Assembly (NCBI GenBank): GCA_016838895.1
Contig: JAEKNU010000009.1
Location: forward strand, 46,949 to 110,948
DNA length: 64,000 nt
From: Chloroflexota bacterium
GTDB taxonomy: Bacteria > Chloroflexota > Anaerolineae > Anaerolineales > Anaerolineaceae
Reading direction: 5' to 3'
Shown here one piece after another: positions 1-64,000 of the stretch (position 1 is the first letter of the stretch; each line of letters begins with the position of its first letter). Made by a program: the position numbers and the translations under genes. The notes beneath the pieces were generated by a model. That model worked only from the letters and a program-made list of their open reading frames with translations, made no database searches and had not been told where the DNA came from.

Positions 1-1356
1 TCCCAGGATCTAGGATCTATTTATTTTCGTGGTGAACAAATCAACATATCTGATCCGAAGCATCGACAAGCACTCGGTATTGGCATCATAATGCAAGAGT
101 TCAATTTATTGCCTTATCTATCCGTTGAAGAAAACATTTTCCTGGGTAGAGAAAAAAAGACCCCTCTTGGTTTGATCGATGAAAAATATATAAACCAGGA
201 ATCACAAAAACTGTTAAGCTCCCTAAATGTAAATATTGATCCCAAGACAAAGATCGAGAGACTTACCACGGCGCAGATGCAATTTGTTGAGATAGCGAAA
301 GCATTGTCTTTAGGTGCAGATCTATTGATTATGGATGAGCCTTCAGCCACGCTTACTGGACATGAACTGGAATATTTATTCAGTGTAATTGAGGTGCTAA
401 AGAAAAAAGGCACATCAATTATTTATATTTCTCATCGGCTTGTTGAAATTTTCCAAATTGCTGATCGAGTAACCATATTAAAAGATGGAAAATTAATGGG
501 CACCAAGGGGATTGAAGAAGTTACCAGAGACAAATTGGTTGAATTAATGGTCGGCAGAACCGTATCGGAAACCTTTCCAAAGCGTACCGGAAAATTTGGT
601 GACTGTATGATTTCTGTTGAAAATATATCCAACAAAACTTTGCCCAATCCGATTAATTTAGAAATTCGTTGTGGCGAAATTCTTGGTTTGGCTGGATTGG
701 TTGGTTCGGGCAGAACTGAATTGGCCAAAGCAATTTTTGGTTCAGATAGCACCGAAACAGGCAGCATTACGATTAAATCTCGCAAGACCAGGATAAAAAA
801 TCCAAATGATGCTGTAAAAAATGGTGTTGTGCTTATTCCTGAAGACAGGAAACTGGAAGGCTTGGTAGGGATAAGAACCATCCAGCAAAACATTAGTTTA
901 CCAAACCTGGATCATTTTTCGCTGTTCGGCTTTATAAAATCTCAGAAAGAGAAACAGGAAGTGCAAAATAGTATTGAACAATTGAGCATCCGCTGTAGTG
1001 GGATGACACAATATGTACAAGATTTAAGCGGTGGAAATCAACAAAAGGTTGTATTGGCAAAATGGCTCGTTCGCCTGCCAAATGTGATCATCCTCGATGA
1101 ACCTACGCGTGGTATTGATGTGGGTGCAAAATCCGAAATATATCAAATCATGCGTAATTTGGCGAATAAAGGACTCGCAATATTGATGATTTCCTCAGAA
1201 CTTCCTGAAATCTTAGGTATGGCTGACCGGGTGTTGGTAATGCACGAGAGAAAAATTGTCGCTGAACTTGATGGTGCTTCAACAACCGAAGAAGAAATCA
1301 TGAGAGCAGCTACTGGTGGTGCCGTGGCTATATTTGAGGATCAGCAAAGTACGTAG
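1..1356 (+). CDS. Sugar-type ABC importer, duplicated ATP-binding subunit (RbsA/MglA-like), 5' end outside window
   Basis: The reading frame is open from base 1, so the start and the first Walker A lie upstream of the window; the ATG at 91 is internal. The visible part holds the rest of the first nucleotide-binding domain (QEFNLLPYLSVEENIFLGRE, then IMDEPSATLT as Walker B) and a complete second domain: degenerate P-loop GLVGSGRTE as in RbsA, signature LSGGNQQK, Walker B ILDEPTRGIDVGAK. The first signature reads LTTAQMQ instead of the usual LS-x-x-QQQ. RbsA/MglA proteins energise uptake of ribose, galactose, nucleosides or related compounds with an RbsC-type permease. The following molybdenum hydroxylase genes suggest a nucleoside, purine or aromatic substrate, but that is inference. 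Confidence 0.93.
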   Translation, partial: SQDLGSIYFRGEQINISDPKHRQALGIGIIMQEFNLLPYLSVEENIFLGREKKTPLGLIDEKYINQESQKLLSSLNVNIDPKTKIERLTTAQMQFVEIAKALSLGADLLIMDEPSATLTGHELEYLFSVIEVLKKKGTSIIYISHRLVEIFQIADRVTILKDGKLMGTKGIEEVTRDKLVELMVGRTVSETFPKRTGKFGDCMISVENISNKTLPNPINLEIRCGEILGLAGLVGSGRTELAKAIFGSDSTETGSITIKSRKTRIKNPNDAVKNGVVLIPEDRKLEGLVGIRTIQQNISLPNLDHFSLFGFIKSQKEKQEVQNSIEQLSIRCSGMTQYVQDLSGGNQQKVVLAKWLVRLPNVIILDEPTRGIDVGAKSEIYQIMRNLANKGLAILMISSELPEILGMADRVLVMHERKIVAELDGASTTEEEIMRAATGGAVAIFEDQQST

Positions 1357-1440
1357 CAGGTACAAAGAATCATGATGCTTGTTAATTAAATAAATTAGGA
1401 ATTTTCTGGAAAAATACGACTAATTCGCAGAGGTGAATTA

Positions 1441-2286
1441 ATGCAAGAATTATTATATAAAAAACCAAAGAACATGGAAGCGTTATTAAATAATATAAAT
1501 AATGGTAAGAGTAAAATAATTGCTGGCGGCACCGATGTTATACCAAGAATAAATAAAGGTTTATTTGCTGATGAGACGCTGGTTGATATAAGTGAATTTA
1601 AAGAATTAAATTTTATTAAAATTGATGAATCCGATATATCAATTGGTTCGCTGGTAAGCTACAACGATATTGAAACACACACAGTGCTTTCAAGCGTATG
1701 TCCAATTCTAAACACGGCATCAGCAGTCGTTGGCTCATATCAGACGCGCCAGCGCGGCACCATTGGAGGGAGCATCGGCAATGCTTCTCCGGCGGGTGAT
1801 ATTTTAGCTCCATTAATGGCATTGGATGCAAAAGTCAATTTGATAAGCGTAGATGGGAATCGTGACCTTCCCATAACTCAATTATTTATTAGCCCCGGAA
1901 AAACTAAAATTCAAGCCAACGAAATCATCCATCATATTCATTTTAAAAAATTGCCCCAAGGAACGAAATATTACTATTTTAAACAAGGCAAACGAAATGC
2001 GATGGCATGCTCGGTGGTTAACTGTGCCATTGTTGCCGTGGTAGATGGCGAAAATAGATTTCAGGATGTACGGATTGCCCTTGGGTCGGTGGCACCAAAA
2101 CCTATTCGCTGCTATGAAACAGAAATATTATTACGCAATCAACAAATATCTGATAAATTGATCGAGGATGCGTCTGTTTGTGCTGCAAGTGAAGCTTCTC
2201 CTATATGTGATGTGCGAGCCAGCGGAGACTACCGGAGTCATCTAATCAGGCAGTTGATTATTAGTGGATTAAATTCTTTTAAATAA
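1441..2286 (+). CDS. Molybdenum hydroxylase, FAD-binding (medium) subunit
   Basis: A 281-aa protein of the CoxM/CutM/XdhB family, which passes electrons from the Fe-S subunit to FAD in xanthine dehydrogenase-type enzymes. The first FAD motif IIAGGTDVIPR is near residue 28 and the second, TIGGSIGNASPAGD, near residue 106, both typical of the family; the length is normal. A GAGGTG ribosome-binding site precedes the ATG. The stop TAA overlaps an ATG of the next frame, and the 2Fe-2S gene follows at once, so translation is probably coupled. The substrate cannot be read from this subunit. Confidence 0.92.
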   Translation: MQELLYKKPKNMEALLNNINNGKSKIIAGGTDVIPRINKGLFADETLVDISEFKELNFIKIDESDISIGSLVSYNDIETHTVLSSVCPILNTASAVVGSYQTRQRGTIGGSIGNASPAGDILAPLMALDAKVNLISVDGNRDLPITQLFISPGKTKIQANEIIHHIHFKKLPQGTKYYYFKQGKRNAMACSVVNCAIVAVVDGENRFQDVRIALGSVAPKPIRCYETEILLRNQQISDKLIEDASVCAASEASPICDVRASGDYRSHLIRQLIISGLNSFK

Positions 2287-2306
2287 TGCCTTCTTCTGAG
2301 GATAAA

Positions 2307-2783
2307 ATGGAAAACATTACAGTTGAATTTTTTGTAAACAATGAAAAAAATAATCTTAGTACCACGCCTAACCGAACATTATTGGATGTTTTACGTGATG
2401 ACCTGGGTTTGTTGGGCGTTAAGAATGGATGTAAAGAGGGGGAATGTGGTGCCTGTACGGTGATATTTGACGATAAGCCGATGAATTCATGTCTGATTAT
2501 GATTGGTCAGGTGGATGGCCACCGTGTACGAACCGTTGAAGGATTACCAGAAAATGGGAATCTTCATCCGGTGCAGAAAGCATTTCATGAGTTAGGTGCT
2601 GTTCAATGTGGATTTTGTACGCCAGGATTTATTCTCTCAACAGTAGCTTTATTAGAACGAAATAATCATCCGACGGATGGCGAAATCAAAACTGCTCTGG
2701 CAGGTAATTTATGCCGTTGTACAGGGTATGTAAAAATTATTGAGGCAGTAAATGCCGCTGCTGAGGAAATTCAACATGAATAA
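2307..2783 (+). CDS. Molybdenum hydroxylase, 2Fe-2S (small) subunit
   Basis: A 158-aa protein with two [2Fe-2S] clusters. The plant-ferredoxin-type set is CKEGECGACTVIF with a downstream Cys (NSC); the C-terminal set is CGFCTPG with CRCTGY. This is the CoxS/CutS/XdhC pattern. I prefer the ATG at 2307, which has GAGGA just upstream, over the in-frame ATG at 2286 that overlaps the previous stop. The 3' end overlaps the start of the large-subunit gene (ATGAATAA). The protein shuttles electrons from the Mo centre to the FAD subunit encoded upstream. Confidence 0.94.
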   Translation: MENITVEFFVNNEKNNLSTTPNRTLLDVLRDDLGLLGVKNGCKEGECGACTVIFDDKPMNSCLIMIGQVDGHRVRTVEGLPENGNLHPVQKAFHELGAVQCGFCTPGFILSTVALLERNNHPTDGEIKTALAGNLCRCTGYVKIIEAVNAAAEEIQHE

Positions 2784-5013
2784 ATACGACAGGAATAAAG
2801 TTCCTCGGATTGATGCATTAGAAAAAGTATTAGGAAAAGCCATTTATGGTGTTGATATTAATGAAGCAGATATGCTACACACGTTCGTCGTTCGTTCTCC
2901 CTATCATTCTGCAAAAATTATATCCATTGACACAAGCGTTGCAGAAAAAATGGATGGCGTGGTAAAAGTTGTTACATGGTCTGATATACCTGGAAAGAAG
3001 AACCATGGCCCGATGATGGATGATAAACCTGCACTATGTGGTGATTTTGTCAGGCATATCGGTGATCCTGTTTTAATGATTATCGCAAAAACCAATGATA
3101 TGACTGAAAAGGCTGCAAAGGCGATCAAAATTGATTATGAGGAATTACCAGCAGTTTTTGATCCGATTGAAGCGATGACGAATCCGGATGCACCAAAAGT
3201 GCATCCTACAGGCAACATTTGTTCTGAGCATCATGCAGGCTGTGGAAATCTGGAGGAAGGTTTTCAAAATTCCGATATTGTGTTTGAAGAGTCATTAAAT
3301 GTACAGCGGATTTCTCCGGCACACCTAGAATCTGAAGTTTCGACTGCCTGTTATCAAAGTGATGGCAGCATCATTGTTTGGGTAAATTCACAAATGCCTT
3401 TTGACACACAAGTAGATATCAGCCAAGTATTGAATGTTCCGCCGGAAAAAATTCATGTAAAAGTGCCAACAATTGGCGGATCATTCGGCGGCAAATCAGA
3501 TTCCACGATTCATATTCTGTCTGCTTTAGCTGCATTGGTTACAAAAGGCAATGTCCAGGTCATCAATACACGTGAAGAATCGATGTTGGCCCATCCCAAA
3601 CGTCACCCGGCTGTATTGAATTATAAAATCGGTGCGAAGAAAGATGGAACAATCGTTGCATTAAAAGCTGATTTATATTTTGATACCGGTGCGTATGCAA
3701 ATTACGGACCGGCAGTTGCAGCTAACAATTTGGAATCTGCTGTAGGTCCTTATCATATTCCAAATATTGAAGTAACAACACAATCAGTATATACAAATTC
3801 ACCCCCCAGTGGAACAGTGCGTGGTGCGGGTGGACCCCAAGGTAGTTTTGGTTGTGAATCAATGATAGATATTTTGGCGGCAAAACTAGACCTTGATCCT
3901 ATCGAAATTAGACGCAAAAATATGTGGCAAAAAGATGACAGAACTATTTTTGGTGTAAAAATACAAACAACGCCCGAACTAAAAGCGTGTTTGGAACTCG
4001 CAGAAAAAGCCAGAGAGCGCTTGCAAAAAATTCCAGCTACACCAGGAAAAATCAGCGGTGTTGGTATGGCTGCAAGTTATTTGAAAATGGGCATGGGGTA
4101 TGGAACACCGGATGATTCAAGTGCCAGAGTTGAATGGCTGCCTGAAGGAAAAGTACGTTTATGGATCGGTTCCCCGGATATTGGTCAGGGAATAAAAACA
4201 ACTGGAACGCAGATGTTGGCAGAAGCATTAAATATACCAATTGATATGGTTGAATTAGCGCCATTGGATACTTTGGACAGCCCAAAAGGCTGCCCAACCA
4301 ACACCTCACATACTACTTTTTTGGTGGGGAATTCAATTTTACTCACGGCAAAAAAAGCCATTGAGGTATTGTTGAAATTTTCTGCAAATGAATTGGCGCT
4401 TCCTGAAAACGAAATAAAGTATGAAAATGGCAGTATCGTTTCAAGAACAGATGCGAATAATGTTCGCCCATTTAGCTATTTTTCAAAGAAGGCTGATGAA
4501 AAAGGCATGCGACTCATTGCAGAAGAAACAGCCAGTTTTCCTGTTCCTGCCGATTTGCCAAAAGATATGCCAAAACACTTGGCCCATGTTGTATTTTGTT
4601 TTGGCGCTCATCTTGCCCGTATCGAAGTAGACCCAATGTTTGGGACAGTCCAAGTGAAGGATTATGTGGCGATTCATGATGTAGGTGAGGCCGTTAACAT
4701 GATGAGTGTTGAAGGGCAAATTGAAGGCGCAGTTGTTATGGGCATTGGTTATGCCATTATGGAAGACATGAAACGCAGGCCCAATGGCACTTGGGTTGAT
4801 AATTTTACAGAATACTTGATTCCAACAATGCTAGATATCCCAAATATAGAAACGATTATTCTGGAAAATGGAAATCCGCCAGGAGAATCAAGGATTTTAG
4901 GGATTGGAGAACCTTCCATCGTTGCTGTTGCGCCTGCGATTACCAATGCTGTATTTGCTGCAACTGAGAAACGGGTCGTTTCTTTACCTATTCAACCGGA
5001 TGAATTAATTTAG
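2776..5013 (+). CDS. Molybdenum hydroxylase, molybdopterin-binding large subunit (xanthine/aldehyde dehydrogenase family)
   Basis: A 745-aa large subunit carrying the molybdopterin cytosine or guanine dinucleotide cofactor. The start chosen is the ATG at 2776 after TGAGGAAA, giving MNKYDRNKVPRID; an upstream in-frame extension lies inside the previous gene. Family motifs are GGSFGGKSD (near residue 246), RGAGGPQGSFGCE and, near the C terminus, LGIGEPSIVAVAPA, whose Glu is the catalytic base in this family. The AYRCSFR loop of aerobic CO dehydrogenase is absent, so CoxL is unlikely. With the two genes upstream it forms a complete heterotrimer set hydroxylating a purine, aldehyde or heteroaromatic substrate; which one is unknown. 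Confidence 0.92.
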   Translation: MNKYDRNKVPRIDALEKVLGKAIYGVDINEADMLHTFVVRSPYHSAKIISIDTSVAEKMDGVVKVVTWSDIPGKKNHGPMMDDKPALCGDFVRHIGDPVLMIIAKTNDMTEKAAKAIKIDYEELPAVFDPIEAMTNPDAPKVHPTGNICSEHHAGCGNLEEGFQNSDIVFEESLNVQRISPAHLESEVSTACYQSDGSIIVWVNSQMPFDTQVDISQVLNVPPEKIHVKVPTIGGSFGGKSDSTIHILSALAALVTKGNVQVINTREESMLAHPKRHPAVLNYKIGAKKDGTIVALKADLYFDTGAYANYGPAVAANNLESAVGPYHIPNIEVTTQSVYTNSPPSGTVRGAGGPQGSFGCESMIDILAAKLDLDPIEIRRKNMWQKDDRTIFGVKIQTTPELKACLELAEKARERLQKIPATPGKISGVGMAASYLKMGMGYGTPDDSSARVEWLPEGKVRLWIGSPDIGQGIKTTGTQMLAEALNIPIDMVELAPLDTLDSPKGCPTNTSHTTFLVGNSILLTAKKAIEVLLKFSANELALPENEIKYENGSIVSRTDANNVRPFSYFSKKADEKGMRLIAEETASFPVPADLPKDMPKHLAHVVFCFGAHLARIEVDPMFGTVQVKDYVAIHDVGEAVNMMSVEGQIEGAVVMGIGYAIMEDMKRRPNGTWVDNFTEYLIPTMLDIPNIETIILENGNPPGESRILGIGEPSIVAVAPAITNAVFAATEKRVVSLPIQPDELI

Positions 5014-5032
5014 TACCAGGAATGAAAATCTA

Positions 5033-5131
5033 TCAAAATCTGTCATATACATAATGAAGGAATTGGCATGTTTCTGACTAATAATGGATAAGAAAGCCAA
5101 TATTCCAACAATAAATCTTGGCAGATTTTGA
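5033..5131 (+). other. Nested inverted repeats in the 5014-5251 intergenic gap (structured RNA or terminator/leader)
   Basis: An outer perfect 10-bp inverted repeat (TCAAAATCTG at 5033-5042 with CAGATTTTGA at 5122-5131) encloses an inner hairpin, GGAATTGGC..TTTCT pairing with AGAAAGCCAA..TTCC (about 5058-5107). There is no run of T after the outer stem, so a simple terminator is not obvious. It may be a 3' structure for the Mo-hydroxylase mRNA or a leader of the isomerase gene at 5252. No known riboswitch class is recognised. A weaker hairpin (TTCTTC/GAAGAA) lies near 5190-5217. Confidence 0.4.
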
Positions 5132-5251
5132 GATAATAGATCAATACAATTACCAACCTTAGCAATGTGAAAAGTATTTTGGACGCTTCTTCGTATGCAT
5201 ATGCAAGGTGAAGAAGGTAGATTCGAAATTCAATTAAATCGGAGGTAAGTA

Positions 5252-6112
5252 ATGAAAGTAGGAATCGATAGTTACAGCTACCATAGGTTTTTTGGCGAGG
5301 TATATCCTGATCAGGACAAGCCAGCGAAAAATATGACCATGGAAGGTTTTCTCGAACGAGCCCACGAACTAAAAGTAGATGGGGTTTCCCTTGAATCTTG
5401 TTTCTTCCCGAATACCGATGCAGGATGGTTCAAAGACCTTAAAGCTCAATTGGATGAATACAAGTTTGATCGAGTCTATGCCTGGGGACACCCGGATGGA
5501 TTAGAGCGTGGACAGAATATGGAAGCATATGAAGAAATGGTAACCATGATTCCATATGCAAAAGCAATTGGCGCTGATGTAATGCGTGTTGTAGGCAGCG
5601 GCCTGATGTTCCGCCACGAACCACATGGCCCTCAACTTGCTGCATTGGTGAAATTATTTAAAAAAGCGGTAAAAGTTGCCAAAGATTACGATGTAAAACT
5701 GGCTGTTGAAAATCATATTGATTTCACATCCGATGAAATTCTGCAGTTATTGACTGAAGTAGATTCTGTATATTTTGGCCTGAACTTTGATACAGGTAAT
5801 TTCCTGCGCTTGTTGGATGATCCCATTGCTGGGATGGAAAAATTAGCTCCCTTTGTTTTGGCAACACATATTAAAGATTTAATGCCAGATAAAAATGCAA
5901 AACCAACAGATTGGCACTTCTTTGCCGGTGTTCCTGTGGGACAGGGGTTGATTGATAATCGCGCTTTGGCACAACTACTACACAAAGCTGATTATAAAGG
6001 TTTCCTTGCCGTCGAAATAGACCATCCACATACAGATTGGGTTAATAAAGAAGACGATGCAGTGGCAATAAGTGTTTCAGAATTAAAGAAAATTGCCGCG
6101 GAAATGAAGTAA
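5252..6112 (+). CDS. Sugar phosphate isomerase/epimerase-like TIM-barrel protein (AP endonuclease 2 superfamily)
   Basis: A 286-aa protein of the xylose-isomerase-like/EndoIV TIM-barrel superfamily. It starts MKVGIDSYSYHRFFGE after a clear GGAGG site. Metal-ligand-type residues typical of the fold are visible: the Glu in KLAVENHIDF, Asp and Asn in GLNFDTGN, His in ATHIKDLMP, and the final Glu and His residues in AVEIDHPHTDW. Such enzymes isomerise or epimerise keto-sugars, inositol derivatives or hydroxypyruvate-type compounds with a divalent metal. It sits at the end of the ABC/Mo-hydroxylase group with its own leader and is followed by a terminator hairpin. The exact substrate is not predictable. 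Confidence 0.85.
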   Translation: MKVGIDSYSYHRFFGEVYPDQDKPAKNMTMEGFLERAHELKVDGVSLESCFFPNTDAGWFKDLKAQLDEYKFDRVYAWGHPDGLERGQNMEAYEEMVTMIPYAKAIGADVMRVVGSGLMFRHEPHGPQLAALVKLFKKAVKVAKDYDVKLAVENHIDFTSDEILQLLTEVDSVYFGLNFDTGNFLRLLDDPIAGMEKLAPFVLATHIKDLMPDKNAKPTDWHFFAGVPVGQGLIDNRALAQLLHKADYKGFLAVEIDHPHTDWVNKEDDAVAISVSELKKIAAEMK

Positions 6113-6189
6113 ACGAATATCGAAAATGTGATTAATATATAAGTGTCGATTTCTCTATTGTTGTTCAGGATGGAAAAAGGCCAATCATG

Positions 6190-6234
6190 AACTGCACCTC
6201 AAAAGTTTTCTTATCAAACTTTTGAAGTGCAGTT
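6190..6234 (+). terminator. Terminator-like hairpin after the TIM-barrel gene
   Basis: Left arm AACTGCACCTCAAAAGTTT (6190-6208) pairs with AAACTTTTGAAGTGCAGTT (6216-6234), 19 bp with one G-U position and a 7-nt loop. The following bases are A/T rich rather than a clean T run, so termination may be imperfect. Confidence 0.65.
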
Positions 6235-6377
6235 ATATTATGAAGAGATTTTCGAAAGAATAAAACTGGCGGCTTTGATGTTGTAAATGGAACTCAAAAT
6301 GCAGTGGATTGATAGAGAAAATACTGAAATGTCAGAGAACAAAAGAAACAGAAAAATTGTAAGTAGAGTGGATGTAT

Positions 6378-6458
6378 ATGGAATTGAGTTTCAAACATAA
6401 AGCACTAAAAGAGATTTTCGAAAAAACTGGAACGACCTCAGAATTTTGTGAATGGTAA
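6378..6458 (+). pseudogene. Possible HigB/RelE-type toxin remnant (26 codons)
   Basis: A 26-codon frame begins MELSFKHKALKEIFEK and stops at 6456-6458. The motif SFKHK-x-LK-x-(I/L)FE resembles the N terminus of HigB-type mRNA interferases, which are about 90-100 aa, so this would be a decayed stump. No antitoxin follows. A short similar string (AGAGATTTTCGAAA) also occurs about 170 bp upstream. Weakly supported. Confidence 0.25.
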
Positions 6459-6799
6459 TCCCATGACCCATCCACCTGGATCTCGAATACAGGACTCCTA
6501 CCGTTGCCAATGTATCAGTAGAAGATGTGCTATACTATAGTTAGGAGTTTCACATTACAGTCCCAATTTTCATGTTTGCAGCATGTTATCCACAGTAATA
6601 AGCAAGAAATAATCATTTGGAAATAAGCGCTGCTTAACCCAGCGGCACCCAAAAAGGTTGGATAATTTGGGGTTGCCATTTCAAGTACCTTTCTAGCTTC
6701 GTTATTCCTTCTACATCTAGCAGATTCCATGTCCGTTTGGCCGCCGGTTATATACACCGTCTGGCACTCAAGTATTGATAGCTAAAACTTGAAAAATCA
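6459..6799. other. Intergenic stretch without a recognisable gene
   Basis: Together with 6235-6377 this makes a long non-coding gap before the lipid-head-group cassette. Only short frames occur, and none has a ribosome-binding site plus family-like sequence. A TATACT box near 6532 could be a -10 element, but no convincing -35 stands at the right distance. Confidence 0.4.
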
Positions 6800-7711
6800 A
6801 TGGCTATATTAACGTTTAAAAGAGCGTTGAATTGTCGCCACTTTAGTAAGGATAGAGAAATTAATACTTTAAATGAATACAAATACAACAACAACCGTGT
6901 ATCCACAGCAGTACTCCTTGCGGCTGGCATGGGGAGTCGCCTACATTCTTTGACACAGAGCAAGCCTAAATGCCTTGCAAAGGTCAATGGCGTGTCCATT
7001 CTTGAACGGCTTGTCATCTCTTTAAATCAGCATGATTTTACACGCCTGGTAGTGGTTACAGGGCATCTCGATCATTGCATTCGAGATTTTCTAGGAACCC
7101 GCTTTGGCAACATCGCTATTGAGTATGTCCATAGTCCGTTGTACAAGACGACGAATAACATTTATTCGCTCTGGATGGCTCGGAAACATATTCATGAACC
7201 ATTTATGCTTATCGAAAGTGATCTTGTTTTAGACAAATCTCTGCTGGATGACATGTGTTATCCTGACAGAATTGCCGTTGCACGTATGCAGCCTTGGATG
7301 AACGGTTCTACAGTCACACTCAATAAATTTCGAGTGGTAAAGGGCTTCCAAAGCAAAATTACCGAGCTCTCAGATGAGATTAAATACAAGACAGTGAATA
7401 TTTATAGTTTTTCGCTCGCTTCCTGGAAGCGTGTTAGCGATCGGTTGGATCAGTTTATTTCAGCAGGCAAGGTGAATGGCTATTATGAAACCGTTTTTTC
7501 AGATATGGTGGCTGATGGTAATCTTTCTTTTCAGGCAGTATCGTTTGATGGCAAGTCCTGGTATGAAATAGATACCCCTGGCGATCTGGCGATGGCTGAA
7601 AAAGATGCCTTTTTCAGCGGACCGATACCAAACAAAACACCATATTTTGCGCAACAAAAACCGGTCAAAGTGCTTAGTGTTTTACCGATAGCACAAAGTA
7701 CCAGGGTATAA
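6800..7711 (+). CDS. LicC-like nucleotidyltransferase (probable CTP:phospho-alcohol cytidylyltransferase)
   Basis: A nucleotidyltransferase of 303 aa as given; the start is uncertain because the first ~30 residues are not conserved-looking and no strong RBS is seen. The signature VLLAAGMGSRL, followed by KPKCLAKVNG, binds the nucleotide. Later come IESDLVLDKSLL, a metal-binding Asp region, and the C-terminal YYETVFSDM and SWYEIDTPGDLAMAEK blocks, which match LicC-type phosphocholine cytidylyltransferases. It would activate a phosphorylated amino-alcohol as a CDP derivative. The next two genes, a PLP enzyme and a CDP-alcohol phosphotransferase, follow with almost no spacing, so they likely form one pathway. 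A sugar-1-phosphate nucleotidyltransferase is the alternative. Confidence 0.8.
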   Translation: MAILTFKRALNCRHFSKDREINTLNEYKYNNNRVSTAVLLAAGMGSRLHSLTQSKPKCLAKVNGVSILERLVISLNQHDFTRLVVVTGHLDHCIRDFLGTRFGNIAIEYVHSPLYKTTNNIYSLWMARKHIHEPFMLIESDLVLDKSLLDDMCYPDRIAVARMQPWMNGSTVTLNKFRVVKGFQSKITELSDEIKYKTVNIYSFSLASWKRVSDRLDQFISAGKVNGYYETVFSDMVADGNLSFQAVSFDGKSWYEIDTPGDLAMAEKDAFFSGPIPNKTPYFAQQKPVKVLSVLPIAQSTRV

Positions 7712-7712
7712 A

Positions 7713-8816
7713 ATGACCAAGCTTTACGATTCCCAGGCGCAAAAGTATGAATTTATAACCAACCAGCATGGCGGCTATTATCGTCATGATTTTATCGATC
7801 ATGCGTATCTTTACAATCTTTATTTCCCACCAGAAGCAGTGTTTTCCACTTTCAAACAAAAAATCCACGATATTGTATTAAACTACCCGATTGCACAAGA
7901 TGCCCTTGCAGGTCTTATCAGTACGCTGATTGACCAACCAGCTGAAAGAATTGTCGTAGGAAATGGGGCGGCTGAACTTATCAAAATTGTTTCCGGGCAC
8001 CTATCGAGTATGTTAATTGTTCCGGTACCGTCTTTCAATGAATATGTAAATGCAGCGCCGCCAGACCAGGTTGTTGAGTTTCCGCTTGAATTTCCGTCTT
8101 TCCATCTGGATGTGGACAAATTTGCAGCCGAAGCCATCAGAGTTAAAGCAGACGTGGCAATTGTGGTAACGCCAAATAATCCAACGTCTATGTTGATTCC
8201 CAGAGCCGATATTGTTGATCTTGCACAAAAACTTGCCCCCCATGATTGCATGTTGATTGTCGATGAATCTTTCATCGACTTTACTGAAAATCGGGATCAA
8301 AACACGCTGGAACGTGACATCGAAAAGTACCCCAACATGGCAATCTTTAAGAGCATGAGTAAAGCATACGGAATCTGCGGTCTTCGGATTGGCTATATGC
8401 TTACCGCCAACCTGGAATTTGCCGAATCTGTGCGAAAAGGTATTCATATCTGGAATATTAACGGGTTTGCGGAAGAATTTTTGCGGATTTTGCCAGATTA
8501 CAAGCAAGCGTTTACTGATAGTTGCACGCTAGTCCGCACTGACCGAGACAAGTTGTATGCTAATTTGTCTGCCATTCCAGGTATGACAGTCTATAAACCT
8601 GATGCAAACTTTGTATTCTGCCGTGTTCCTGATTATGCAGAAAACGCCACTGAAGTCACGCGGAGACTGTTCATTGAGCATAACATGTACATAAAAGACT
8701 GCCAGGGCAAAACGCTGAATGATTCTGACAGGTATATCCGTATTGCCAGCCGGACCGAAGCAGAAAACTGCGCCTTGGTTGACGCATTGACTCGTGTTAT
8801 CAACTCGAAAGGATAG
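7713..8816 (+). CDS. PLP-dependent aminotransferase/decarboxylase of the HisC-CobD group
   Basis: A 367-aa fold-type I PLP enzyme. The internal aldimine lysine is in SMSKAYGICGLRIGY (near residue 215), PLP ring-binding Asp in IVDESFIDF, and the TPNNPT motif is present. An N-terminal HGGYY recalls the HGG motif of CobD threonine-phosphate decarboxylase, and DESFIDF is also closer to CobD than to typical HisC. It starts 2 nt after the cytidylyltransferase stop. No his or cob genes are nearby. In context it may decarboxylate O-phosphoserine or O-phosphothreonine to a phospho-amino-alcohol, or aminate a phosphonate precursor; both are inference. Histidinol-phosphate aminotransferase is the default annotation. 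Confidence 0.8.
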   Translation: MTKLYDSQAQKYEFITNQHGGYYRHDFIDHAYLYNLYFPPEAVFSTFKQKIHDIVLNYPIAQDALAGLISTLIDQPAERIVVGNGAAELIKIVSGHLSSMLIVPVPSFNEYVNAAPPDQVVEFPLEFPSFHLDVDKFAAEAIRVKADVAIVVTPNNPTSMLIPRADIVDLAQKLAPHDCMLIVDESFIDFTENRDQNTLERDIEKYPNMAIFKSMSKAYGICGLRIGYMLTANLEFAESVRKGIHIWNINGFAEEFLRILPDYKQAFTDSCTLVRTDRDKLYANLSAIPGMTVYKPDANFVFCRVPDYAENATEVTRRLFIEHNMYIKDCQGKTLNDSDRYIRIASRTEAENCALVDALTRVINSKG

Positions 8817-8826
8817 GATTACTGAT

Positions 8827-9480
8827 ATGAAAAATCCACAACTTCAACCATCACGTCAAAACGGGATGCTGAGCTTTGCAACCGAACTTCCAAACATCTG
8901 TTCACTTGCAGGATTGTTAAGCGCGCTGCTGGGTATATATTTTGCCATTTTAGGAATTTTTCCTGCTGCTATCATTGGAATGCTATGGGCTGTCGTGTTT
9001 GACTGGGGCGATGGAATTATAGCCCGCCAAATGAAGGGACGAACGGATAAACAGGGCGCCTTCGGAGCACAGCTCGACTCCCTGATCGATATCGTGAGTT
9101 TTGGCGTTCTTCCCGCTGTTATTCTGATGAGTTACGGAGACTTCAGTCCCTGGTTTCTGGGGGGAGCATTCGTAATCCTTGCTGTTGGCGTAATCCGGTT
9201 GAGCTATTTCAACGTGTTCGGTTTGGTTGATAAAACGACTTACATGGGATTGGCGCTCGACAACAATGTCCTTATTCTTGCTCTTGTTTTTCTCCTTGAT
9301 GGTGTTCTCAGCAAGACGGGTTTTTCAATCCTGATATATGTCCTGAGTATGAGTACAGCCGCCTTGAATGTAGCACCAATCCGAACGCCCAAGTTTACTG
9401 GAAAATGGTTTTATGTTCTCATCATGTATGCCGTGGTATTAACAGCTATTTATGGCTGGATACTGTGGAGTAAATTTTAA
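8827..9480 (+). CDS. CDP-alcohol phosphatidyltransferase family membrane enzyme
   Basis: A 217-aa polytopic membrane protein. The start at ATG 8827 is preferred (AGGAT upstream); the longer frame overlaps the aminotransferase gene. The CDP-OH-P motif is present as FDWGDGIIARQM followed by FGAQLDSLIDIVSFG: four Asp, but with 12 rather than the usual 8 residues between AR and the G-x3-D-x3-D half. SFGVLPA after the motif resembles PssA-type enzymes. Several hydrophobic helices follow. It would join a CDP-activated head group and a lipid, or CDP-diacylglycerol and a head group. As last gene of the cassette it probably consumes the product of the two upstream enzymes. Confidence 0.85.
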   Translation: MKNPQLQPSRQNGMLSFATELPNICSLAGLLSALLGIYFAILGIFPAAIIGMLWAVVFDWGDGIIARQMKGRTDKQGAFGAQLDSLIDIVSFGVLPAVILMSYGDFSPWFLGGAFVILAVGVIRLSYFNVFGLVDKTTYMGLALDNNVLILALVFLLDGVLSKTGFSILIYVLSMSTAALNVAPIRTPKFTGKWFYVLIMYAVVLTAIYGWILWSKF

Positions 9481-9690
9481 TCTGAGTCCATGGAGCATCA
9501 ATTTAGGGAAAGGGAAAAAGTATATGCCAGATAGTGACTTGTGGATTATACACAGATAGGGCAATTGGGTTGGTCTTGTTTGTTCTGGTGGCAATCGATA
9601 TTCTCACCCGCCCCAGTCTAGTAATGGGTGGTTACTGATTAGCATAGCGCGCCAATCTCTTCATTGAGGTGGGCACGTGGCGCAAATTTG

Positions 9691-10389
9691 TTAGCCAGAT
9701 CCTTTTTTCTGCCGAATTGTAGTGGCGGCGGCATCGACAGTTGATTTCTTCTTGGTGGCTGCCTTCCTTTTTGTCTGCGTCCCGAGGCGGATGGCAAAAT
9801 ATTCTGATTGCCCGGCATTGAAGCGCAGGTTATCACGAGAAGTGTAGAGCAGCTTGCCCTTGGCATCCGTGACCAGTACATATAACTCAGGTAGGTCCTC
9901 GTTACTTTCCTTGAAATCGCGCTCGTGATAGATTATTGAAAAATCACCATTGGCGTCTGTTTCGGTCTCTCCAAGCAAATCGTCATATTTGCGGTCCTTG
10001 TCAAATACCCTTACAACCAGGTTGGTCGCGGGCTGGCCGGATTCGTCACGCACTGTACCAAAAACAACCCACTCGAACGAGCGCACTTTTGGAAAACTTT
10101 TCACGCGTTTAGTTTGCTTTCCGAGCTTACTCTTTAAACCATCGGCTGATTTTGCCATGCGCTCAACTGCCAAAACATCGGGATGTTCCTCGCCATGTTT
10201 TTTGTGCAAAGCTTTGGCTGCCTGGTTCAAACGCTCTGCGCGATGCTGCTGCTGTTTGGTAAAAGTTTCCAGTGCCTTGACGCTGTCTTCTGATGTCTGC
10301 TTCATCACATTGAAAAGCACCTCCTGCAGCAGTTTAGGGTCAACTTCCTGACCTGACATCCCGCCGACAAATCGATTTTCATCTTGCAT
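9691..10389 (-). CDS. eCIS-associated protein with transthyretin-like/CnaB-like domain
   Basis: A 232-aa protein, the last gene of the eCIS cluster. ATG 10389 follows GGAGG at a good distance, so the in-frame ATG at 10407 is not used. Residues 1-105 look helical and charged (heptad-like, many Lys/Glu/Gln). Residues about 108-205 form a beta-rich domain starting VFGTVRDESGQPATNLVVRV and containing ETDANGDFSI, the pattern of carboxypeptidase-regulatory/transthyretin-like sandwich domains. The tail is Lys-rich and disordered. Possible roles are fibre/adhesin component, cargo, or cell-surface anchoring factor. No enzyme motif is seen. Confidence 0.7.
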   Translation of the reverse strand: MQDENRFVGGMSGQEVDPKLLQEVLFNVMKQTSEDSVKALETFTKQQQHRAERLNQAAKALHKKHGEEHPDVLAVERMAKSADGLKSKLGKQTKRVKSFPKVRSFEWVVFGTVRDESGQPATNLVVRVFDKDRKYDDLLGETETDANGDFSIIYHERDFKESNEDLPELYVLVTDAKGKLLYTSRDNLRFNAGQSEYFAIRLGTQTKRKAATKKKSTVDAAATTIRQKKGSG

Positions 10390-10430
10390 GGTTTCCTCCA
10401 AATTCATTATGACTCATTTTAATGCCTGCA

Positions 10431-13400
10431 TCAACTGGTCAGGCTCAAGTTATGCTCTTGTACCTTCTTGGGCGCGTTGGTCACCAGGCTATGTGTGGCT
10501 TCGTTTCCTGTGGTTATGTTCATCATGGCGGCGTTGGACGCATAGGAAACACTATTGGAGAACCAGCGCTCGGTGATTGCATTGTTTGATGCGCGGATGC
10601 TGATTGCTCCCGACCCGACATGAATAAACTTAAGTACATATGCCAGGAAATCCGCTAGTGAAATTTTTTCTTGCATATAAAGTTCCAGACCATCCAGAGC
10701 ATACGCCGGTGCGCTGGACTGGAATTGGTTTGCGTTCAGTGAAACATCATCAAGCGAGCTAAACAGCGCCGCAAAGGTGGCTGCATTCCAAATCCGCTGA
10801 GGCCAGCCTGTATTCATCTCTCCCAGGCTTTCGACATCTTCCTTGATATCAGTATTGAAGGTTACCTGATTGTTGTGGAATAATACACGTCCATCGGGGT
10901 AATCTGTAAAGAGTTCTTCCAACTTGCCATCTTCAAGATGCATGTTGACTTTACCAGCAGACATCAATTGCAGAAGCAGGGCAATATCGGGAAGCCAGAC
11001 CGGCAAACCCAGATCATGAATGGCAACACAGGCTCCCTTTTCGCTGAAATTGAGTGGCTCGGTGGGCTGCTGTAGTCGTTCACGTGTGACGAGTGTATTG
11101 CCATCCACCACTACCCCCCCAACAGCCAGGATAGTTAGTGCTTGCCCAGCCGGGCAGATCACTTCGTTGCCACGGATGCGCAGGGCCGGGTAGCCGTTCT
11201 TCGCGTTGTCAGTTTGCCCGATACCAAGATGATTTCCTAGCACAAATTGGGCAGCGATGCCCGCCTGGTAAGTATTGGGTTTGGAATTTTGCTCACTGAC
11301 GCCATTTTCGACGATAATATTATCGTCAATATTGATATCGCTGCCGTCGAACAGGAAAATACCGCAAGCAGGCATCTTGTCTGATCCGTTCGATGCAACA
11401 AAGTTGTGATCGATTTGTGCACCAAATACACTGACCAACGCCATACCCCCTCCTATACGGGTATTTTTGCTGAGTACAACATCGGGTTTTTGACAACAGT
11501 TTACGATCTGATTGTGGCTGATTGCCAGGGTTTCGACATCACTCAAACGTAGCAAATCGCTCAATTGCAGGGCTGTAACGATACCGCTACCTTGCATTCC
11601 CCCGATCAAGTTACGCGATATGGTAACGATGCGGATACCAGCCAGTGGATTCTTTGATTTTGAATCCATGCTGACAGCAGCTCCAGATTCGTCTTTGTTT
11701 GATGCCCCATATCCATAGAGAAAGTCGGAGGCGTCTTTCTCGCCGCCACCCAATTGGATACCTGGTCCCTGACCTTTTATAATTGTATTATCTTCGATCT
11801 GGATGAGGTTTGCCGGTGGCACGATCTGGATACCGCCGCCCGTGATCCGGTTGCGCAGGACGAACAGGTTTCTTCCGCTAGCCAGAACAGCCGGTAAACC
11901 GAACAGGTTGTTATCACTGATGATTACATCAGCGCCATTATCTATGATGATCAATGGCGCAGGGATAGCACTGCGGCCCCATACACGGCCAGAATTTTCG
12001 TGGTTCATGAAGCTGTCTGCTCCAGATTCTATAACAGGTTGAAGCTGGTTGACGAGCAGATTCTCTCTAATCTCGATTGATCGGCTGCTGGTGAAGATGA
12101 TCCCTCCTGATGGTGAGGATGCTTCGATCCACAGGTTATCTATTTGTACAGTGTCAGCCTTATTAAAGGAAAAGGCTGGCGCATCTTGCGGCCCATAGAT
12201 ATGCGTTTGGCGACCGCAGCCACTGATCACAAGCCCGTGGGCATTTTCAGCGGTGATTGTTGCTGCCAAATTATATTCACCCGCCATCACACAGATTCGC
12301 CATTCGTGCGTGTCAGAAGGACGGGCATCCAATGCGGTCTGGATGTCGGGGAAGTCGCCATTTTCACCCACCGACACCGAGCAGCAGCATTTACCACCTG
12401 CCGGAAGTTCAGTTAACGGTGGAAACCTTCTGCGGCAGTCTTCTACATTGGTGATGGTGATGACGTGATTGATTTCTTCTGACGTGATCACTGCCAGCTT
12501 GCAGTAGTGGTGGGTGATGCCAAACGGCAACATCGCCTTCGGGTTGCCCCCGCTTTTTGGCCATTCGATGTCGCCATACTGACCCGGCACGGTTCGCGCC
12601 GGGATTAACCAGTAGTCACCGCTGCGGAATGTACCGCTGATATCAAATTTTACTTCTACACCACCTTCGAGCTTGAGATATCCATCATTGGTAGTGGGTA
12701 CACTAACTGTCTGTTCGCTGTCCATGTCCCATCGCCGTACCTTGGGGTGGGCGTTGATGTCATAGCCACTAACCGATCCGGAGAGTGTCAGGATGTTGTC
12801 AGGATCGATTTTGGTAATCTGGACCAGGGTGCCTGGTAGGCCGGCCAGTTCGGTCGCATCGTCGAGTATTTCGACCCAGTCGTTCTCGTGTAAACCGAGC
12901 ACATCATCGCGCCCCAGGCTGCTGGTACGCACCTTAGTTGTTGAACCATCCACCGCAAATTCAGATACGGCTACCACCACCGAGCCATTATCGCGAGACC
13001 ACTTGAAGGTAGGGCCTGTGCTTGCGTCGCAGCCTTTGTGGATTTCAACACGGTAAAGCTGGTTCTCAAGGCGTTTATAGCCGGCACCGGGGGCAATATC
13101 ACATGGATCTGACGGCAGGTCTTCAGGATGTGTGCGTGCTGCTAATGTGCCAGTGCTGGCATCCGGCCAGGGATGTATGTCGTCGGCACAGGTCACGATT
13201 TCATTTATACCCGGATCGCCGACTGCAGCCAACACGGCCTGCCAGATCACCTGGCTACGGGTGGCCGTATCTGGGCCGCCCAATGCCACCTCGCGAATGG
13301 ATGGGTCTTCCAGGGCAGTCACGTGCCGCTCCCAGATATCCAGGTAGAGCAGGTAAGTACCCGCAGCCGTTATGGCGTCCCCACCCGCAGGCAGCACGAA

Positions 13401-13757
13401 GGGCTGCTGGCTGAATGGCAGGGTTTCGTCATTCTCGATCAGGATGCCGTCCACGTAGGCGCGGCCACGGGACAGGTAGAAATCGCCTGCTTTGAGCGTG
13501 CTAAATCCCCACTCAGTCAGCAGATCTTTCTCCTCCTGAGATAGTGAGCTGAAATTGGTTGCCACGCCAAAAGCTGGGTTATGTACTGGCACGCCGCACT
13601 CACCGACCACGTCAATGGTTTCGGTCTCAATGCGGTGCAGTAGAATATCCAGGTTCTCGTTCCAATCAGCGTCAAGTTGGACGCGTCCTTGCTGCATGTG
13701 CACCCCATTGTAATGTTTACGCGGGTCAAAGGTTGAACGGGAAAAATCGCCTTTCAT
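10431..13757 (-). CDS. Very large eCIS-associated DUF6519/parallel beta-helix protein (putative fibre or surface component)
   Basis: A 1108-aa protein starting MKGDFSRSTFDPRKHYNGVH with GGAGGAG upstream (ATG 13757). The N-terminal ~450 residues match what I know as DUF6519 of phage-tail-like loci (QQGRVQLDADWNENLD at 20-40). Then CCCSVSVGENGDFPDIQTAL opens a right-handed parallel beta-helix-type region (about 465-960) with many NxI and D/N-N-x-I rungs such as IIIDNGADVIISDNNLFG, as in pectate-lyase-like tailspikes and carbohydrate-binding fibres. It lies after the baseplate genes where tail fibres normally sit, so target recognition is likely (inference). No catalytic residues are assigned. 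Confidence 0.8.
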   Translation of the reverse strand: MKGDFSRSTFDPRKHYNGVHMQQGRVQLDADWNENLDILLHRIETETIDVVGECGVPVHNPAFGVATNFSSLSQEEKDLLTEWGFSTLKAGDFYLSRGRAYVDGILIENDETLPFSQQPFVLPAGGDAITAAGTYLLYLDIWERHVTALEDPSIREVALGGPDTATRSQVIWQAVLAAVGDPGINEIVTCADDIHPWPDASTGTLAARTHPEDLPSDPCDIAPGAGYKRLENQLYRVEIHKGCDASTGPTFKWSRDNGSVVVAVSEFAVDGSTTKVRTSSLGRDDVLGLHENDWVEILDDATELAGLPGTLVQITKIDPDNILTLSGSVSGYDINAHPKVRRWDMDSEQTVSVPTTNDGYLKLEGGVEVKFDISGTFRSGDYWLIPARTVPGQYGDIEWPKSGGNPKAMLPFGITHHYCKLAVITSEEINHVITITNVEDCRRRFPPLTELPAGGKCCCSVSVGENGDFPDIQTALDARPSDTHEWRICVMAGEYNLAATITAENAHGLVISGCGRQTHIYGPQDAPAFSFNKADTVQIDNLWIEASSPSGGIIFTSSRSIEIRENLLVNQLQPVIESGADSFMNHENSGRVWGRSAIPAPLIIIDNGADVIISDNNLFGLPAVLASGRNLFVLRNRITGGGIQIVPPANLIQIEDNTIIKGQGPGIQLGGGEKDASDFLYGYGASNKDESGAAVSMDSKSKNPLAGIRIVTISRNLIGGMQGSGIVTALQLSDLLRLSDVETLAISHNQIVNCCQKPDVVLSKNTRIGGGMALVSVFGAQIDHNFVASNGSDKMPACGIFLFDGSDINIDDNIIVENGVSEQNSKPNTYQAGIAAQFVLGNHLGIGQTDNAKNGYPALRIRGNEVICPAGQALTILAVGGVVVDGNTLVTRERLQQPTEPLNFSEKGACVAIHDLGLPVWLPDIALLLQLMSAGKVNMHLEDGKLEELFTDYPDGRVLFHNNQVTFNTDIKEDVESLGEMNTGWPQRIWNAATFAALFSSLDDVSLNANQFQSSAPAYALDGLELYMQEKISLADFLAYVLKFIHVGSGAISIRASNNAITERWFSNSVSYASNAAMMNITTGNEATHSLVTNAPKKVQEHNLSLTS

Positions 13758-13791
13758 ATTATTCTCCTCCAATAAAGATAGCAGCAGATAT

Positions 13792-13876
13792 CATTGCGAG
13801 CGACCGAAGGGGGATGGAGCAATCTCCTTTTATCCGGAGACCGCCGCAACGCCAAAGATCGGTGGCTCGCGATAAC
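13792..13876. repeat. REP-like palindromic intergenic repeat inside the eCIS operon
   Basis: An ~85-bp imperfect palindrome with ends GCGAGCGACCGA and TCGGTGGCTCGCG and an inner AGCAATCTCC / GGAGACCGCCGC pair. Read on the minus strand it contains GGAGATTGCTCC and CGGTCGCTCGCAATGA, the hallmark of the widespread 'GAGATTGCTTC..TCGCAATGA' repeats scattered in many bacterial genomes. It begins directly after the stop of the upstream gene (13878) and ends before the RBS of the next, so it avoids coding sequence. Confidence 0.7.
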
Positions 13877-13877
13877 A

Positions 13878-16040
13878 TCAGGTGACAAAGAAAATACCGG
13901 CTTCGAGACCGAAGCGCAAATATTCATCCAGCGCAATACGCAAATTCTCCATACGCTGGGGTTGCTGCAACATACAGAACGCGCCTATCTCCGCACCTTT
14001 TTCTGCGCCGGTCTTTATTTCACAGGCGCAAGATGTGGAAAGCTGGGCATAGGCCGGCTGGCCATAACGCAGTGCCGTAAACTGTGGTCGAAGGCGCATA
14101 ATGATCTTGTCGCGTTCAGCAGATGAGAGGGATGCCGGGTCAAGTTCATCCTCACGGGTTGCAATTGCCAGGTCGGGCTGACAGCGATAGCGACGCGGCG
14201 TTTGCGAGCCTTCGGGAATGTAGCTGAAACGCAAGCAGCCTTCCTGCCGCCGGTCAACGGTTAGCGGATGGACAAAGATCGATTCAGAGCCCAGCTCTAA
14301 CTGCTTGACGTGCACCTGGCCGAAAATTGTGGTGCGTTCCACGGTCAAGACCGGACCTGGGTCTGACCCCGTTGCATTGGCCGCGATTGCCGCCCGGGCA
14401 GGCTCACTCGCCCCAGCCCCCTGCGGTGCGCATACGATGCTGTCACGAATGACCAATTCACGGCATTCCTCTGGCAGTTCGAGCGGGCCGAGAATGCTGC
14501 GGGAAACATGTATGGCCGTATCGACCACGTCCGTACCACTAACCACCAGACTGGCCGCTCCCGGCTGTTTGGGGTAACCGTCCTCGTCAAGTGATATACC
14601 AGGTACGAGGGTGCAATCTGTGATAGTCAAGTCCAGCTTGCCGCTCACGTCTAGCGCCCCTTCAATGACAAGGCCATTCAAAGTAAATGCAGCAGCTTCC
14701 TCGGGTGTTGTAGCGGCACAAGTCACCGTCAGCGGTGAGGCGTTGATCAGCGTGGGACGTTCCTCGTTTTCGCAATCAATCACCAGCGAACCATTGATCG
14801 GCAGGTTGATTGTCAGATTTGCATTGTAGGTGCCACTGTCGTAGATGCGAATCACGGCTGGTGGTTTGGATACATTCCAGTCACTCAATGCGGCAGCCAG
14901 GTCGGCGTACGTTTTGCCAGTACCGACATCGAACGCTTCAACCGGCAAGTTAACCTCGCTGATGCGTTCACGGCGGTCATACGGCCCACCACCGATATCG
15001 GCACTGAAACCGTAGTTGTAAGATACCGTCAGACTTTCGGACGGTTCCTCGCCAGCTGGAAAAGTGATCCGCCCACGGACCGCGTCCAAAGCCACCGTGC
15101 CAGCCGGAGGTCGTGCCCAGGCGGACAAGTTTTTGCAGAGGATATCCTGCGGTGGAACCGGCGTTCCATCTTTGATCAGCTGAAGGCTGCGTTTTGGACC
15201 GTAATAGCGGCTGTTCTCAGGCGGGGTGCTGGATGCGTATTTTTCCTGGAAGGTTTTGAGATCGAGTCTGAAATCGAGGGGTCGGATTGAGGTTGGGACC
15301 AGTTGTTCATCCGTGCCCTCTTCGTACCCTTTATTTTGAGACCAAGAATGCGAGGATGACAGAGGAACCATTGCAGGAGCGTTGAAAAGCGGCGCAGGAT
15401 TACCGAGTGAGCTGAAGTGGTACCCGTGTGCGTTGGGCGCAGCCGCCTGACGTGCTTCTATATCCATCAGTGGATAATTCTGCAGGCGCCAAAGGAAAAT
15501 GCCTACGTTAGGAATATTGTGCTTACCGCGCTGGTTATAGATGTGGCGTACATCGGCTGTGTGCGGCAGGCTATCAAAGGGCGTGTCGAGCAGATTTAGG
15601 CGGTTCGTCTCTCGCAGGTCAGGGCGGGTATTGAACAGGCGCAGGTGGTTGAGATACTGGGTTGTTTGCAGTAGTTCGAAAAATTCCACCGCTTGAGCGG
15701 GCCAACCGGTCACATCACGCGCCAGGATCTCAAGTACGGATGCGGTGCCTTTGCGGCGGCGGTAGAAAAGTGTGTTGGCGACGTAAGCACGTTGGCTAAA
15801 GCTGGTGTTTTGCAGCGTGTTCAGACCGCGTACACCAAGCAGGTCACCGATGTAAGGAACAACCCATTCGTCGCAAGTTTCAATAAACCAGTTTTTATAT
15901 AGGCCGCTGATGTCGGCTTCAACTTCAGCCAATTCGTCGCTGATGATGCCGAGCAACCCACGCAACTGTTCGCCCTGTTCGGCATCTCGGATACGGTAGA
16001 TAGATGGGAGGAGTTGATAAAGTCGATCCGTCTCGGTCAT
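13878..16040 (-). CDS. Phage tail protein I-like eCIS baseplate/fibre-connector protein with beta-helix segment
   Basis: A 720-aa protein whose first ~180 residues (LYQLLPSIYRIRDAEQGEQL, then GDLLGVRGLNTLQN and RRRKGTASVLEILARDVTGW) match tail-protein-I/P2 gpI-type baseplate periphery proteins, which attach fibres. Residues ~390-640 have repeated short beta-strand turns (VIRIYDSGTYNANLTI, TITDCTLVPG) suggesting a parallel beta-helix. Several Cys lie near the C terminus (SCACEIKTG). The start ATG overlaps the previous stop (ATGA), implying coupled translation with the second baseplate-J gene. It is probably the counterpart of the outer baseplate protein to which the large beta-helix protein binds. 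Confidence 0.8.
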   Translation of the reverse strand: MTETDRLYQLLPSIYRIRDAEQGEQLRGLLGIISDELAEVEADISGLYKNWFIETCDEWVVPYIGDLLGVRGLNTLQNTSFSQRAYVANTLFYRRRKGTASVLEILARDVTGWPAQAVEFFELLQTTQYLNHLRLFNTRPDLRETNRLNLLDTPFDSLPHTADVRHIYNQRGKHNIPNVGIFLWRLQNYPLMDIEARQAAAPNAHGYHFSSLGNPAPLFNAPAMVPLSSSHSWSQNKGYEEGTDEQLVPTSIRPLDFRLDLKTFQEKYASSTPPENSRYYGPKRSLQLIKDGTPVPPQDILCKNLSAWARPPAGTVALDAVRGRITFPAGEEPSESLTVSYNYGFSADIGGGPYDRRERISEVNLPVEAFDVGTGKTYADLAAALSDWNVSKPPAVIRIYDSGTYNANLTINLPINGSLVIDCENEERPTLINASPLTVTCAATTPEEAAAFTLNGLVIEGALDVSGKLDLTITDCTLVPGISLDEDGYPKQPGAASLVVSGTDVVDTAIHVSRSILGPLELPEECRELVIRDSIVCAPQGAGASEPARAAIAANATGSDPGPVLTVERTTIFGQVHVKQLELGSESIFVHPLTVDRRQEGCLRFSYIPEGSQTPRRYRCQPDLAIATREDELDPASLSSAERDKIIMRLRPQFTALRYGQPAYAQLSTSCACEIKTGAEKGAEIGAFCMLQQPQRMENLRIALDEYLRFGLEAGIFFVT

Positions 16041-18763
16041 GACTGTACCTCCTGAAGGTCAACGCCTAATGTGTTGAGCAGCAAAAGTTGGGCGCGCTGA
16101 AGCGTCCCGCTATTTACATAGGCGCTGCCAACACCCAAAATCTGATTGGGCGATTCGGTTGTGCTGGAAAGATAAAGGGAATCAAGATCAACATAGATTA
16201 CCCCTTCCACATTCTGGATAACAGTGATCACCTCGGCGGCGGTGACGTCTTGTCCGAAGCGGCGCATTTGAAATGAGAAAGCATCTTCGAGTGCATCCTG
16301 CACGTCGTCAAAGACGGCCTCTGTGACATAACGGTTATCTACAGCCAGGTTGGCCGTCAGATTGAAAAGCAGTAGATCAAAGGTATCGACTTTGACTTGT
16401 TGGACAGGGTCACGGACCTTATCCATAGCGCCTTTGAAGGTCTTGATGAATTTTTCATCGGTAACGGGTTTGCCATCGGCTCCGGCGATGGTGATATGCA
16501 CCAGGTGCTGCTCGCCATTCCATAAATCAATGGCCTGCGCCTTGCCGATCCCGGCGTAAGCGCGGGAGAAATCCTCGTAATCATACAGCGAGACAATGCG
16601 GTCGAGGGTGCGTACAGTCAATGGTGCGTTGTCGCGAGCGTCATCCATCTTTTCGGGATCTCCGGCACCTTTGGCAGCCAGTGGATTGATTACACCGCGC
16701 ACACCTAACGGCTTGGAAGGCAGTAATGTCAGGATTCCAGCATCCACTTGACCATCAAGTCCAATACCGCTACGGTAAACTGCGCTGACATTATTCTGCC
16801 CAGTGGGCAGGCGTGCGCCGACTTCCCCGTCTCCGAAAATGACGGTCGCCTTTGCAGTTTTTCCTGATCCTGCCGTAGGATCATCGTCAATGCGGATCAC
16901 GTACTCTTGATCATTGGCATCCAGATCGTACAGTGATGTGGATTCATTCCAAAGCAATCCGTTTACGCGCAGTTTGAGTGTGCTGGCTGAGCCAGTTGGC
17001 GTTGTAGCAGGGATATAGGTTAGTGGGGGTTTTTTGAGCGTAAAGCGCTGGTTCGTCTTTGCGCCGTCCCCACTACCCAGAATTTCGTTGACGGTCTCGC
17101 CATGTATGGCGCTGACCGTGTTGGCGTTGAGTGTGAGTTTGCTGCGCAGGTAGGTATACTTGCGACCCGATTCGAAGGTCAGGACAGTGAAACCGCCAAT
17201 ATGGTTTATGGTTTTAATTGTCAAGACTTCACTAGCTAAAACGCCCGACATATCGCTGCGCTCCCCACGCAGGGTCACGGACTGCCCGACATGAAAACCG
17301 AGTACCAGGTCGTTGAGTTCGAGTTTGGCAGGGTCGCTACCCAGATCTTCCCCAAAGGGTAATTCGGCCAGTGTCAGTTTCTCACTCTGTAAGTGAACGG
17401 TGGTGGTACGGATGTCAAATTTGGATGGCTTGTCGGTATCGTTGTCGTTCAACGATGCTCCTGCCGGAGTTTTAAGCGTCAGGCCGCTGGCTTTGCCACT
17501 CATGGCAAAGGCGGCCAACGCGTACTCGATCTGAGAAGCGATCTTATAGATGCGTGGAGTCGTGCCGACAGCATCGAGACAGATCCACGAATCGGGCAGC
17601 AATCCATCAACGACGCGTTCCAAGTAAAGGTCGGCACTCTGGTAGTAATTACCATTCATCTGGTATTTCCAGATTGGCCAGGCTGAATCCCAGTTTTGTC
17701 CGGGGTATGCAGCACTATTTATGTTAGGAAGGCTCCCGTAGAGAGGTGCATTATTTCCAAAGACAGGCAGTTTCATGCGCAGTGCATGCACACTACCCGT
17801 AGCGCTCGCATTGGTCTTGCGCTCATTTTCAAGGTAGGTGAGCAATTCCTTCTTGTCCCATTTATTGAAAGACAGGAATGCGTTCATGTCATCATCCGTC
17901 CACTGTTTGCACAGGATGTTCGTGGTGATGGCGCTTCCGTCGAGAGGTATCTGAGTGGTAATATCCACCTGGCCCTGGGGCAGGGACGCGGACACATAAC
18001 CAGGCAGCGAGGGAGATGCATCAAAGTCTACTTGAGTGCGCTTCTGATCCGGTTGAGCCTTGATCGCCATGATGCGCAACATAGCCTGGTTGCTGCCGCT
18101 GTCGACTAGCAGGCGATCTCCGGCCCTGAGATTGGCATCTACGCCTTTCAGGTAAATACGCTGTGCGCTGGTTGTCACGGTCTGCGGAAAGGTGAACCGT
18201 GGCTGGATGGCATTCCATTCTTTGTAGGCCGTTAAAGCTGTGGAAGTTTCAAAGGATTGCGGTAACTTGCCTTGTGGCGGGATGCTCTGCACGCGTGTGT
18301 TTATGGGGATATCGGCCATTCCAGGCGCACCCTCCGCATCCTCGACAGTGAATGCCAGGTAGGCGGTGGCGGCTACGCCAGGACTGAGTTCGTAACCGAT
18401 CGAGCGCGCCATCTCAAGAATTGAGCGCCGCTCGTCTGCCGTCCTCAGGAAGCCCTCATTCGCAATCCGTTCCTGGTAGAAGGTCAGCACATCCGCTACG
18501 ATCGCGCTTGCATCAAGCAGGGCAATCGATGGGTCGTCGGATTCGCGCGTGGTCAGGACGGTCAGCGGACGCGCCCCGGCGAAGTCGCCGTCCTGCAGGG
18601 TAAAGTTCCCTAACTGCGCCAGCATGTGTCGGAAAAATGTCGAATAGGAACCTGCGCGATAAGAAAGAGATGGCAGGCCCGGGCGGTTGTAAATTGGCGA
18701 CGGTGCCGGATCGGGTTCACAGCACTGGCAGTTGTTAAGTGCAGGGTCGATTGGATTGCTCAT
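16037..18763 (-). CDS. eCIS baseplate wedge protein 2 (baseplate J-like, Pvc12-type)
   Basis: A 908-aa protein of the putative baseplate assembly family (T4 gp6/gp7 and Afp12/Pvc12 analogues). Recognisable blocks are FFRHMLAQLGNF near residue 45, DDPSIALLDASAIVADVLTF, and further on VIFGDGEVGARLPTGQNNVS with VNPLAAKGAGDPEKMDDARD (gp6-like core), then TVRTLDRIVSLYDYEDFSRA. Seven such positions match the pattern of the preceding paralogue, so the two wedge proteins are ancient duplicates. ATGA overlaps link it to both neighbours. It forms part of the ring around the hub that triggers sheath contraction. Confidence 0.9.
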   Translation of the reverse strand: MSNPIDPALNNCQCCEPDPAPSPIYNRPGLPSLSYRAGSYSTFFRHMLAQLGNFTLQDGDFAGARPLTVLTTRESDDPSIALLDASAIVADVLTFYQERIANEGFLRTADERRSILEMARSIGYELSPGVAATAYLAFTVEDAEGAPGMADIPINTRVQSIPPQGKLPQSFETSTALTAYKEWNAIQPRFTFPQTVTTSAQRIYLKGVDANLRAGDRLLVDSGSNQAMLRIMAIKAQPDQKRTQVDFDASPSLPGYVSASLPQGQVDITTQIPLDGSAITTNILCKQWTDDDMNAFLSFNKWDKKELLTYLENERKTNASATGSVHALRMKLPVFGNNAPLYGSLPNINSAAYPGQNWDSAWPIWKYQMNGNYYQSADLYLERVVDGLLPDSWICLDAVGTTPRIYKIASQIEYALAAFAMSGKASGLTLKTPAGASLNDNDTDKPSKFDIRTTTVHLQSEKLTLAELPFGEDLGSDPAKLELNDLVLGFHVGQSVTLRGERSDMSGVLASEVLTIKTINHIGGFTVLTFESGRKYTYLRSKLTLNANTVSAIHGETVNEILGSGDGAKTNQRFTLKKPPLTYIPATTPTGSASTLKLRVNGLLWNESTSLYDLDANDQEYVIRIDDDPTAGSGKTAKATVIFGDGEVGARLPTGQNNVSAVYRSGIGLDGQVDAGILTLLPSKPLGVRGVINPLAAKGAGDPEKMDDARDNAPLTVRTLDRIVSLYDYEDFSRAYAGIGKAQAIDLWNGEQHLVHITIAGADGKPVTDEKFIKTFKGAMDKVRDPVQQVKVDTFDLLLFNLTANLAVDNRYVTEAVFDDVQDALEDAFSFQMRRFGQDVTAAEVITVIQNVEGVIYVDLDSLYLSSTTESPNQILGVGSAYVNSGTLQRAQLLLLNTLGVDLQEVQS

Positions 18764-21285
18764 AATCCACCTTCCATGATGAAATCGAGTTTGCCGTTCT
18801 CGGGCAGACTAGGGTCATTATCCAGACGGGCGATCTCGAGCCGCTCGAACGAGATCATGCCATTTGAAAACTCGTCCTGTGCCGGTTGTCCCCAACGCCT
18901 GAAACGATTGGATTTGCCTGTGGCGTCCTCCGCGTCGACCCACTGCACACCGGGCACGTCCATCACCAGGGCAATTAATTGGCTCAAGTAGACTGGCTGC
19001 CCAAATGTAAAGTTATCTGGGTGGAAAAAGCCGAGTGTGCCGTTAGGGAATTCGCGGCAGCTAAATAGTTTAAGCAGGTCTTCGTGTACCTGGCTGCGGT
19101 AATATCCGGATTTGACGCACACCGTAAAGATGATTTCAAGCGGCACGAAACGCGGCGCATCGATTTCGATGTCTTCCCCGGCCATGCGGAATCGCTCGAC
19201 GAAAGCGCGCAGTTCGTTCTCAAAGGATGCATCTACGAGCCGTCCACTCATGCGGTCGACTGTGATGAAGACGGTATACCAACTCCCCGTCCAGCGCAGT
19301 GTTGCCGCAGCTTTTTGGACTTCGGGATGGCGTTCGGTTACTTCAGCATAATCCGCGGCTGTGACGGCGCGTTCCTGGGTGCGGAAGGCCTGCGGCGCGT
19401 ACTGGCGTACCTGTTCAAGTGATTCCGGATCGCGTCCGCCCGAGGCTGCCAGCGGATTACGGACGAGGTTGATACCCGTCCCGGGCAGCACAACGCGGCT
19501 GATTGCTTCGGCACCCACGTTTCCAATTTTGCCGCTGCCAACCCGATAATGGGCTGTAAAGGTAGCGTCGGGTTTGGGTTTTGCAGCGTGGAAGCCGTCC
19601 CCGAAACGCAAATGGGCACGGGTATCGTTATCTATTTCGACGACAAAGTGTCGGTCGAAGCGGCTACTGGCTAGTAGGTCGTGACGCACCAACCAGGGGC
19701 GTGTCCCATCACCATTTTCAATCAATTTCACAGCAGGCAGCACATCACGCATTTGCCATTGTATTGCCGTTGTAGCGGCTGCATTCGAATCGAAGATAAC
19801 AACCTCGTTCTCGCTATTGCGCACGAGTGCACCAAATCGGTCACGTGTGTGGCCCTGCTGGGTCAACGGCGCTTTTGCCAAAATAGGTTGAAGCAAGCGT
19901 CCAGCTGAATCTACGCTGATATTGCCCAGTACCTCGTCGGTGGGAAGCGTGTAGCCATGGTCCGCTAGAGCGATATTGCCGCGTGCCACACTCAAATCAA
20001 GCACAAGTTGCGGGCCGGTCACAATCTGTATCCTAGTTGAAATACACAAAGGGAACGGCAGGGCGTCCTGGGCGTCCCAGCTGATTTCAGCGATAGTTGT
20101 ATCGTGTAATGGATCCACAAGTGGATCGCCGAGACTGTCCTCAGTTATCACGCTGGTCAGACGAACGACATGACGATGGGCCGGGTCAGCATCTGCAGCC
20201 AGACCCGTGGTCGCACCGATAACTTCTTCAAAGAGCAGTAAATCTCCAACTTGTAAAGCAAGCTGTGGATCGTTATACAACGTTGCGTGTGTGGCACCTT
20301 TTGGCAAACAACATTCACTGTCATCCCAGGTGTAAAAGCGAATTTTGTTGTGAGCGCTATCCAGCCGCAGGTCGTGCAGGGTTTCAAAGACAGCCGGGGA
20401 TTCCTCCTGCAGGATGTCTGCCAGCTTGAGTGGATCGATCATGTTGACTTCTTCTCTACCACGTGTCAACAACGGCGTACCATCGGGCAGTGTCAAACCG
20501 TCCGCAGCACCACTTGGCTCCACCTGAAAGTGCATCCACGCGCGGGCATTGCAGCCTTCGTGCATATTGTAGTCAAGTAGACGTGCGTGCCGGCGCATCG
20601 AAATTCGCTGGCGAGCTGTGCCTAAATAGGCTTCACTGGCGACGGCGTCCTGGTAATAACTTATTTGGTCTCCGACGTAGGCAATTGACTCGACCAGCGC
20701 TACCTGCAAATCTGCGGGACTGCGTTCTGTCCAGTTGGGTATGATTACCGAAAGCCGATCGAGCATCAGTCGGCGGAAGCTGCTGTAGTCTTTGGCGAGA
20801 TAGTCGATTAATGGGGCTGGCAGGTTCTTGAGCTGGCATAACGATTCAAGTTGGCAGTCGAAATCGCTCGGGCATTCGACTTTGAACGAGAAGGTTAAAG
20901 CTGAAAGTTGAATATCAAACCCGGAAGGAGGCAGCTCTTCTTCTTCGCCAGTGACTAGTCGCAGGGTGTAGGTTGAGTAATCTCCGGCCTCACTGACAGT
21001 CAGGGTAACAACGTTGTTAACCTCAGCATAGGTCATGATCTCAATATCCGTGATACGCACACCGCCTTCAATCACGAAGTTGTGCGCGGAAAGCACAGGG
21101 AGAGCTGGAAAACCATTTGGCTGCCCGGGCAAGTTGTGGATGCAGTGGATTTCGAGCGTCTTTTCATCCGCAGAGGTGACCTCGAGGTAGTCAATCCCAT
21201 TTAGTTTAGGTATGCCGCCGCTGCCGGTACTGAAACGTACGGCGTCACGTCGGTTTTCGTTGGCGCAGAAGTATTGGGTTCCCAT
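18760..21285 (-). CDS. eCIS baseplate wedge protein 1 (baseplate J-like, Pvc11-type)
   Basis: An 841-aa putative baseplate assembly protein. The N terminus (MGTQYFCANENRRDAVR) is typical of eCIS Pvc11-type proteins. The central part has DYLAKDYSSFRRLMLDRLSV and DLQVALVESIAYVGDQISYY; the gp6/J core shows RFGDGFHAAKPKPD, VVLPGTGINLVRNPLAASGG and FRTQERAVTAADYAEVTERH. It starts one base after the gp25 stop and overlaps the second wedge gene by ATGA. Together with gp25 and the second wedge protein it forms the inner baseplate. Confidence 0.9.
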   Translation of the reverse strand: MGTQYFCANENRRDAVRFSTGSGGIPKLNGIDYLEVTSADEKTLEIHCIHNLPGQPNGFPALPVLSAHNFVIEGGVRITDIEIMTYAEVNNVVTLTVSEAGDYSTYTLRLVTGEEEELPPSGFDIQLSALTFSFKVECPSDFDCQLESLCQLKNLPAPLIDYLAKDYSSFRRLMLDRLSVIIPNWTERSPADLQVALVESIAYVGDQISYYQDAVASEAYLGTARQRISMRRHARLLDYNMHEGCNARAWMHFQVEPSGAADGLTLPDGTPLLTRGREEVNMIDPLKLADILQEESPAVFETLHDLRLDSAHNKIRFYTWDDSECCLPKGATHATLYNDPQLALQVGDLLLFEEVIGATTGLAADADPAHRHVVRLTSVITEDSLGDPLVDPLHDTTIAEISWDAQDALPFPLCISTRIQIVTGPQLVLDLSVARGNIALADHGYTLPTDEVLGNISVDSAGRLLQPILAKAPLTQQGHTRDRFGALVRNSENEVVIFDSNAAATTAIQWQMRDVLPAVKLIENGDGTRPWLVRHDLLASSRFDRHFVVEIDNDTRAHLRFGDGFHAAKPKPDATFTAHYRVGSGKIGNVGAEAISRVVLPGTGINLVRNPLAASGGRDPESLEQVRQYAPQAFRTQERAVTAADYAEVTERHPEVQKAAATLRWTGSWYTVFITVDRMSGRLVDASFENELRAFVERFRMAGEDIEIDAPRFVPLEIIFTVCVKSGYYRSQVHEDLLKLFSCREFPNGTLGFFHPDNFTFGQPVYLSQLIALVMDVPGVQWVDAEDATGKSNRFRRWGQPAQDEFSNGMISFERLEIARLDNDPSLPENGKLDFIMEGGL

Positions 21286-21286
21286 G

Positions 21287-21643
21287 CTACACCTGCCTCT
21301 CGAACTGAGCCTGTTGCTGCTGCTGTGAATGATTTACAGTGTAGACCACTTTTACTTGCAGGTTCGAGTCTTCGCATTGGACAATCACTTCATTAACCTG
21401 GATCAGTTCACCCAGCCACTGTTGTAATGAACTTTGCACAAGGAACTGAGTGGCAGTCGCCAGTTCCGGACTGTTTGGTCCAAAGACCATCTGGAGTACG
21501 CCGCAGCCGAAGGTAGGGCGGTTAACGCGCTCTCCGGGATTGGTAAAGAGCACCTGCTCGATCATGTCGCGGATATGTTCATCTACGCCGGTCAAAGCTG
21601 TACGCCCATTGCGGACAATATGATATGGATAATCAATTTGCAT
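21287..21643 (-). CDS. gp25-like baseplate wedge protein (Pvc9/TssE-like)
   Basis: A 118-aa lysozyme-like-fold protein without lysozyme activity expected. The family hallmark VDEHIRDMIEQVLFTNPGER is present, followed by FGCGVLQMVFGPN. gp25 proteins are the most conserved baseplate component in phages, T6SS and eCIS and nucleate sheath polymerisation. An RBS (GCGAGG) precedes ATG 21643. It is located between the PAAR-like tip gene and the first wedge gene, the usual eCIS order. Confidence 0.93.
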   Translation of the reverse strand: MQIDYPYHIVRNGRTALTGVDEHIRDMIEQVLFTNPGERVNRPTFGCGVLQMVFGPNSPELATATQFLVQSSLQQWLGELIQVNEVIVQCEDSNLQVKVVYTVNHSQQQQQAQFERQV

Positions 21644-21655
21644 AAATACCTCGCT

Positions 21656-21976
21656 TCACATTCCTTTAACCCGCGGTTGAACGACGAGCACTGTCACTGG
21701 AACACCGTTCGGCACTGTGATGGCTTGACTGTCTTGCAGCAAAACGGGGATTCCCATGGCCTTGACGCGGACGGCGCCTGTTACCCACATGGCAGTGACA
21801 CAAGGTAACGGGCCGCCTGGCGTGGCGAACGGACAACCTGCTACGGTATAGGGTGCGGGCTGGGGTACAACCGGTTGTCCACCAACTTTGACGCGTGGAT
21901 TGGGCATGGTTGGCATGGCCTGGCCACCGTGACTGCAAATCACGGTAGCACCTACATGCAGCAAGAAGCCGGGCAT
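21656..21976 (-). CDS. PAAR-like spike-tip protein
   Basis: A 106-aa protein beginning MPGFLLHVGATVICSHGGQA. Its repeated short strands and invariant-looking His/Cys (HVGATVICSHGG, AGCPFATPGG, LPCVTAMW) fit the Zn-binding PAAR/DUF4280-like cone that sharpens VgrG spikes (Pvc10 position). Start and preceding stop share bases (TGATG), so it is co-translated with the OB-fold spike. Membrane piercing tip function is known for the family; no extension domain is present. Confidence 0.82.
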   Translation of the reverse strand: MPGFLLHVGATVICSHGGQAMPTMPNPRVKVGGQPVVPQPAPYTVAGCPFATPGGPLPCVTAMWVTGAVRVKAMGIPVLLQDSQAITVPNGVPVTVLVVQPRVKGM

Positions 21977-22476
21977 CAGGTTATCTCCAATGCGCCGCCG
22001 TTGATCTTGACACCGGCCGGGGTTAGCTCAATTGTGCCGAGCGGTCCTGCATCAAGTTTGATCCCAGTGAGATCGAATGTCATCGTAAGCGGTATGGGCA
22101 CTGATGGCGGTGACACTTCGAGGGTGACACCCCCTACGCCGGGTATTTCGCTCATGGTCAGGGTAATGCTGTCCATTTTGATGATTTTCATCTGCGGAAT
22201 AGCCGGGGTTGCAGGTACCTCACCGATTCCCCAGAAACAACCGCTCCAAATCGGATAATCAATATCGCCGCCTTCGAACTCGACCCAGAGGTTGGCTCCA
22301 TTGGGCGGGATCATGAAAAAACCAACTCCGCTGCCTGCATAAGGCACACAGGGCATGGCCCAACTCAGACTGCCGTCTCCGAGAACAGACGGAACACTGA
22401 CTTGCACGCGCCCAAGCATCATGGGGTCAATATTGTTCTCGACTTTTCCGCGATATTTTCCAAAAAATGATGGCAT
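21976..22476 (-). CDS. Spike protein, gp5/VgrG OB-fold domain
   Basis: A 166-aa protein starting MPSFFGKYRGKVENNIDP; this and the next block (LGRVQVSVPSV, GFFMIPPNGANLWVEFEGGD, YPIWSGCFW) are the OB-fold of phage base V/gp5 proteins. The C-terminal half is short beta-strand repeats (LTMSEIPGVGGVTLEV, TFDLTGIKLDAGPLGTIEL) like the trimeric beta-helix needle. In PVC/Afp systems hub and spike form one polypeptide (Pvc8); here the spike is a separate gene right after the hub. AAGGAG precedes the ATG. Confidence 0.9.
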   Translation of the reverse strand: MPSFFGKYRGKVENNIDPMMLGRVQVSVPSVLGDGSLSWAMPCVPYAGSGVGFFMIPPNGANLWVEFEGGDIDYPIWSGCFWGIGEVPATPAIPQMKIIKMDSITLTMSEIPGVGGVTLEVSPPSVPIPLTMTFDLTGIKLDAGPLGTIELTPAGVKINGGALEIT

Positions 22477-22484
22477 AGTACTCC

Positions 22485-23627
22485 TTACGGCACCACGACG
22501 GGGCTGATTGCGCCAGTCCCCTCACGCTTGAGGGTAAAGCTCTGTTTGTAATCGCCGCGTGTGATGTTGTGTGTCACGCTCTTGACGTAATAAAATCCAT
22601 CGAAGGTGAAACCCACCCCACGCAGGCCGACCAGGCTACGCGCCTGCAGCATGCCCCCGTAGCGGACGGCATCCAGCTCACCTGTGACGGTCAGAGTGTC
22701 GTCGGTGGAAGCATCAGTCTGCGCCTGTGCCCGCCCGTACGATTGGGCGATGTTCAGGCCATTGCCCTGAAATTGGGTCGTGCGCACGTTGGGTTGGTTG
22801 ACAAGCACAGCCGGCTGACTTGAGAGTGGCGGACGTGTGCTTACAACGGTTTGCACCGGCACGGTCTGGTTGGTCTGACGATCCTGAACTTGGCCAGATA
22901 CCATAGCCGGGGCCAATGCATTGTTCTGAAAATTGATCGTGTTTACGTTTGTGTTTGGCCCAAGGTTGACCGAAAGCGCCGATTGGGGGATACCAAGACG
23001 CACGGGTGGACCCCAGTAAGCTGTATTCGTAAAGGGAGCTGGCCCCGGGACCACATAAAACACATATCCGTGTCGCCCGGCCATCTCGTTGAGGTAACCC
23101 AGATCTGTATCCCTTTGCGCCGGGATACGCTCAATCGGCAGCGGCACATCCATTGCCAGCGGCGGCAGCACAATCGGAATCAGGCCATACTGGGCATAGG
23201 TAGCGATGATCTTATTGGCAATGACCAGTTCGGGTTGAGCCGGGTGTTCAACGTTTTTTTCTTCCATGTCCATCATCACGCTGACATCCTCGCCGGTTAC
23301 TGTAATGGTTCCAGTGCCTGGTTGATTCCCGGGAGAGAGTTGCTGGTCGGTGATGATACCGTCCAGCAGTACGCCAGGGATGGCATTGATGGTGACGATC
23401 AGGATCACACGGTTGAATACCTTCAGCAGCGGCAGGCTAAGCAGCGGATAATCCATCAGGCTGGATGGTCCCGGGCGCCCGGCCTGGAAGGTGAGTTGGA
23501 ATCCTGAACGTCCCGTATCGCTGTGAGTAACCCGCACGCTTTGCAGCGCCTCCAGGTAAGGTAGTGGCGCAGGGACAGCTACGGTCGGCCCGATCATCAG
23601 TGTGAGGTGGATACCAAGCGCTGTCAT
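22485..23627 (-). CDS. Tail hub protein (phage late control D / gp27-like, N-terminal part of Pvc8)
   Basis: A 380-aa protein of the gpD/gp27 hub fold. Typical blocks are VTHSDTGRSGFQLTFQAGRP near residue 33, LDGIITDQQLSPGNQPGTGT, TVTGEDVSVMMDMEEK, and the C-terminal GFYYVKSVTHNITRGDYKQS, which is the hub hallmark. The start ATG overlaps the LysM stop (ATGA). It links the inner tube to the spike gene that follows 8 nt downstream. Confidence 0.9.
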   Translation of the reverse strand: MTALGIHLTLMIGPTVAVPAPLPYLEALQSVRVTHSDTGRSGFQLTFQAGRPGPSSLMDYPLLSLPLLKVFNRVILIVTINAIPGVLLDGIITDQQLSPGNQPGTGTITVTGEDVSVMMDMEEKNVEHPAQPELVIANKIIATYAQYGLIPIVLPPLAMDVPLPIERIPAQRDTDLGYLNEMAGRHGYVFYVVPGPAPFTNTAYWGPPVRLGIPQSALSVNLGPNTNVNTINFQNNALAPAMVSGQVQDRQTNQTVPVQTVVSTRPPLSSQPAVLVNQPNVRTTQFQGNGLNIAQSYGRAQAQTDASTDDTLTVTGELDAVRYGGMLQARSLVGLRGVGFTFDGFYYVKSVTHNITRGDYKQSFTLKREGTGAISPVVVP

Positions 23628-23917
23628 TGTGGCTGCGGGATCGGAATACGGATCTTCCGTCCGACCTCAGCGGTCAGATCGGGGGGATTCATGGCATTGC
23701 TGGCATCACAGGCGCGCCAGAACTGTTCCGGGTCGCCAATGGCACGGGCTGTAATGAAGTCAAGGCGGTCACCCTGGGTAACGACAATTTCGGTCAGGAC
23801 AGGCAAATTTTCGCTGCGTGGCAGGAATCGACGTCGGATATACGTGATTTCACATCCCTGCACGTCGGTTAGCGTGGTCGTCTGGATTTTTATATAACGA
23901 CTGTTTGGATCAAACAT
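23624..23917 (-). CDS. LysM-domain eCIS protein (tail protein X-like)
   Basis: A 97-aa protein; ATG 23917 is preferred because GAGAGG lies 5 nt upstream, while the GTG at 23923 would touch the RBS. The C-terminal half is a LysM module: EIVVTQGDRLDFITARAIGD with WRACDASNAMNPPDL. In PVC-like systems LysM is the C-terminal part of Pvc7; here it is a stand-alone gene next to the adaptor gene. It probably braces hub and tube rather than binding peptidoglycan. Confidence 0.85.
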   Translation of the reverse strand: MFDPNSRYIKIQTTTLTDVQGCEITYIRRRFLPRSENLPVLTEIVVTQGDRLDFITARAIGDPEQFWRACDASNAMNPPDLTAEVGRKIRIPIPQPQ

Positions 23918-23926
23918 ACTCACCTC

Positions 23927-24574
23927 TCATATTGACAGATTGAACGAAAACGAAGCGGCATTCCCCACACTGCCCATCACGGCCATGGCCTCCTTGATGC
24001 CCTGGTGGACCATGAACATGGCAAAACCAGGGTGGGAAAGCGGAAAATCGTTGTAATTCTGGATGCGCATGCCCAGTGAAACCTTGGCGCGGATCGGGTT
24101 TAACAGCGTGTCATGCGCCTCCTCGGTAATGCTAAACTCGGTTAAGCGGATCGGCACCACCCGTTGCGGGCCCCAGATGAAGAGCGTAAATGGACCCTCG
24201 ACCGGGACCACTTCAATCGTCCCGGCTGCGAGCAGTGCGGTGTTGGCTAGTACCGTCAGCATCTTGGGATACAGCAGCATCTCCAACGCGGCCAACTGGG
24301 GATAAATCCCCACTGCACTGGCGATCCCTCCAGTTTCGAGCTGGTCGGTAGCGTCGATTTCCACGTCCAGGCGAATGTTTTCGGTTGGTGGTCCCTTCAA
24401 GCGCTGCGGCTCAGAGCGGCTATTTGATTCTCCACCACTGGCCTGCGCCTGCAGAGTGCGGGTTAACGTATCGGGGTTGTACTGGAAGATGGTAATGCTG
24501 GCTACAGGGTTGGTGACATCAATGCCGATAATGGCACCTTTGATCAAACGGGGGGAGATGGGTGTTGGAGACAT
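23927..24574 (-). CDS. CIS tube/hub adaptor protein (Pvc7 N-terminal-like)
   Basis: A 215-aa protein with the family pattern of contractile-injection tube adaptor proteins: KGAIIGIDVTNPVASITIFQ, then the FQYNPDTLTRT motif, a basic SRSEPQRLKGPPTENIRLDV stretch and FTLFIWGPQRVVPIRLTEFS. It is like gp53/gp54-type adaptors that join tube to baseplate hub. It is the first structural gene after the cargo block and has its own RBS (AGAGG), and a 98-nt gap separates it from the last cargo gene, so a secondary promoter or processing site is possible there. Confidence 0.85.
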   Translation of the reverse strand: MSPTPISPRLIKGAIIGIDVTNPVASITIFQYNPDTLTRTLQAQASGGESNSRSEPQRLKGPPTENIRLDVEIDATDQLETGGIASAVGIYPQLAALEMLLYPKMLTVLANTALLAAGTIEVVPVEGPFTLFIWGPQRVVPIRLTEFSITEEAHDTLLNPIRAKVSLGMRIQNYNDFPLSHPGFAMFMVHQGIKEAMAVMGSVGNAASFSFNLSI

Positions 24575-24672
24575 AAAATACCTCTACTTGCGCTTGTGCA
24601 TCAGAATTGGATGAACGCTTATAAATATGGATACGGTAGTAAACTATTCAAATACTTTGTTTATTTCCAGCA

Positions 24673-25890
24673 TTAAACTTCCTCCGGAAGGTAGTGTCTG
24701 CGGCCTCGATAGATGTAGTAATCGCCATAGCTATCGTGCCAGACTTCAATCACCTCACCCGGTGAATTCCAGTAGTGGTTATATCCCGTCAAGCGGTGAT
24801 ACTCGAGTGGGCGCTTTTCAGGATCGGGTACCACGATGTAAATGCCGGTACCGAAGCCTCTAGTATCAACAGCCACGCGCGGAATGGCGCGATTGCGTTT
24901 AGGATTGGGTTGTTCAGGGATGAGCTGAATATTTATGAATAAAATGGCTGCGTTTTTCCCGCGAGACAGCTGCCATCTTGTAAAATATTGGAGAGCTGTT
25001 TGCCAGGTTGGCCCACAACCGAAATCCACGATTTCGGAGGCGCCAGAAACTACACCTTCAAAGGTTCCTCTGGGCATTGCAATCGGCAACTTCGCCCAAC
25101 TGGCTGGTACCGGTCCAGACTCCAGAACAATGGTGAAGCGAACCAGATCTTTTGCCAGTTGCGTGATACGGCGTTGTCGGTTTGCCATCGATTCCATTAC
25201 GGGTACCTGTTCTAGCTTGAGATAATTTCCTTGCGGAGTAATGCGTTCCAAATCCCATTCCAATCCGCCCGAAAGAGCCTGGGTGATTCGGGCTGCTGCG
25301 ACGCGCATTTGGCTGGCAATCCGCAATCGAAGCTGGCGTGCAGATTGGCTTTCCGCATCTTTCGGCGATAAAGATAGTTGAAGAGCACTGCTTCCAGCGA
25401 CCTTGATAGACTGATTACCACGCAAGAACGCAGTAGATGCTCGTTCGGCATCTTGTTCAAGGAAATGTTCTGTGGATTGGGATGCCACTGGTTTACATCC
25501 AGGCTCTTGCTGGATGGTATGAGTCAACTCGTGGGCAAGCAACCGACGTCCCTCGAGTGTGTGTGGATGAAAACGATTTTGCCCAAAAGCGATATGCTGC
25601 CCAACAGTAAAGGCGCTTGCATTCACTGATTCAGCCGACGCAGCGGCCTTCGTATCTGTATGCACACGCACTTTGCTGAAATCGTGCCCGAAGCGTGGTT
25701 CGAGGGATGATCGTGTGTCTGAATCCAACGGCTGACCGGGGGATTGCAGCACTTCATGAACGAGCGCTGGCAGTGATGCAAAATGATTTTCCTGTGTCGA
25801 TTGTTGACTTGAAGGTTTACGTTGTAACAAGAAATCGAATGAAGATGGGATTGGTGTTGTCTTTATCCTGGATGCAAATCTCTGTTTCAT
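24673..25890 (-). CDS. DUF4157-containing putative eCIS cargo 5
   Basis: A 405-aa protein if ATG 25890 is used; it lies one base after the previous stop, and the 54-residue N-terminal extension in the same frame overlaps that gene. DUF4157 spans about residues 45-128 (SLEPRFGHDFSKVRVHTD, then LLAHELTHTIQQ with H120/H124). The residues 175-405 match no family I know. They contain VDFGCGPTWQTALQYFTRW and a Tyr/His-rich end (WHDSYGDYYIYRGRRHY). There is no second HExxH. It is placed between the other cargo genes and the tube adaptor, so eCIS delivery is inferred from DUF4157, a known marker of eCIS-associated effectors. Confidence 0.75.
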   Translation of the reverse strand: MKQRFASRIKTTPIPSSFDFLLQRKPSSQQSTQENHFASLPALVHEVLQSPGQPLDSDTRSSLEPRFGHDFSKVRVHTDTKAAASAESVNASAFTVGQHIAFGQNRFHPHTLEGRRLLAHELTHTIQQEPGCKPVASQSTEHFLEQDAERASTAFLRGNQSIKVAGSSALQLSLSPKDAESQSARQLRLRIASQMRVAAARITQALSGGLEWDLERITPQGNYLKLEQVPVMESMANRQRRITQLAKDLVRFTIVLESGPVPASWAKLPIAMPRGTFEGVVSGASEIVDFGCGPTWQTALQYFTRWQLSRGKNAAILFINIQLIPEQPNPKRNRAIPRVAVDTRGFGTGIYIVVPDPEKRPLEYHRLTGYNHYWNSPGEVIEVWHDSYGDYYIYRGRRHYLPEEV

Positions 25891-25891
25891 T

Positions 25892-28048
25892 TCAGGGTAC
25901 CCCCCAGGCTTTCGTCTTGTAGTCGTAGGCCAGTAGCGCGTAAGAGCGCGCACGACTTCTTGATACACCTGGCATATGCTCAGCCAACCCTGAATACATC
26001 TCGATAATGCGTTCATTGGGCGTGCGTAAATCAAAGAATTGCGGACAAACATCTATGGTGCCGGCTGGAGTCGCTGTTGCAGGCGCGCTGGTAGGGGTAG
26101 GTGTGACAGATGGGCTTGCAGTTGGCGTTGGAGTACTGTTGGCGGGAAACGCCGTCCCGGTAGACGATGAGGGGCTACTACCCGATGTGGTTGGTTGCGG
26201 TAACGGACCTCCACCGGAGGGTGAAGCAGGCCGTGTCAGTGTCCAATTTACTCGACGTGTCGCTAAACAAGGTGGCACACAGCGGATGGCGTAAAACTCT
26301 TTGAACCATTTATACATGGCGCGGTAACGATCATAGATACCGGCGATCGCGGCCCGATCAGCACGCCCAAAATGGGCAATGATGTTCGGTGCCATGAAAG
26401 CCGTATTGGCAGCATCGCCATAGGTCTGTGCTGTTCCAAATAATGCGTAACTATTCCAGCGTTGTGCCCAGGCTAACGCCTCGCGAATCAAGTCTTCATG
26501 CCGTTGGGTAGGACAACTTGATACCTGATCTGAATGTTCAGGACCGAGCGCTTGGGCACGGTTGTTCATCTCCATAATAAAATTGGTGATAGACTGCGCA
26601 TTGGCCAGCGCCTGTTGAGTAGAAATTAAGAGGATGACACGTTCACGCTGGTAGGCACGGTCTTGCGTGGGCATACCGCAGGCATGGGATGACTCGTGAA
26701 TCAGGATCTCTTCCTGTATAACATTATATTCAGGGTCGCTAAAGTAGGTCGGACATATGGTAACGTTCTGTTGACTGTGGCTGGCACTGGCCGGAGATCC
26801 TGTATAGCAGGTGGGTTCGTTCATTGTACCGCACTGGAAGGAGGCCGTGCCGGAAGGGGCCAGCGCTTCGAGGAAGACGCGGATAGCATCTACGCGCGCG
26901 CGGACGTCATTTGCTGTCTGTACAGAATGATTGTTGTCAAAATAGCGGTCGAGTGCGGTGGCTACAGCTGGCTCACTGGTCTGGTTCTGAATATAACGAT
27001 CCAGGCGGGCGATAGCACCATTTGGCCCAACGATGAAGCGGTGTGCTGTGGAGCGTATCGTCTCGAGAGCCGCTGCGCGTGTGGCTGAACAAGCCGCAGG
27101 CTGGCTCGTGCAGCGCCGTGTTGATGTGCCCCTGCCGCGCTGCATCTCAATTACTCGCCAAAAACGGTAGCCGTATTTGCCGGCGCTGCAGCCCAATCTG
27201 TGCTGACGATTGACCGTACGAGGCGGCTGAAAGCCTTCACGAATGAGTACATTTTGCACGGCGTTAAGACGGCGTTCGATCAATGGAGTGTTTACCGAGG
27301 TGCCGCCCTCCTCCGATGCGTAACCATACAGGCTGATCTCTTGATCGTTGGCTGCCACTGCCTGACGGGCTTTGTTCTCAACTTTGTCTTCTTCGGCCGA
27401 GTCAAGTGCGCTTTCGGGCGGGTTATCGGCAGGCGTCGGCCTGGCCAGATCGAAATAGACGAAATTGGTTTCACGAGGTTCGCCACGATTTTCATACAAA
27501 CCGGTTACGCTGAACTCAGAAGTCTGGCGTCGGATTACCGGCATCCTGCCTCCCTGCTGGAGGGTATGCGCCAGTTCGTGGGCAAGTAATCTTTTTCCTC
27601 GCGATGTGTCAGGCGCATATTGACCAGCGCCGAAGACAATGTTTTGGCCAGCAGTGTAAGCCAGTGCATGGATATCCTCAGCTGATTCGGCGGCAAGACG
27701 ATCGGTGTATACCCGCACCTGGCTAAAGTCGTGGCCGAAGCGTGGTTCCATGAACGCCTGCGTACCTCTGTCGAGAGTCTGCCCGTGAGATTGCAGGGCA
27801 GCCTGCACGCTCTTTGGCATTCCCACGAGAGACCCTGGGTCGGCCGGTAGGCGCGTCAGGATCTCACCGAATGAACTTCCCCTCAGGGCGTTTGCCGCTA
27901 TCTGGTCGGCTTCCTGCTCCCAGCGATCTCCCGGCTGGCTGACAGTAAGGTACGCGGATTCACGCGTCAAGGGACACAGCACAGCCTTCCCGGCCTGGTT
28001 GGTCGGGGTACTCGTCCTCATCCGATGAGAGAGAGTTTTTGAACTCAT
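25892..28048 (-). CDS. DUF4157 + OmpA-like + second zincin motif: putative eCIS cargo 4
   Basis: A 718-aa modular protein. Residues ~35-60 carry PGDRWEQEADQIA, the usual DUF4157 leader; DUF4157 occupies ~80-165 with HELAH at 157-161. Residues ~190-305 look like an OmpA-type domain (VYFDLARPTPADNP, then EISLYGYASEEGGTSVNTPL and IERRLNAVQNVL). A second metallopeptidase motif, EEILIHESSHACGMP (451-455), follows an ICPTYF box reminiscent of M35-like lysine-specific peptidases. Residues ~625-690 are a Pro/Thr/Ser linker. The ATG overlaps the previous stop (ATGA). Likely a toxin aimed at envelopes or proteins; activity is inferred only from motifs. Confidence 0.78.
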   Translation of the reverse strand: MSSKTLSHRMRTSTPTNQAGKAVLCPLTRESAYLTVSQPGDRWEQEADQIAANALRGSSFGEILTRLPADPGSLVGMPKSVQAALQSHGQTLDRGTQAFMEPRFGHDFSQVRVYTDRLAAESAEDIHALAYTAGQNIVFGAGQYAPDTSRGKRLLAHELAHTLQQGGRMPVIRRQTSEFSVTGLYENRGEPRETNFVYFDLARPTPADNPPESALDSAEEDKVENKARQAVAANDQEISLYGYASEEGGTSVNTPLIERRLNAVQNVLIREGFQPPRTVNRQHRLGCSAGKYGYRFWRVIEMQRGRGTSTRRCTSQPAACSATRAAALETIRSTAHRFIVGPNGAIARLDRYIQNQTSEPAVATALDRYFDNNHSVQTANDVRARVDAIRVFLEALAPSGTASFQCGTMNEPTCYTGSPASASHSQQNVTICPTYFSDPEYNVIQEEILIHESSHACGMPTQDRAYQRERVILLISTQQALANAQSITNFIMEMNNRAQALGPEHSDQVSSCPTQRHEDLIREALAWAQRWNSYALFGTAQTYGDAANTAFMAPNIIAHFGRADRAAIAGIYDRYRAMYKWFKEFYAIRCVPPCLATRRVNWTLTRPASPSGGGPLPQPTTSGSSPSSSTGTAFPANSTPTPTASPSVTPTPTSAPATATPAGTIDVCPQFFDLRTPNERIIEMYSGLAEHMPGVSRSRARSYALLAYDYKTKAWGVP

Positions 28049-29403
28049 GGCTGTCCTTGGGTTTGTACTTGCTTCTGCGTTTTCGGGCAGATGTTGTCCA
28101 GAATGCCGATTGCCCAGTAGGCAAAATCGATGTCCTGACTATGGGCTTTGATCTCGCTATTTGCCCAGTCCTTTGGATCGTTGCGTTGCCGATATAGCGC
28201 ATATGAGCCGATACCGAAGCGGGCTTCAAGATCCCGATCTTGAACGTAATGAGTGAACTCGTGGACAAAAACCGACTTCTCGAGAATTTTTCCGCAAGGG
28301 CCCGGGATCGGGGCAATGTGAATCTCCCCTGACTGTGTTGTCCACCCCGCTAGCCGTGGCTTGCGACCTCGACGTAAATTTGAATCGATAATGCATTTAT
28401 TGATATCATTCGCATTTTTGTTGACAGGATTGTCCCGACAGGTTTTGTAATCCCTGATATTTCGGGTGGATGATTTAATAAATTTCCGAAGTTCATCTTG
28501 GCAGCCACAGAATCGCGTACTCATGTCAAGTACGGTACCCTGGCGAAATTGACTTCTTATTTGTTGGGCAGCGCTTGTAACTCCCCCAGCTTCCAACTCC
28601 TCTGCAATGTACATAGCAGTTAACGGGCCAACCTGACCATCCTGAGGTATGCCATGAGCGGCTTGCCAGCGTAGAACCATATCTATAAAATGATTGTCAA
28701 TGGTTGTGACAGTATGATCCATCCCGATTACATCGCGGATGATCTTAATCACATTGGGCTTTGTCAACATCTTACGATTTTTCATGAGCGCAACCTGTCG
28801 TATGGGGGCGGACAGGGTCCTAGGTACAGCACCATAATTTACGGGAGTAATACGCCAGTCTCCTTGCAGCGTGTTCGCGAGGAGACCGGGAAAGGCCTGT
28901 TGTTGGACAACGTGCGTTAACTCGTGGGCGAGTAACCTTTTTCCACGGGATGTATCCGGCGAATATTGACCAGCGCCGAAGACAATGTTTCGGCCAACAG
29001 TGTAAGCCAGTGCCTGTATATGCGCAGCAGATTTAGCGGCGCGCTGGTCGGTATGCACCCGAACATGGCAAAAATTATGCCCAAAGCGGTTTTCCATGAA
29101 ATTTTGTGTGCCGCTCTCCAGCGGTTGCCCCGGTGATGTGAGTGTATCGTGTACACTTACCGGGACGTCACTCAGCCTGGGTGAATGATCGCCGATCCGC
29201 ACCAGCGGTTGAGTTGTTGTGATACTGGAAATGGGATCGGGTATTCGTCCGGTAAGGGTGGATTCAGCCAGCCGATCGGCTTCCTGCTCCCAACGGTCTC
29301 CCGGACGGTTTACGCGCAATTTTGCCTGCAGCAAACCGGATTTCATGGTTGCTGTTCTGATCGATTGATGCAGGTGACTTTTGCCTTGAGTCTTTTCTCT
29401 CAT
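28045..29403 (-). CDS. DUF4157 + peptidoglycan-binding-like + second zincin motif: putative eCIS cargo 3
   Basis: A 452-aa protein. Leader NRPGDRWEQEADRLAES is at 32-48; DUF4157 is at ~85-168 (RFGHNFCHVRVHTD, HELTH at 160-164). Residues ~225-270 resemble a PG_binding_1 helical repeat (FIDMVLRWQAAHGIPQDGQV followed by GPLTAMYIAEEL). The C-terminal part has six or more Cys and a second motif, EKSVFVHEFTHYVQDRD (381-385), ending with HSQDIDFAYWAIGILDNICP. This looks like a two-zincin effector with a possible cell-wall targeting module. It has the same layout as cargo 4 without the OmpA part. Confidence 0.77.
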   Translation of the reverse strand: MREKTQGKSHLHQSIRTATMKSGLLQAKLRVNRPGDRWEQEADRLAESTLTGRIPDPISSITTTQPLVRIGDHSPRLSDVPVSVHDTLTSPGQPLESGTQNFMENRFGHNFCHVRVHTDQRAAKSAAHIQALAYTVGRNIVFGAGQYSPDTSRGKRLLAHELTHVVQQQAFPGLLANTLQGDWRITPVNYGAVPRTLSAPIRQVALMKNRKMLTKPNVIKIIRDVIGMDHTVTTIDNHFIDMVLRWQAAHGIPQDGQVGPLTAMYIAEELEAGGVTSAAQQIRSQFRQGTVLDMSTRFCGCQDELRKFIKSSTRNIRDYKTCRDNPVNKNANDINKCIIDSNLRRGRKPRLAGWTTQSGEIHIAPIPGPCGKILEKSVFVHEFTHYVQDRDLEARFGIGSYALYRQRNDPKDWANSEIKAHSQDIDFAYWAIGILDNICPKTQKQVQTQGQP

Positions 29404-29459
29404 CTCGTTAGTTTATGCTCCCAAGATATTTAAAATAATTTTTCGCTGACAATTCATCC

Positions 29460-30410
29460 TTAAGGATTCGGACTTGTTCTGCTACTTCCAGAAGGCGAGC
29501 CTCCAGTGGTTTTCGCGCTATGACATTTACGTTTGGTGAGCACCAAATGACGGGAGGGTCCGATACATTTGTAGTCATACCAACACAACGGTCGGTCGGG
29601 TGGCGGGTACATGGTCACGATCGGAGCAACACTGACAATGATCGCATCCTTGCGTACGATGACGCGGATCGGGGTACCGTCGCTGAAATAGTTCGTGCAG
29701 GCGTACGCGCCGCTCTTGGGATCAAACAGGTCACATACAATTCGTTCGACAGATCCACGTTTCCCCTTTAACTCGCTGTCAACGTAATGCTCCGCCGCCC
29801 GTTTGGTCAAGCTTTGATGATCAACGAACCATCCTGCGCATGCATCATTGGTTACTGTTTTTCCACCAGCTCCCGCTGAACCAGGCGCTTGCACCGCTCG
29901 CTGGATTGATAGCCCGCCTGACATGTGCTTGGCAGATAATGGGCCGGCCTGCACAGGAACAGCAGCGACAGCCTCGGCTTGTCGTTCAAATGCACTACCT
30001 GGAGGGTCCATTCGTAACAGTGTACCTGGTTGATAAGATGCGCCACCCTGCTGCATGACGTGAGTTAATTCATGTGCCAAAAGTCTGCGCCCCTGCGGCG
30101 AGGATGGATTGTATTGACCAGTACCGAAAACCACATTTCGCCCTACAGTGTATGCAAGCGCATTCAGGGTCATTGCCGAGGTAGCTGCATTTTCATCGCT
30201 ATGGATGCGTACCTGGCTGAAATCATGGTTGAAGATTGCCTCCATAGAAGTACGTGTTGCACTATCAAGTGGTTTTCCAGATGAACGTAATACATTGTGA
30301 ATATCTAGTAGATTCCTATCCGGCTTGAACCTATGAGATGCCGTTTGTCGAGAGAGCAGGTTCCGGGTGGAATATGATAATTTTTCTTGATAGAATTTTG
30401 CCAAAATCAT
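29460..30410 (-). CDS. DUF4157-containing putative eCIS cargo 2
   Basis: A 316-aa protein, starting 12-13 nt after the preceding stop with GGAGA upstream. DUF4157 covers ~37-122 (MEAIFNHDFSQVRIHSD, HELTH at 113-117). A short linker leads to an unknown domain (~190-300) with conserved-looking Cys and Trp: CAGWFVDHQSLTKRAAEHYV, IVCDLFDPKSGAYACTNYF, CWYDYKCIGPS. No second HExxH occurs. The C-terminal domain is the probable effector part, mechanism unknown. Member of a run of five DUF4157 genes. Confidence 0.75.
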   Translation of the reverse strand: MILAKFYQEKLSYSTRNLLSRQTASHRFKPDRNLLDIHNVLRSSGKPLDSATRTSMEAIFNHDFSQVRIHSDENAATSAMTLNALAYTVGRNVVFGTGQYNPSSPQGRRLLAHELTHVMQQGGASYQPGTLLRMDPPGSAFERQAEAVAAVPVQAGPLSAKHMSGGLSIQRAVQAPGSAGAGGKTVTNDACAGWFVDHQSLTKRAAEHYVDSELKGKRGSVERIVCDLFDPKSGAYACTNYFSDGTPIRVIVRKDAIIVSVAPIVTMYPPPDRPLCWYDYKCIGPSRHLVLTKRKCHSAKTTGGSPSGSSRTSPNP

Positions 30411-30423
30411 TAAAGATTGTCTC

Positions 30424-32148
30424 CTAAAAACTGAAGCCTAAGCGGATGCCAATAGTGTAGTAAGGGTTCTTTTTGATGTTTTCAAAATTTAATTTGATCG
30501 GATTATTTTCCGGTAATGCATCAATGTATTTGTTTCTACCGGGGAATAGTTTTCCAATGCCGCCAACCACACCAATTTCAACCCTTGGACCTTGATAACC
30601 CAACGTTAACGTACCGCCTACCTCGGGCATCAGCTTCTTATTTCGTTCGCCAAGTCCTCTTGTAAACATCCCGGCACCGGCACGGACATCCCCACGAACG
30701 GCAAAACCGCCGGCCGAACGATTTGTTGAGTAATCCATGCCAAGCAAGGCTCCAAATAAGATGGCGTCTTGCTGTTCTTCCGTCAGGACACTGATAACAT
30801 TTGTGTATCCGCCAAGTAATATCCGTAGTTTGCGTAGTTTATCCAATGGGAAACCGGCGGCAAGATCAAAACCCAATCCAAAACCACCACCGCCGCCAAA
30901 TCCAGTACCAAAAATATTAAAACCTGAAACAACATCAACCACGAGTGGTATTGGCTGAGCGACCAAAGTAAATGTACATTTTGGGAAGCGTCGTTTGAGC
31001 CATGCCGGAATAAATGAAAAATGACGCGGGTGCATCATAGCACGCCGCCCAAAATTCGGATGGCTTGCCATGGGTGACCAGTCACTCTCATTGACCGAGC
31101 TTGCAGGACGAGGCGGATCACCTTTCTGGTGTTTATATTCATCTGGAAGACCGAGTACAATGTGTCCGCTCTCATGCCAGATTAGGCTATCAGAGACGCC
31201 ATCCAGCAATGCCAGAAACCAATTGGTGCTGCCTGCATAGATCCTGCCTGCGCTGGAGCGACCTGTGCCGGATTGAAGGTAAACGACACTTGCATGGGCA
31301 GTCCTGCCTTCTTTTGCAATCACTTTGATTGTGATCGTCTTCCCTTTGCATACGCTGCAGTCTGCATTATTAGCTACGGATATTTTCATCCAGCCGTTTA
31401 AGCGTTTGTTTGCAACCGAAAGAATACGTGTCTTCAATTTGTTAAATTTTTCCGTTGGCAATCTTTTTTTGGCATCATTGGGATGTTTAAAATGAATCTC
31501 CATTGTTGATGTTACTGTACAGGTGGAACTATCAAAGCTTAACAATATTGGTTTGGGATCTTCATACTTATCAGAATCGGTGCGCTGAACACGTTCGCTG
31601 ATGACGGTTCCCCTTTTTTGGCGCGTACCAGATACGTCTTTGCCTTTCTGTCCGGGCCAGGGTGTGAATTTTTTTCTGCGCATCAAGCCTGGCGTCTGCG
31701 GGGATATTGTGCTCACGGGAATTCCTCGCAGGACTTGATTAGCGACCCGATCGGCCTGCTGTTCAGCGTTGTGGTTCGAAGGTTGTACTTTTAATTGCGG
31801 TTGTAACCCGGGCATGACGCCGCTTTGCTGTACGACATGGGTGAGTTCATGCGCCAGCAACCGTTTCCCCTGAGATGTGTGCGGGGCATATTGCTCGGCA
31901 GCAAAGACCACATCATGGCCAACGGTATATGCCAACGCATTAACCGCTTCGGCTGATTCGGCGGCCTTGCCATCGGCATGAATCCGCACCTTGCTGAAGT
32001 CGTAACCGAATTGAGGTTCCATTGAGCTGCGTACTCCGGCGGCCAGCGGCTTGCCAGGGGAGCGCAGCACATTATAGACAACAGATTGTGCCTGTATTGC
32101 CCTTGTTGGTGCCGGAGTATTTTTTGCAGTTTGAATCATTTCTCTCAT
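30424..32148 (-). CDS. DUF4157 + zincin + beta-barrel-like tail: putative eCIS cargo 1
   Basis: A 574-aa protein. DUF4157 is at ~22-108 (SSMEPQFGYDFSKVRIHAD, HELTH at 100-104), followed by a degenerate leader-like NAEQQADRVANQVL. A second zincin motif, LIWHESGHIVLGLPDEY (H325, E326, H329, followed by GLPDEY), resembles metzincin-like sites with one extra residue before the Gly. After ~residue 395 the sequence becomes Gly/aromatic alternating (GGGGGFGLGFDLAAGFPLD ... YYTIGIRLGFSF) and ends in Phe, like a small outer-membrane beta-barrel. Start could also be ATG 32139. Target and activity are unknown. Confidence 0.77.
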   Translation of the reverse strand: MREMIQTAKNTPAPTRAIQAQSVVYNVLRSPGKPLAAGVRSSMEPQFGYDFSKVRIHADGKAAESAEAVNALAYTVGHDVVFAAEQYAPHTSQGKRLLAHELTHVVQQSGVMPGLQPQLKVQPSNHNAEQQADRVANQVLRGIPVSTISPQTPGLMRRKKFTPWPGQKGKDVSGTRQKRGTVISERVQRTDSDKYEDPKPILLSFDSSTCTVTSTMEIHFKHPNDAKKRLPTEKFNKLKTRILSVANKRLNGWMKISVANNADCSVCKGKTITIKVIAKEGRTAHASVVYLQSGTGRSSAGRIYAGSTNWFLALLDGVSDSLIWHESGHIVLGLPDEYKHQKGDPPRPASSVNESDWSPMASHPNFGRRAMMHPRHFSFIPAWLKRRFPKCTFTLVAQPIPLVVDVVSGFNIFGTGFGGGGGFGLGFDLAAGFPLDKLRKLRILLGGYTNVISVLTEEQQDAILFGALLGMDYSTNRSAGGFAVRGDVRAGAGMFTRGLGERNKKLMPEVGGTLTLGYQGPRVEIGVVGGIGKLFPGRNKYIDALPENNPIKLNFENIKKNPYYTIGIRLGFSF

Positions 32149-32184
32149 TAGCGTATTAATTTTCCTCGGTTACGGTTGCCTTGA

Positions 32185-33108
32185 TTAAGGCCCGTTTACA
32201 ATCGGCTCAAACAAATGAGCGTAGGTGCGTGGTACTGGCTGACCGCGGAGAGGTTTTGGAATCTCTACGAAGCGCACACTACTTACATTTGGGGAGAGCG
32301 TTGGATTTTCGCTGGATACGTTACCATGTCCACGCTGTGGTATGATCTGTGACTGACTTGTATCCAGCGCCAGTCTGCCCCCGCCTGAAAATTGAGGGGG
32401 GCCACTGGGTAAAGTGTTCACCGGATTCACAGCAAGGGCGGACCAAGACCATTCTCCTATTTGCAATGTTTGCCATGCAGCACTTCGGGGTCGAAATTGG
32501 AGAAACATGCGATAGCGATCGCGTACGGTCATTCTGCGGATTAGTCCTTCCGTATAATTTCGGTTTCCCAACCATCCTGTCGTTTGGCTTGGATTGTCAT
32601 TTGCCAGGCGGAAGAGTTCTAATGGGTCTCCTGTTGGGACGGATTGGGATGTGTACGGGTTATTTGTGTCACAGTGCCAGTTGCGGGTAGACATCTTCAA
32701 TATGCTGTCGTCTTTGTATTCAATTTGTCGGAATGGAATGACGTTCTGTACAAATTGTGTTTCGCCACAACCTGGCTGGCTGATTCCGACCAGACCGCTA
32801 AAGTTCATTCCTGGTGCAGCGATTGTACCTGTACCAGCACGTAAAAAGAATCCGACCGATGCGTCCCAGCCTGAAGTTACCTGACCTCCGTTCAATAACA
32901 GGGTGGAGCGTTGCACCTGACAACCCGGTCCTTGTGCTGGTGGAGTCGGCGTTGTCGTGCCGCGTTCTGTTGGAGACGGTCTTCCCGTCTGTGCAACTGG
33001 TGACGGGACCGGGGATGCAAAATTCACAGTTTGCGCAGAGCGTTGCAGGGTATGGGGTGCCTGCTGAATCTCAGGTTTGTTCGCCTGAAGCGTACGAGTT
33101 CGGCTCAT
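32185..33108 (-). CDS. Unrecognised protein at the head of the cargo block
   Basis: A 307-aa protein from ATG 33108 (the longer frame from 33126 overlaps the previous gene). Residues 1-65 are low-complexity, Pro/Ser/Thr/Gln-rich (SPVPSPVAQTGRPSPTERG), the sort of disordered leader found on eCIS cargo and on DUF4157 proteins. The remainder is Trp- and Asn-rich and predicted mainly beta (GWDASVGFFLRAGTGTIAAP, NWHCDTNNPYTSQSVPTGDP). No DUF4157 and no HExxH. Sitting between the 94-aa protein and the first DUF4157 gene, it is probably cargo or a cargo helper. I do not recognise the family. Confidence 0.6.
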   Translation of the reverse strand: MSRTRTLQANKPEIQQAPHTLQRSAQTVNFASPVPSPVAQTGRPSPTERGTTTPTPPAQGPGCQVQRSTLLLNGGQVTSGWDASVGFFLRAGTGTIAAPGMNFSGLVGISQPGCGETQFVQNVIPFRQIEYKDDSILKMSTRNWHCDTNNPYTSQSVPTGDPLELFRLANDNPSQTTGWLGNRNYTEGLIRRMTVRDRYRMFLQFRPRSAAWQTLQIGEWSWSALAVNPVNTLPSGPPQFSGGGRLALDTSQSQIIPQRGHGNVSSENPTLSPNVSSVRFVEIPKPLRGQPVPRTYAHLFEPIVNGP

Positions 33109-33109
33109 C

Positions 33110-33394
33110 TCATCGTTCCTTTCCATCGTCAGAAGTGCCAGTCACGCTGTTATATACAGAGCGTGCCACTTGCGTTCCGACCACGGATGGCTTTACCTGG
33201 GATGAAGCCATAATTTGTGGGGCTCGAAGCGAATCCAAATTTCTCGGAACGCCATTCACCTTGAAATTGCGATTGGCGGCTAATTCGCCAAGTTCCTGGA
33301 TCAGCGCATCACCGATGGCATCGCGGTCAGACGCTGCAAAACCATGCAAGATTAGTTCGTCAATGTGGAACACCACACGCTGTTTTTCTGTCAT
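33110..33394 (-). CDS. Small conserved-type eCIS protein, 94 aa, function unknown
   Basis: From ATG 33394, which overlaps the AAA+ stop as ATGA; the TTG at 33400 is not needed. The sequence HIDELILHGFAASDRDAIGD with IQELGELAANRN and a C-terminal VGTQVARSVYNSV is a pattern I associate with small proteins encoded next to the AAA+ ATPase in eCIS loci. It is helical with no signal or membrane segment. Tight coupling to the ATPase gene suggests an assembly or cargo-loading partner; this is inference. Confidence 0.65.
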   Translation of the reverse strand: MTEKQRVVFHIDELILHGFAASDRDAIGDALIQELGELAANRNFKVNGVPRNLDSLRAPQIMASSQVKPSVVGTQVARSVYNSVTGTSDDGKER

Positions 33395-35328
33395 ACCCAA
33401 CCCCCAATCTCAGCTTCGCTCAAGGGTTTCTCGAGCTTGGTATATTCGGCGCGGGCAGCCTGCAGTAGATGGCTCATACGCACAGACTCACCCGCATCCG
33501 CCGCCAGGAAGGCTGCATGCAGCGCGATATTGCGGATATTTCCGCCAGTCACCGATAGGCGTGCCAGACGTTCCACGTCCAGGTTTTCGGTGGGCGTTTG
33601 TGGCGGAAAAATGCGCCGCCAGATCTCAGTCCGTTGAGCAGTATCCGGAAAGGGGAAATGCACCAAAAATCGGATGCGGCGCATAAAGGCTGTATCGATT
33701 GCGTCTTTCAGGTTGGTTGTCAAGATCGCCAAGCCACGATATGCTTCCATGCGTTGCAGCAGGTAACTAATTTCGACATTGGAATAGCGGTCGTGGCTGT
33801 CTTTAACTTCACTGCGTTTGCCAAACAAGGCATCGGCTTCATCAAAGAGCAGGATTGCCCCACCTTCTTCAGCTGCATCGAAAACACGCCGTAAATTTTT
33901 CTCGGTTTCACCGATATATTTACTGACCACCTGGCTTAAATCGATGCGATACAGATCAAGTTGTAATTCGTTGGCCAGCACCTCGGCGGCCATGGTTTTG
34001 CCAGTACCGCTAACACCGGCGAAAAGAGCGCTGATTCCCAGGCCACGGGTACATTTGGCAGCAAACCCCCATGTCTCGTAAACCTTCATGCGCTGCCGGA
34101 CGTGGACCGCGACCTCATGCAGAGTACGGATCTGCTGCTCGGGGAGTACCAGATCTTCCCAATAAGCCATGGATTGGATGTGCTGGGCCAGTTCCCCTAA
34201 CTGCGGATGCGATTGTGCCCGGCAGGCCGACCATAAGGCTTCGCCCAAATCATTGTCCGTATCTTTTGTAGTTTGTAATACATCAGACGATATTATTTCG
34301 ATACTGTGCATTCCTAGATTAAAATGTGCTGCCAGGGTATCCAGTTTTCCGTTTACACGGGTAGAATCTGGACCAAGCGCCTGAAGCCAGAGATCGCGTT
34401 GTTCGATTACCGTCGGTTTACGGATTTCAAAAGTCAGCGTCTTACGACTTCCTACTGATATTCGTTCGCGGGTTGATATGATCAATGGGAAGCGTGCGGT
34501 CTCAATCCAGCGTGTGGCGTGGGTGGCTTCCAAATTGTCAAAGATGAGCAATAAAACCTGGTTACTTAAAACAGCTTCGCGCTCCCATAAGCGGATTAAC
34601 GTGTCTGCCTCCACTGGATTGGCAGGGATGGCATCGGCGCGTATGACGCATAGGTTCAGGCCCACACGGACGCTGGCGTCTACGGCCACCTGCTGGCGGT
34701 CGGCAGCGTCCTGGCCAATTATCTGGATTACCAGGAGTGGTCTACCGTTTTTAGTGCTCATCCAGGCTGTCGCGATTTGCTCTCCGATCAACTGGTGAGA
34801 TGGAATCGGATCTTTGACTGCCTGTACGCTTTCCACATATCCTACCAGCCGTTCGTCCATGCCGCCAGTACCGGTCAGGAAATGCAAGATGCGCTCGTCA
34901 ATTTTTAAAGGGCGCTGCACCAATACCATGCCAGAGCCGATCTCCACCAAACGCCAGCGGCGTAGCGCGGCAGCCGGTGTCAGCGCACTCCAATGCGCCT
35001 CTGGTAAGGTGAATAACATCAAGCTGAACGTCAGGGAAGGTTGCAAAGCTGGTAGGGTATTGAAACGCGAATCCAGTTCAACTCCTGCGCATACTAACAA
35101 GATATCCCTTTCAAAGTGTGAAAGCCCAAACAGGCTGCAAAGGGATTCGATCGCTGGCGGATAATCCATGGTTGCAGCCAAGGCAGCCAGTTCGTGCTCC
35201 ACAGAATCGTCAAGCTGCTTTGGAGAATCCCCCGCCTGGTTTTCCAATAGCGAAGCAACCTGCGTTAACCGCAGGGTCAGGTAGCGCTGGTTGGCTTCGA
35301 ACCAAATCAAAGAGGAATCCGTACTCAT
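33391..35328 (-). CDS. eCIS AAA+ ATPase (Pvc15/Afp15-like)
   Basis: A 645-aa protein. The N-terminal ~400 residues contain the helical/winged segment typical of eCIS ATPases (LCSLFGLSHFERDILLVCAG) and a second, degenerate P-loop-like half. The C-terminal AAA module has Walker A GVSGTGKT (438-445), Walker B ILLFDEADALFGKRSEV, sensor LTTNLKDAID and Arg-finger-like FMRRIRF. This ATPase is universal in eCIS and is thought to act in assembly or cargo loading rather than sheath recycling. ATGA overlaps connect it to both neighbouring genes. Confidence 0.93.
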   Translation of the reverse strand: MSTDSSLIWFEANQRYLTLRLTQVASLLENQAGDSPKQLDDSVEHELAALAATMDYPPAIESLCSLFGLSHFERDILLVCAGVELDSRFNTLPALQPSLTFSLMLFTLPEAHWSALTPAAALRRWRLVEIGSGMVLVQRPLKIDERILHFLTGTGGMDERLVGYVESVQAVKDPIPSHQLIGEQIATAWMSTKNGRPLLVIQIIGQDAADRQQVAVDASVRVGLNLCVIRADAIPANPVEADTLIRLWEREAVLSNQVLLLIFDNLEATHATRWIETARFPLIISTRERISVGSRKTLTFEIRKPTVIEQRDLWLQALGPDSTRVNGKLDTLAAHFNLGMHSIEIISSDVLQTTKDTDNDLGEALWSACRAQSHPQLGELAQHIQSMAYWEDLVLPEQQIRTLHEVAVHVRQRMKVYETWGFAAKCTRGLGISALFAGVSGTGKTMAAEVLANELQLDLYRIDLSQVVSKYIGETEKNLRRVFDAAEEGGAILLFDEADALFGKRSEVKDSHDRYSNVEISYLLQRMEAYRGLAILTTNLKDAIDTAFMRRIRFLVHFPFPDTAQRTEIWRRIFPPQTPTENLDVERLARLSVTGGNIRNIALHAAFLAADAGESVRMSHLLQAARAEYTKLEKPLSEAEIGGWV

Positions 35329-36647
35329 AAAATTGTCACCTTGGGATTGACAAAAAAAGGTGCGTTAACAGGATCTGTCCCAGGATCAAGCGGACTTTCA
35401 GCCCCGTCTATCTGTACGCGGACGAGATAATCACCAGCCGCGACATCCTCGACGCGAGCCACAATGCTGGCGACTGAAGTGTCTGATGGACTGGGTGGGG
35501 TAAACGAGACGTCAAATCGGTAGGCACGTGCCGGACCTGAACTGGGTGGGTTGAACTCGTTTAAAAGCAATACTACTTTTTGTTTCACACCTACACGCGG
35601 TGTGAAGTTAAGTGTCACGTCATCAGTACAAAGCGTGACACTATCCACAACATGATTCGAAATTGAAACCGCGCTGGCCAAAACAAGCGGTCGCAATACA
35701 AACGCAGCAACATTCGATTCAACCCCGACATGCTCAGTCTCAGGTGTGCCCATCATTAGACGGTGGATAACCTGCAATCCCTGCACCCCAGCCCGCAGAC
35801 TCTGTGCTGCAAAGGGCGGCATATCGAGTATAAAACTGACCTGCGAATCGGAGATATTCAGTGGAACGATATCTGTCGTACCAAGACGGACATACGTTAC
35901 CTCACCCTCTAACTGTTTCCCCGTCAGGACGATTCTATCGCCAACCACAATTGGCTGGTTGAGCAGTGCATCATCCGTTGGCGATTTCTGTGAAAGAATC
36001 TGATCGATCTGCGGCTGCTCGAACGGACGGACATACACGTTACGGCTGTTGACCGGTAATGCTGGTGATGAGATTTCCGTCCCGTCGATAAATACCACCG
36101 ATGCCTGGAAGGCCACTGACAGGCTGTACGTAGTTTGGAAAAAGACTGACCAGATCTTGGATAGTTCTTCCAGGTTGAGCGGCAGCATACTCAGCTTGAC
36201 CGTATCCACTTCGGTCTCCAGATTTGAAGTCGCCAGGAATGGGAATGACATCTTAACGCTTTCCACCCGTTTATGGGTTAGTACTGGCACCGAATGAAGT
36301 ACCCGGATGACATTCCCCATAATGCGTTGTGGTTCCAGATTCACATCGCTTCCATAAAATGAAAGCAGGTAATGCAGGTCATACGCGGAGCGGGTGGGCG
36401 TGAGTAATGTTCCATCGTTGCGTCGCGTTGGTGCATCCACATTACGAAATGTGCCATTGGGCGTTACCTGGTAAAGGTAAATATTGACACCAGCCACAGG
36501 TGGGTTGCCTGGCTGTCCGTTATTTGTGCCTGAAGTCGGGCGTACAGCCGTAGCACTGGCACCCGAAACACCTGATGACGTCGCGGCTTCATTCAAGACC
36601 TGCCGGAAAGCTTCAGTGACGGTTGCAATGGAAAGAAAATTACTCAT
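35325..36647 (-). CDS. Pvc16-like DUF4255 protein (sheath/tube terminator)
   Basis: A 440-aa protein. Start ATG 36647 shares its A with the previous stop (TGATG) and has GGGAGG upstream; the in-frame GTG at 36650 is ignored. Residues ~1-195 are DUF4255: FLSIATVTEAFRQVLNEAA, NIYLYQVTPNGTFRN and LHYLLSFYGSDVNLEPQRIM. The C-terminal part has Ig-like beta motifs (GDRIVLTGKQLEGEVTYVRL). Pvc16-type proteins cap the distal end of the tube and sheath. Next to the AAA+ ATPase, as in most eCIS loci. Confidence 0.9.
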   Translation of the reverse strand: MSNFLSIATVTEAFRQVLNEAATSSGVSGASATAVRPTSGTNNGQPGNPPVAGVNIYLYQVTPNGTFRNVDAPTRRNDGTLLTPTRSAYDLHYLLSFYGSDVNLEPQRIMGNVIRVLHSVPVLTHKRVESVKMSFPFLATSNLETEVDTVKLSMLPLNLEELSKIWSVFFQTTYSLSVAFQASVVFIDGTEISSPALPVNSRNVYVRPFEQPQIDQILSQKSPTDDALLNQPIVVGDRIVLTGKQLEGEVTYVRLGTTDIVPLNISDSQVSFILDMPPFAAQSLRAGVQGLQVIHRLMMGTPETEHVGVESNVAAFVLRPLVLASAVSISNHVVDSVTLCTDDVTLNFTPRVGVKQKVVLLLNEFNPPSSGPARAYRFDVSFTPPSPSDTSVASIVARVEDVAAGDYLVRVQIDGAESPLDPGTDPVNAPFFVNPKVTIL

Positions 36648-37564
36648 CACTTATCCTCCCTGCCTTGCAGGTACTCATCCAGACTCATTTTTGGTTTTTC
36701 TGGTGCCACTCGCATGGTTGGTAGTTTTGCTGGCTGTGGGGCTGCGCGCACGTCAATCCGTCCAATGTGGATGTGTACCACCGACTCCTGCTCGTCGGCT
36801 TTGCCAGTCTGTAAACCTATGTGGCGAGGCGACGGTGTAAACACGGTTTGATTTAATATCTGAGCCGGTTCCGGGAATGACCGAATGGATTCCACCCGCG
36901 GACGGATGATGCGATTTTCTGGGGAATGATCCACAAAGGTACTTTCTGCTCCATCCTCCTGGAGAGGACTCATGATTGCATGCTCCTCGGTAATGACAAA
37001 CGGCTTTCTCTTTAACATTTTCGTCTTCTCCTGCTGAGAGAATGTGGAAACTATCGGAGAAGCTGGCGGCTCAACATTGACAGGTATTTTTTTTTCAATA
37101 AGATGATCTGCCTTCTGTTGAGATTTCGCTTGACGAGTGGTCTTCGCTGTTGACGGCGAGGGGTCATGAGAACCCGTCTCCTTGATATCCTGCTGAGAAC
37201 GGTCCTGTCCAGGTACAACTTGCCGGTCATATACCGGTGCAGGAGGAGTTGAGCCAGGATCGTTGCGCGCAAGAATGGGGTCGTTTTGCTGATGAAAAAA
37301 AGCAGAAACCGGAGGCCTGGGCAAGATGGTCGAAGAAACAGGGAGATTCTGATGATCAAGAACAGGCGGATTTGTGGGTGCAGAGAGATGATCCGTTTCT
37401 GCACCATCATTTATCCTTTCATCGGTAGACCAGGTGCCAAGTTGTTTTTGATTGGGTGTTGGTTCATATAATGATGGAAGGCGTGGTTGTAGAATGACCG
37501 GCGTGTCCTGATTCATTGTGATAACATCACTGCGCTGCAGTAGGTTGTAAATAAGGTCAGCCAT
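36647..37564 (-). CDS. Disordered eCIS protein with conserved-looking C-terminal motif
   Basis: A 305-aa protein, mostly low complexity: Pro, Gln, Lys and Ser rich from residue 20 to 240, with no domain there. The last ~45 residues are ordered-looking, VVHIHIGRIDVRAA followed by KPKMSLDEYLQGREDK; the 'IGRI-x-V-R-A ... LSLDDYL' arrangement is one I associate with a recurrent eCIS-locus gene. It sits between the gp51-like protein and the Pvc16-like protein. It could be a linker, a scaffold, or the nearest thing to a length ruler in this locus, although it lacks the long helices of tape measures. Confidence 0.65.
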   Translation of the reverse strand: MADLIYNLLQRSDVITMNQDTPVILQPRLPSLYEPTPNQKQLGTWSTDERINDGAETDHLSAPTNPPVLDHQNLPVSSTILPRPPVSAFFHQQNDPILARNDPGSTPPAPVYDRQVVPGQDRSQQDIKETGSHDPSPSTAKTTRQAKSQQKADHLIEKKIPVNVEPPASPIVSTFSQQEKTKMLKRKPFVITEEHAIMSPLQEDGAESTFVDHSPENRIIRPRVESIRSFPEPAQILNQTVFTPSPRHIGLQTGKADEQESVVHIHIGRIDVRAAPQPAKLPTMRVAPEKPKMSLDEYLQGREDK

Positions 37565-37610
37565 AGATTGTCTCCCAAATACACCTCACTGAGTGGCGGT
37601 GTAGTAAAGA

Positions 37611-38369
37611 TTAAATACCAAGCAGTTCCAGATAGCGTTGCCGACGCCAGGCGTTCATTGCCAGAATGTCTGCTTCGTGCCAACCGTAAGCAGAAGCTAG
37701 CGTATGTACTTCCTGCATCAAACGCCTCGCCCAGAATTGGGTTTCTTCCCATAGAAATGAGACGATATCGAAAATAATCTCCCACTGATGCCGGCAGGCA
37801 GGACAAGATGTAGCAAGCGTGATATTTGCTATTGGACCTGCCTGAGCCATATGTTCCTCGACTGCCATAAGGATTGAGTCGGGCAATTTCTCTGACGAAA
37901 TCTTTGTCCCATCGCGGTGTGCTTGTATAATACAAGATTCAAGAATGTACCTGCGTGCCATGGTCGTATTGTAGGAAGCTTGAAGATTCATAAGATCGGC
38001 ACTGGTTGGAAGTCGATAGATCACTTCGCAATCATTCAAGCGCAAGGTGGCCTCAGGGTTGTGCGGATCTGACTGGTCTGCATCCAGAGGAAATTTTCCG
38101 AGCGAATACAGGTTCTGCCAGTCCAATGACAACTCAAGGCGTTCCCCACAGGCTGGGCAGGTTGCCAGTGCTTTTAACTGGGTACCAAAGGTCATGCGGA
38201 AGAGCAGGAATAGACTGGCGTCACGTTGTGCAATCGTTAAGTCTGCCAGTGATTCGAGTGATACCTGTGGAAAGGCCTTTGCTAGCAGGATGAGAGCCTG
38301 CTCAACGGGCCCCCGGCCAGCGCCTTTCTCCCAGATGGCTAGAAGGTCAGAAGCTGTAAGTGTACGCAT
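37611..38369 (-). CDS. T4-type baseplate hub assembly chaperone/baseplate protein with zinc-ribbon
   Basis: A 252-aa protein with two CPAC knuckles (LATCPACGERLELSLDW near residue 74 and LATSCPACRHQWEIIFD near residue 190) that would bind one Zn as a ribbon. Other family-like blocks are WEKGAGRGPVEQALILLA and VHTLASAYGWHEADILAM, the latter a hallmark of gp51/gp26-type baseplate assembly proteins in phage-tail-like loci. It starts 6 nt after the tube stop without a clear SD, so translation is probably coupled. It likely assists hub assembly. Moderate certainty on the exact T4 counterpart. Confidence 0.78.
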   Translation of the reverse strand: MRTLTASDLLAIWEKGAGRGPVEQALILLAKAFPQVSLESLADLTIAQRDASLFLLFRMTFGTQLKALATCPACGERLELSLDWQNLYSLGKFPLDADQSDPHNPEATLRLNDCEVIYRLPTSADLMNLQASYNTTMARRYILESCIIQAHRDGTKISSEKLPDSILMAVEEHMAQAGPIANITLATSCPACRHQWEIIFDIVSFLWEETQFWARRLMQEVHTLASAYGWHEADILAMNAWRRQRYLELLGI

Positions 38370-38375
38370 GCATCA

Positions 38376-38900
38376 TCAGGCCGGTTCAGTGAAGGATGGT
38401 TCACTCGGTTCGGCCACGTCATAATCACGTTCCCAACCTTCATTTTCCAACTTGATGTTTTGGATAGCGATGGCATTGGCATTGGCATCCAAATCAGGCA
38501 TGGCCTGATACTCCGAAACCCAGCAGCGGAAAACCTTGTAGGCAATCGCCAGTTGACCGGCCTCGTTATAGACTTCAATGATGACGTCTTTTCGAAAATC
38601 CTTGAGCGAAGATTCTACGCCCAGGCCCGAACCGAAATTCCAAACCTTGTTGGCCCATCGTTCAAATTCCTTATCGTGCGTTACACCGCGCTCAAGAGAA
38701 ATAGCTTCATACTCAGAACGTCCGGGTGATTTACGACTGGAACTGGGATCACCGCCATCACGATGCTTGACGACCTCGGTGGTGCGTTTAAGTCCGCCAA
38801 CCTTGCTGATACCGGCAACATATTTGCCATCCCACTTGACGCGGAATTTAAAATTCTTATAGGGATCAAAACGTTGTGGGTTTACGTTGAATTGCGCCAT
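38376..38900 (-). CDS. eCIS inner tube protein (T4 gp19/Hcp-like)
   Basis: A 174-aa protein from ATG 38900 (AAGGAGG upstream); an upstream extension in frame overlaps the sheath gene and is unlikely. Motifs are NFKFRVKWDGKYVAGISKVG, then SRKSPGRSEYEAISLERGVT, HDKEFERWAN and the C-terminal NEGWERDYDVAEPSE, all standard for phage tail tube gp19-like proteins of eCIS. It stacks in hexameric rings inside the sheath, forming the channel that holds cargo. Only one tube paralogue occurs, unlike PVC with several. Confidence 0.94.
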   Translation of the reverse strand: MAQFNVNPQRFDPYKNFKFRVKWDGKYVAGISKVGGLKRTTEVVKHRDGGDPSSSRKSPGRSEYEAISLERGVTHDKEFERWANKVWNFGSGLGVESSLKDFRKDVIIEVYNEAGQLAIAYKVFRCWVSEYQAMPDLDANANAIAIQNIKLENEGWERDYDVAEPSEPSFTEPA

Positions 38901-38910
38901 GGCGACCTCC

Positions 38911-40452
38911 TTATACCTGGATCTGACCAGCAATTTGCTGGAGTTTGATAAAGACAAATTCGGCGGGTTTGAGTGGTGCAAATCCGACCAGGATGTTTAC
39001 CACACCGCGGTTAATGTCGTCCTGGGTAGTGGTTTCCTTGTCACACCTTACAAAGTAGGCTTCCCGCGGCGAGGCGCCCTGAAAAGCTCCCTGCCGGAAG
39101 AGCGTGTTCATGAACGCACCAACATTCAAGCGGATCTGGGCCCATAACGGTTCATCGTTCGGTTCGAAGACCACCCATTGTGTCCCGCGGAAGAGACTCT
39201 CTTCGATGTATAGTGCCATGCGTCGAACAGGAATGTACTTCCATTCGGATGCCAGGATGTCTTTCCCTTGTAAGGTACGCGAACCCCATACCACACGGCC
39301 CACGAAGGGGAAAAACTTTAGGCAATTGACGCCAAGTTGGTTAAGATCACCGATCTCTTTATCGATTAGCGAGATGGCCAGTTCGGGAACGCCATTTAGC
39401 GTTGCATCCATACCAGCAGGGGCCTTCCATATTCCCCGTTCAGCATCAGTTCTTGCAAAGACACCGGCAATGGCACCGCATGGAGCAAATTCTTCAAGCT
39501 GGTTATCGTGCAGCGGGTTCGACACTTGGATTCTGGGGAAGAAAATAGCCGCATTCTTGCTGCTGGTTGCCAAACCAGTACTGATGGCTGTTTTAACTGC
39601 CGCAGTATTAGACCAGTCGATTTTGGGCTTGGGATCAAGAATATAAAATGCACGTCGTTTTTCGCAATAGGTTGCTGCAGCTGTGATAACTGAATCGTTT
39701 ACGTACTCATTGGCGAGGTAAGGTGGGATGCATAACATATTGAATAGATCGGTTTTGGCCAGGGCGTAAAGACCGCGTTTATTGTCTTCCAGATTGCTTC
39801 CAGTGGCGATCTCTGTTGCAGTTAGCGCAGCACCATCCAGATTTGCTGCGACTATGGTTGTGGTTGCCTTTTTTGGACGTACATTGGGAACGATAAAAGC
39901 ACCCCCACTATTTTTTTTGCCGCGTACCAGGGAAGACGTCTCAAGAACGCGACCCACAAAGCGCGGATCGGTGGTTAAAATTGAAACATTGAGATGCTTT
40001 TCGATAGCACCAGAAATGGTGTCAGTTACAACCACATTGAACAAATCGGCAGCAGATGTTTTGGTAGTATGATCAACTGTTATGCTTAGTTTGGTACCCC
40101 ATGAGCCTGGATTGGCCGCCAAAAGGGTCAGTTTGTTGTTAGGTGATGCAGCGTCAGTAAGCAAATCATATTCTGCAGTAGTAGCGTTTCGATGCAGGCG
40201 AACAATCACTGCCTGGCCTCCGCCGTTCTGGAAGAAATCGCGAACAGCGTAACTCATTGCGCTCTCGAGCCACAGGCCGCCGAATACACGCTCATATTCG
40301 CCATAGCTGTTAATGGTGATCGGATCTTCAACCGGGCCTCTTAGGGCACGTCCGACGAATGCCGTGATGGATGTGGCCACTCCCGTAATCGTGCGTACAC
40401 CGCTTGGAATTTCCTCGATGTATACACCCGGATAGGTAGGTGAAACTGGCAT
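38911..40452 (-). CDS. eCIS contractile sheath protein
   Basis: A 513-aa protein beginning MPVSPTYPGVYIEEIPSGVR (the hallmark start of tail sheaths), with TGVATSITAFVGRALRGPVE and EYERVFGGLWLESAMSYAVR next. The C-terminal core includes NCLKFFPFVGRVVWGSRTLQ, EWKYIPVRRMALYIEESLFR and, at the end, the interlocking strand AEFVFIKLQQIAGQIQV. A perfect AGAGGAGG RBS precedes the ATG. There is a single sheath gene, against three in Pvc2-4. The sheath contracts to drive the tube through a target membrane. Confidence 0.95.
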   Translation of the reverse strand: MPVSPTYPGVYIEEIPSGVRTITGVATSITAFVGRALRGPVEDPITINSYGEYERVFGGLWLESAMSYAVRDFFQNGGGQAVIVRLHRNATTAEYDLLTDAASPNNKLTLLAANPGSWGTKLSITVDHTTKTSAADLFNVVVTDTISGAIEKHLNVSILTTDPRFVGRVLETSSLVRGKKNSGGAFIVPNVRPKKATTTIVAANLDGAALTATEIATGSNLEDNKRGLYALAKTDLFNMLCIPPYLANEYVNDSVITAAATYCEKRRAFYILDPKPKIDWSNTAAVKTAISTGLATSSKNAAIFFPRIQVSNPLHDNQLEEFAPCGAIAGVFARTDAERGIWKAPAGMDATLNGVPELAISLIDKEIGDLNQLGVNCLKFFPFVGRVVWGSRTLQGKDILASEWKYIPVRRMALYIEESLFRGTQWVVFEPNDEPLWAQIRLNVGAFMNTLFRQGAFQGASPREAYFVRCDKETTTQDDINRGVVNILVGFAPLKPAEFVFIKLQQIAGQIQV

Positions 40453-40496
40453 GAAAAACCTCCTCTTGAATTACTGGTTGATGAACGAATTAATAC

Positions 40497-40715
40497 TCAC
40501 CCGGAATTCTCAAGATAAGTAACGATGAATGTTTGAATTTCTTTTAACTCCGTAAAATAGTGCCGATTGCCTTTTGGAATAGGCGTGATATGCCCACGCC
40601 AGATCACAGGTTGAGCATTGTCCCCTGTCTTTTCCTTCCACACGCGAACAATAAACGATTGCAAAGTAGCATCAGAGTAGTCAGCGCTCGCAGTCTCGGT
40701 CAGGCCGTTGGACAA
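40497..40715 (-). CDS. First gene of the eCIS operon: 72-aa protein, function unknown
   Basis: It uses a TTG start at 40715 with AGAGGAG 6 nt upstream. The sequence LQSFIVRVWKEKTGDNAQPV with IWRGHITPIPKGNRHYFTEL and a final EIQTFIVTYLENS is a compact alpha/beta pattern I associate with small proteins next to sheath genes in some eCIS loci; no biochemical role is known to me. It lies directly downstream of the candidate SARP-dependent promoter, 45 nt before the sheath. Confidence 0.65.
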   Translation of the reverse strand: MSNGLTETASADYSDATLQSFIVRVWKEKTGDNAQPVIWRGHITPIPKGNRHYFTELKEIQTFIVTYLENSG

Positions 40716-40769
40716 ACGTAACTCCTCTTAAAAAGAATCGTGTTTTTATACCTCCTTATTGTTACAAAT

Positions 40770-40811
40770 ATTGTCTTGAATAACGTCTCTTTAGCGTCTC
40801 TTTTGTGTCTC
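40770..40811 (-). promoter_or_regulatory. Candidate SARP-dependent promoter of the eCIS operon: three 11-bp-spaced repeats plus -10 box
   Basis: Read on the minus strand: GAGACA (40811-40806), GAGACG (40800-40795), GAGACG (40789-40784), each exactly 11 bp apart. Eight bases after the last repeat comes GACAAT (40775-40770), a plausible -10 box. SARP activators such as ActII-ORF4 bind short direct repeats at helical spacing with the last repeat 8 bp from the -10 box. An alternative -10, TATAAA, lies at 40750-40745. The expected leader is about 48-55 nt, ending with AGAGGAG and the TTG start. Confidence 0.7.
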
Positions 40812-40841
40812 ATTCTGAAACAACATACTAAAGTACTGAAA

Positions 40842-40872
40842 AATGAAAAAGACTGCAATATTTGCAGTCTTT
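40842..40872 (-). terminator. Terminator of the SARP-type regulator gene
   Basis: Perfect 11-bp stem AAAGACTGCAA / TTGCAGTCTTT (40848-40858 with 40862-40872) with a 3-nt loop, followed on the minus strand by TTTTTCATTTTTC. It lies 21 nt after the regulator stop and just before the eCIS promoter, so regulator and eCIS operon are separate transcription units. Confidence 0.85.
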
Positions 40873-40892
40873 GTAGATATAAATTTCCGGGG

Positions 40893-41816
40893 CTATTTCC
40901 TTGTTAAAAGAGCTTCCTCCAATGCATTTATTTCCTGTTGAACCTCCAATTTAATCTGGTTGAGCTGGTCAGAGAATTGCTCGAGTCGGTCAAGCACATT
41001 TTCAATTGCCGGGTTGTTTTCTGTTGAGTTTGGAACGTGCTGAACGATGGCAAATAGGGGAGGTTTAAATGTATCTGTACGGATCTGTTGATAAAGCTGT
41101 TTTGTACGCAGCGAAGGTTCAACATCGAGATCCTCGCGAAGTGCGGCAGTACAACGCTTGTATTGATGTAGTGCCTGTGTGCGATCACCTGACATATAAT
41201 GCAAGCGCATCATTTGCCGATGTGTCCGTTCGTAGGCCCGGTCATGACGAAGTATCTCTGCAGCGTATATTAGTCCGGAGTCAAAAGCGTGATGGACCTC
41301 GCAATACTGGATCAATTTGTCAAGCAACATTATATGCATGGTTTGGAAGCGCTCTCGCTCGAATATACACCAGTCTTGATACCAACCATCCAATAAACAG
41401 CCCTTATATAAGGCGACAGCATTTTCCATTGATTGTAAGTCAGTTGTGCTTAATTCACGGGCATGTTTCTTGTTTATGCTATGAAAAATGCGCTCGAACT
41501 CGGCTGTATCCAGAAAGCATTTTTCCGGAATAGTGATTTGTATCCACTGGTCATCCACCAGGAGAGCGGGTTGGGATGTTTCTTTTAGTATATTTTGGAG
41601 ACGCCAAAGGGTTTGGCGTAAATTCTTCTTTGATTTTTCTGGAGGTACATCACCCCATAATAATCCAGAAAGTGATTCGCGTGCTTGCGGACGCTCCTTG
41701 AATATCAACAAGTACACAAAAAGTTCCTGGACTTTTCTAGCGCGAAAGCTATCTGGCGTTAACCAATCGCACTCCATTCTAAATTTTCCAAAGAGAAAAA
41801 TTTTTAGCGCAGCCAT
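40893..41816 (-). CDS. SARP/AfsR-type transcriptional activator (winged helix + BTAD)
   Basis: A 307-aa protein. Residues ~1-95 form an OmpR-like winged helix (LKIFLFGKFRMECDW, FRARKVQELFVYLLIFK, KNLRQTLWRLQNIL). Residues ~98-245 are a bacterial transcriptional activation domain of TPR type (ECDxxEF-like FLDTAEFERIF, GCLLDGWYQDWCIFERERF, YERTHRQMMRLHYMSGDRTQ). The tail (~265-307) is a probable coiled coil. There are no NB-ARC or WD repeats, so it is a small SARP. GGGAG precedes the ATG. The gene directly precedes the eCIS operon on the same strand and is its most probable activator. Confidence 0.88.
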   Translation of the reverse strand: MAALKIFLFGKFRMECDWLTPDSFRARKVQELFVYLLIFKERPQARESLSGLLWGDVPPEKSKKNLRQTLWRLQNILKETSQPALLVDDQWIQITIPEKCFLDTAEFERIFHSINKKHARELSTTDLQSMENAVALYKGCLLDGWYQDWCIFERERFQTMHIMLLDKLIQYCEVHHAFDSGLIYAAEILRHDRAYERTHRQMMRLHYMSGDRTQALHQYKRCTAALREDLDVEPSLRTKQLYQQIRTDTFKPPLFAIVQHVPNSTENNPAIENVLDRLEQFSDQLNQIKLEVQQEINALEEALLTRK

Positions 41817-41855
41817 AAATCATCTCCCTAGAGTGACAAGGCATGCTCCATATCA

Positions 41856-41868
41856 GATAAGTCTTATC
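41856..41868. promoter_or_regulatory. 13-bp perfect palindrome upstream of the SARP gene
   Basis: GATAAG-T-CTTATC, 40 bp before the regulator start codon. The position suits an operator or activator site, but no promoter elements around it are strong enough to decide. Confidence 0.35.
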
Positions 41869-42371
41869 GCATTCTATCACTGGATAATGCTGTTGTCCAG
41901 ACGACAACGTTTTTTGTTCATTCAATATCGTGGGCAAGTGCAATGCTCCCATCCCATACGACAGTTTCCAGGCCCAGTACCGATGGGATGTGTGCAAAAA
42001 AGTTATCCGCCGAATACTGTAACATTGTGGAAGCGGCAATATTTATGGTGTAATGAATTCGAAAACACATGCGAGGTAGTTGGGTGGAGAAATTGTATCT
42101 TTGTAATGGTGATGCCTTCATCTTGTTTTGGTTCAACCACTTGCAAGGTTTTTAGCATTACGATTGATATTCAGTGCCAATTTGCATAAAGCAACATATA
42201 TGATGATGATCTCAACCAATCATAATCACAGGGCCTCTGAATTTTTTTTTAGCCACTTACCCTCCTATTCAGACATCATCTGAATGCGTTTGAGATGATT
42301 TTGAATATCAGATCCTATAGCAAAAATTTGATAAAAAGGAATGTTGTTTCAGATTCGTTAAGGGACTTCTA
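41869..42371. other. Long intergenic gap upstream of the SARP gene, no gene recognised
   Basis: A 500-bp A+T-rich stretch. A plus-strand frame (41488-42189) runs through it but also through the antisense of the SARP gene and shows no family-like sequence or RBS. The gap presumably holds the SARP promoter near its 41.8-41.9 kb end and the decayed boundary of the scrap region. Confidence 0.4.
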
Positions 42372-43021
42372 TCATAATAATCAATTGCTGAAGGAAAATT
42401 GGTTTGAAATACAAAACATATAAAATAAACTTAGCAAAGTATTGCAGATATACCATGTTGTTTACTCAAACAAAAATATAATCCATGAATAAATCACCAG
42501 GAGATATTTATTGTTTGTTCGTCTTGAAGTGTTGAGAATATTTTTTTCAAAAGGCCAGCTTTAATTCCAGCAACAAGCGAAAAATATCCTAAAAGCCACA
42601 ACGGGAACAATCGGATAAACCAGTTCGTTGCAAACGCTAAGACTGCAAAAGGAATTAATGTTAGGATGACGAACAGTATTGTTTTTGGAAATTGAGAAAC
42701 AGCAAATAGAAAGGCATTCTTGATCAGTTGGCTGACGCTGCAGTCCAATTTTGCATGAATTGGGAAAATATATATTGAAAGCGCAAGACACGATATTCCG
42801 ACTGCTCCATATATGATAGACAAAACAATACGGATAGACATCGGCATCATAGCTGTAATAGAATAGTTTATGAGAAGAATTGCAAATATAAAAGCAAGCA
42901 CGAGCCAATATAGTGTGGATTTCTTCAGGCTGGATTTGAACGCATGAAAATAAGTAGGAACAAGATATCCATTACCTTCTTGCAATTTATCTGCTGTATA
43001 AAAAAGTGCGCTATTGGCTGC
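42372..43021. repeat. Segmental duplication, copy 1 (yesL 3' part plus downstream flank)
   Basis: Diverged copy of 58114-58765. The similarity covers the yesL coding part and also ~120 bp of its 3' flank (for example TCATAATAATCAA, TTGCAGATAT/CTGCAGATAT, AATCAAACAAAAAT-like strings). Similarity ends abruptly at about 43021, at a TATTGGCTGC tract shared with the GH42 fragment that follows. Confidence 0.75.
42494..43021 (-). pseudogene. Truncated yesL-like (DUF624) membrane protein
   Basis: From AANSALFYTADKLQEGNG onward this aligns without frameshift to the intact DUF624 gene at 58268-58879 (GAANTALFYTADQLQEYKG). The first ~40 residues of the normal protein (two hydrophobic segments) are missing; the open frame continues upstream to 43081 only by reading the antisense of a GH42 remnant. 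Three or four membrane helices remain (IFAILLINYSI, ILFVILTLIPFAVLAF). YesL-type proteins accompany two-component systems and sugar ABC transporters. Non-functional copy. Confidence 0.8.
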
Positions 43022-43251
43022 CCAGCCATAAGTTAAAGAGGCCAGGCGTGTTGCGATTGTTAAACTATCAGGCCATGGCACATGGCGCAGATGCGTTACT
43101 GTATTTTCAAATGCGCCAGAGCCTAGCTGGGTGTGAGGAATATCACACCGCCATTATCCCACACGCTGGGCATGAAAATACGCGGATATTCCGGGAGGTA
43201 CCACAGATCAGCAGCGAATTGAAGCGGCTTGGAAATTCAATTTCCGGGTAG
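43022..43251 (+). pseudogene. C-proximal fragment of a GH42 beta-galactosidase
   Basis: The plus frame reads KRPGVLRLLNYQAMAHGADA followed by LLYFQMRQSLAGCEEYHTAI, IPHAGHENTRIFREVPQ and a stop. This is the conserved GH42 segment around 'AHGAD-x-V-x-(Y/F)FQWRQSR-x-G-x-E-x-(F/Y)HSA-x-(V/I)PHAG'. Only ~75 of ~650 residues remain. It abuts the truncated yesL in opposite orientation. A glycosidase locus was evidently rearranged here. Confidence 0.72.
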
Positions 43252-43299
43252 CAAGAAGAAAATAAAAATTCGGTATTAGAATAAAAAGGAGAAATATCT

Positions 43300-43710
43300 G
43301 TGGATGAACAATGGAGTAAATGGGAACCTATTCAAGGATTGGCGCCTCATTATTATATAGATTCAATATCTGATTCATATGATGCTTTTTTGATTGGACT
43401 GACAAACGCGGAAAATGAAAATAAAAAAATTGAAATAAAGTTTCGGAATTCTGTAGAGGCGTATCGAAGTACTTATGAAACCTATAGACATTACCTGTTA
43501 GAAATTCTTGATAAAACATATGGTATGGAGTTCTTTACTAAATGGTCGTTTTTTAAAGTAAAGAATTCAGACTATATAAAATGGTTATCAGAACAGTCAT
43601 GTGGTATTTGGGATTCTAAGACGATAACTCATTTTTCAATAATGGGTGGGGAGTCTATCGTAGATGTAATTGCAAATTATGATCCTATTGTTGTATTGAA
43701 ACAAACCTGA
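43300..43710 (+). CDS. Small soluble protein resembling polymorphic-toxin immunity proteins
   Basis: A 136-aa protein, GTG start with AAGGAG 8 nt upstream, intact frame. Sequence blocks WSKWEPIQGLAPHYYIDSIS, FRNSVEAYRSTYETYRHYLL, YGMEFFTKWSFFKVKNSDYI and IMGGESIVDVIANYDPIV have the feel of small immunity-type proteins linked to Rhs/LXG toxins, but I cannot name the family. It is followed by the Rhs remnant. It may be an orphan immunity gene retained after loss of its toxin. Function uncertain. Confidence 0.6.
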   Translation: MDEQWSKWEPIQGLAPHYYIDSISDSYDAFLIGLTNAENENKKIEIKFRNSVEAYRSTYETYRHYLLEILDKTYGMEFFTKWSFFKVKNSDYIKWLSEQSCGIWDSKTITHFSIMGGESIVDVIANYDPIVVLKQT

Positions 43711-43854
43711 TGGATAAAGATTAATTTGTATGCCGGGTATTCATTTTTTTACGAAGGTAGTGCAGGTATTTCACAAGGTTTTTTTACTTATTGTTACTTT
43801 TGAGTAGACCTGAATGCTTACACACTTCTAGAGTGCATACGAGAATAATTCCTC

Positions 43855-45058
43855 TGGCAAAAACACCTACACCATAACAGGCTGCTGGGTGACAGTGTGA
43901 CCATCACCAAACCGGTGACCGTGACCGTAATTGGTGAAGAAGACAATCCATATCCTGACGTCAAAGTATACGCCTATGATGGTGAGACTTTCAGCGGATT
44001 CAGCGGATTCAGCGGCGTCAGCGATGGCGGCGGACAGGTAACCTTTACCTTACCAGTTGGTAATTACCACTTCCGCGCCGGCTACGATGGTGTGCAGTTC
44101 TGGAGCGGCAATGAAAATACATGTGCCATCCCAGGCTGTGAAGAAGCAGCGTAGTATTACCTGGAGGCACCGGCGAACAGGAAGTCAGCATCGATTACAC
44201 CTATGATGCCCTGAATAGACTGATCAGCGCCGAGTACTCCAATGGAACTGCCTTTGGTTACACCTATGATGCGGCTGGTCGCAAGCATCTTCAATATTGT
44301 TTTTAAATCAAGATGCGCAGCACCCCCGTAGCTAAGCGGAAGGGGGCAATGTGCTGACCTACGCCGAAACGCATTACGGCCAGACGAAAGTTACTACCTA
44401 CACTTACGACGCTGCCAACCAATTGCTCACTGCTGTAGAAGATGAAACCGCATGGTACTACACCTATGATGGAAATGGTTCATTAATCCAAAGCGATCCA
44501 GGTACAGAAGTAGCCAATGGCTCCACGCGTTACACCTACAACACCGCCGGATACTTGTCCAAGGTCGAGAACTATACTACCGAATGGCAGACCGAATCCG
44601 AGATGACCTATGATGGGCTTGGCAATCGTCTGGAAATGACCACCTACACCGACGGTGAAGGCAATACCATGCGCTACCAACTCGATAACGGCCAAACCCT
44701 ATCCGCGATTGGAGCGGAAAGCTCAACGTACTACATCTACGGACTTGGTGCAATCGACACGCTGAGTGAGAGTTGGAGCTACATCTTGCCGGATGGTGCA
44801 GGGTCAATACGCCAACTAGTAGATGAAGAAGGCGCTGTACACTTAAGTGTCTCCTATACCCCATGGGGTGACACCATGGAAATCTACGGCTCCGGTATGC
44901 TCAATCTGGGTTATCTGGGTGGTGTCTATGATGCTTGCACCGCGTGCAAGTACAGGTGTCAGACAAACTACAAGCGCTGTTTCTTGCTTGCCTGGCTCGA
45001 AGCGATAGTTCATAGATGGATTCATAGCATTTTTTTCTTGATAAAACAAATTGTGTAA
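43855..45058 (+). pseudogene. Degraded Rhs/YD-repeat protein gene
   Basis: Pieces in different frames: KNTYTITG.. shifting frame near 43890 into KPVTVTVIGEEDNPYPDVKV with GNYHFRAGYDGVQFWSG; then VSIDYTYDALNRLISAEYSN and FGYTYDAAGRKHLQ up to a stop at ~44305; then a 235-codon frame from 44351 with TTYTYDAANQLLTAVEDETA, RYTYNTAGYLSK, MTYDGLGNRLEMTTY and LNLGYLGGVYDA. The normal Rhs end (IGNGQYYDPATGRF-type core and a toxin domain) is absent; after GGVYDA the sequence is unrelated. At least two frameshift/stop lesions plus 3' truncation. Confidence 0.82.
44934..44950. repeat. Perfect palindrome at the Rhs breakpoint
   Basis: CTTGCAC-CGC-GTGCAAG, located exactly where Rhs similarity ends (after GGVYDA). 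It may be a REP-like element or the remnant of an element end responsible for the truncation. Confidence 0.45.
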
Positions 45059-45177
45059 TTAATCAATACCACTACTTTGGAAAAAGCACCCTGGTTTTCT
45101 AAGAAGCTTGGTTAGTCTGAAATTATTTTCGAATAATTCTAACTCGGTTGCACTCCTAAATTGCCTGAAAACAATAG

Positions 45178-46131
45178 CTACTCATTGGCTAATTTGGTGG
45201 CAGTGAAGCGATCCGTAATAAGAATGTTCACCCATTTTCCTCGCAAGGCACCCAGTATACCCGCATATTTTCTCTCTCCCCCTGCGATTCCTATGGCACG
45301 ATTGACTTTTCTGAGTTGGTCAAGGCTCATCGAAATAACACGATTTTCCAATCCAGTTTGAACTAAATTTCCGTTCAAGTCAAAAAAGCGTAATAAAATA
45401 TCACCTACAGCATTGTTTTCTCGAAGCAATCGATTTTCTTCTGCTGAGAAAATATTGCCAGATTGCGCAATTAACGGGGATGGATCTATTGCGCCAATCC
45501 CAACCAGAGCTGTGGTGACATGATCAAATAATTCCATGGCTGGTTGTACAGAAGCATCTGAAAGTAGCACATCCCTGGCAGCTTCGGTTGAAACAATTCC
45601 GGTTATTGGCAGGAAAACAGCTTCCCCATTTACCAGTCTGGCTATGCGAGAGGTTAATTGGGTGGCATGGGCTTCCACAGATGGATTTCCAACGCCGCCT
45701 AAAATTTGGACAACTTTTACTCCGGCTTTTTTGGGTAAGGGATGTAAGGCAGCTACCATTGAAAGCAGCGTGGCACTCCAGGAAGAGATGCCTATGATTT
45801 CATTTGGACGTATGGAAGATTCCAGATAATAGGCTGCGGAAGCACCCAAATCACGTTGAATCAGTTTTTCATCATTGTCCATTGAATCCACTACAATTGC
45901 GTCACGTAAGGCATATTTTTTTACTAAAGTCTCTTCAATTTCTGTATATACGCCTTTTGGGACATTGATGTTAATACGAATAATGCCTTCTTCTTTGGAT
46001 TTTCTTAAAAGCCGGGAAACAGTGGCTTGAGACAATTCCAATTGTTTGGCAATTTCAGACTGACGCATATCCCATTCGTAATACATACGGGCTACACGAG
46101 CGATGATGCGAAGTTCATCAATTCTTAGCAT
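45178..46131 (-). CDS. SorC/DeoR-type sugar-binding transcriptional regulator
   Basis: A 317-aa regulator from ATG 46131; the track-like longer frame adds an unlikely hydrophobic stretch. HTH at ~7-45: LRIIARVARMYYEWDMRQSE then IAKQLELSQATVSRLLRKSK. The C-terminal sugar-phosphate-binding domain shows VVQILGGVGNPSVEAHATQL, TALVGIGAIDPSPLIAQSG and VGDILLRFFDLNGN. SorC-family proteins are effector-released repressors or activators of adjacent carbohydrate operons. It is transcribed away from the transketolase/ABC operon, which it presumably controls in response to a phosphorylated pentose. Confidence 0.9.
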   Translation of the reverse strand: MLRIDELRIIARVARMYYEWDMRQSEIAKQLELSQATVSRLLRKSKEEGIIRININVPKGVYTEIEETLVKKYALRDAIVVDSMDNDEKLIQRDLGASAAYYLESSIRPNEIIGISSWSATLLSMVAALHPLPKKAGVKVVQILGGVGNPSVEAHATQLTSRIARLVNGEAVFLPITGIVSTEAARDVLLSDASVQPAMELFDHVTTALVGIGAIDPSPLIAQSGNIFSAEENRLLRENNAVGDILLRFFDLNGNLVQTGLENRVISMSLDQLRKVNRAIGIAGGERKYAGILGALRGKWVNILITDRFTATKLANE

Positions 46132-46182
46132 TATAAAGATCCTTGAATAAAAAAGTAGCTGTGAATAATTATACAAAAAGTA

Positions 46183-46211
46183 TTGTTGTATTATTCCATA
46201 TTTTGTAATAT
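46183..46211 (+). promoter_or_regulatory. Sigma70-type promoter of the pentose operon with overlapping inverted repeats
   Basis: TTGTTG (46183-46188), 17-bp spacer, TAATAT (46206-46211). Inverted motifs ATACAA..TTGTAT (about 46171-46191) and TTGT..ACAA (46183-46217) overlap it and are candidate SorC operators in the 121-bp divergent gap. Confidence 0.6.
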
Positions 46212-46252
46212 AACACAAGAAGAACAAATATTATATAGGGAATAAATATTCA

Positions 46253-47128
46253 ATGAAATTAACGGGTGAGAAACAAACGACATCTGATGAAAAAATCAAG
46301 CAGATGGAATATAAATCAATTCTTTATCGCCAAGCAATTATGAAGTTAATATTTGAAAGTAAAAGTGGACATACTGGCGGATCCCTTTCTTGCGTGGATA
46401 TTCTGAATGTCCTATACAATCATGCAATGGATATCACCCCCGAAAATTTCCTTCAAATTGATAGAGATCACTATATACATAGCAAAGGTCACTCAGTTGA
46501 AGCTTTGTATGTTGTTCTTGCGGATATGAATTTTTTCAAGAAAGAATTGCTTTCTGATTTTGAAAAGTATTCATCAAATATGATTGGTCATCCAACGCGT
46601 TTCGTAAATGGCATTGAACAAAATACGGGTGCGCTGGGTCACGGCTTATCAATATCAGTAGGCATGGCGTTAGCGGCAAAAATGGATCAAAGGAATAATC
46701 GTATATTTACAATTATGGGCGACGGCGAATTAGCGGAAGGTTCGATTTGGGAAGCCTCTGCCAGCGCCGCGCATTATGGATTGGATAATCTGATTGCCAT
46801 TATTGATCGAAATCATTTGCAAATCACCGGTCATACAGATCAGGTTATGAAAATGGAGCCGCTTGAAAATAAATTTGCTGCATTTGGTTTTGCAGTTCGA
46901 GAAGTTAATGGAAACAGTATTGCCGAATTAGCTGCTATCTTAAATATTGTTCCTTTTGAAGAAGGGAAGCCAAATCTTATATTAGCCAATACGATTAAAG
47001 GTCGGGGGATAAGTTATATGGAAAATAATGCATTGTGGCATCATAAGGTTCCCTCAGATGCAGAGTACCAAATTGCTGTAGATGAACTTGATCTGGCAAA
47101 ATTAGCATGGGAGCAACATAATGACTGA
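46253..47128 (+). CDS. Transketolase, N-terminal (TPP pyrophosphate-binding) subunit
   Basis: A 291-aa half-transketolase. TPP motif is GDGELAEGSIWEASASAAHY, ending in IIDRNHLQITG; also ESKSGHTGGSLSCVDIL and SKGHSVEALY, with catalytic-type His residues. It transfers two-carbon ketol units between sugar phosphates when paired with the C-terminal subunit encoded next, with which it overlaps by 8 nt. Split transketolases are common in Chloroflexota, Firmicutes and Archaea. First gene of the operon, so pentose phosphates are the expected products of the pathway. Confidence 0.93.
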   Translation: MKLTGEKQTTSDEKIKQMEYKSILYRQAIMKLIFESKSGHTGGSLSCVDILNVLYNHAMDITPENFLQIDRDHYIHSKGHSVEALYVVLADMNFFKKELLSDFEKYSSNMIGHPTRFVNGIEQNTGALGHGLSISVGMALAAKMDQRNNRIFTIMGDGELAEGSIWEASASAAHYGLDNLIAIIDRNHLQITGHTDQVMKMEPLENKFAAFGFAVREVNGNSIAELAAILNIVPFEEGKPNLILANTIKGRGISYMENNALWHHKVPSDAEYQIAVDELDLAKLAWEQHND

Positions 47129-48092
47129 CAATACATTGCAAATAGGAAAAGCAAACCTGGAAGTATTTGCTCAAACCTTATTGGAATTAGCAGAGGAGGA
47201 TCGTGATATTCTGGTTGTGACGAGTGATTCTCGAGGCTCTGGGAAATTAGTCGAATTTGGAGAAGCACTCCCAAAACAACTCGTTGAAATTGGTATTGCG
47301 GAACAAAACCTGGTTGGTGTTTCTGCCGGTTTATCCTCATCAGGGAAGAAAGTATTTGCAGTTTCTCCAGCTTGTTTTCTGACCGCTAGAGCATTGGAGC
47401 AGATAAAAAATGATGTTGCCTATTCAGATCATCCTGTAAAAGTTGTTGGTATTAGTGCTGGCGTCAGCTATGGTTCATTGGGCACCACTCATCATTCCTT
47501 ACACGATTTTGCGGCTTTACAGGCTATTAACAATATAGATATCATTGTGCCTGCCGATAATTTTGAAGCAAGAGAAGTTATTAAAGCAGCAGTTTATTAC
47601 CCCAAACCATTGTATATTCGCTTTGGGAAAAAGAAGATGCCCGTTAACCTTTCAACGGATAGCTTATTTCAAATTGGTAAAGCTTCTCAGCTAACAAAAA
47701 AACGAGATCAGTATGATGTGGCAATCATTGCGAATGGAGAGACTGTTTATCCTGCATTTCTAGCAAGCCAGATTCTGGCCGATAATAAAATTACCAGTTG
47801 TGTACTAAGCATGCATACAATTCGTCCTTTTGATGAAGAAGCCGTTCGAAATGCTGCACTTCAGTCCAAAGTTCTACTTACTGTTGAAGAACACAGTGTA
47901 AATGGTGGTATGGGAAGCCGGATCGCCAGTTTGTTGATGCAGGCTGGTATATATAGGCCATTAAAAATTGTTGGTATACCCGATGAACACACTGTTGCTG
48001 GAAGCCAAGTAGAAATATTTACCCATTATGGTATTACACCAGATGATCTTGCGAAAAAGGCACTTGCACTATTGGAGGTATCTAATAAATGA
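47121..48092 (+). CDS. Transketolase, C-terminal (pyrimidine-binding) subunit
   Basis: A 323-aa protein. Conserved features are the GIAEQNLVGVSAGLSSSGKK block with the TPP-activating Glu, GVSYGSLGTTHHSLHDFAAL, and the C-terminal transketolase domain (VEEHSVNGGMGSRIASLLM). It overlaps the upstream gene by 8 nt and the kinase gene by ATGA. Forms the heterodimer active site with the N-terminal subunit. Confidence 0.93.
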   Translation: MTDNTLQIGKANLEVFAQTLLELAEEDRDILVVTSDSRGSGKLVEFGEALPKQLVEIGIAEQNLVGVSAGLSSSGKKVFAVSPACFLTARALEQIKNDVAYSDHPVKVVGISAGVSYGSLGTTHHSLHDFAALQAINNIDIIVPADNFEAREVIKAAVYYPKPLYIRFGKKKMPVNLSTDSLFQIGKASQLTKKRDQYDVAIIANGETVYPAFLASQILADNKITSCVLSMHTIRPFDEEAVRNAALQSKVLLTVEEHSVNGGMGSRIASLLMQAGIYRPLKIVGIPDEHTVAGSQVEIFTHYGITPDDLAKKALALLEVSNK

Positions 48093-49591
48093 CTGACCCT
48101 CGTGAATTGTTCCTTGCTATAGATCAAAGTACATCGGCAACGAAAGCACTGCTGTTTTCTGTTGATGGTAAATTGGTGGATCAAAAGACGATTTCTCACC
48201 GTCAGATTTACCCTAAACCAGGTTGGGTTGAACATGATGCAGAAGAAATTTATAAAAATGTACAAACTGTAATTAATGATTTACTCGAGTGTAATTCTGA
48301 TCGCTGGAATAATTTACTTGCATTAAGCATTACCAATCAGAGGGAGACATTTGTCGTTTTTGATCGAGATACTGGAGCACCATTATGCAATGCAATTGTG
48401 TGGCAATGTCGGCGTGGGGATGATATTTGTAAGAAGCTTGTAGATTCCGGAAAAGGGGAAATCGTTCATTCATTAACGGGTTTGAGAATTGACACTTATT
48501 TTCCGGCTAGCAAGCTGCGCTGGTTATTAGATGATCGTCCAGAATTGGCTGCCCGGCTAAAAGATGGGTCTGCCTTATTTGGTACGATAGACACCTATTT
48601 GATTTATCGTTTAACGGGCTGCAAGATTTATGCAACGGATCATACCAATGCATCCAGAACATTGCTCTATGACATTAACACATTGACCTGGAGTGAAGAA
48701 TTATGCGATTTATTCGGGGTAGAAATTTCTACTCTACCAGAGATTTTTGAGAGTAAGGCATGGTTTGGAGATACAGACCTTGTTGGCTGTCTGAATCGCC
48801 GAATCCCGATTTATGGTGTTATGGGAGATTCTCAAGCGGCCCTGTTTGCACAACGCTGCTACGAGATGGGTTCTGCCAAGGTGACTTTTGGTACCGGCTC
48901 ATCGATTCTTTTAAACATTGGCAAGGAAATGCGCCTTTCCAAGCATGGCATTGTGACTGCGCTTGGCTGGGTGATTAATGGGCAGCCTACCTATGCTTTT
49001 GAAGGAATTATTAATTTTACAGGGGCTACCATTTCCTGGTTACAGGATCAATTAATGTTGATCAAGGATCCATCTGAGACAGAAGCACTGGCATTGACTG
49101 TGCCTGATAATGGTGGTGTATATTTCGTGCCGGCTTTTGTAGGACTGAGTGCTCCTTATTGGCGAACGGATATACGGGCAGCTATTCTTGGTATATCCCC
49201 TGATACCAATCGCGCTCATATTGTACGAGCTGCTTTGGAGTCAATTGCCTATTTAGTCACTGATGTTCTGAAATCCATGGGTACGGATGAAGGTATCAAG
49301 TTAGACACGATCTATGCAGATGGCGGCGCTGTACGCAATGCATTCTTGATGCAGTTTGTCGCTGACATGAATCAGCTCACCGTTCGTGCTTCACAGGCGC
49401 CGGAATTATCCGCATTAGGTGCAGTGTACAGTGGGTTCCTTGGATTAAAAATCCACCCCACTTTGGAAGCATTACAAAAACTACCATATCTTTATGATGA
49501 GTTTGCGCCATTGGAAGATCCAGAATATACAAAAAAAATGTATGAAGGCTGGAAAGCTGCAGTACAGCAAATTCTACATCAACCCAGATAA
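48089..49591 (+). CDS. FGGY-family carbohydrate kinase, glycerol-kinase-like
   Basis: A 500-aa kinase. It starts LFLAIDQSTSATKALLFSVD (phosphate 1 motif), has WQCRRGDDICKKL, GTIDTYLIYRLTGCKIYATD and HTNASRTLLYDINTLTWSEE, all very like GlpK, and ends with ADGGAVRNAFLMQFVADMNQ. Context (transketolase, ribose-type ABC, SorC regulator) suggests the substrate is a ketopentose or tetrulose rather than glycerol; GlpK-like paralogues with other substrates exist. Start overlaps the previous stop. Confidence 0.88.
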   Translation: MTDPRELFLAIDQSTSATKALLFSVDGKLVDQKTISHRQIYPKPGWVEHDAEEIYKNVQTVINDLLECNSDRWNNLLALSITNQRETFVVFDRDTGAPLCNAIVWQCRRGDDICKKLVDSGKGEIVHSLTGLRIDTYFPASKLRWLLDDRPELAARLKDGSALFGTIDTYLIYRLTGCKIYATDHTNASRTLLYDINTLTWSEELCDLFGVEISTLPEIFESKAWFGDTDLVGCLNRRIPIYGVMGDSQAALFAQRCYEMGSAKVTFGTGSSILLNIGKEMRLSKHGIVTALGWVINGQPTYAFEGIINFTGATISWLQDQLMLIKDPSETEALALTVPDNGGVYFVPAFVGLSAPYWRTDIRAAILGISPDTNRAHIVRAALESIAYLVTDVLKSMGTDEGIKLDTIYADGGAVRNAFLMQFVADMNQLTVRASQAPELSALGAVYSGFLGLKIHPTLEALQKLPYLYDEFAPLEDPEYTKKMYEGWKAAVQQILHQPR

Positions 49592-49601
49592 GGAAAAAAG
49601 T

Positions 49602-50300
49602 ATGAAACAAAAAATAGTCTCAATCATTGTTGGAGTAGCGGTTCTTATTCTCTTTTTGCTCATGGGACGTTATGGTTTTACCGTCGTAAAAATTGAAGAT
49701 GCTGAGAAAGCCGTACAGGATGAAGCTTTTGATCCTGTAACCTTCGTGGATGATATTTGGGAATCAAGAATGATCCCGGCATTTGAGGAAAATTCAATTG
49801 AATTATCGAGTATTCTTTCCAAAATCCAATTAAATGATGATGGAACGGCATCAAAAGAGAGCTTGGTTGAATTAACTGAAGAATATGGTCTTATTACTGA
49901 AGGTGAAGCCCATGTTTATATGGTGAAAGGAACCGGTGTGGTGACTTCAGTCAATGCTGAATCCAGTCAGGGAAAAGCTGAAATCACAATAGATGGTTAT
50001 GATGGACCAATCAAAGTCAATGTTTATATTGGCACACGAATTCCAAGTGATGATACGTCCATACGTGATGCAGTCGGGTTCATTAAATTCGGAGATTTCA
50101 AAGAGCAAACCGAATTCGGAAAGGTAGCTAGTGAATTGAACAAAAGAGTCGTTCAGAATCTAGGCCCAATAGACCACGAGAACCTCGTGGGTAAAACAAT
50201 TTCCTTTGAAGGTGGTTTTACCATTCGAACATTCAATCTAATTACGATAAACCTGGAAAATATTTATATTACTCCGACTGAAATTGATCTAGGAGAATGA
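49602..50300 (+). CDS. DUF2291 membrane-anchored protein
   Basis: A 232-aa protein starting at ATG 49602 after AAGGAA. A single N-terminal membrane segment (IVGVAVLILFLLMGRYGFTV), no lipobox Cys, then an extracytoplasmic domain with FVDDIWESRMIPAFEENSIE and the C-terminal FTIRTFNLITINLENIYITP, typical of DUF2291. The family is nearly always encoded with ribose-type ABC transporters and sugar-catabolic operons; its role is unknown, perhaps a helper of the transporter. Confidence 0.85.
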   Translation: MKQKIVSIIVGVAVLILFLLMGRYGFTVVKIEDAEKAVQDEAFDPVTFVDDIWESRMIPAFEENSIELSSILSKIQLNDDGTASKESLVELTEEYGLITEGEAHVYMVKGTGVVTSVNAESSQGKAEITIDGYDGPIKVNVYIGTRIPSDDTSIRDAVGFIKFGDFKEQTEFGKVASELNKRVVQNLGPIDHENLVGKTISFEGGFTIRTFNLITINLENIYITPTEIDLGE

Positions 50301-50304
50301 ACTG

Positions 50305-51897
50305 ATGTCTAAAAAAATCGTTCATATTTCACCTAGCGATGCTGATTTGCAACAATTCTTGGATGAAGAGGTAATTCTGCGGGCCGAGAATATTACCAAA
50401 GTGTTTCCCGGGACGGTTGCATTGGATGAGGTTTCTTTTGATGTATTCAAGGGGAAGGTAAATGTTCTGATAGGCGAAAATGGCGCAGGGAAATCCACCC
50501 TCATGAAAATTTTGGCCGGTGTTGAAAAACCAACCGATGGAAAAATTCTGTTAGATGATAAAGAAATAAGAATTAATTCACCGGTTGAAGCGGCAAAAAA
50601 TGGCATTGGAATTATTTACCAGGAATTGAATTTGTGCTTAAACATGAGCGTAACAGATAACATATTCCTGGCTCGGGAAAATTGTTCCTACGGAACCATT
50701 AACAAAAAATTTGAACGCCAACAAGCTGCAGATTTGGTAAAACGACTAGAGCAGAATATCAATCCGGATGCTTTGGTCGGAGAATTACGAATTGGACAGC
50801 AGCAAATTGTTGAAATTGCAAAAGCATTAGCACAGGACGTACAAATATTAATTATGGATGAACCCACTTCCGCATTGAGTGCGGTTGAAGTTGAGGTTCT
50901 ATTTCGAGTCATTAATGAGCTCAAGGCCCAGGGCGTGGCAATTATTTATATTTCACATAAGTTGGAAGAACTACTCCAAATAGGTGATTACATCACAGTT
51001 CTGCGGGATGGTCGTAAAGTAGCCCAGACCAAAGTAGGCGATGTGGATGTAAATTGGCTGATTACGAAAATGGTTGGTCGCAATCCTGGTGCTTTATTTC
51101 CTCGAGAAGAAAGAGAAAAGGGCGAGATTCTATTAAAGGTTGAGAATATTACATTGCCAAGAATTGGTGGCGGGTACATATTGGACCATGTCTCATTTGA
51201 ATTACGTGAAGGCGAAATTCTGGGATTTTATGGTTTGATGGGTGCGGGAAGGTCTGATCTGGTGGATTGTCTTGCAGGGGCGCGCCCCCAAGCAAAGGGC
51301 AAAATTTGGCTGAATAATGAACCCATTACATCAAATAATGTATGTGATCGAATTAATGCCGGATTCGTACTCATTCCGGAAGACAGACAGCAATTTGGCC
51401 TTGTTCAATCAATATCTGTCAAAGATAACATGTTGCTTGCCAGTTTAAAAAAATACCTGAAAAATAAAGTATTAATGCGGAAAAAAGAAAAGAAAGCAAC
51501 AGATGACCAGGTTAAGTCACTATCTATCCGTGTGGCAAATGTAAATCAACCTATAACGGCATTGAGCGGCGGAAATCAGCAAAAAGTGGTTGTTGCAAAA
51601 GGATTATTAACGGAACCAAAAGTATTGCTGCTAGATGAACCCACCCGCGGCATTGATGTAGGTGCTAAAGCCGAAATATTCGAATTAATGAATAAACTGG
51701 CTGCACAGAAATATGGTGTTATTTTTGTTTCATCAGAGTTAAAAGAAATATTCGCCATGTCAGATCGCATCATCGTAATGTCGAAAGGTGCAATTACGGG
51801 AGAGTTCACTCACAATGAAGCAACTGAGGAAAAACTTGTAGAAGCATCGGCTATTGGCCATGGCATAAATGGAGGCAAGCACAATGGGAAACATTAA
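50305..51897 (+). CDS. Ribose-type ABC importer ATPase (RbsA-like)
   Basis: A 530-aa double ATPase. NBD1: GENGAGKSTLMKILAG, signature LRIGQQQIVEIAKAL, IMDEPTSALSAVE. NBD2: degenerate P-loop GLMGAGRSDLVDCLAG, LSGGNQQKVVVAKGLL, LLDEPTRGIDVGAKAE. This asymmetry is the RbsA norm. A ~30-residue N-terminal extension (SKKIVHISPSDADLQQFL) precedes the usual start of the domain. It overlaps the permease gene by 14 nt. Drives uptake with RbsC and the double binding protein. Confidence 0.95.
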   Translation: MSKKIVHISPSDADLQQFLDEEVILRAENITKVFPGTVALDEVSFDVFKGKVNVLIGENGAGKSTLMKILAGVEKPTDGKILLDDKEIRINSPVEAAKNGIGIIYQELNLCLNMSVTDNIFLARENCSYGTINKKFERQQAADLVKRLEQNINPDALVGELRIGQQQIVEIAKALAQDVQILIMDEPTSALSAVEVEVLFRVINELKAQGVAIIYISHKLEELLQIGDYITVLRDGRKVAQTKVGDVDVNWLITKMVGRNPGALFPREEREKGEILLKVENITLPRIGGGYILDHVSFELREGEILGFYGLMGAGRSDLVDCLAGARPQAKGKIWLNNEPITSNNVCDRINAGFVLIPEDRQQFGLVQSISVKDNMLLASLKKYLKNKVLMRKKEKKATDDQVKSLSIRVANVNQPITALSGGNQQKVVVAKGLLTEPKVLLLDEPTRGIDVGAKAEIFELMNKLAAQKYGVIFVSSELKEIFAMSDRIIVMSKGAITGEFTHNEATEEKLVEASAIGHGINGGKHNGKH

Positions 51898-52960
51898 TAC
51901 TGAAGGTCAAATCCCAAAAAGAAGAAAATTTTCAAGAACAGATTTGATGCAATTCCTACTAAAAGGAAGAGCTTTTATTGCACTGATATTGGTTATAGCT
52001 GTTTTTTCATCAATGTCACCACAGTTCATGAGCACCGGTAACATCGTTATCATGTCTAAACATGTGGCAATTAATGCTTTACTTGCCATTGGGGTTACAT
52101 TTGTTATTTTGACCGGTGGGATTGATTTATCGGTTGGATCCATTGTAGGTCTCACAGCCATGATTGCTGGTGGACTTATTAATGAAGGAATCATTTTGCC
52201 AAGCCTGGGCATTATCATATATCCACATACCTGGATGGTTATAATAATTTCGTTATTGATAGGCACTTTCATGGGAACAATTAATGCCTGGATTATCACC
52301 CGATTCAATGTAGCGCCATTTATCGCTACTTTGGGCATGCTATATATAGCACGTGGTATGGCTGGCTTACGAAATAATGGATATACATTTCCAAACCTTA
52401 TCGGTCGACCGGAATATGGAAATACAGGTTTTGGATTGCTAGGGACGGGGGAGTTTCTGGGAATCAATTATTCGATCTGGATAATGATTGCTATTGCGAT
52501 TATCGCGTATTTCATTACAACTCGTCTACCCATTGGTCGACATATCTATGCAATTGGCGGCAATGAAAACACAGCTGAGCTTTCTGGTGTTCGCGTAAAA
52601 CGCACAAAGTTATTTGTATATAGCATTAGTGGTTTTTGTTCTGCTGTGGTTGGATTGATTATCTCTTCACAATTGGTCGCATCCCATCCATTAACTGGTG
52701 ATACGTATGAGCTCACAGCTATTGCTGCTGTCGTCTTAGGTGGTACATCCCTGGATGGTGGTAGAGGCAGCATAGGCGGCACATTGATTGGTGCTTTTGT
52801 TATTGGTGTTTTATCAGATGGATTAGTTATGTTAGGCGTTTCATCATTTTGGCAAAAGGTGATCAAAGGGGCAGTGATTGTTCTGGCAGTGATTATTGAT
52901 CAGGTACAAGCTCGAATGCAGGAGCGCATTGCATTACAGGAACAACAAGAACTTCAATAG
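51884..52960 (+). CDS. Ribose-type ABC importer permease (RbsC-like)
   Basis: A 358-aa polytopic membrane protein. ATG 51884 follows GGAGG; the ATG at 51869 lies further into the ATPase gene. Family motifs are ILTGGIDLSVGSIVGLTAMI, FNVAPFIATLGMLYIARGMA, IYAIGGNENTAELSGVRVKR and ELTAIAAVVLGGTSLDGGRG, with about eight to ten hydrophobic helices. It forms the homodimeric channel of the importer. Confidence 0.95.
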   Translation: MGNINTEGQIPKRRKFSRTDLMQFLLKGRAFIALILVIAVFSSMSPQFMSTGNIVIMSKHVAINALLAIGVTFVILTGGIDLSVGSIVGLTAMIAGGLINEGIILPSLGIIIYPHTWMVIIISLLIGTFMGTINAWIITRFNVAPFIATLGMLYIARGMAGLRNNGYTFPNLIGRPEYGNTGFGLLGTGEFLGINYSIWIMIAIAIIAYFITTRLPIGRHIYAIGGNENTAELSGVRVKRTKLFVYSISGFCSAVVGLIISSQLVASHPLTGDTYELTAIAAVVLGGTSLDGGRGSIGGTLIGAFVIGVLSDGLVMLGVSSFWQKVIKGAVIVLAVIIDQVQARMQERIALQEQQELQ

Positions 52961-53075
52961 AAATATATGCAACCATTAATAATCTGGTCTGGTACCCTCA
53001 GAAAGGAGGCAATGATAGAGAATAAAGTAAAAAGAAAGTTTTATAACATTTCTGTTTGTCAAATCTTTCTCATAA

Positions 53076-54998
<1,923 letters not shown>

Positions 54999-55048
54999 GG
55001 TTTTATTGAAAATATATGATTAATTGTGGGATATTACCTACGATTACG

Positions 55049-55152
55049 GAGATGGCGCGGACAGTTATTCAACTGTCCGACCATCTCGACAGGGGACACC
55101 TGCCTCATGGCGCCAGGTTAGCTGCATGACCCATGTAACATCAGGTGTCTCC
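55049..55152 (+). ncRNA. Two strong RNA hairpins between the binding-protein and ribokinase genes
   Basis: Hairpin A (55049-55087): GAGATGG/CCATCTC outer stem, 8-bp GGACAGTT/AACTGTCC inner stem, ATTC loop. Hairpin B (55092-55152): GGGGACACCTG pairs with CAGGTGTCTCC, with an inner CATGG/CCATG pair. No T run follows, so they look more like mRNA-stabilising or processing structures (or an attenuator) than a plain terminator. Could be a cis-acting element only. Confidence 0.5.
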
Positions 55153-55178
55153 ATAATTATAGCGCTAATACTAGATAA

Positions 55179-56132
55179 TTGAAAAAGAGTGAAAAGTTGA
55201 AAATAGTTGTCGTTGGAAGTCTAAATATGGATCTGGTGGTGAATATACCCACGATTCCAAAACCAGGTGAGACCCTCTTGGGCGGGGTATTCAATACCTA
55301 CGCAGGTGGAAAGGGAGCCAATCAAGCTGTGGCTGCTGCCCGTATGGGTGCAAAAGTATCCATGATCGGAGTAGTGGGTAAAGACTCTTTTGGGACTGAA
55401 TTGCTAGAATGCATGGATGCAGAAAACATAGACAGAAGGTTTGTACGAATTGATCCGGATTTATCTACTGGCGTAGCATTAATTCAGGTTAATGGATCTG
55501 GAGATAATAGTATTGCTGTGGCACAGGGCGCAAATTTTTGTTTAACAAATGAAGATATTGAAATAGCTTTTGATGCAATTGGAAGCTTTGATGCGTTAAT
55601 TATGCCGCTCGAAACACCAGTAGAGCAGGTTTATCAAAGTGCAAAATTGGCATCTGAAATGGGTGCAAAAGTGTTTTTAAATCCAGCACCTGCTCAATTC
55701 CTAGATAAAAATTTGCTTCAATTCGTTGATGTGCTATTGCCAAATGAATATGAAGTTGGAATTTTGACTACAGATAATGCTAACCCCAAAGAAGCTGATT
55801 TGTCATCGAGCGCGAAGGAGATTCTCTCGTTAGGTGTCGCAAATTTACTGGTCACACTTGGAAATCAGGGCAGCACTCTTTTTAATGAACATTGGCCAAA
55901 TGGGAAGAACATTCCTGCCTTTGATGTTCAGGCTAGTGATACCACTGCAGCAGGTGATTGTTTTGTTGGTACATTTGCAGTTGGGATGCAAGAAGGTAAA
56001 TCAATGATAGAGGCTGCTGAATTTGCCAGTGCTGCTGCGGCAATATCCGTTACGCGGGCTGGTGCGCAAACTTCTTTGCCATATCGAAACGAGGTTGAAA
56101 CGTTTTTGAGCGAAAGGAGCCAACAGAAGTGA
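55179..56132 (+). CDS. Ribokinase (PfkB family)
   Basis: A 317-aa sugar kinase. N-terminal signature GGKGANQAVAAARMGAKVSM and C-terminal DTTAAGDCFVGTFAVGM (anion hole and catalytic Asp) define ribokinase. The start is uncertain: TTG 55179 or TTG 55197, neither with a strong RBS, which may mean low or regulated translation after the hairpins upstream. The stop overlaps the GTG of the pyranase gene (GTGA). Phosphorylates ribose or a related aldopentose. Confidence 0.9.
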   Translation: MKKSEKLKIVVVGSLNMDLVVNIPTIPKPGETLLGGVFNTYAGGKGANQAVAAARMGAKVSMIGVVGKDSFGTELLECMDAENIDRRFVRIDPDLSTGVALIQVNGSGDNSIAVAQGANFCLTNEDIEIAFDAIGSFDALIMPLETPVEQVYQSAKLASEMGAKVFLNPAPAQFLDKNLLQFVDVLLPNEYEVGILTTDNANPKEADLSSSAKEILSLGVANLLVTLGNQGSTLFNEHWPNGKNIPAFDVQASDTTAAGDCFVGTFAVGMQEGKSMIEAAEFASAAAAISVTRAGAQTSLPYRNEVETFLSERSQQK

Positions 56133-56533
56133 AAAAAATAGGTATTATAAATGGACCCATTTCTGCTGTGATTGCACATCTTGAACACACTGATATGTTA
56201 ACCGTTGCGGATGCTGGATTACCAGTCCCGCAGACTACACAACGCATTGATCTTGCGCTAAAACCGGGTGTACCTGGTTTTTTAGAGACACTGGAAGTTG
56301 TGTTGGAAGAAATGTTTGTTGAAAAAGCGTATGTTTCTGAAGAGATATTAAAAATGAGTCCACAAATTTGTGCTGGCATCCATGATTTATTAGGGGAAGT
56401 ACCGATTGAAACGATGCCTCATGCCGATTTCAAGAAATTGACTGGTTCGACAAAAGCTATTATCCGCACAGCAGAATTTACCCCCTTTGCAAATGTCATT
56501 CTTGTGGCCGGTGCCTGGGGATTCAAACTATAG
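56129..56533 (+). CDS. rbsD: D-ribose pyranase (RbsD-like mutarotase)
   Basis: A 134-aa protein with a GTG start. Catalytic region AHLEHTDMLTVADAGLPVP contains the His and Asp of RbsD, and the C-terminal EFTPFANVILVAGAWGF holds the conserved end motif. RbsD interconverts pyranose and furanose forms so that the kinase gets its furanose substrate. Together with ribokinase and the RbsABC-type importer this argues for ribose or a close analogue as one substrate. Confidence 0.9.
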   Translation: MKKIGIINGPISAVIAHLEHTDMLTVADAGLPVPQTTQRIDLALKPGVPGFLETLEVVLEEMFVEKAYVSEEILKMSPQICAGIHDLLGEVPIETMPHADFKKLTGSTKAIIRTAEFTPFANVILVAGAWGFKL

Positions 56534-56577
56534 ATGCAAATGGAAATTATCAGGAAAACTAATTTAAGGAGATTTCT

Positions 56578-57978
56578 ATGAAAACCACTCTGGGCGTTAT
56601 TTTTAGTAGTCGGGATTTTTTCCCTGCTCATTTGGTAACTCAGGCCCGTAAAGATGTTTTAGAAACATTAGCTGAATTAGGTATTGATAGCATCATGCTG
56701 GAAGAAGATGTAGCCATTCATGGTGCAGTTCAGACATATCAACATTCTCGAATGTGTGCCGATCTCTTCAAGAAACATCAGGATGAAATTGATGGTATTC
56801 TGGTCGTTCTGCCAAATTTTGGGGATGAAAAAGCGGTTGCGGATACCATCAAGTTTTCCGGTTTAACAGTACCCATACTTGTTCAGGCATATACTGATGA
56901 TCTGACCTCTTTCGATGTTGCTAACCGACGGGATGCGTTTTGTGGAAAGATCTCAGTATGCAATAATTTACGACAATATGGATATGCCTATTCAGTAACG
57001 GACTTACACACTGTCCACCCCAAATCTGTAGAATTCAAGCAGGACCTGGCCAAATTTGTTGGCGTTTGCCGAGTGGTAGGTGGTTTGCGTTCGGCTCGTT
57101 TAGGTGCAGTGGGTGCACGTCCCAATGCATTTAATACGGTTCGTTATAGCGAAAAACTACTTCAAGAATCCGGAATCACAGTCCTGACTGCTGATTTATC
57201 CGAAATTTTGGGGGATGCCTCAAAATTCAAGGATGGTGATATCTTGGTTAAGCAGCAAATTGACCGGATCATGGATTATATACCAACTGATGGTGTACCC
57301 TCTGAAGCCATTATGCGAATGGCGAAATTCAGTGCTGCATTAACCCGCTGGATGACTGAGCTTGATGTACAGGCAACCGCTTTACAATGTTGGAATTCTG
57401 TGCAGAAAAACTATGGTGTCAATGTATGTACCCTGATGAGTATGATGAGTAATGAGTTGATGCCCAGTGCCTGTGAGGTAGATATCACCGGTGTGGCATC
57501 CATGTATGCGCTTCAATTAGCAACTGGTACACCCAGCGCATTAGTTGATTGGAATAATAACTATGGCAGTGATCCTGATAAGTGTGTCCTGTTCCATTGT
57601 GGAAACTGGGCAAAAAGTTTCACCCCGGATGCGCGTATGGCATATGCGAATATTTTAGCAACAACATTGAGTCAAGAAAATACATATGGTGCAATTAATG
57701 GACGTGCACCAGCCGGTCCATTAAGTTTTGCTCGTATATCAACAGATGATCAATATGGGATCATCCGTGCTTATGTTGGCGAAGGCGAATTTACTGATGA
57801 TGAATTGGATACTTTTGGCAGCCGTGCGGTTGTCCGTGTTGATCATTTGCAGGATTTGTTAAAACATATTGTGAAAAATGGTTTTGAACATCATGTTGCA
57901 ATGAGTGGCGCTTCTTCTGCCGAAATTCTGAATGAAGCCTTTGATACTTATATGGGTTGGGATGTATATCATCACTAA
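56578..57978 (+). CDS. L-fucose/L-arabinose isomerase family protein
   Basis: A 466-aa protein. N-terminal Rossmann-like part (TTLGVIFSSRDFFPAHLVTQ, GILVVLPNFGDEKAVADTIK) and C-terminal metal-site region (MPSACEVDITGVASMYALQL with Glu and Asp, LFHCGNWAKSF with His) fit the FucI/AraA fold family. It would interconvert an aldose and a ketose using Mn2+. As last gene of the pentose operon it may feed a ketopentose to the FGGY kinase. GGAG precedes the ATG; a strong terminator follows. Confidence 0.85.
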   Translation: MKTTLGVIFSSRDFFPAHLVTQARKDVLETLAELGIDSIMLEEDVAIHGAVQTYQHSRMCADLFKKHQDEIDGILVVLPNFGDEKAVADTIKFSGLTVPILVQAYTDDLTSFDVANRRDAFCGKISVCNNLRQYGYAYSVTDLHTVHPKSVEFKQDLAKFVGVCRVVGGLRSARLGAVGARPNAFNTVRYSEKLLQESGITVLTADLSEILGDASKFKDGDILVKQQIDRIMDYIPTDGVPSEAIMRMAKFSAALTRWMTELDVQATALQCWNSVQKNYGVNVCTLMSMMSNELMPSACEVDITGVASMYALQLATGTPSALVDWNNNYGSDPDKCVLFHCGNWAKSFTPDARMAYANILATTLSQENTYGAINGRAPAGPLSFARISTDDQYGIIRAYVGEGEFTDDELDTFGSRAVVRVDHLQDLLKHIVKNGFEHHVAMSGASSAEILNEAFDTYMGWDVYHH

Positions 57979-58032
57979 ACGAAAATTTCACAATGAGGGT
58001 AACACTTCTTCAAATGATGAATTCTCTTCTCC

Positions 58033-58083
58033 TTTCGAAAGTGAAAACAGGGTGGCGCAGCCACCCTGTTTTCACTTTCGAAA
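58033..58083. terminator. 24-bp perfect bidirectional terminator hairpin
   Basis: Arms 58033-58056 and 58060-58083 are perfectly complementary with a 3-nt loop. The G+C-rich inner stem CAGGGTGGC/GCCACCCTG is followed on both strands by TTTTCACTTT, so it can stop the pentose operon from the left and the yesL/two-component operon from the right. Confidence 0.9.
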
Positions 58084-58113
58084 AATACAGATTGATTTCT
58101 TTACTCTTTAGCC

Positions 58114-58765
58114 AATCATAATAATCAACTGTTGAAGGAAAACTGGTTTCGAAATTCATAACCTGGAATATGAAAATTAAAAACTACTGCAGATATTCCA
58201 TGTTTAATAATCAAACAAAAATCAAAATCATGAAAAATCACTCTGAGCTATTACGTATTCATTCCTTTTAAAGTGTTGAGAATAATTTTTTCAAAAGACC
58301 AGCTTTTATTCCAGCAACAAGTGAAAAATATGCCAAAAGCCACAACGGGAATAATCTGATAAACCAATTCGGTGCAAAAGCCAAGACTGCAAAAGGAATT
58401 AATGCCAGGACGAGGAACAGAATTGTTTTTGGAAATTGAGAAACAGCAAACAGAAAGGCATTCTTTATTAGTTGCCTAACATTGCAATCCAATTTTGCAA
58501 GAATTGGAAAAATATATATGGAGAGCGCAAGACAAAATATTCCGCCAGCTATATAGATGGTGGCAAAAACAATACGAAGGGATACCGGCATCATTTTTGT
58601 GATGTTGTAGTTTACGAGAAGTAATGCAAATATTCCAGCGAACGCAAGCCAGATTAGTGTGGATTTTTTGAAATTGGATTTGAATGAAAGAAAATAATTT
58701 GGAATAAGGTTTCCTTTATATTCCTGTAATTGATCTGCTGTATAAAAAAGTGCGGTATTGGCTGC
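58114..58765. repeat. Segmental duplication, copy 2 (intact yesL and its 3' flank)
   Basis: Counterpart of 42372-43021. Here the yesL gene is complete and has its regulatory partners beside it, so this is the likely parent locus or the better-kept copy. Confidence 0.75.
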
Positions 58766-58879
58766 GCCTATTGTAATAAGAGGCAAGCATGTAAGAATAT
58801 AAAGCAGGTTTAATAGGATGATATCGCCAATGGTCGATAAAAAGCGCATGAGGGGTGAATCGTAATCGAAAAGACGCAT
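58268..58879 (-). CDS. YesL-like DUF624 membrane protein
   Basis: A 203-aa protein with about five membrane helices. The N terminus, MRLFDYDSPLMRFLSTIGDI then LLNLLYILTCLPLITIGAAN, and TALFYTADQLQEYKGN are typical DUF624. It starts 3 nt after the response regulator stop, so it is the third gene of a kinase-regulator-yesL operon. YesL proteins go with carbohydrate ABC importers and their two-component systems; exact function unknown. Confidence 0.9.
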   Translation of the reverse strand: MRLFDYDSPLMRFLSTIGDIILLNLLYILTCLPLITIGAANTALFYTADQLQEYKGNLIPNYFLSFKSNFKKSTLIWLAFAGIFALLLVNYNITKMMPVSLRIVFATIYIAGGIFCLALSIYIFPILAKLDCNVRQLIKNAFLFAVSQFPKTILFLVLALIPFAVLAFAPNWFIRLFPLWLLAYFSLVAGIKAGLLKKLFSTL

Positions 58880-58882
58880 ATA

Positions 58883-59593
58883 TTAATTCAGCTCCTGATT
58901 ATTCTGAACATTAAGAATTAAATTCCAAATATCCTGATCTTGAATTTGTGATAAAACCTCTTGTGTTGATTTCTTGTTCATCTTTTTTAGAAGATTATGT
59001 ATTTGCGTCTTAACGGTGGACATTTCAACACAGCGAAATTTGCAAATATCTGCGCGAGAATACTTTAATGAAAGAAGGTATAGAATATCAATTTCAGTAG
59101 ATGTCAGATTCTTTAGCAGATTCAATGCATACATAAAACTTGATTTATAAAGTTCCGACCGTTGAAGTTCAGAGCGAATCTTTGGTGCAATATCCGGACG
59201 AATGGGGGATTGGCCGATATACGCATCCTTTACTGCTTGTCTCAGTTCATCAGGGGTTGAATTTTTAAGCATATAATCGCAAACACCCATAACGAATGCA
59301 GAGGAAACCAGTTTATCTTCTTCATACACGGTCAGGATGATGATTTTTGTATCCGGTAGTACAGAGAGAATTGACTGAACGGCAAGAAGGCCGGCATCCT
59401 TTGTGTCCATCTCAATATCCATGAGAATCACATCAGGTTTTAGTGCTAATGCTTTCCGAATAGCGGTAGGCCCATCGGAAACATCGGCAACAACTTCAAT
59501 ATTGGGGTCTTGTTCAAGAATGTGAACATAGTACTTGCGCAGTGATTCCTGATCCTCGGCGAGAAGAATTTTAATTATTTTACAGTTATCCAT
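58883..59593 (-). CDS. NarL/LuxR-type response regulator
   Basis: A 236-aa protein from ATG 59593. Receiver: acidic pair in ILLAEDQESL, phospho-acceptor Asp in DVILMDIEMD (near residue 58), Thr in IIILTVYEED and Lys in CDYMLKNSTP. C-terminal LuxR-like HTH: LTSTEIDILYLLSLKYSRAD with STVKTQIHNLLKKM. It acts with the kinase encoded upstream, probably on the sugar importer genes at 61.3 kb. Confidence 0.92.
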   Translation of the reverse strand: MDNCKIIKILLAEDQESLRKYYVHILEQDPNIEVVADVSDGPTAIRKALALKPDVILMDIEMDTKDAGLLAVQSILSVLPDTKIIILTVYEEDKLVSSAFVMGVCDYMLKNSTPDELRQAVKDAYIGQSPIRPDIAPKIRSELQRSELYKSSFMYALNLLKNLTSTEIDILYLLSLKYSRADICKFRCVEMSTVKTQIHNLLKKMNKKSTQEVLSQIQDQDIWNLILNVQNNQELN

Positions 59594-59607
59594 ACTCACA
59601 TCCTTTT

Positions 59608-61125
59608 TTACGGATCAACATTGTATATATTGGGAAGATATATTTTGAAACAAGAACCTCTACCAAAGGCACTTTCCACTTGAATCTGCCCATCGTGCGC
59701 ATTAATAATTTTATGTGTTAAGGAAAGGCCAATTCCCCAATGTTCTGAAAACGACTTGGATGAGAAAAATGGCGTAAAAATTTGTGATAAATTGTTTTCA
59801 GAAATGCCAATGCCATTATCTTCTATCGAAAATACAAGCCATTTATCCGCCTGGTACAGCCAGAAGGTAAGTGTTGGATAAAAATCAGTTACTTTTCCTT
59901 TATCATCCAAAGCGGTAATGGCGTTATGGATTAAATTGTGCAAAGCTTGGGAGAAGTAATGGTCATCAACCAAAACAAGAACATTTTCTTTTGGTAAATA
60001 ATTGTTGACGGAAATATGCTCCAGATCTTGTGCAAATAAATCAAGTGTTGAATTAAGAATCATTTGTAGAGAATTCTTTTTTAGGCGCAACTCTGAATTT
60101 TTTGTGCTTCGGTGAATAGAATCAATTCTATTATAGAGAAGATGGCAATGTTCCAGGAGTTGTTCGACTTGCTGCTTGTTCTCCGTGGTTGTTGGCAATA
60201 CTGCGATTTCAGACTGAATACCGAGCAATTCATTCTTTATAAAGTGACAGAAAACCTTTGATGTTGTCTCAGAGGCACTGATTTGGCGGGAGACTTCAAG
60301 GTTGGCGTTCTCAATACTGCGTATAAATTTGTGATATCGCAAATAGAATATTGAAATCATACTGGCAGCAATGATTAAAAGATATGGTAATAACTGATAG
60401 ATGATGGTATTCGTCGAAAGTCGTATCGGCCTAAAATAGTATGTGTCTGCTATTTTTGAGATGGTTAGATACCATTGAGGGGAGAAGGACAGAAGCATAA
60501 AATAGCAAAGACACATAAAGAAATAACTTGCAAAGACAATAAACAGATGCGTTCGCAGTATTTTTACCGGGTAGGTAAGGATGCAACTGCGAAAAAACAC
60601 AACGATCGTAGTTGCTAGTATTAAACAATTAACAGATTGCGTAAATGTGTGGAATAGATTTGCCGCGTATTTGTACTCTTTGACAGTAAAGAAATCCGGA
60701 TATAGCTTGTAGTACGTCCAAATGTTAATTTGCGGGTCATAAATAATATTTATGGCAATGAAATAAGCAAGCAATACAAAAATAATAATTTTCCCTATTT
60801 TCTTGCGCAGCGCTTTTTGTACCGATAAAGAAAAAATAACACTAAAAAAAACAATGGCACAACTAGACCAATTTAATATACGTATGATATGGAAACGGTC
60901 TATTTTGAGGAAAAACAACTTCTTCCATAGCATTTTTGGAAGGATAAAATAATCAGTTATGATGTTGGAATAGTATGTATCTTTTGATAAATAAATCAGC
61001 ATGCAGCATATGGCAATAAAATAAGCCGTTATCATAAAGATAAGTGACTTTGACCATGTTTTTTTGATACTGAATATACTGAGGTATAGAATCAAACCAA
61101 GGAAAAAAATCAAACAATAAAACAT
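59608..61125 (-). CDS. Membrane sensor histidine kinase
   Basis: A 505-aa protein. Residues 1-270 hold about seven hydrophobic helices and no obvious periplasmic sensor domain. The dimerisation/phospho-acceptor segment is FCHFIKNELLGIQSEIAVLP with the His in an H-x3-(K/N)-x-E context, and the ATPase domain has LHNLIHNAITALDD (N box), FSIEDNGIGISENN (G1) and HWGIGLSLTHKIINAHDGQI (G2). It is 14 nt upstream of the response regulator gene. Signal unknown; the neighbouring sugar importer suggests a carbohydrate cue, possibly sensed through the binding protein. Confidence 0.9.
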   Translation of the reverse strand: MFYCLIFFLGLILYLSIFSIKKTWSKSLIFMITAYFIAICCMLIYLSKDTYYSNIITDYFILPKMLWKKLFFLKIDRFHIIRILNWSSCAIVFFSVIFSLSVQKALRKKIGKIIIFVLLAYFIAINIIYDPQINIWTYYKLYPDFFTVKEYKYAANLFHTFTQSVNCLILATTIVVFFRSCILTYPVKILRTHLFIVFASYFFMCLCYFMLLSFSPQWYLTISKIADTYYFRPIRLSTNTIIYQLLPYLLIIAASMISIFYLRYHKFIRSIENANLEVSRQISASETTSKVFCHFIKNELLGIQSEIAVLPTTTENKQQVEQLLEHCHLLYNRIDSIHRSTKNSELRLKKNSLQMILNSTLDLFAQDLEHISVNNYLPKENVLVLVDDHYFSQALHNLIHNAITALDDKGKVTDFYPTLTFWLYQADKWLVFSIEDNGIGISENNLSQIFTPFFSSKSFSEHWGIGLSLTHKIINAHDGQIQVESAFGRGSCFKIYLPNIYNVDP

Positions 61126-61304
61126 ATGAGCCCTTTCATTTTTGGGTATGCTCTTTAGTTTAGTTTAGCACTAAACAATTCATTCTTACTACCTTTTGAG
61201 AAAAGGTTTATAAAATATCAACCTGTAAAAAGATATAAAATGTCAATATACTGAAATTTGATTACAACAACCGCATGTTTTACAAGATGGAGGAGGATCC
61301 ATAA

Positions 61305-62594
61305 ATGAAAAGGACCATAGTTATTTTGCTGGCAATTATGATGGCAATTGTGCCATTGGCTGGCTGTGCCGAGAAGGAAGCAACGCCGATTGAACCTGCT
61401 GCTTCAGGCGAAAAAACAACATTACAGTTCTATATATGGACAGATGAAGAAAGTTATATCACAAAAGTAGTCGATCAGTATAATGCAACCCATGAGAATG
61501 TCGAAGTACAGCTGACTGTTGTTTCAGCGAACGATTATGATGACAAACTTAAGGTTTTGTTATCCGGCGGCGGCGATGTGGACATTGTAGATATCAAAGG
61601 CATGTCACAGGTCTCGACTTACGCAAATGCGGAAGCCCTGTATGATCTGACCGATATGATTTCCGGCAGCAATCTGGATGTTTCCAGCTACGGCCCAATG
61701 TGGGGTACAAGTTCGGTTAACGATAAGTATTATGCGCTTCCAACCAGAACAACCTGCTGGGTAATGTACTACAACAAGGACATTTTTGATGCAGTGGGTA
61801 TCCCATATCCTTCCGAGCAATTGACATGGGCAGAATATCAGGACCTGAGCAACTTGATTTATACAACGCTCCAAGATAAAGGCATCACTGCTGCCGATGG
61901 TTATGAAATCAAAGGTGGCATGTGGGTTGATTGGGTTCTTGAGTATTATGCTATCCAGAGTGGTGTTTATCTGAACTCAGATGATGCGGATGTCATTCGT
62001 GACAGCCTGCAGGTGAGCTACGATATGTATCATATGGATTCCAATTATAGTTTTGAGCAGGTCACAGCCACGGATTATGACTACCTGGCCGAGTTTGAAA
62101 ATGGACATGTAGCTCTGATGCCGAATGGTGAGTGGATGGTTAATATGTTTATGGAAGATATTGCCGCAGGCAAAACGGACCTGAATTGGGGCGCAGCATT
62201 TATGCCGATTCCAGAAGACGCTGAAGAACATACCACTTTTGGTGATTTCCAGTTTGTTGGTATCAGTGCAAAGTCCGAACATCCGCAGGAAAGCTTTGAT
62301 TTCTTGAGTTACCTGTGCGGTGAAGAAGGCGCAACGATCTATTCAGAGTCCGGAATTATCCATGCCTATTCTTCCGATGAAGTTATTGATGCTTATAAAG
62401 AAGCTACGCAAAACGATACCGTTTCCGTATTCTTTGAATCCAAGAAGATTCAGCAGGCTCCGAATGATAGCGGCTATTTCGAAATTCAGACAGCATACAA
62501 GGAAAACGCACAGATTTACTTCCTTGATGAAATTGATCTTGATACGAGTATGACTAACTTCCTGAATCAACGTAGCACGATTCTCGAGAAATAA
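61305..62594 (+). CDS. Carbohydrate ABC importer substrate-binding lipoprotein (CUT1/SBP family 1)
   Basis: A 429-aa lipoprotein with signal peptide and lipobox PLAGC (Cys near residue 21) and GGAGGAGG upstream of the ATG. The mature part begins with a Pro/Ala/Ser linker, then TTLQFYIWTDEESYITKVVD, VDIVDIKGMSQVSTYANAEA and NGHVALMPNGEWMVNM, typical of oligosaccharide-binding proteins. Divergent from the kinase operon across a 179-bp gap. A terminator-like hairpin lies between it and the permease gene. Confidence 0.93.
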   Translation: MKRTIVILLAIMMAIVPLAGCAEKEATPIEPAASGEKTTLQFYIWTDEESYITKVVDQYNATHENVEVQLTVVSANDYDDKLKVLLSGGGDVDIVDIKGMSQVSTYANAEALYDLTDMISGSNLDVSSYGPMWGTSSVNDKYYALPTRTTCWVMYYNKDIFDAVGIPYPSEQLTWAEYQDLSNLIYTTLQDKGITAADGYEIKGGMWVDWVLEYYAIQSGVYLNSDDADVIRDSLQVSYDMYHMDSNYSFEQVTATDYDYLAEFENGHVALMPNGEWMVNMFMEDIAAGKTDLNWGAAFMPIPEDAEEHTTFGDFQFVGISAKSEHPQESFDFLSYLCGEEGATIYSESGIIHAYSSDEVIDAYKEATQNDTVSVFFESKKIQQAPNDSGYFEIQTAYKENAQIYFLDEIDLDTSMTNFLNQRSTILEK

Positions 62595-62610
62595 TTTTAC
62601 CGAAAAATTG

Positions 62611-62654
62611 GAGAGACAGGTCTTGGATATAAAGGAGAGCTGTCTCTCTTTTTT
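62611..62654 (+). terminator. Attenuator/terminator between SBP and permease genes
   Basis: GAGAGACAG (62611-62619) pairs with CTGTCTCTC (62640-62648) followed by six T. Partial read-through would give more binding protein than permease, a common arrangement. Confidence 0.85.
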
Positions 62655-62680
62655 ACTAACAATTAATAATAGCTGATTCT

Positions 62681-63589
62681 TTGGGTATGGTAATGATGAT
62701 GAAAAAAAGGTCCAAAAATGGACGTGTAATTAGAAATAGTATTACAGGCTATTTGTTTGTTTTACCGAGTTTTGCCGGCTTCGCAATTTTTATGCTGATT
62801 CCAATCTTGTATGGTTTCTATGTTTCACTAACAAATTACAATGGTTTTAATAAGTTTGATTTTATCGGGCTTCAGAATTATATAAATATGTTCCATGATA
62901 CATATTTCTTAGTATCACTAAAGAACAATCTACTTTATGCAATTGTAACCGTCCCCCTGACAATCGTTCTTGCGTTACTATTGGCTGTTGCTGTAAAAGC
63001 AGGTGTCAAAGGCTCCGGTATTTTTAAATCCATGTATTTCTTTCCGCAGGTCTGCTCGTATGTTGCAGTCGGCATCGTGTGGGGGATTATATTCAGCTCA
63101 AATGGGCCGTTAAATCTTGCATTGAAGGCGTTCGGCGCTGAGAATGTGCCAACATGGCTTCAAACTTCAAAATGGGCTTTGTGGGCTATTATGCTGGTCG
63201 CAATTTGGAAAAAGCTTGGATATTACATGATCATGCTGCTGGCTGGCATGCAGGCTATTCCGAAGTACATTTATGAGGCTGCGTCCGTTGATGGAGCCAA
63301 TTCGGTCGTTCAGTTTTTCAAAATAACGCTACCCATGCTTTCGCCCACCATGTTTATGGTGATCATCTTTTCGATAATTGATTCATTTCAGGTGTTTGAT
63401 CTGGTGTCAATTATGACAAATGGTGGCCCTGGCACAGCAACAAATGTGTTGGTATTCCGTATTTATCAGGAAGGCTTTAAGAATCTTCATTACGGATACG
63501 CTGCCGCGATGGCTTACTTCCTCTTTGCAGTAATTCTGGTTATCACAATTATTCAGTTTAAATTTCAAGCTAAGTACAGTGTGGATTAA
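62681..63589 (+). CDS. Carbohydrate ABC importer permease 1 (MalF/UgpA-like)
   Basis: A 302-aa membrane protein; the exact start (TTG 62681, or one of the ATG codons at 62687-62701) is open because no RBS stands out. Six helices; the ATPase-contact EAA loop reads YEAASVDGANSVVQFFKITL then P. N-terminal part GYLFVLPSFAGFAIFMLIPI is typical for CUT1 permeases. Works with the SBP upstream and the second permease. Confidence 0.92.
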   Translation: MGMVMMMKKRSKNGRVIRNSITGYLFVLPSFAGFAIFMLIPILYGFYVSLTNYNGFNKFDFIGLQNYINMFHDTYFLVSLKNNLLYAIVTVPLTIVLALLLAVAVKAGVKGSGIFKSMYFFPQVCSYVAVGIVWGIIFSSNGPLNLALKAFGAENVPTWLQTSKWALWAIMLVAIWKKLGYYMIMLLAGMQAIPKYIYEAASVDGANSVVQFFKITLPMLSPTMFMVIIFSIIDSFQVFDLVSIMTNGGPGTATNVLVFRIYQEGFKNLHYGYAAAMAYFLFAVILVITIIQFKFQAKYSVD

Positions 63590-63603
63590 GGGATGGCAAA
63601 CAA

Positions 63604-63954
63604 ATGAAAACTAAAACAACCCCCTCAAGAGTAGTTCTCTTTATTGCATTATTACTGCTTGCCGTGGTTATGATCATCCCCTTTGTCTGGATGCTGTCTG
63701 CTTCGTTTAAATACAATACAGAAATCTTTTCCTACCCCATCAAATGGATTCCTGAAGTGTTCCGATGGGATAATTACCAATATGTATGGACAGAAATAAC
63801 ATTCCCAACTTATTTCTTTAACTCTCTTAAGCTCTCTGTAGTTGTTACAGTGGGGCAGATCATTTTTTGTTCCCTTGCAGCATATTCTTTTTCCAAATTG
63901 CATTATCCGGGAAGAGATAAACTATTTTTGTATCATCTCAATAAAACGGGGTAG
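63604..63954 (+). pseudogene. Carbohydrate ABC importer permease 2 (MalG-like), truncated
   Basis: The first ~110 residues are a normal MalG-type permease (FIALLLLAVVMIIPFVWMLS, YFFNSLKLSVVVTVGQIIFC, AAYSFSKLHYPGRDKLFL), but the frame then changes to YHLNKTG and stops, while the family is ~275 aa and carries its EAA loop later. No continuation in another frame is seen in the remaining ~45 bases. Interruption by an inserted element or a rearrangement at about 63930 is likely. Confidence 0.75.
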
Positions 63955-64000
63955 AGCTAAGATTTAGGAAAAGACCAACCCAAATTAATTTGAGAAGCGC

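What the first reader, a model, noticed from the sequence alone, without database searches (positions are those of the whole stretch)
40770..40811. Three 11-bp-spaced GAGAC repeats at the eCIS promoter, next to a SARP-type activator gene
On the minus strand GAGACA, GAGACG and GAGACG recur with exact 11-bp period and the last lies 8 bp from GACAAT. Known SARPs bind such repeats on one face of the helix, 8 bp from -10. The adjacent gene (40893-41816) encodes a winged-helix/BTAD protein and ends in its own terminator, leaving this 125-bp gap as the only promoter space for the 31-kb operon. This suggests a dedicated activator-promoter pair controlling injection-machine production outside Streptomyces.
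Basis: partly seen in the sequence, partly recalled or inferred. Interest (0 to 1): 0.85.

Follow-up and report, generated by a model that had tools for sequence, protein, structure and literature searches.

The report
Dedicated activator switch for injection machines
In this bacterium (likely an Anaerolineae species) the genes for a phage-tail-like injection machine start just after three near-identical DNA repeats and a looser fourth one, the same repeats recur at a fixed distance from a promoter-like sequence beside many relatives of the neighbouring regulator gene, and that regulator therefore likely binds them and would switch the machine's genes on.

The parts
40893..41816 (-). SARP-like regulator gene, 307 aa: predicted N-terminal winged helix, BTAD (residues 102-246), predicted C-terminal helix 270-306
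41871..41899 (-). Candidate promoter of the regulator gene itself, TGGACA-17-TAGAAT (consensus match only; the scanned region held 10 such matches, its shuffles 9.5 on average)
40848..40872 (-). Terminator-like hairpin after the regulator gene (11-bp stem, T-rich tail)
   Evidence: terminator-like hairpins in 11 of 27 tandem gaps, this one included, shuffles mean 0.6, at most 3
40806..40811 (-). Repeat 1 GAGACA
40795..40800 (-). Repeat 2 GAGACG
40784..40789 (-). Repeat 3 GAGACG
40772..40777 (-). Repeat 4, looser, AAGACA, 12 bp after repeat 3
   Evidence: +12 is the best offset for a further unit in both the discovery and the second set
40758..40763 (-). Predicted -10 element AACAAT, 26 bp from the start of repeat 3 and 8 bp after repeat 4; predicted transcript start near 40751
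40497..40715 (-). First gene after the gap: 72-aa protein of an unnamed family, TTG start, ribosome-binding-like AAGAGGAG at 40729-40722
   Evidence: beside the regulator in 29 of 45 distinct loci, the window included
38911..40452 (-). eCIS sheath gene
   Evidence: Pfam PF04984 and PF17482
9691..38981 (-). Rest of the eCIS gene run: tube, baseplate, Pvc16, AAA ATPase, five eCIS_core proteins, OB-fold baseplate V protein, gp25, two Baseplate_J, DUF6519, and genes without a Pfam match

Best explanation
The repeats at 40811-40772 (minus strand) are likely the binding sites of the SARP-like regulator encoded next door (40893-41816), which is predicted to line up on them head to tail and would recruit RNA polymerase to a predicted -10 element at 40763-40758, switching on the eCIS operon. 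Shown by sequence: the repeats, the regulator, the terminator-like hairpin between them, the recurrence of the array beside related regulators, and the near-constant 26/27-bp distance from repeat 3 to a TANNNT or CATAAT hexamer. Inferred: that the regulator binds them; that repeats 3 and 4 take the place of the -35 element (at 16-18 bp spacing no -35 candidate matches better than 3 of 6 in any of 17 loci), as the two halves of the AfsR box do; that repeats 1 and 2 seat further protomers; that the result is activation. If the -10 starts at -12, repeats 3 and 4 start at -38 and -26, close to the AfsR-contacted bases at -38 and -27 (PMC10936776, section 7). Further inferred: residue 68 of the recognition helix helps set the word that is read, so that lineages keep private activator-promoter pairs.
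Against: No binding or transcript data. 17 of 48 Gln-68 loci lack a triple at the threshold. Two His-68 loci have a triple 2.4 kb downstream and one Asp-68 locus has a weak one, so residue 68 is not a complete code; the second word predicted for Lys-68 was found in only 2 of 11 against 0 of 27 (p 0.078). Loci are related: only 2 supported independent pairs, so the association is not shown free of kinship, and the motif class was not clearly clustered on the tree (75 of 500 shuffles as low). I had read the second sample's stretches before fixing the 26-or-27 window; +27 alone has 7 of 11, +26 alone 4 of 11, and in the discovery set TANNNT stands at 26 or 27 in only 7 of 17, NANNNT in 14 of 17. 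The 11-11 pattern alone is not specific at genome scale: 26 of 400 genomes, 3 of 33 places at the regulator, reversed control in 31 genomes by my count. The window's -10, AACAAT, matches only 4 of 6.
Confidence: 0.82

Rival explanations
1. One reading: only three repeats, with GACAAT (40775-40770) as the -10 element and the third repeat 8 bp from it.
For: The spacing is literally there; GACAAT matches TATAAT at 4 of 6, no worse than AACAAT. In L003/L045 and in L185 and L190 the third repeat does lie one unit closer to a -10-like hexamer (sequences).
Against: In the five closest homologues the -10-like CATAAT sits at +26 from repeat 3, not at +14, and position +12 holds a further repeat-like unit in most sets; in the second sample 11 of 11 have TANNNT at +26 or +27.
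Confidence: 0.06
2. The repeats are an operator, but for another regulator (another OmpR-type or two-component regulator), and the neighbouring BTAD gene is a bystander.
For: 11-bp direct repeats are common to the OmpR-type winged-helix group in general (recalled). No binding data exist.
Against: The array follows the regulator gene, also in loci with different eCIS gene orders; 25 small-gene loci outside this regulator group lack it; residue 68 and the repeat word go together.
Confidence: 0.06
3. The regulator binds the repeats but represses, or mainly controls itself.
For: In L047, L048 and L065 a triple lies 163-214 bp upstream of the regulator hit, which fits self-control.
Against: The array lies upstream of the -10 in place of a -35, the position at which AfsR activates (PMC10936776 passages); in the window RAGACG pairs at 11 bp occur only at the eCIS promoter and once at 17054.
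Confidence: 0.05
4. The repeats are a chance or low-complexity feature.
For: 38 of 20,000 shuffles show some comparable triple; the pattern has background hits in other genomes.
Against: Conservation, strand, position and register in two samples.
Confidence: 0.01

Closest known systems
Streptomyces SARP activators, above all AfsR on the afsS promoter (PMC10936776: passages and section 7 seen)
   Different: Three to four repeats instead of the two of the afs box; word AGACGC; spacing 11 or 12; the residue at base-reading T88 is Gln; target is an eCIS operon; predicted C-terminal helix (270-306) instead of NOD/TPR; hosts mostly titled Chloroflexi/Chloroflexota or Anaerolineae.
BTAD as an eCIS 'shell' domain (Geller et al. 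2021, PMC8213781: passages seen)
   Same: That paper lists BTAD among domains of eCIS loci and, in the Fig. 7 legend, BTAD genes among the adjacent regulators.
   Different: The passages seen give no binding site and no promoter geometry, and call the signals unknown.
EmbR of Mycobacterium tuberculosis (2fez, 2ff4)
   Different: EmbR has an additional FHA domain (PMC10936776, section 7); here Pfam shows none.
Streptomyces coelicolor eCIS control (PMC10020575: passages seen)
   Same: eCIS cluster with a putative regulator of its own, sco4263.
   Different: There control is tied to bldA and development; four promoters in two divergent regions.

Membership tests
SARP family (small type) | BTAD domain | tested here: met
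   PF03704 E 5.4e-19, 69.4 bits against cut-off 22.1
SARP family (small type) | N-terminal OmpR-type winged helix fused to BTAD | tested here: met
SARP family (small type) | Target promoter with direct repeats one or two helical turns apart | tested here: met
   11, 11 and 12 bp in the window; lags 11 and 12 enriched in the family
SARP family (small type) | 3' repeat 8 bp from the -10 | tested here: inconclusive
   8 bp from repeat 4 to the predicted -10, register supported in the second sample; depends on an unmapped -10
SARP family (small type) | AfsR DNA-contact residues | tested here: inconclusive
   W74, P79 and R87 positions kept, T88 and R94 replaced by Gln (residue counting mine)
SARP family (small type) | Binds the repeats and activates transcription | not testable with these tools
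   needs protein and DNA
AfsR or BagI/FevR subfamily (NCBIfam) | Score above the curated cut-off of the model | tested here: not met
   AfsR model 27.7 bits against 1430, BagI/FevR 25 against 500; not filed as a member of these subfamilies
eCIS gene cluster | Sheath, tube, baseplate, Pvc16, AAA ATPase and eCIS_core genes | tested here: met

The most novel reading that the evidence does not exclude
A phylum-wide set of private SARP-like activator-promoter pairs drives eCIS operons: the 11/12-bp beat and the register to the -10 stay fixed while the repeat word changes with one recognition-helix residue (Gln AGACGC, Lys GGAACGC/GATACGC, Thr TGTGAYG-like, His GTGACGC in one locus), giving a natural series of orthogonal switches.
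Probability: 0.45. Interest if true: 0.75.

Novelty: new variant of a known kind. Interest (0 to 1): 0.66.

Why it matters
How bacteria decide to make eCIS particles is poorly known; the survey I could read in passages calls the signals unknown (PMC8213781). A named regulator, a defined operator and a predicted start site make that question directly testable in one phylum, and suggest that the SARP mode of activation, known from antibiotic clusters, also heads injection-machine operons. A graded change of repeat word with one residue would offer a natural recognition code for this fold.

Tried and rejected

Counting choices: one search used 27 of 29 gaps (L003, a duplicate of L045, and L036 with N runs dropped); one search used the 17 of 29 distinct gaps that reached 15 of 18; leave out L003, L068, L072 and L075 as duplicates; one search dropped 14 of 52 new loci as duplicates at 95%; one search left out 3 of 83 rows (L046, L059, L064). 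In one search L038 was labelled positive at the looser threshold of 15; I regard it as a different word. In one search repeats upstream of the regulator also counted as present, so its 21 positive discovery loci include L065 and not L040, unlike the 21 listed. My terminator script missed hairpins visible by eye in L032 and L045.

Full report
What is there. The minus strand between the regulator gene and the eCIS genes reads, in order, a terminator-like hairpin (40872-40848), GAGACA (40811-40806), GAGACG (40800-40795), GAGACG (40789-40784), a looser AAGACA (40777-40772), AACAAT (40763-40758), a ribosome-binding-like AAGAGGAG, and a TTG-started 72-aa gene (40715-40497), followed by the sheath gene. 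The spacings are 11, 11 and 12 bp. The gene run behind it (to 9691) holds sheath, tube, baseplate, Pvc16, AAA ATPase, five eCIS_core proteins, gp25, two Baseplate_J genes and DUF6519, so it is an eCIS cluster.

Is it more than chance? In the window alone, modestly: 38 of 20,000 shuffles show some comparable triple, and one other stretch of 358 (2 of 716 readings) does. In the whole genome the GAGAC triple occurs once, reversed control 0; with three mismatches allowed the other five places look like background (6 matches in all against 17 for the reversed control).

Conservation. Relatives of the regulator were fetched from named genomes (35 loci) and unnamed ones. Counting the window, the 72-aa gene lies beside the regulator in 29 of 45 distinct loci, 27 in tandem and 2 divergent, and 25 of those 29 also show at least one eCIS structural, AAA or core marker by iterated tblastn. 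In 16 of the 29 gaps the best RAGACG triple reaches the shuffle floor of p=0.005, in one more p=0.010. Repeat lags of 11 and 12 are enriched over shuffles; lags 7, 14 and 21 are too, which I put down to a few loci with simple repeats, without testing it. Scanning all 45 loci end to end, 404,901 bp on both strands, gave 22 triples of 16 or more out of 18: 19 between 250 bp before and 900 bp after the end of the regulator match, on its strand, and 3 (L047, L048, L065) just upstream of the regulator; the reversed motif gave 1. A base outside the six letters used for selection also agrees: the next one is C in 36 of 51 units, so the word is closer to AGACGC.

Control. Of the 30 loci fetched with the small gene as bait, L085 to L089 are regulator loci already in the set, 4 of 5 with a triple; among the other 25 (L090-L114) none holds a triple of 16 or more, and the BTAD relative found within the fetched stretch in 13 of them is a more distant one.

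The -10. In five close relatives CATAAT starts exactly 26 bp after the start of repeat 3; over 17 loci offset 26 is the best for TATAAT-likeness, 10 of 17 with A at 2 and T at 6. In the window this offset holds AACAAT. A second sample was then drawn (class search; further stretches), 38 distinct loci after removing 14 duplicates of 52. It holds 13 triples in 158,110 bp, control 0; 11 lie at the regulator and 2 lie 2.4 kb downstream. In all 11 TANNNT starts 26 (4) or 27 (7) bp after repeat 3, against a background of 0.011 per offset; I had seen these stretches before I fixed that window. In the discovery set TANNNT stands at 26 or 27 in 7 of 17 and NANNNT in 14 of 17. No -35 candidate exceeds 3 of 6 matches in 17 loci.

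Word and residue. By the alignment, residue 68 falls on AfsR T88, which touches a base (residue counting mine). In the 21 discovery loci that I classed as AGACGC it is always Gln (seen first there, so not a test). In the second sample, with prediction and threshold fixed before it was drawn (note), Gln-68 loci have the triple in 10 of 18, others in 1 of 20 (Fisher 0.00075). Together: 31 with and 17 without against 1 with and 31 without. Two His-68 loci have a triple 2.4 kb away and one Asp-68 locus a weak one. Only 2 supported independent pairs exist, so kinship may carry part of this. Other residues go with other 11-bp-spaced words by eye; the one formal test, Lys-68, is suggestive only (p 0.078).

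Host. Genomes of the window's class carry regulators at least 95% identical to those of MAGs titled Anaerolineae (L049) and Anaerolinea (L037), hence likely Anaerolineae. Relatives with the array also lie in records titled Acidobacteria (L039), Pyrinomonadaceae (L043) and Gammaproteobacteria (L063) by their depositors.

Prior work. Full-text searches of the open library found BTAD listed as an eCIS-associated domain and likely regulator (PMC8213781, passages) but, in the listings and passages seen, no operator, promoter geometry or binding for it. Subscription papers are mostly not covered.

Verdict. A SARP-like activator-promoter pair at the head of an eCIS operon is the best reading; binding, activation and the start site remain to be measured.

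Noticed in passing
window 40497-40715 (minus): A 72-aa protein family (consensus HSFIVKIWLEE..WRGHITHVPSGERRYL..LD.I.AFI.PYL) lies next to the regulator in 29 of 45 distinct loci; 2890 homologues at E<=1e-5, no Pfam family, no solved structure at E<=0.001; a BTAD relative lies within the fetched stretch in 18 of 30 loci found with it as bait, some without eCIS markers. It may be a partner or brake of BTAD regulators.
   Followed up: partly
L047:780, L048:1315, L065:7805: RAGACG triples just upstream of the regulator gene itself, which suggests self-control in that subgroup.
   Followed up: partly
L185 and L190, 2.4 kb downstream of the regulator: Clear RAGACG triples followed 15 bp after the start of the third unit by TATCAT or TATGAT, far from His-68 regulators.
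   Followed up: no
window about 10000-40000: The eCIS run is 47-56% G+C in 2-kb steps while the flanks are about 36-46%: perhaps acquired from elsewhere.
   Followed up: no
window 24673-32148 (minus): Five consecutive eCIS_core (PF13699) proteins, one also with an Aspzincin_M35 metallo-endopeptidase domain, lie inside the operon.
   Followed up: no
L127-L134 (family f59 genomes): 8 of the 11 sampled f59 genomes (my count) carry GAGACG/AAGACG triples at 11 bp with no regulator or eCIS marker in the fetched stretch. Unexplained.
   Followed up: partly
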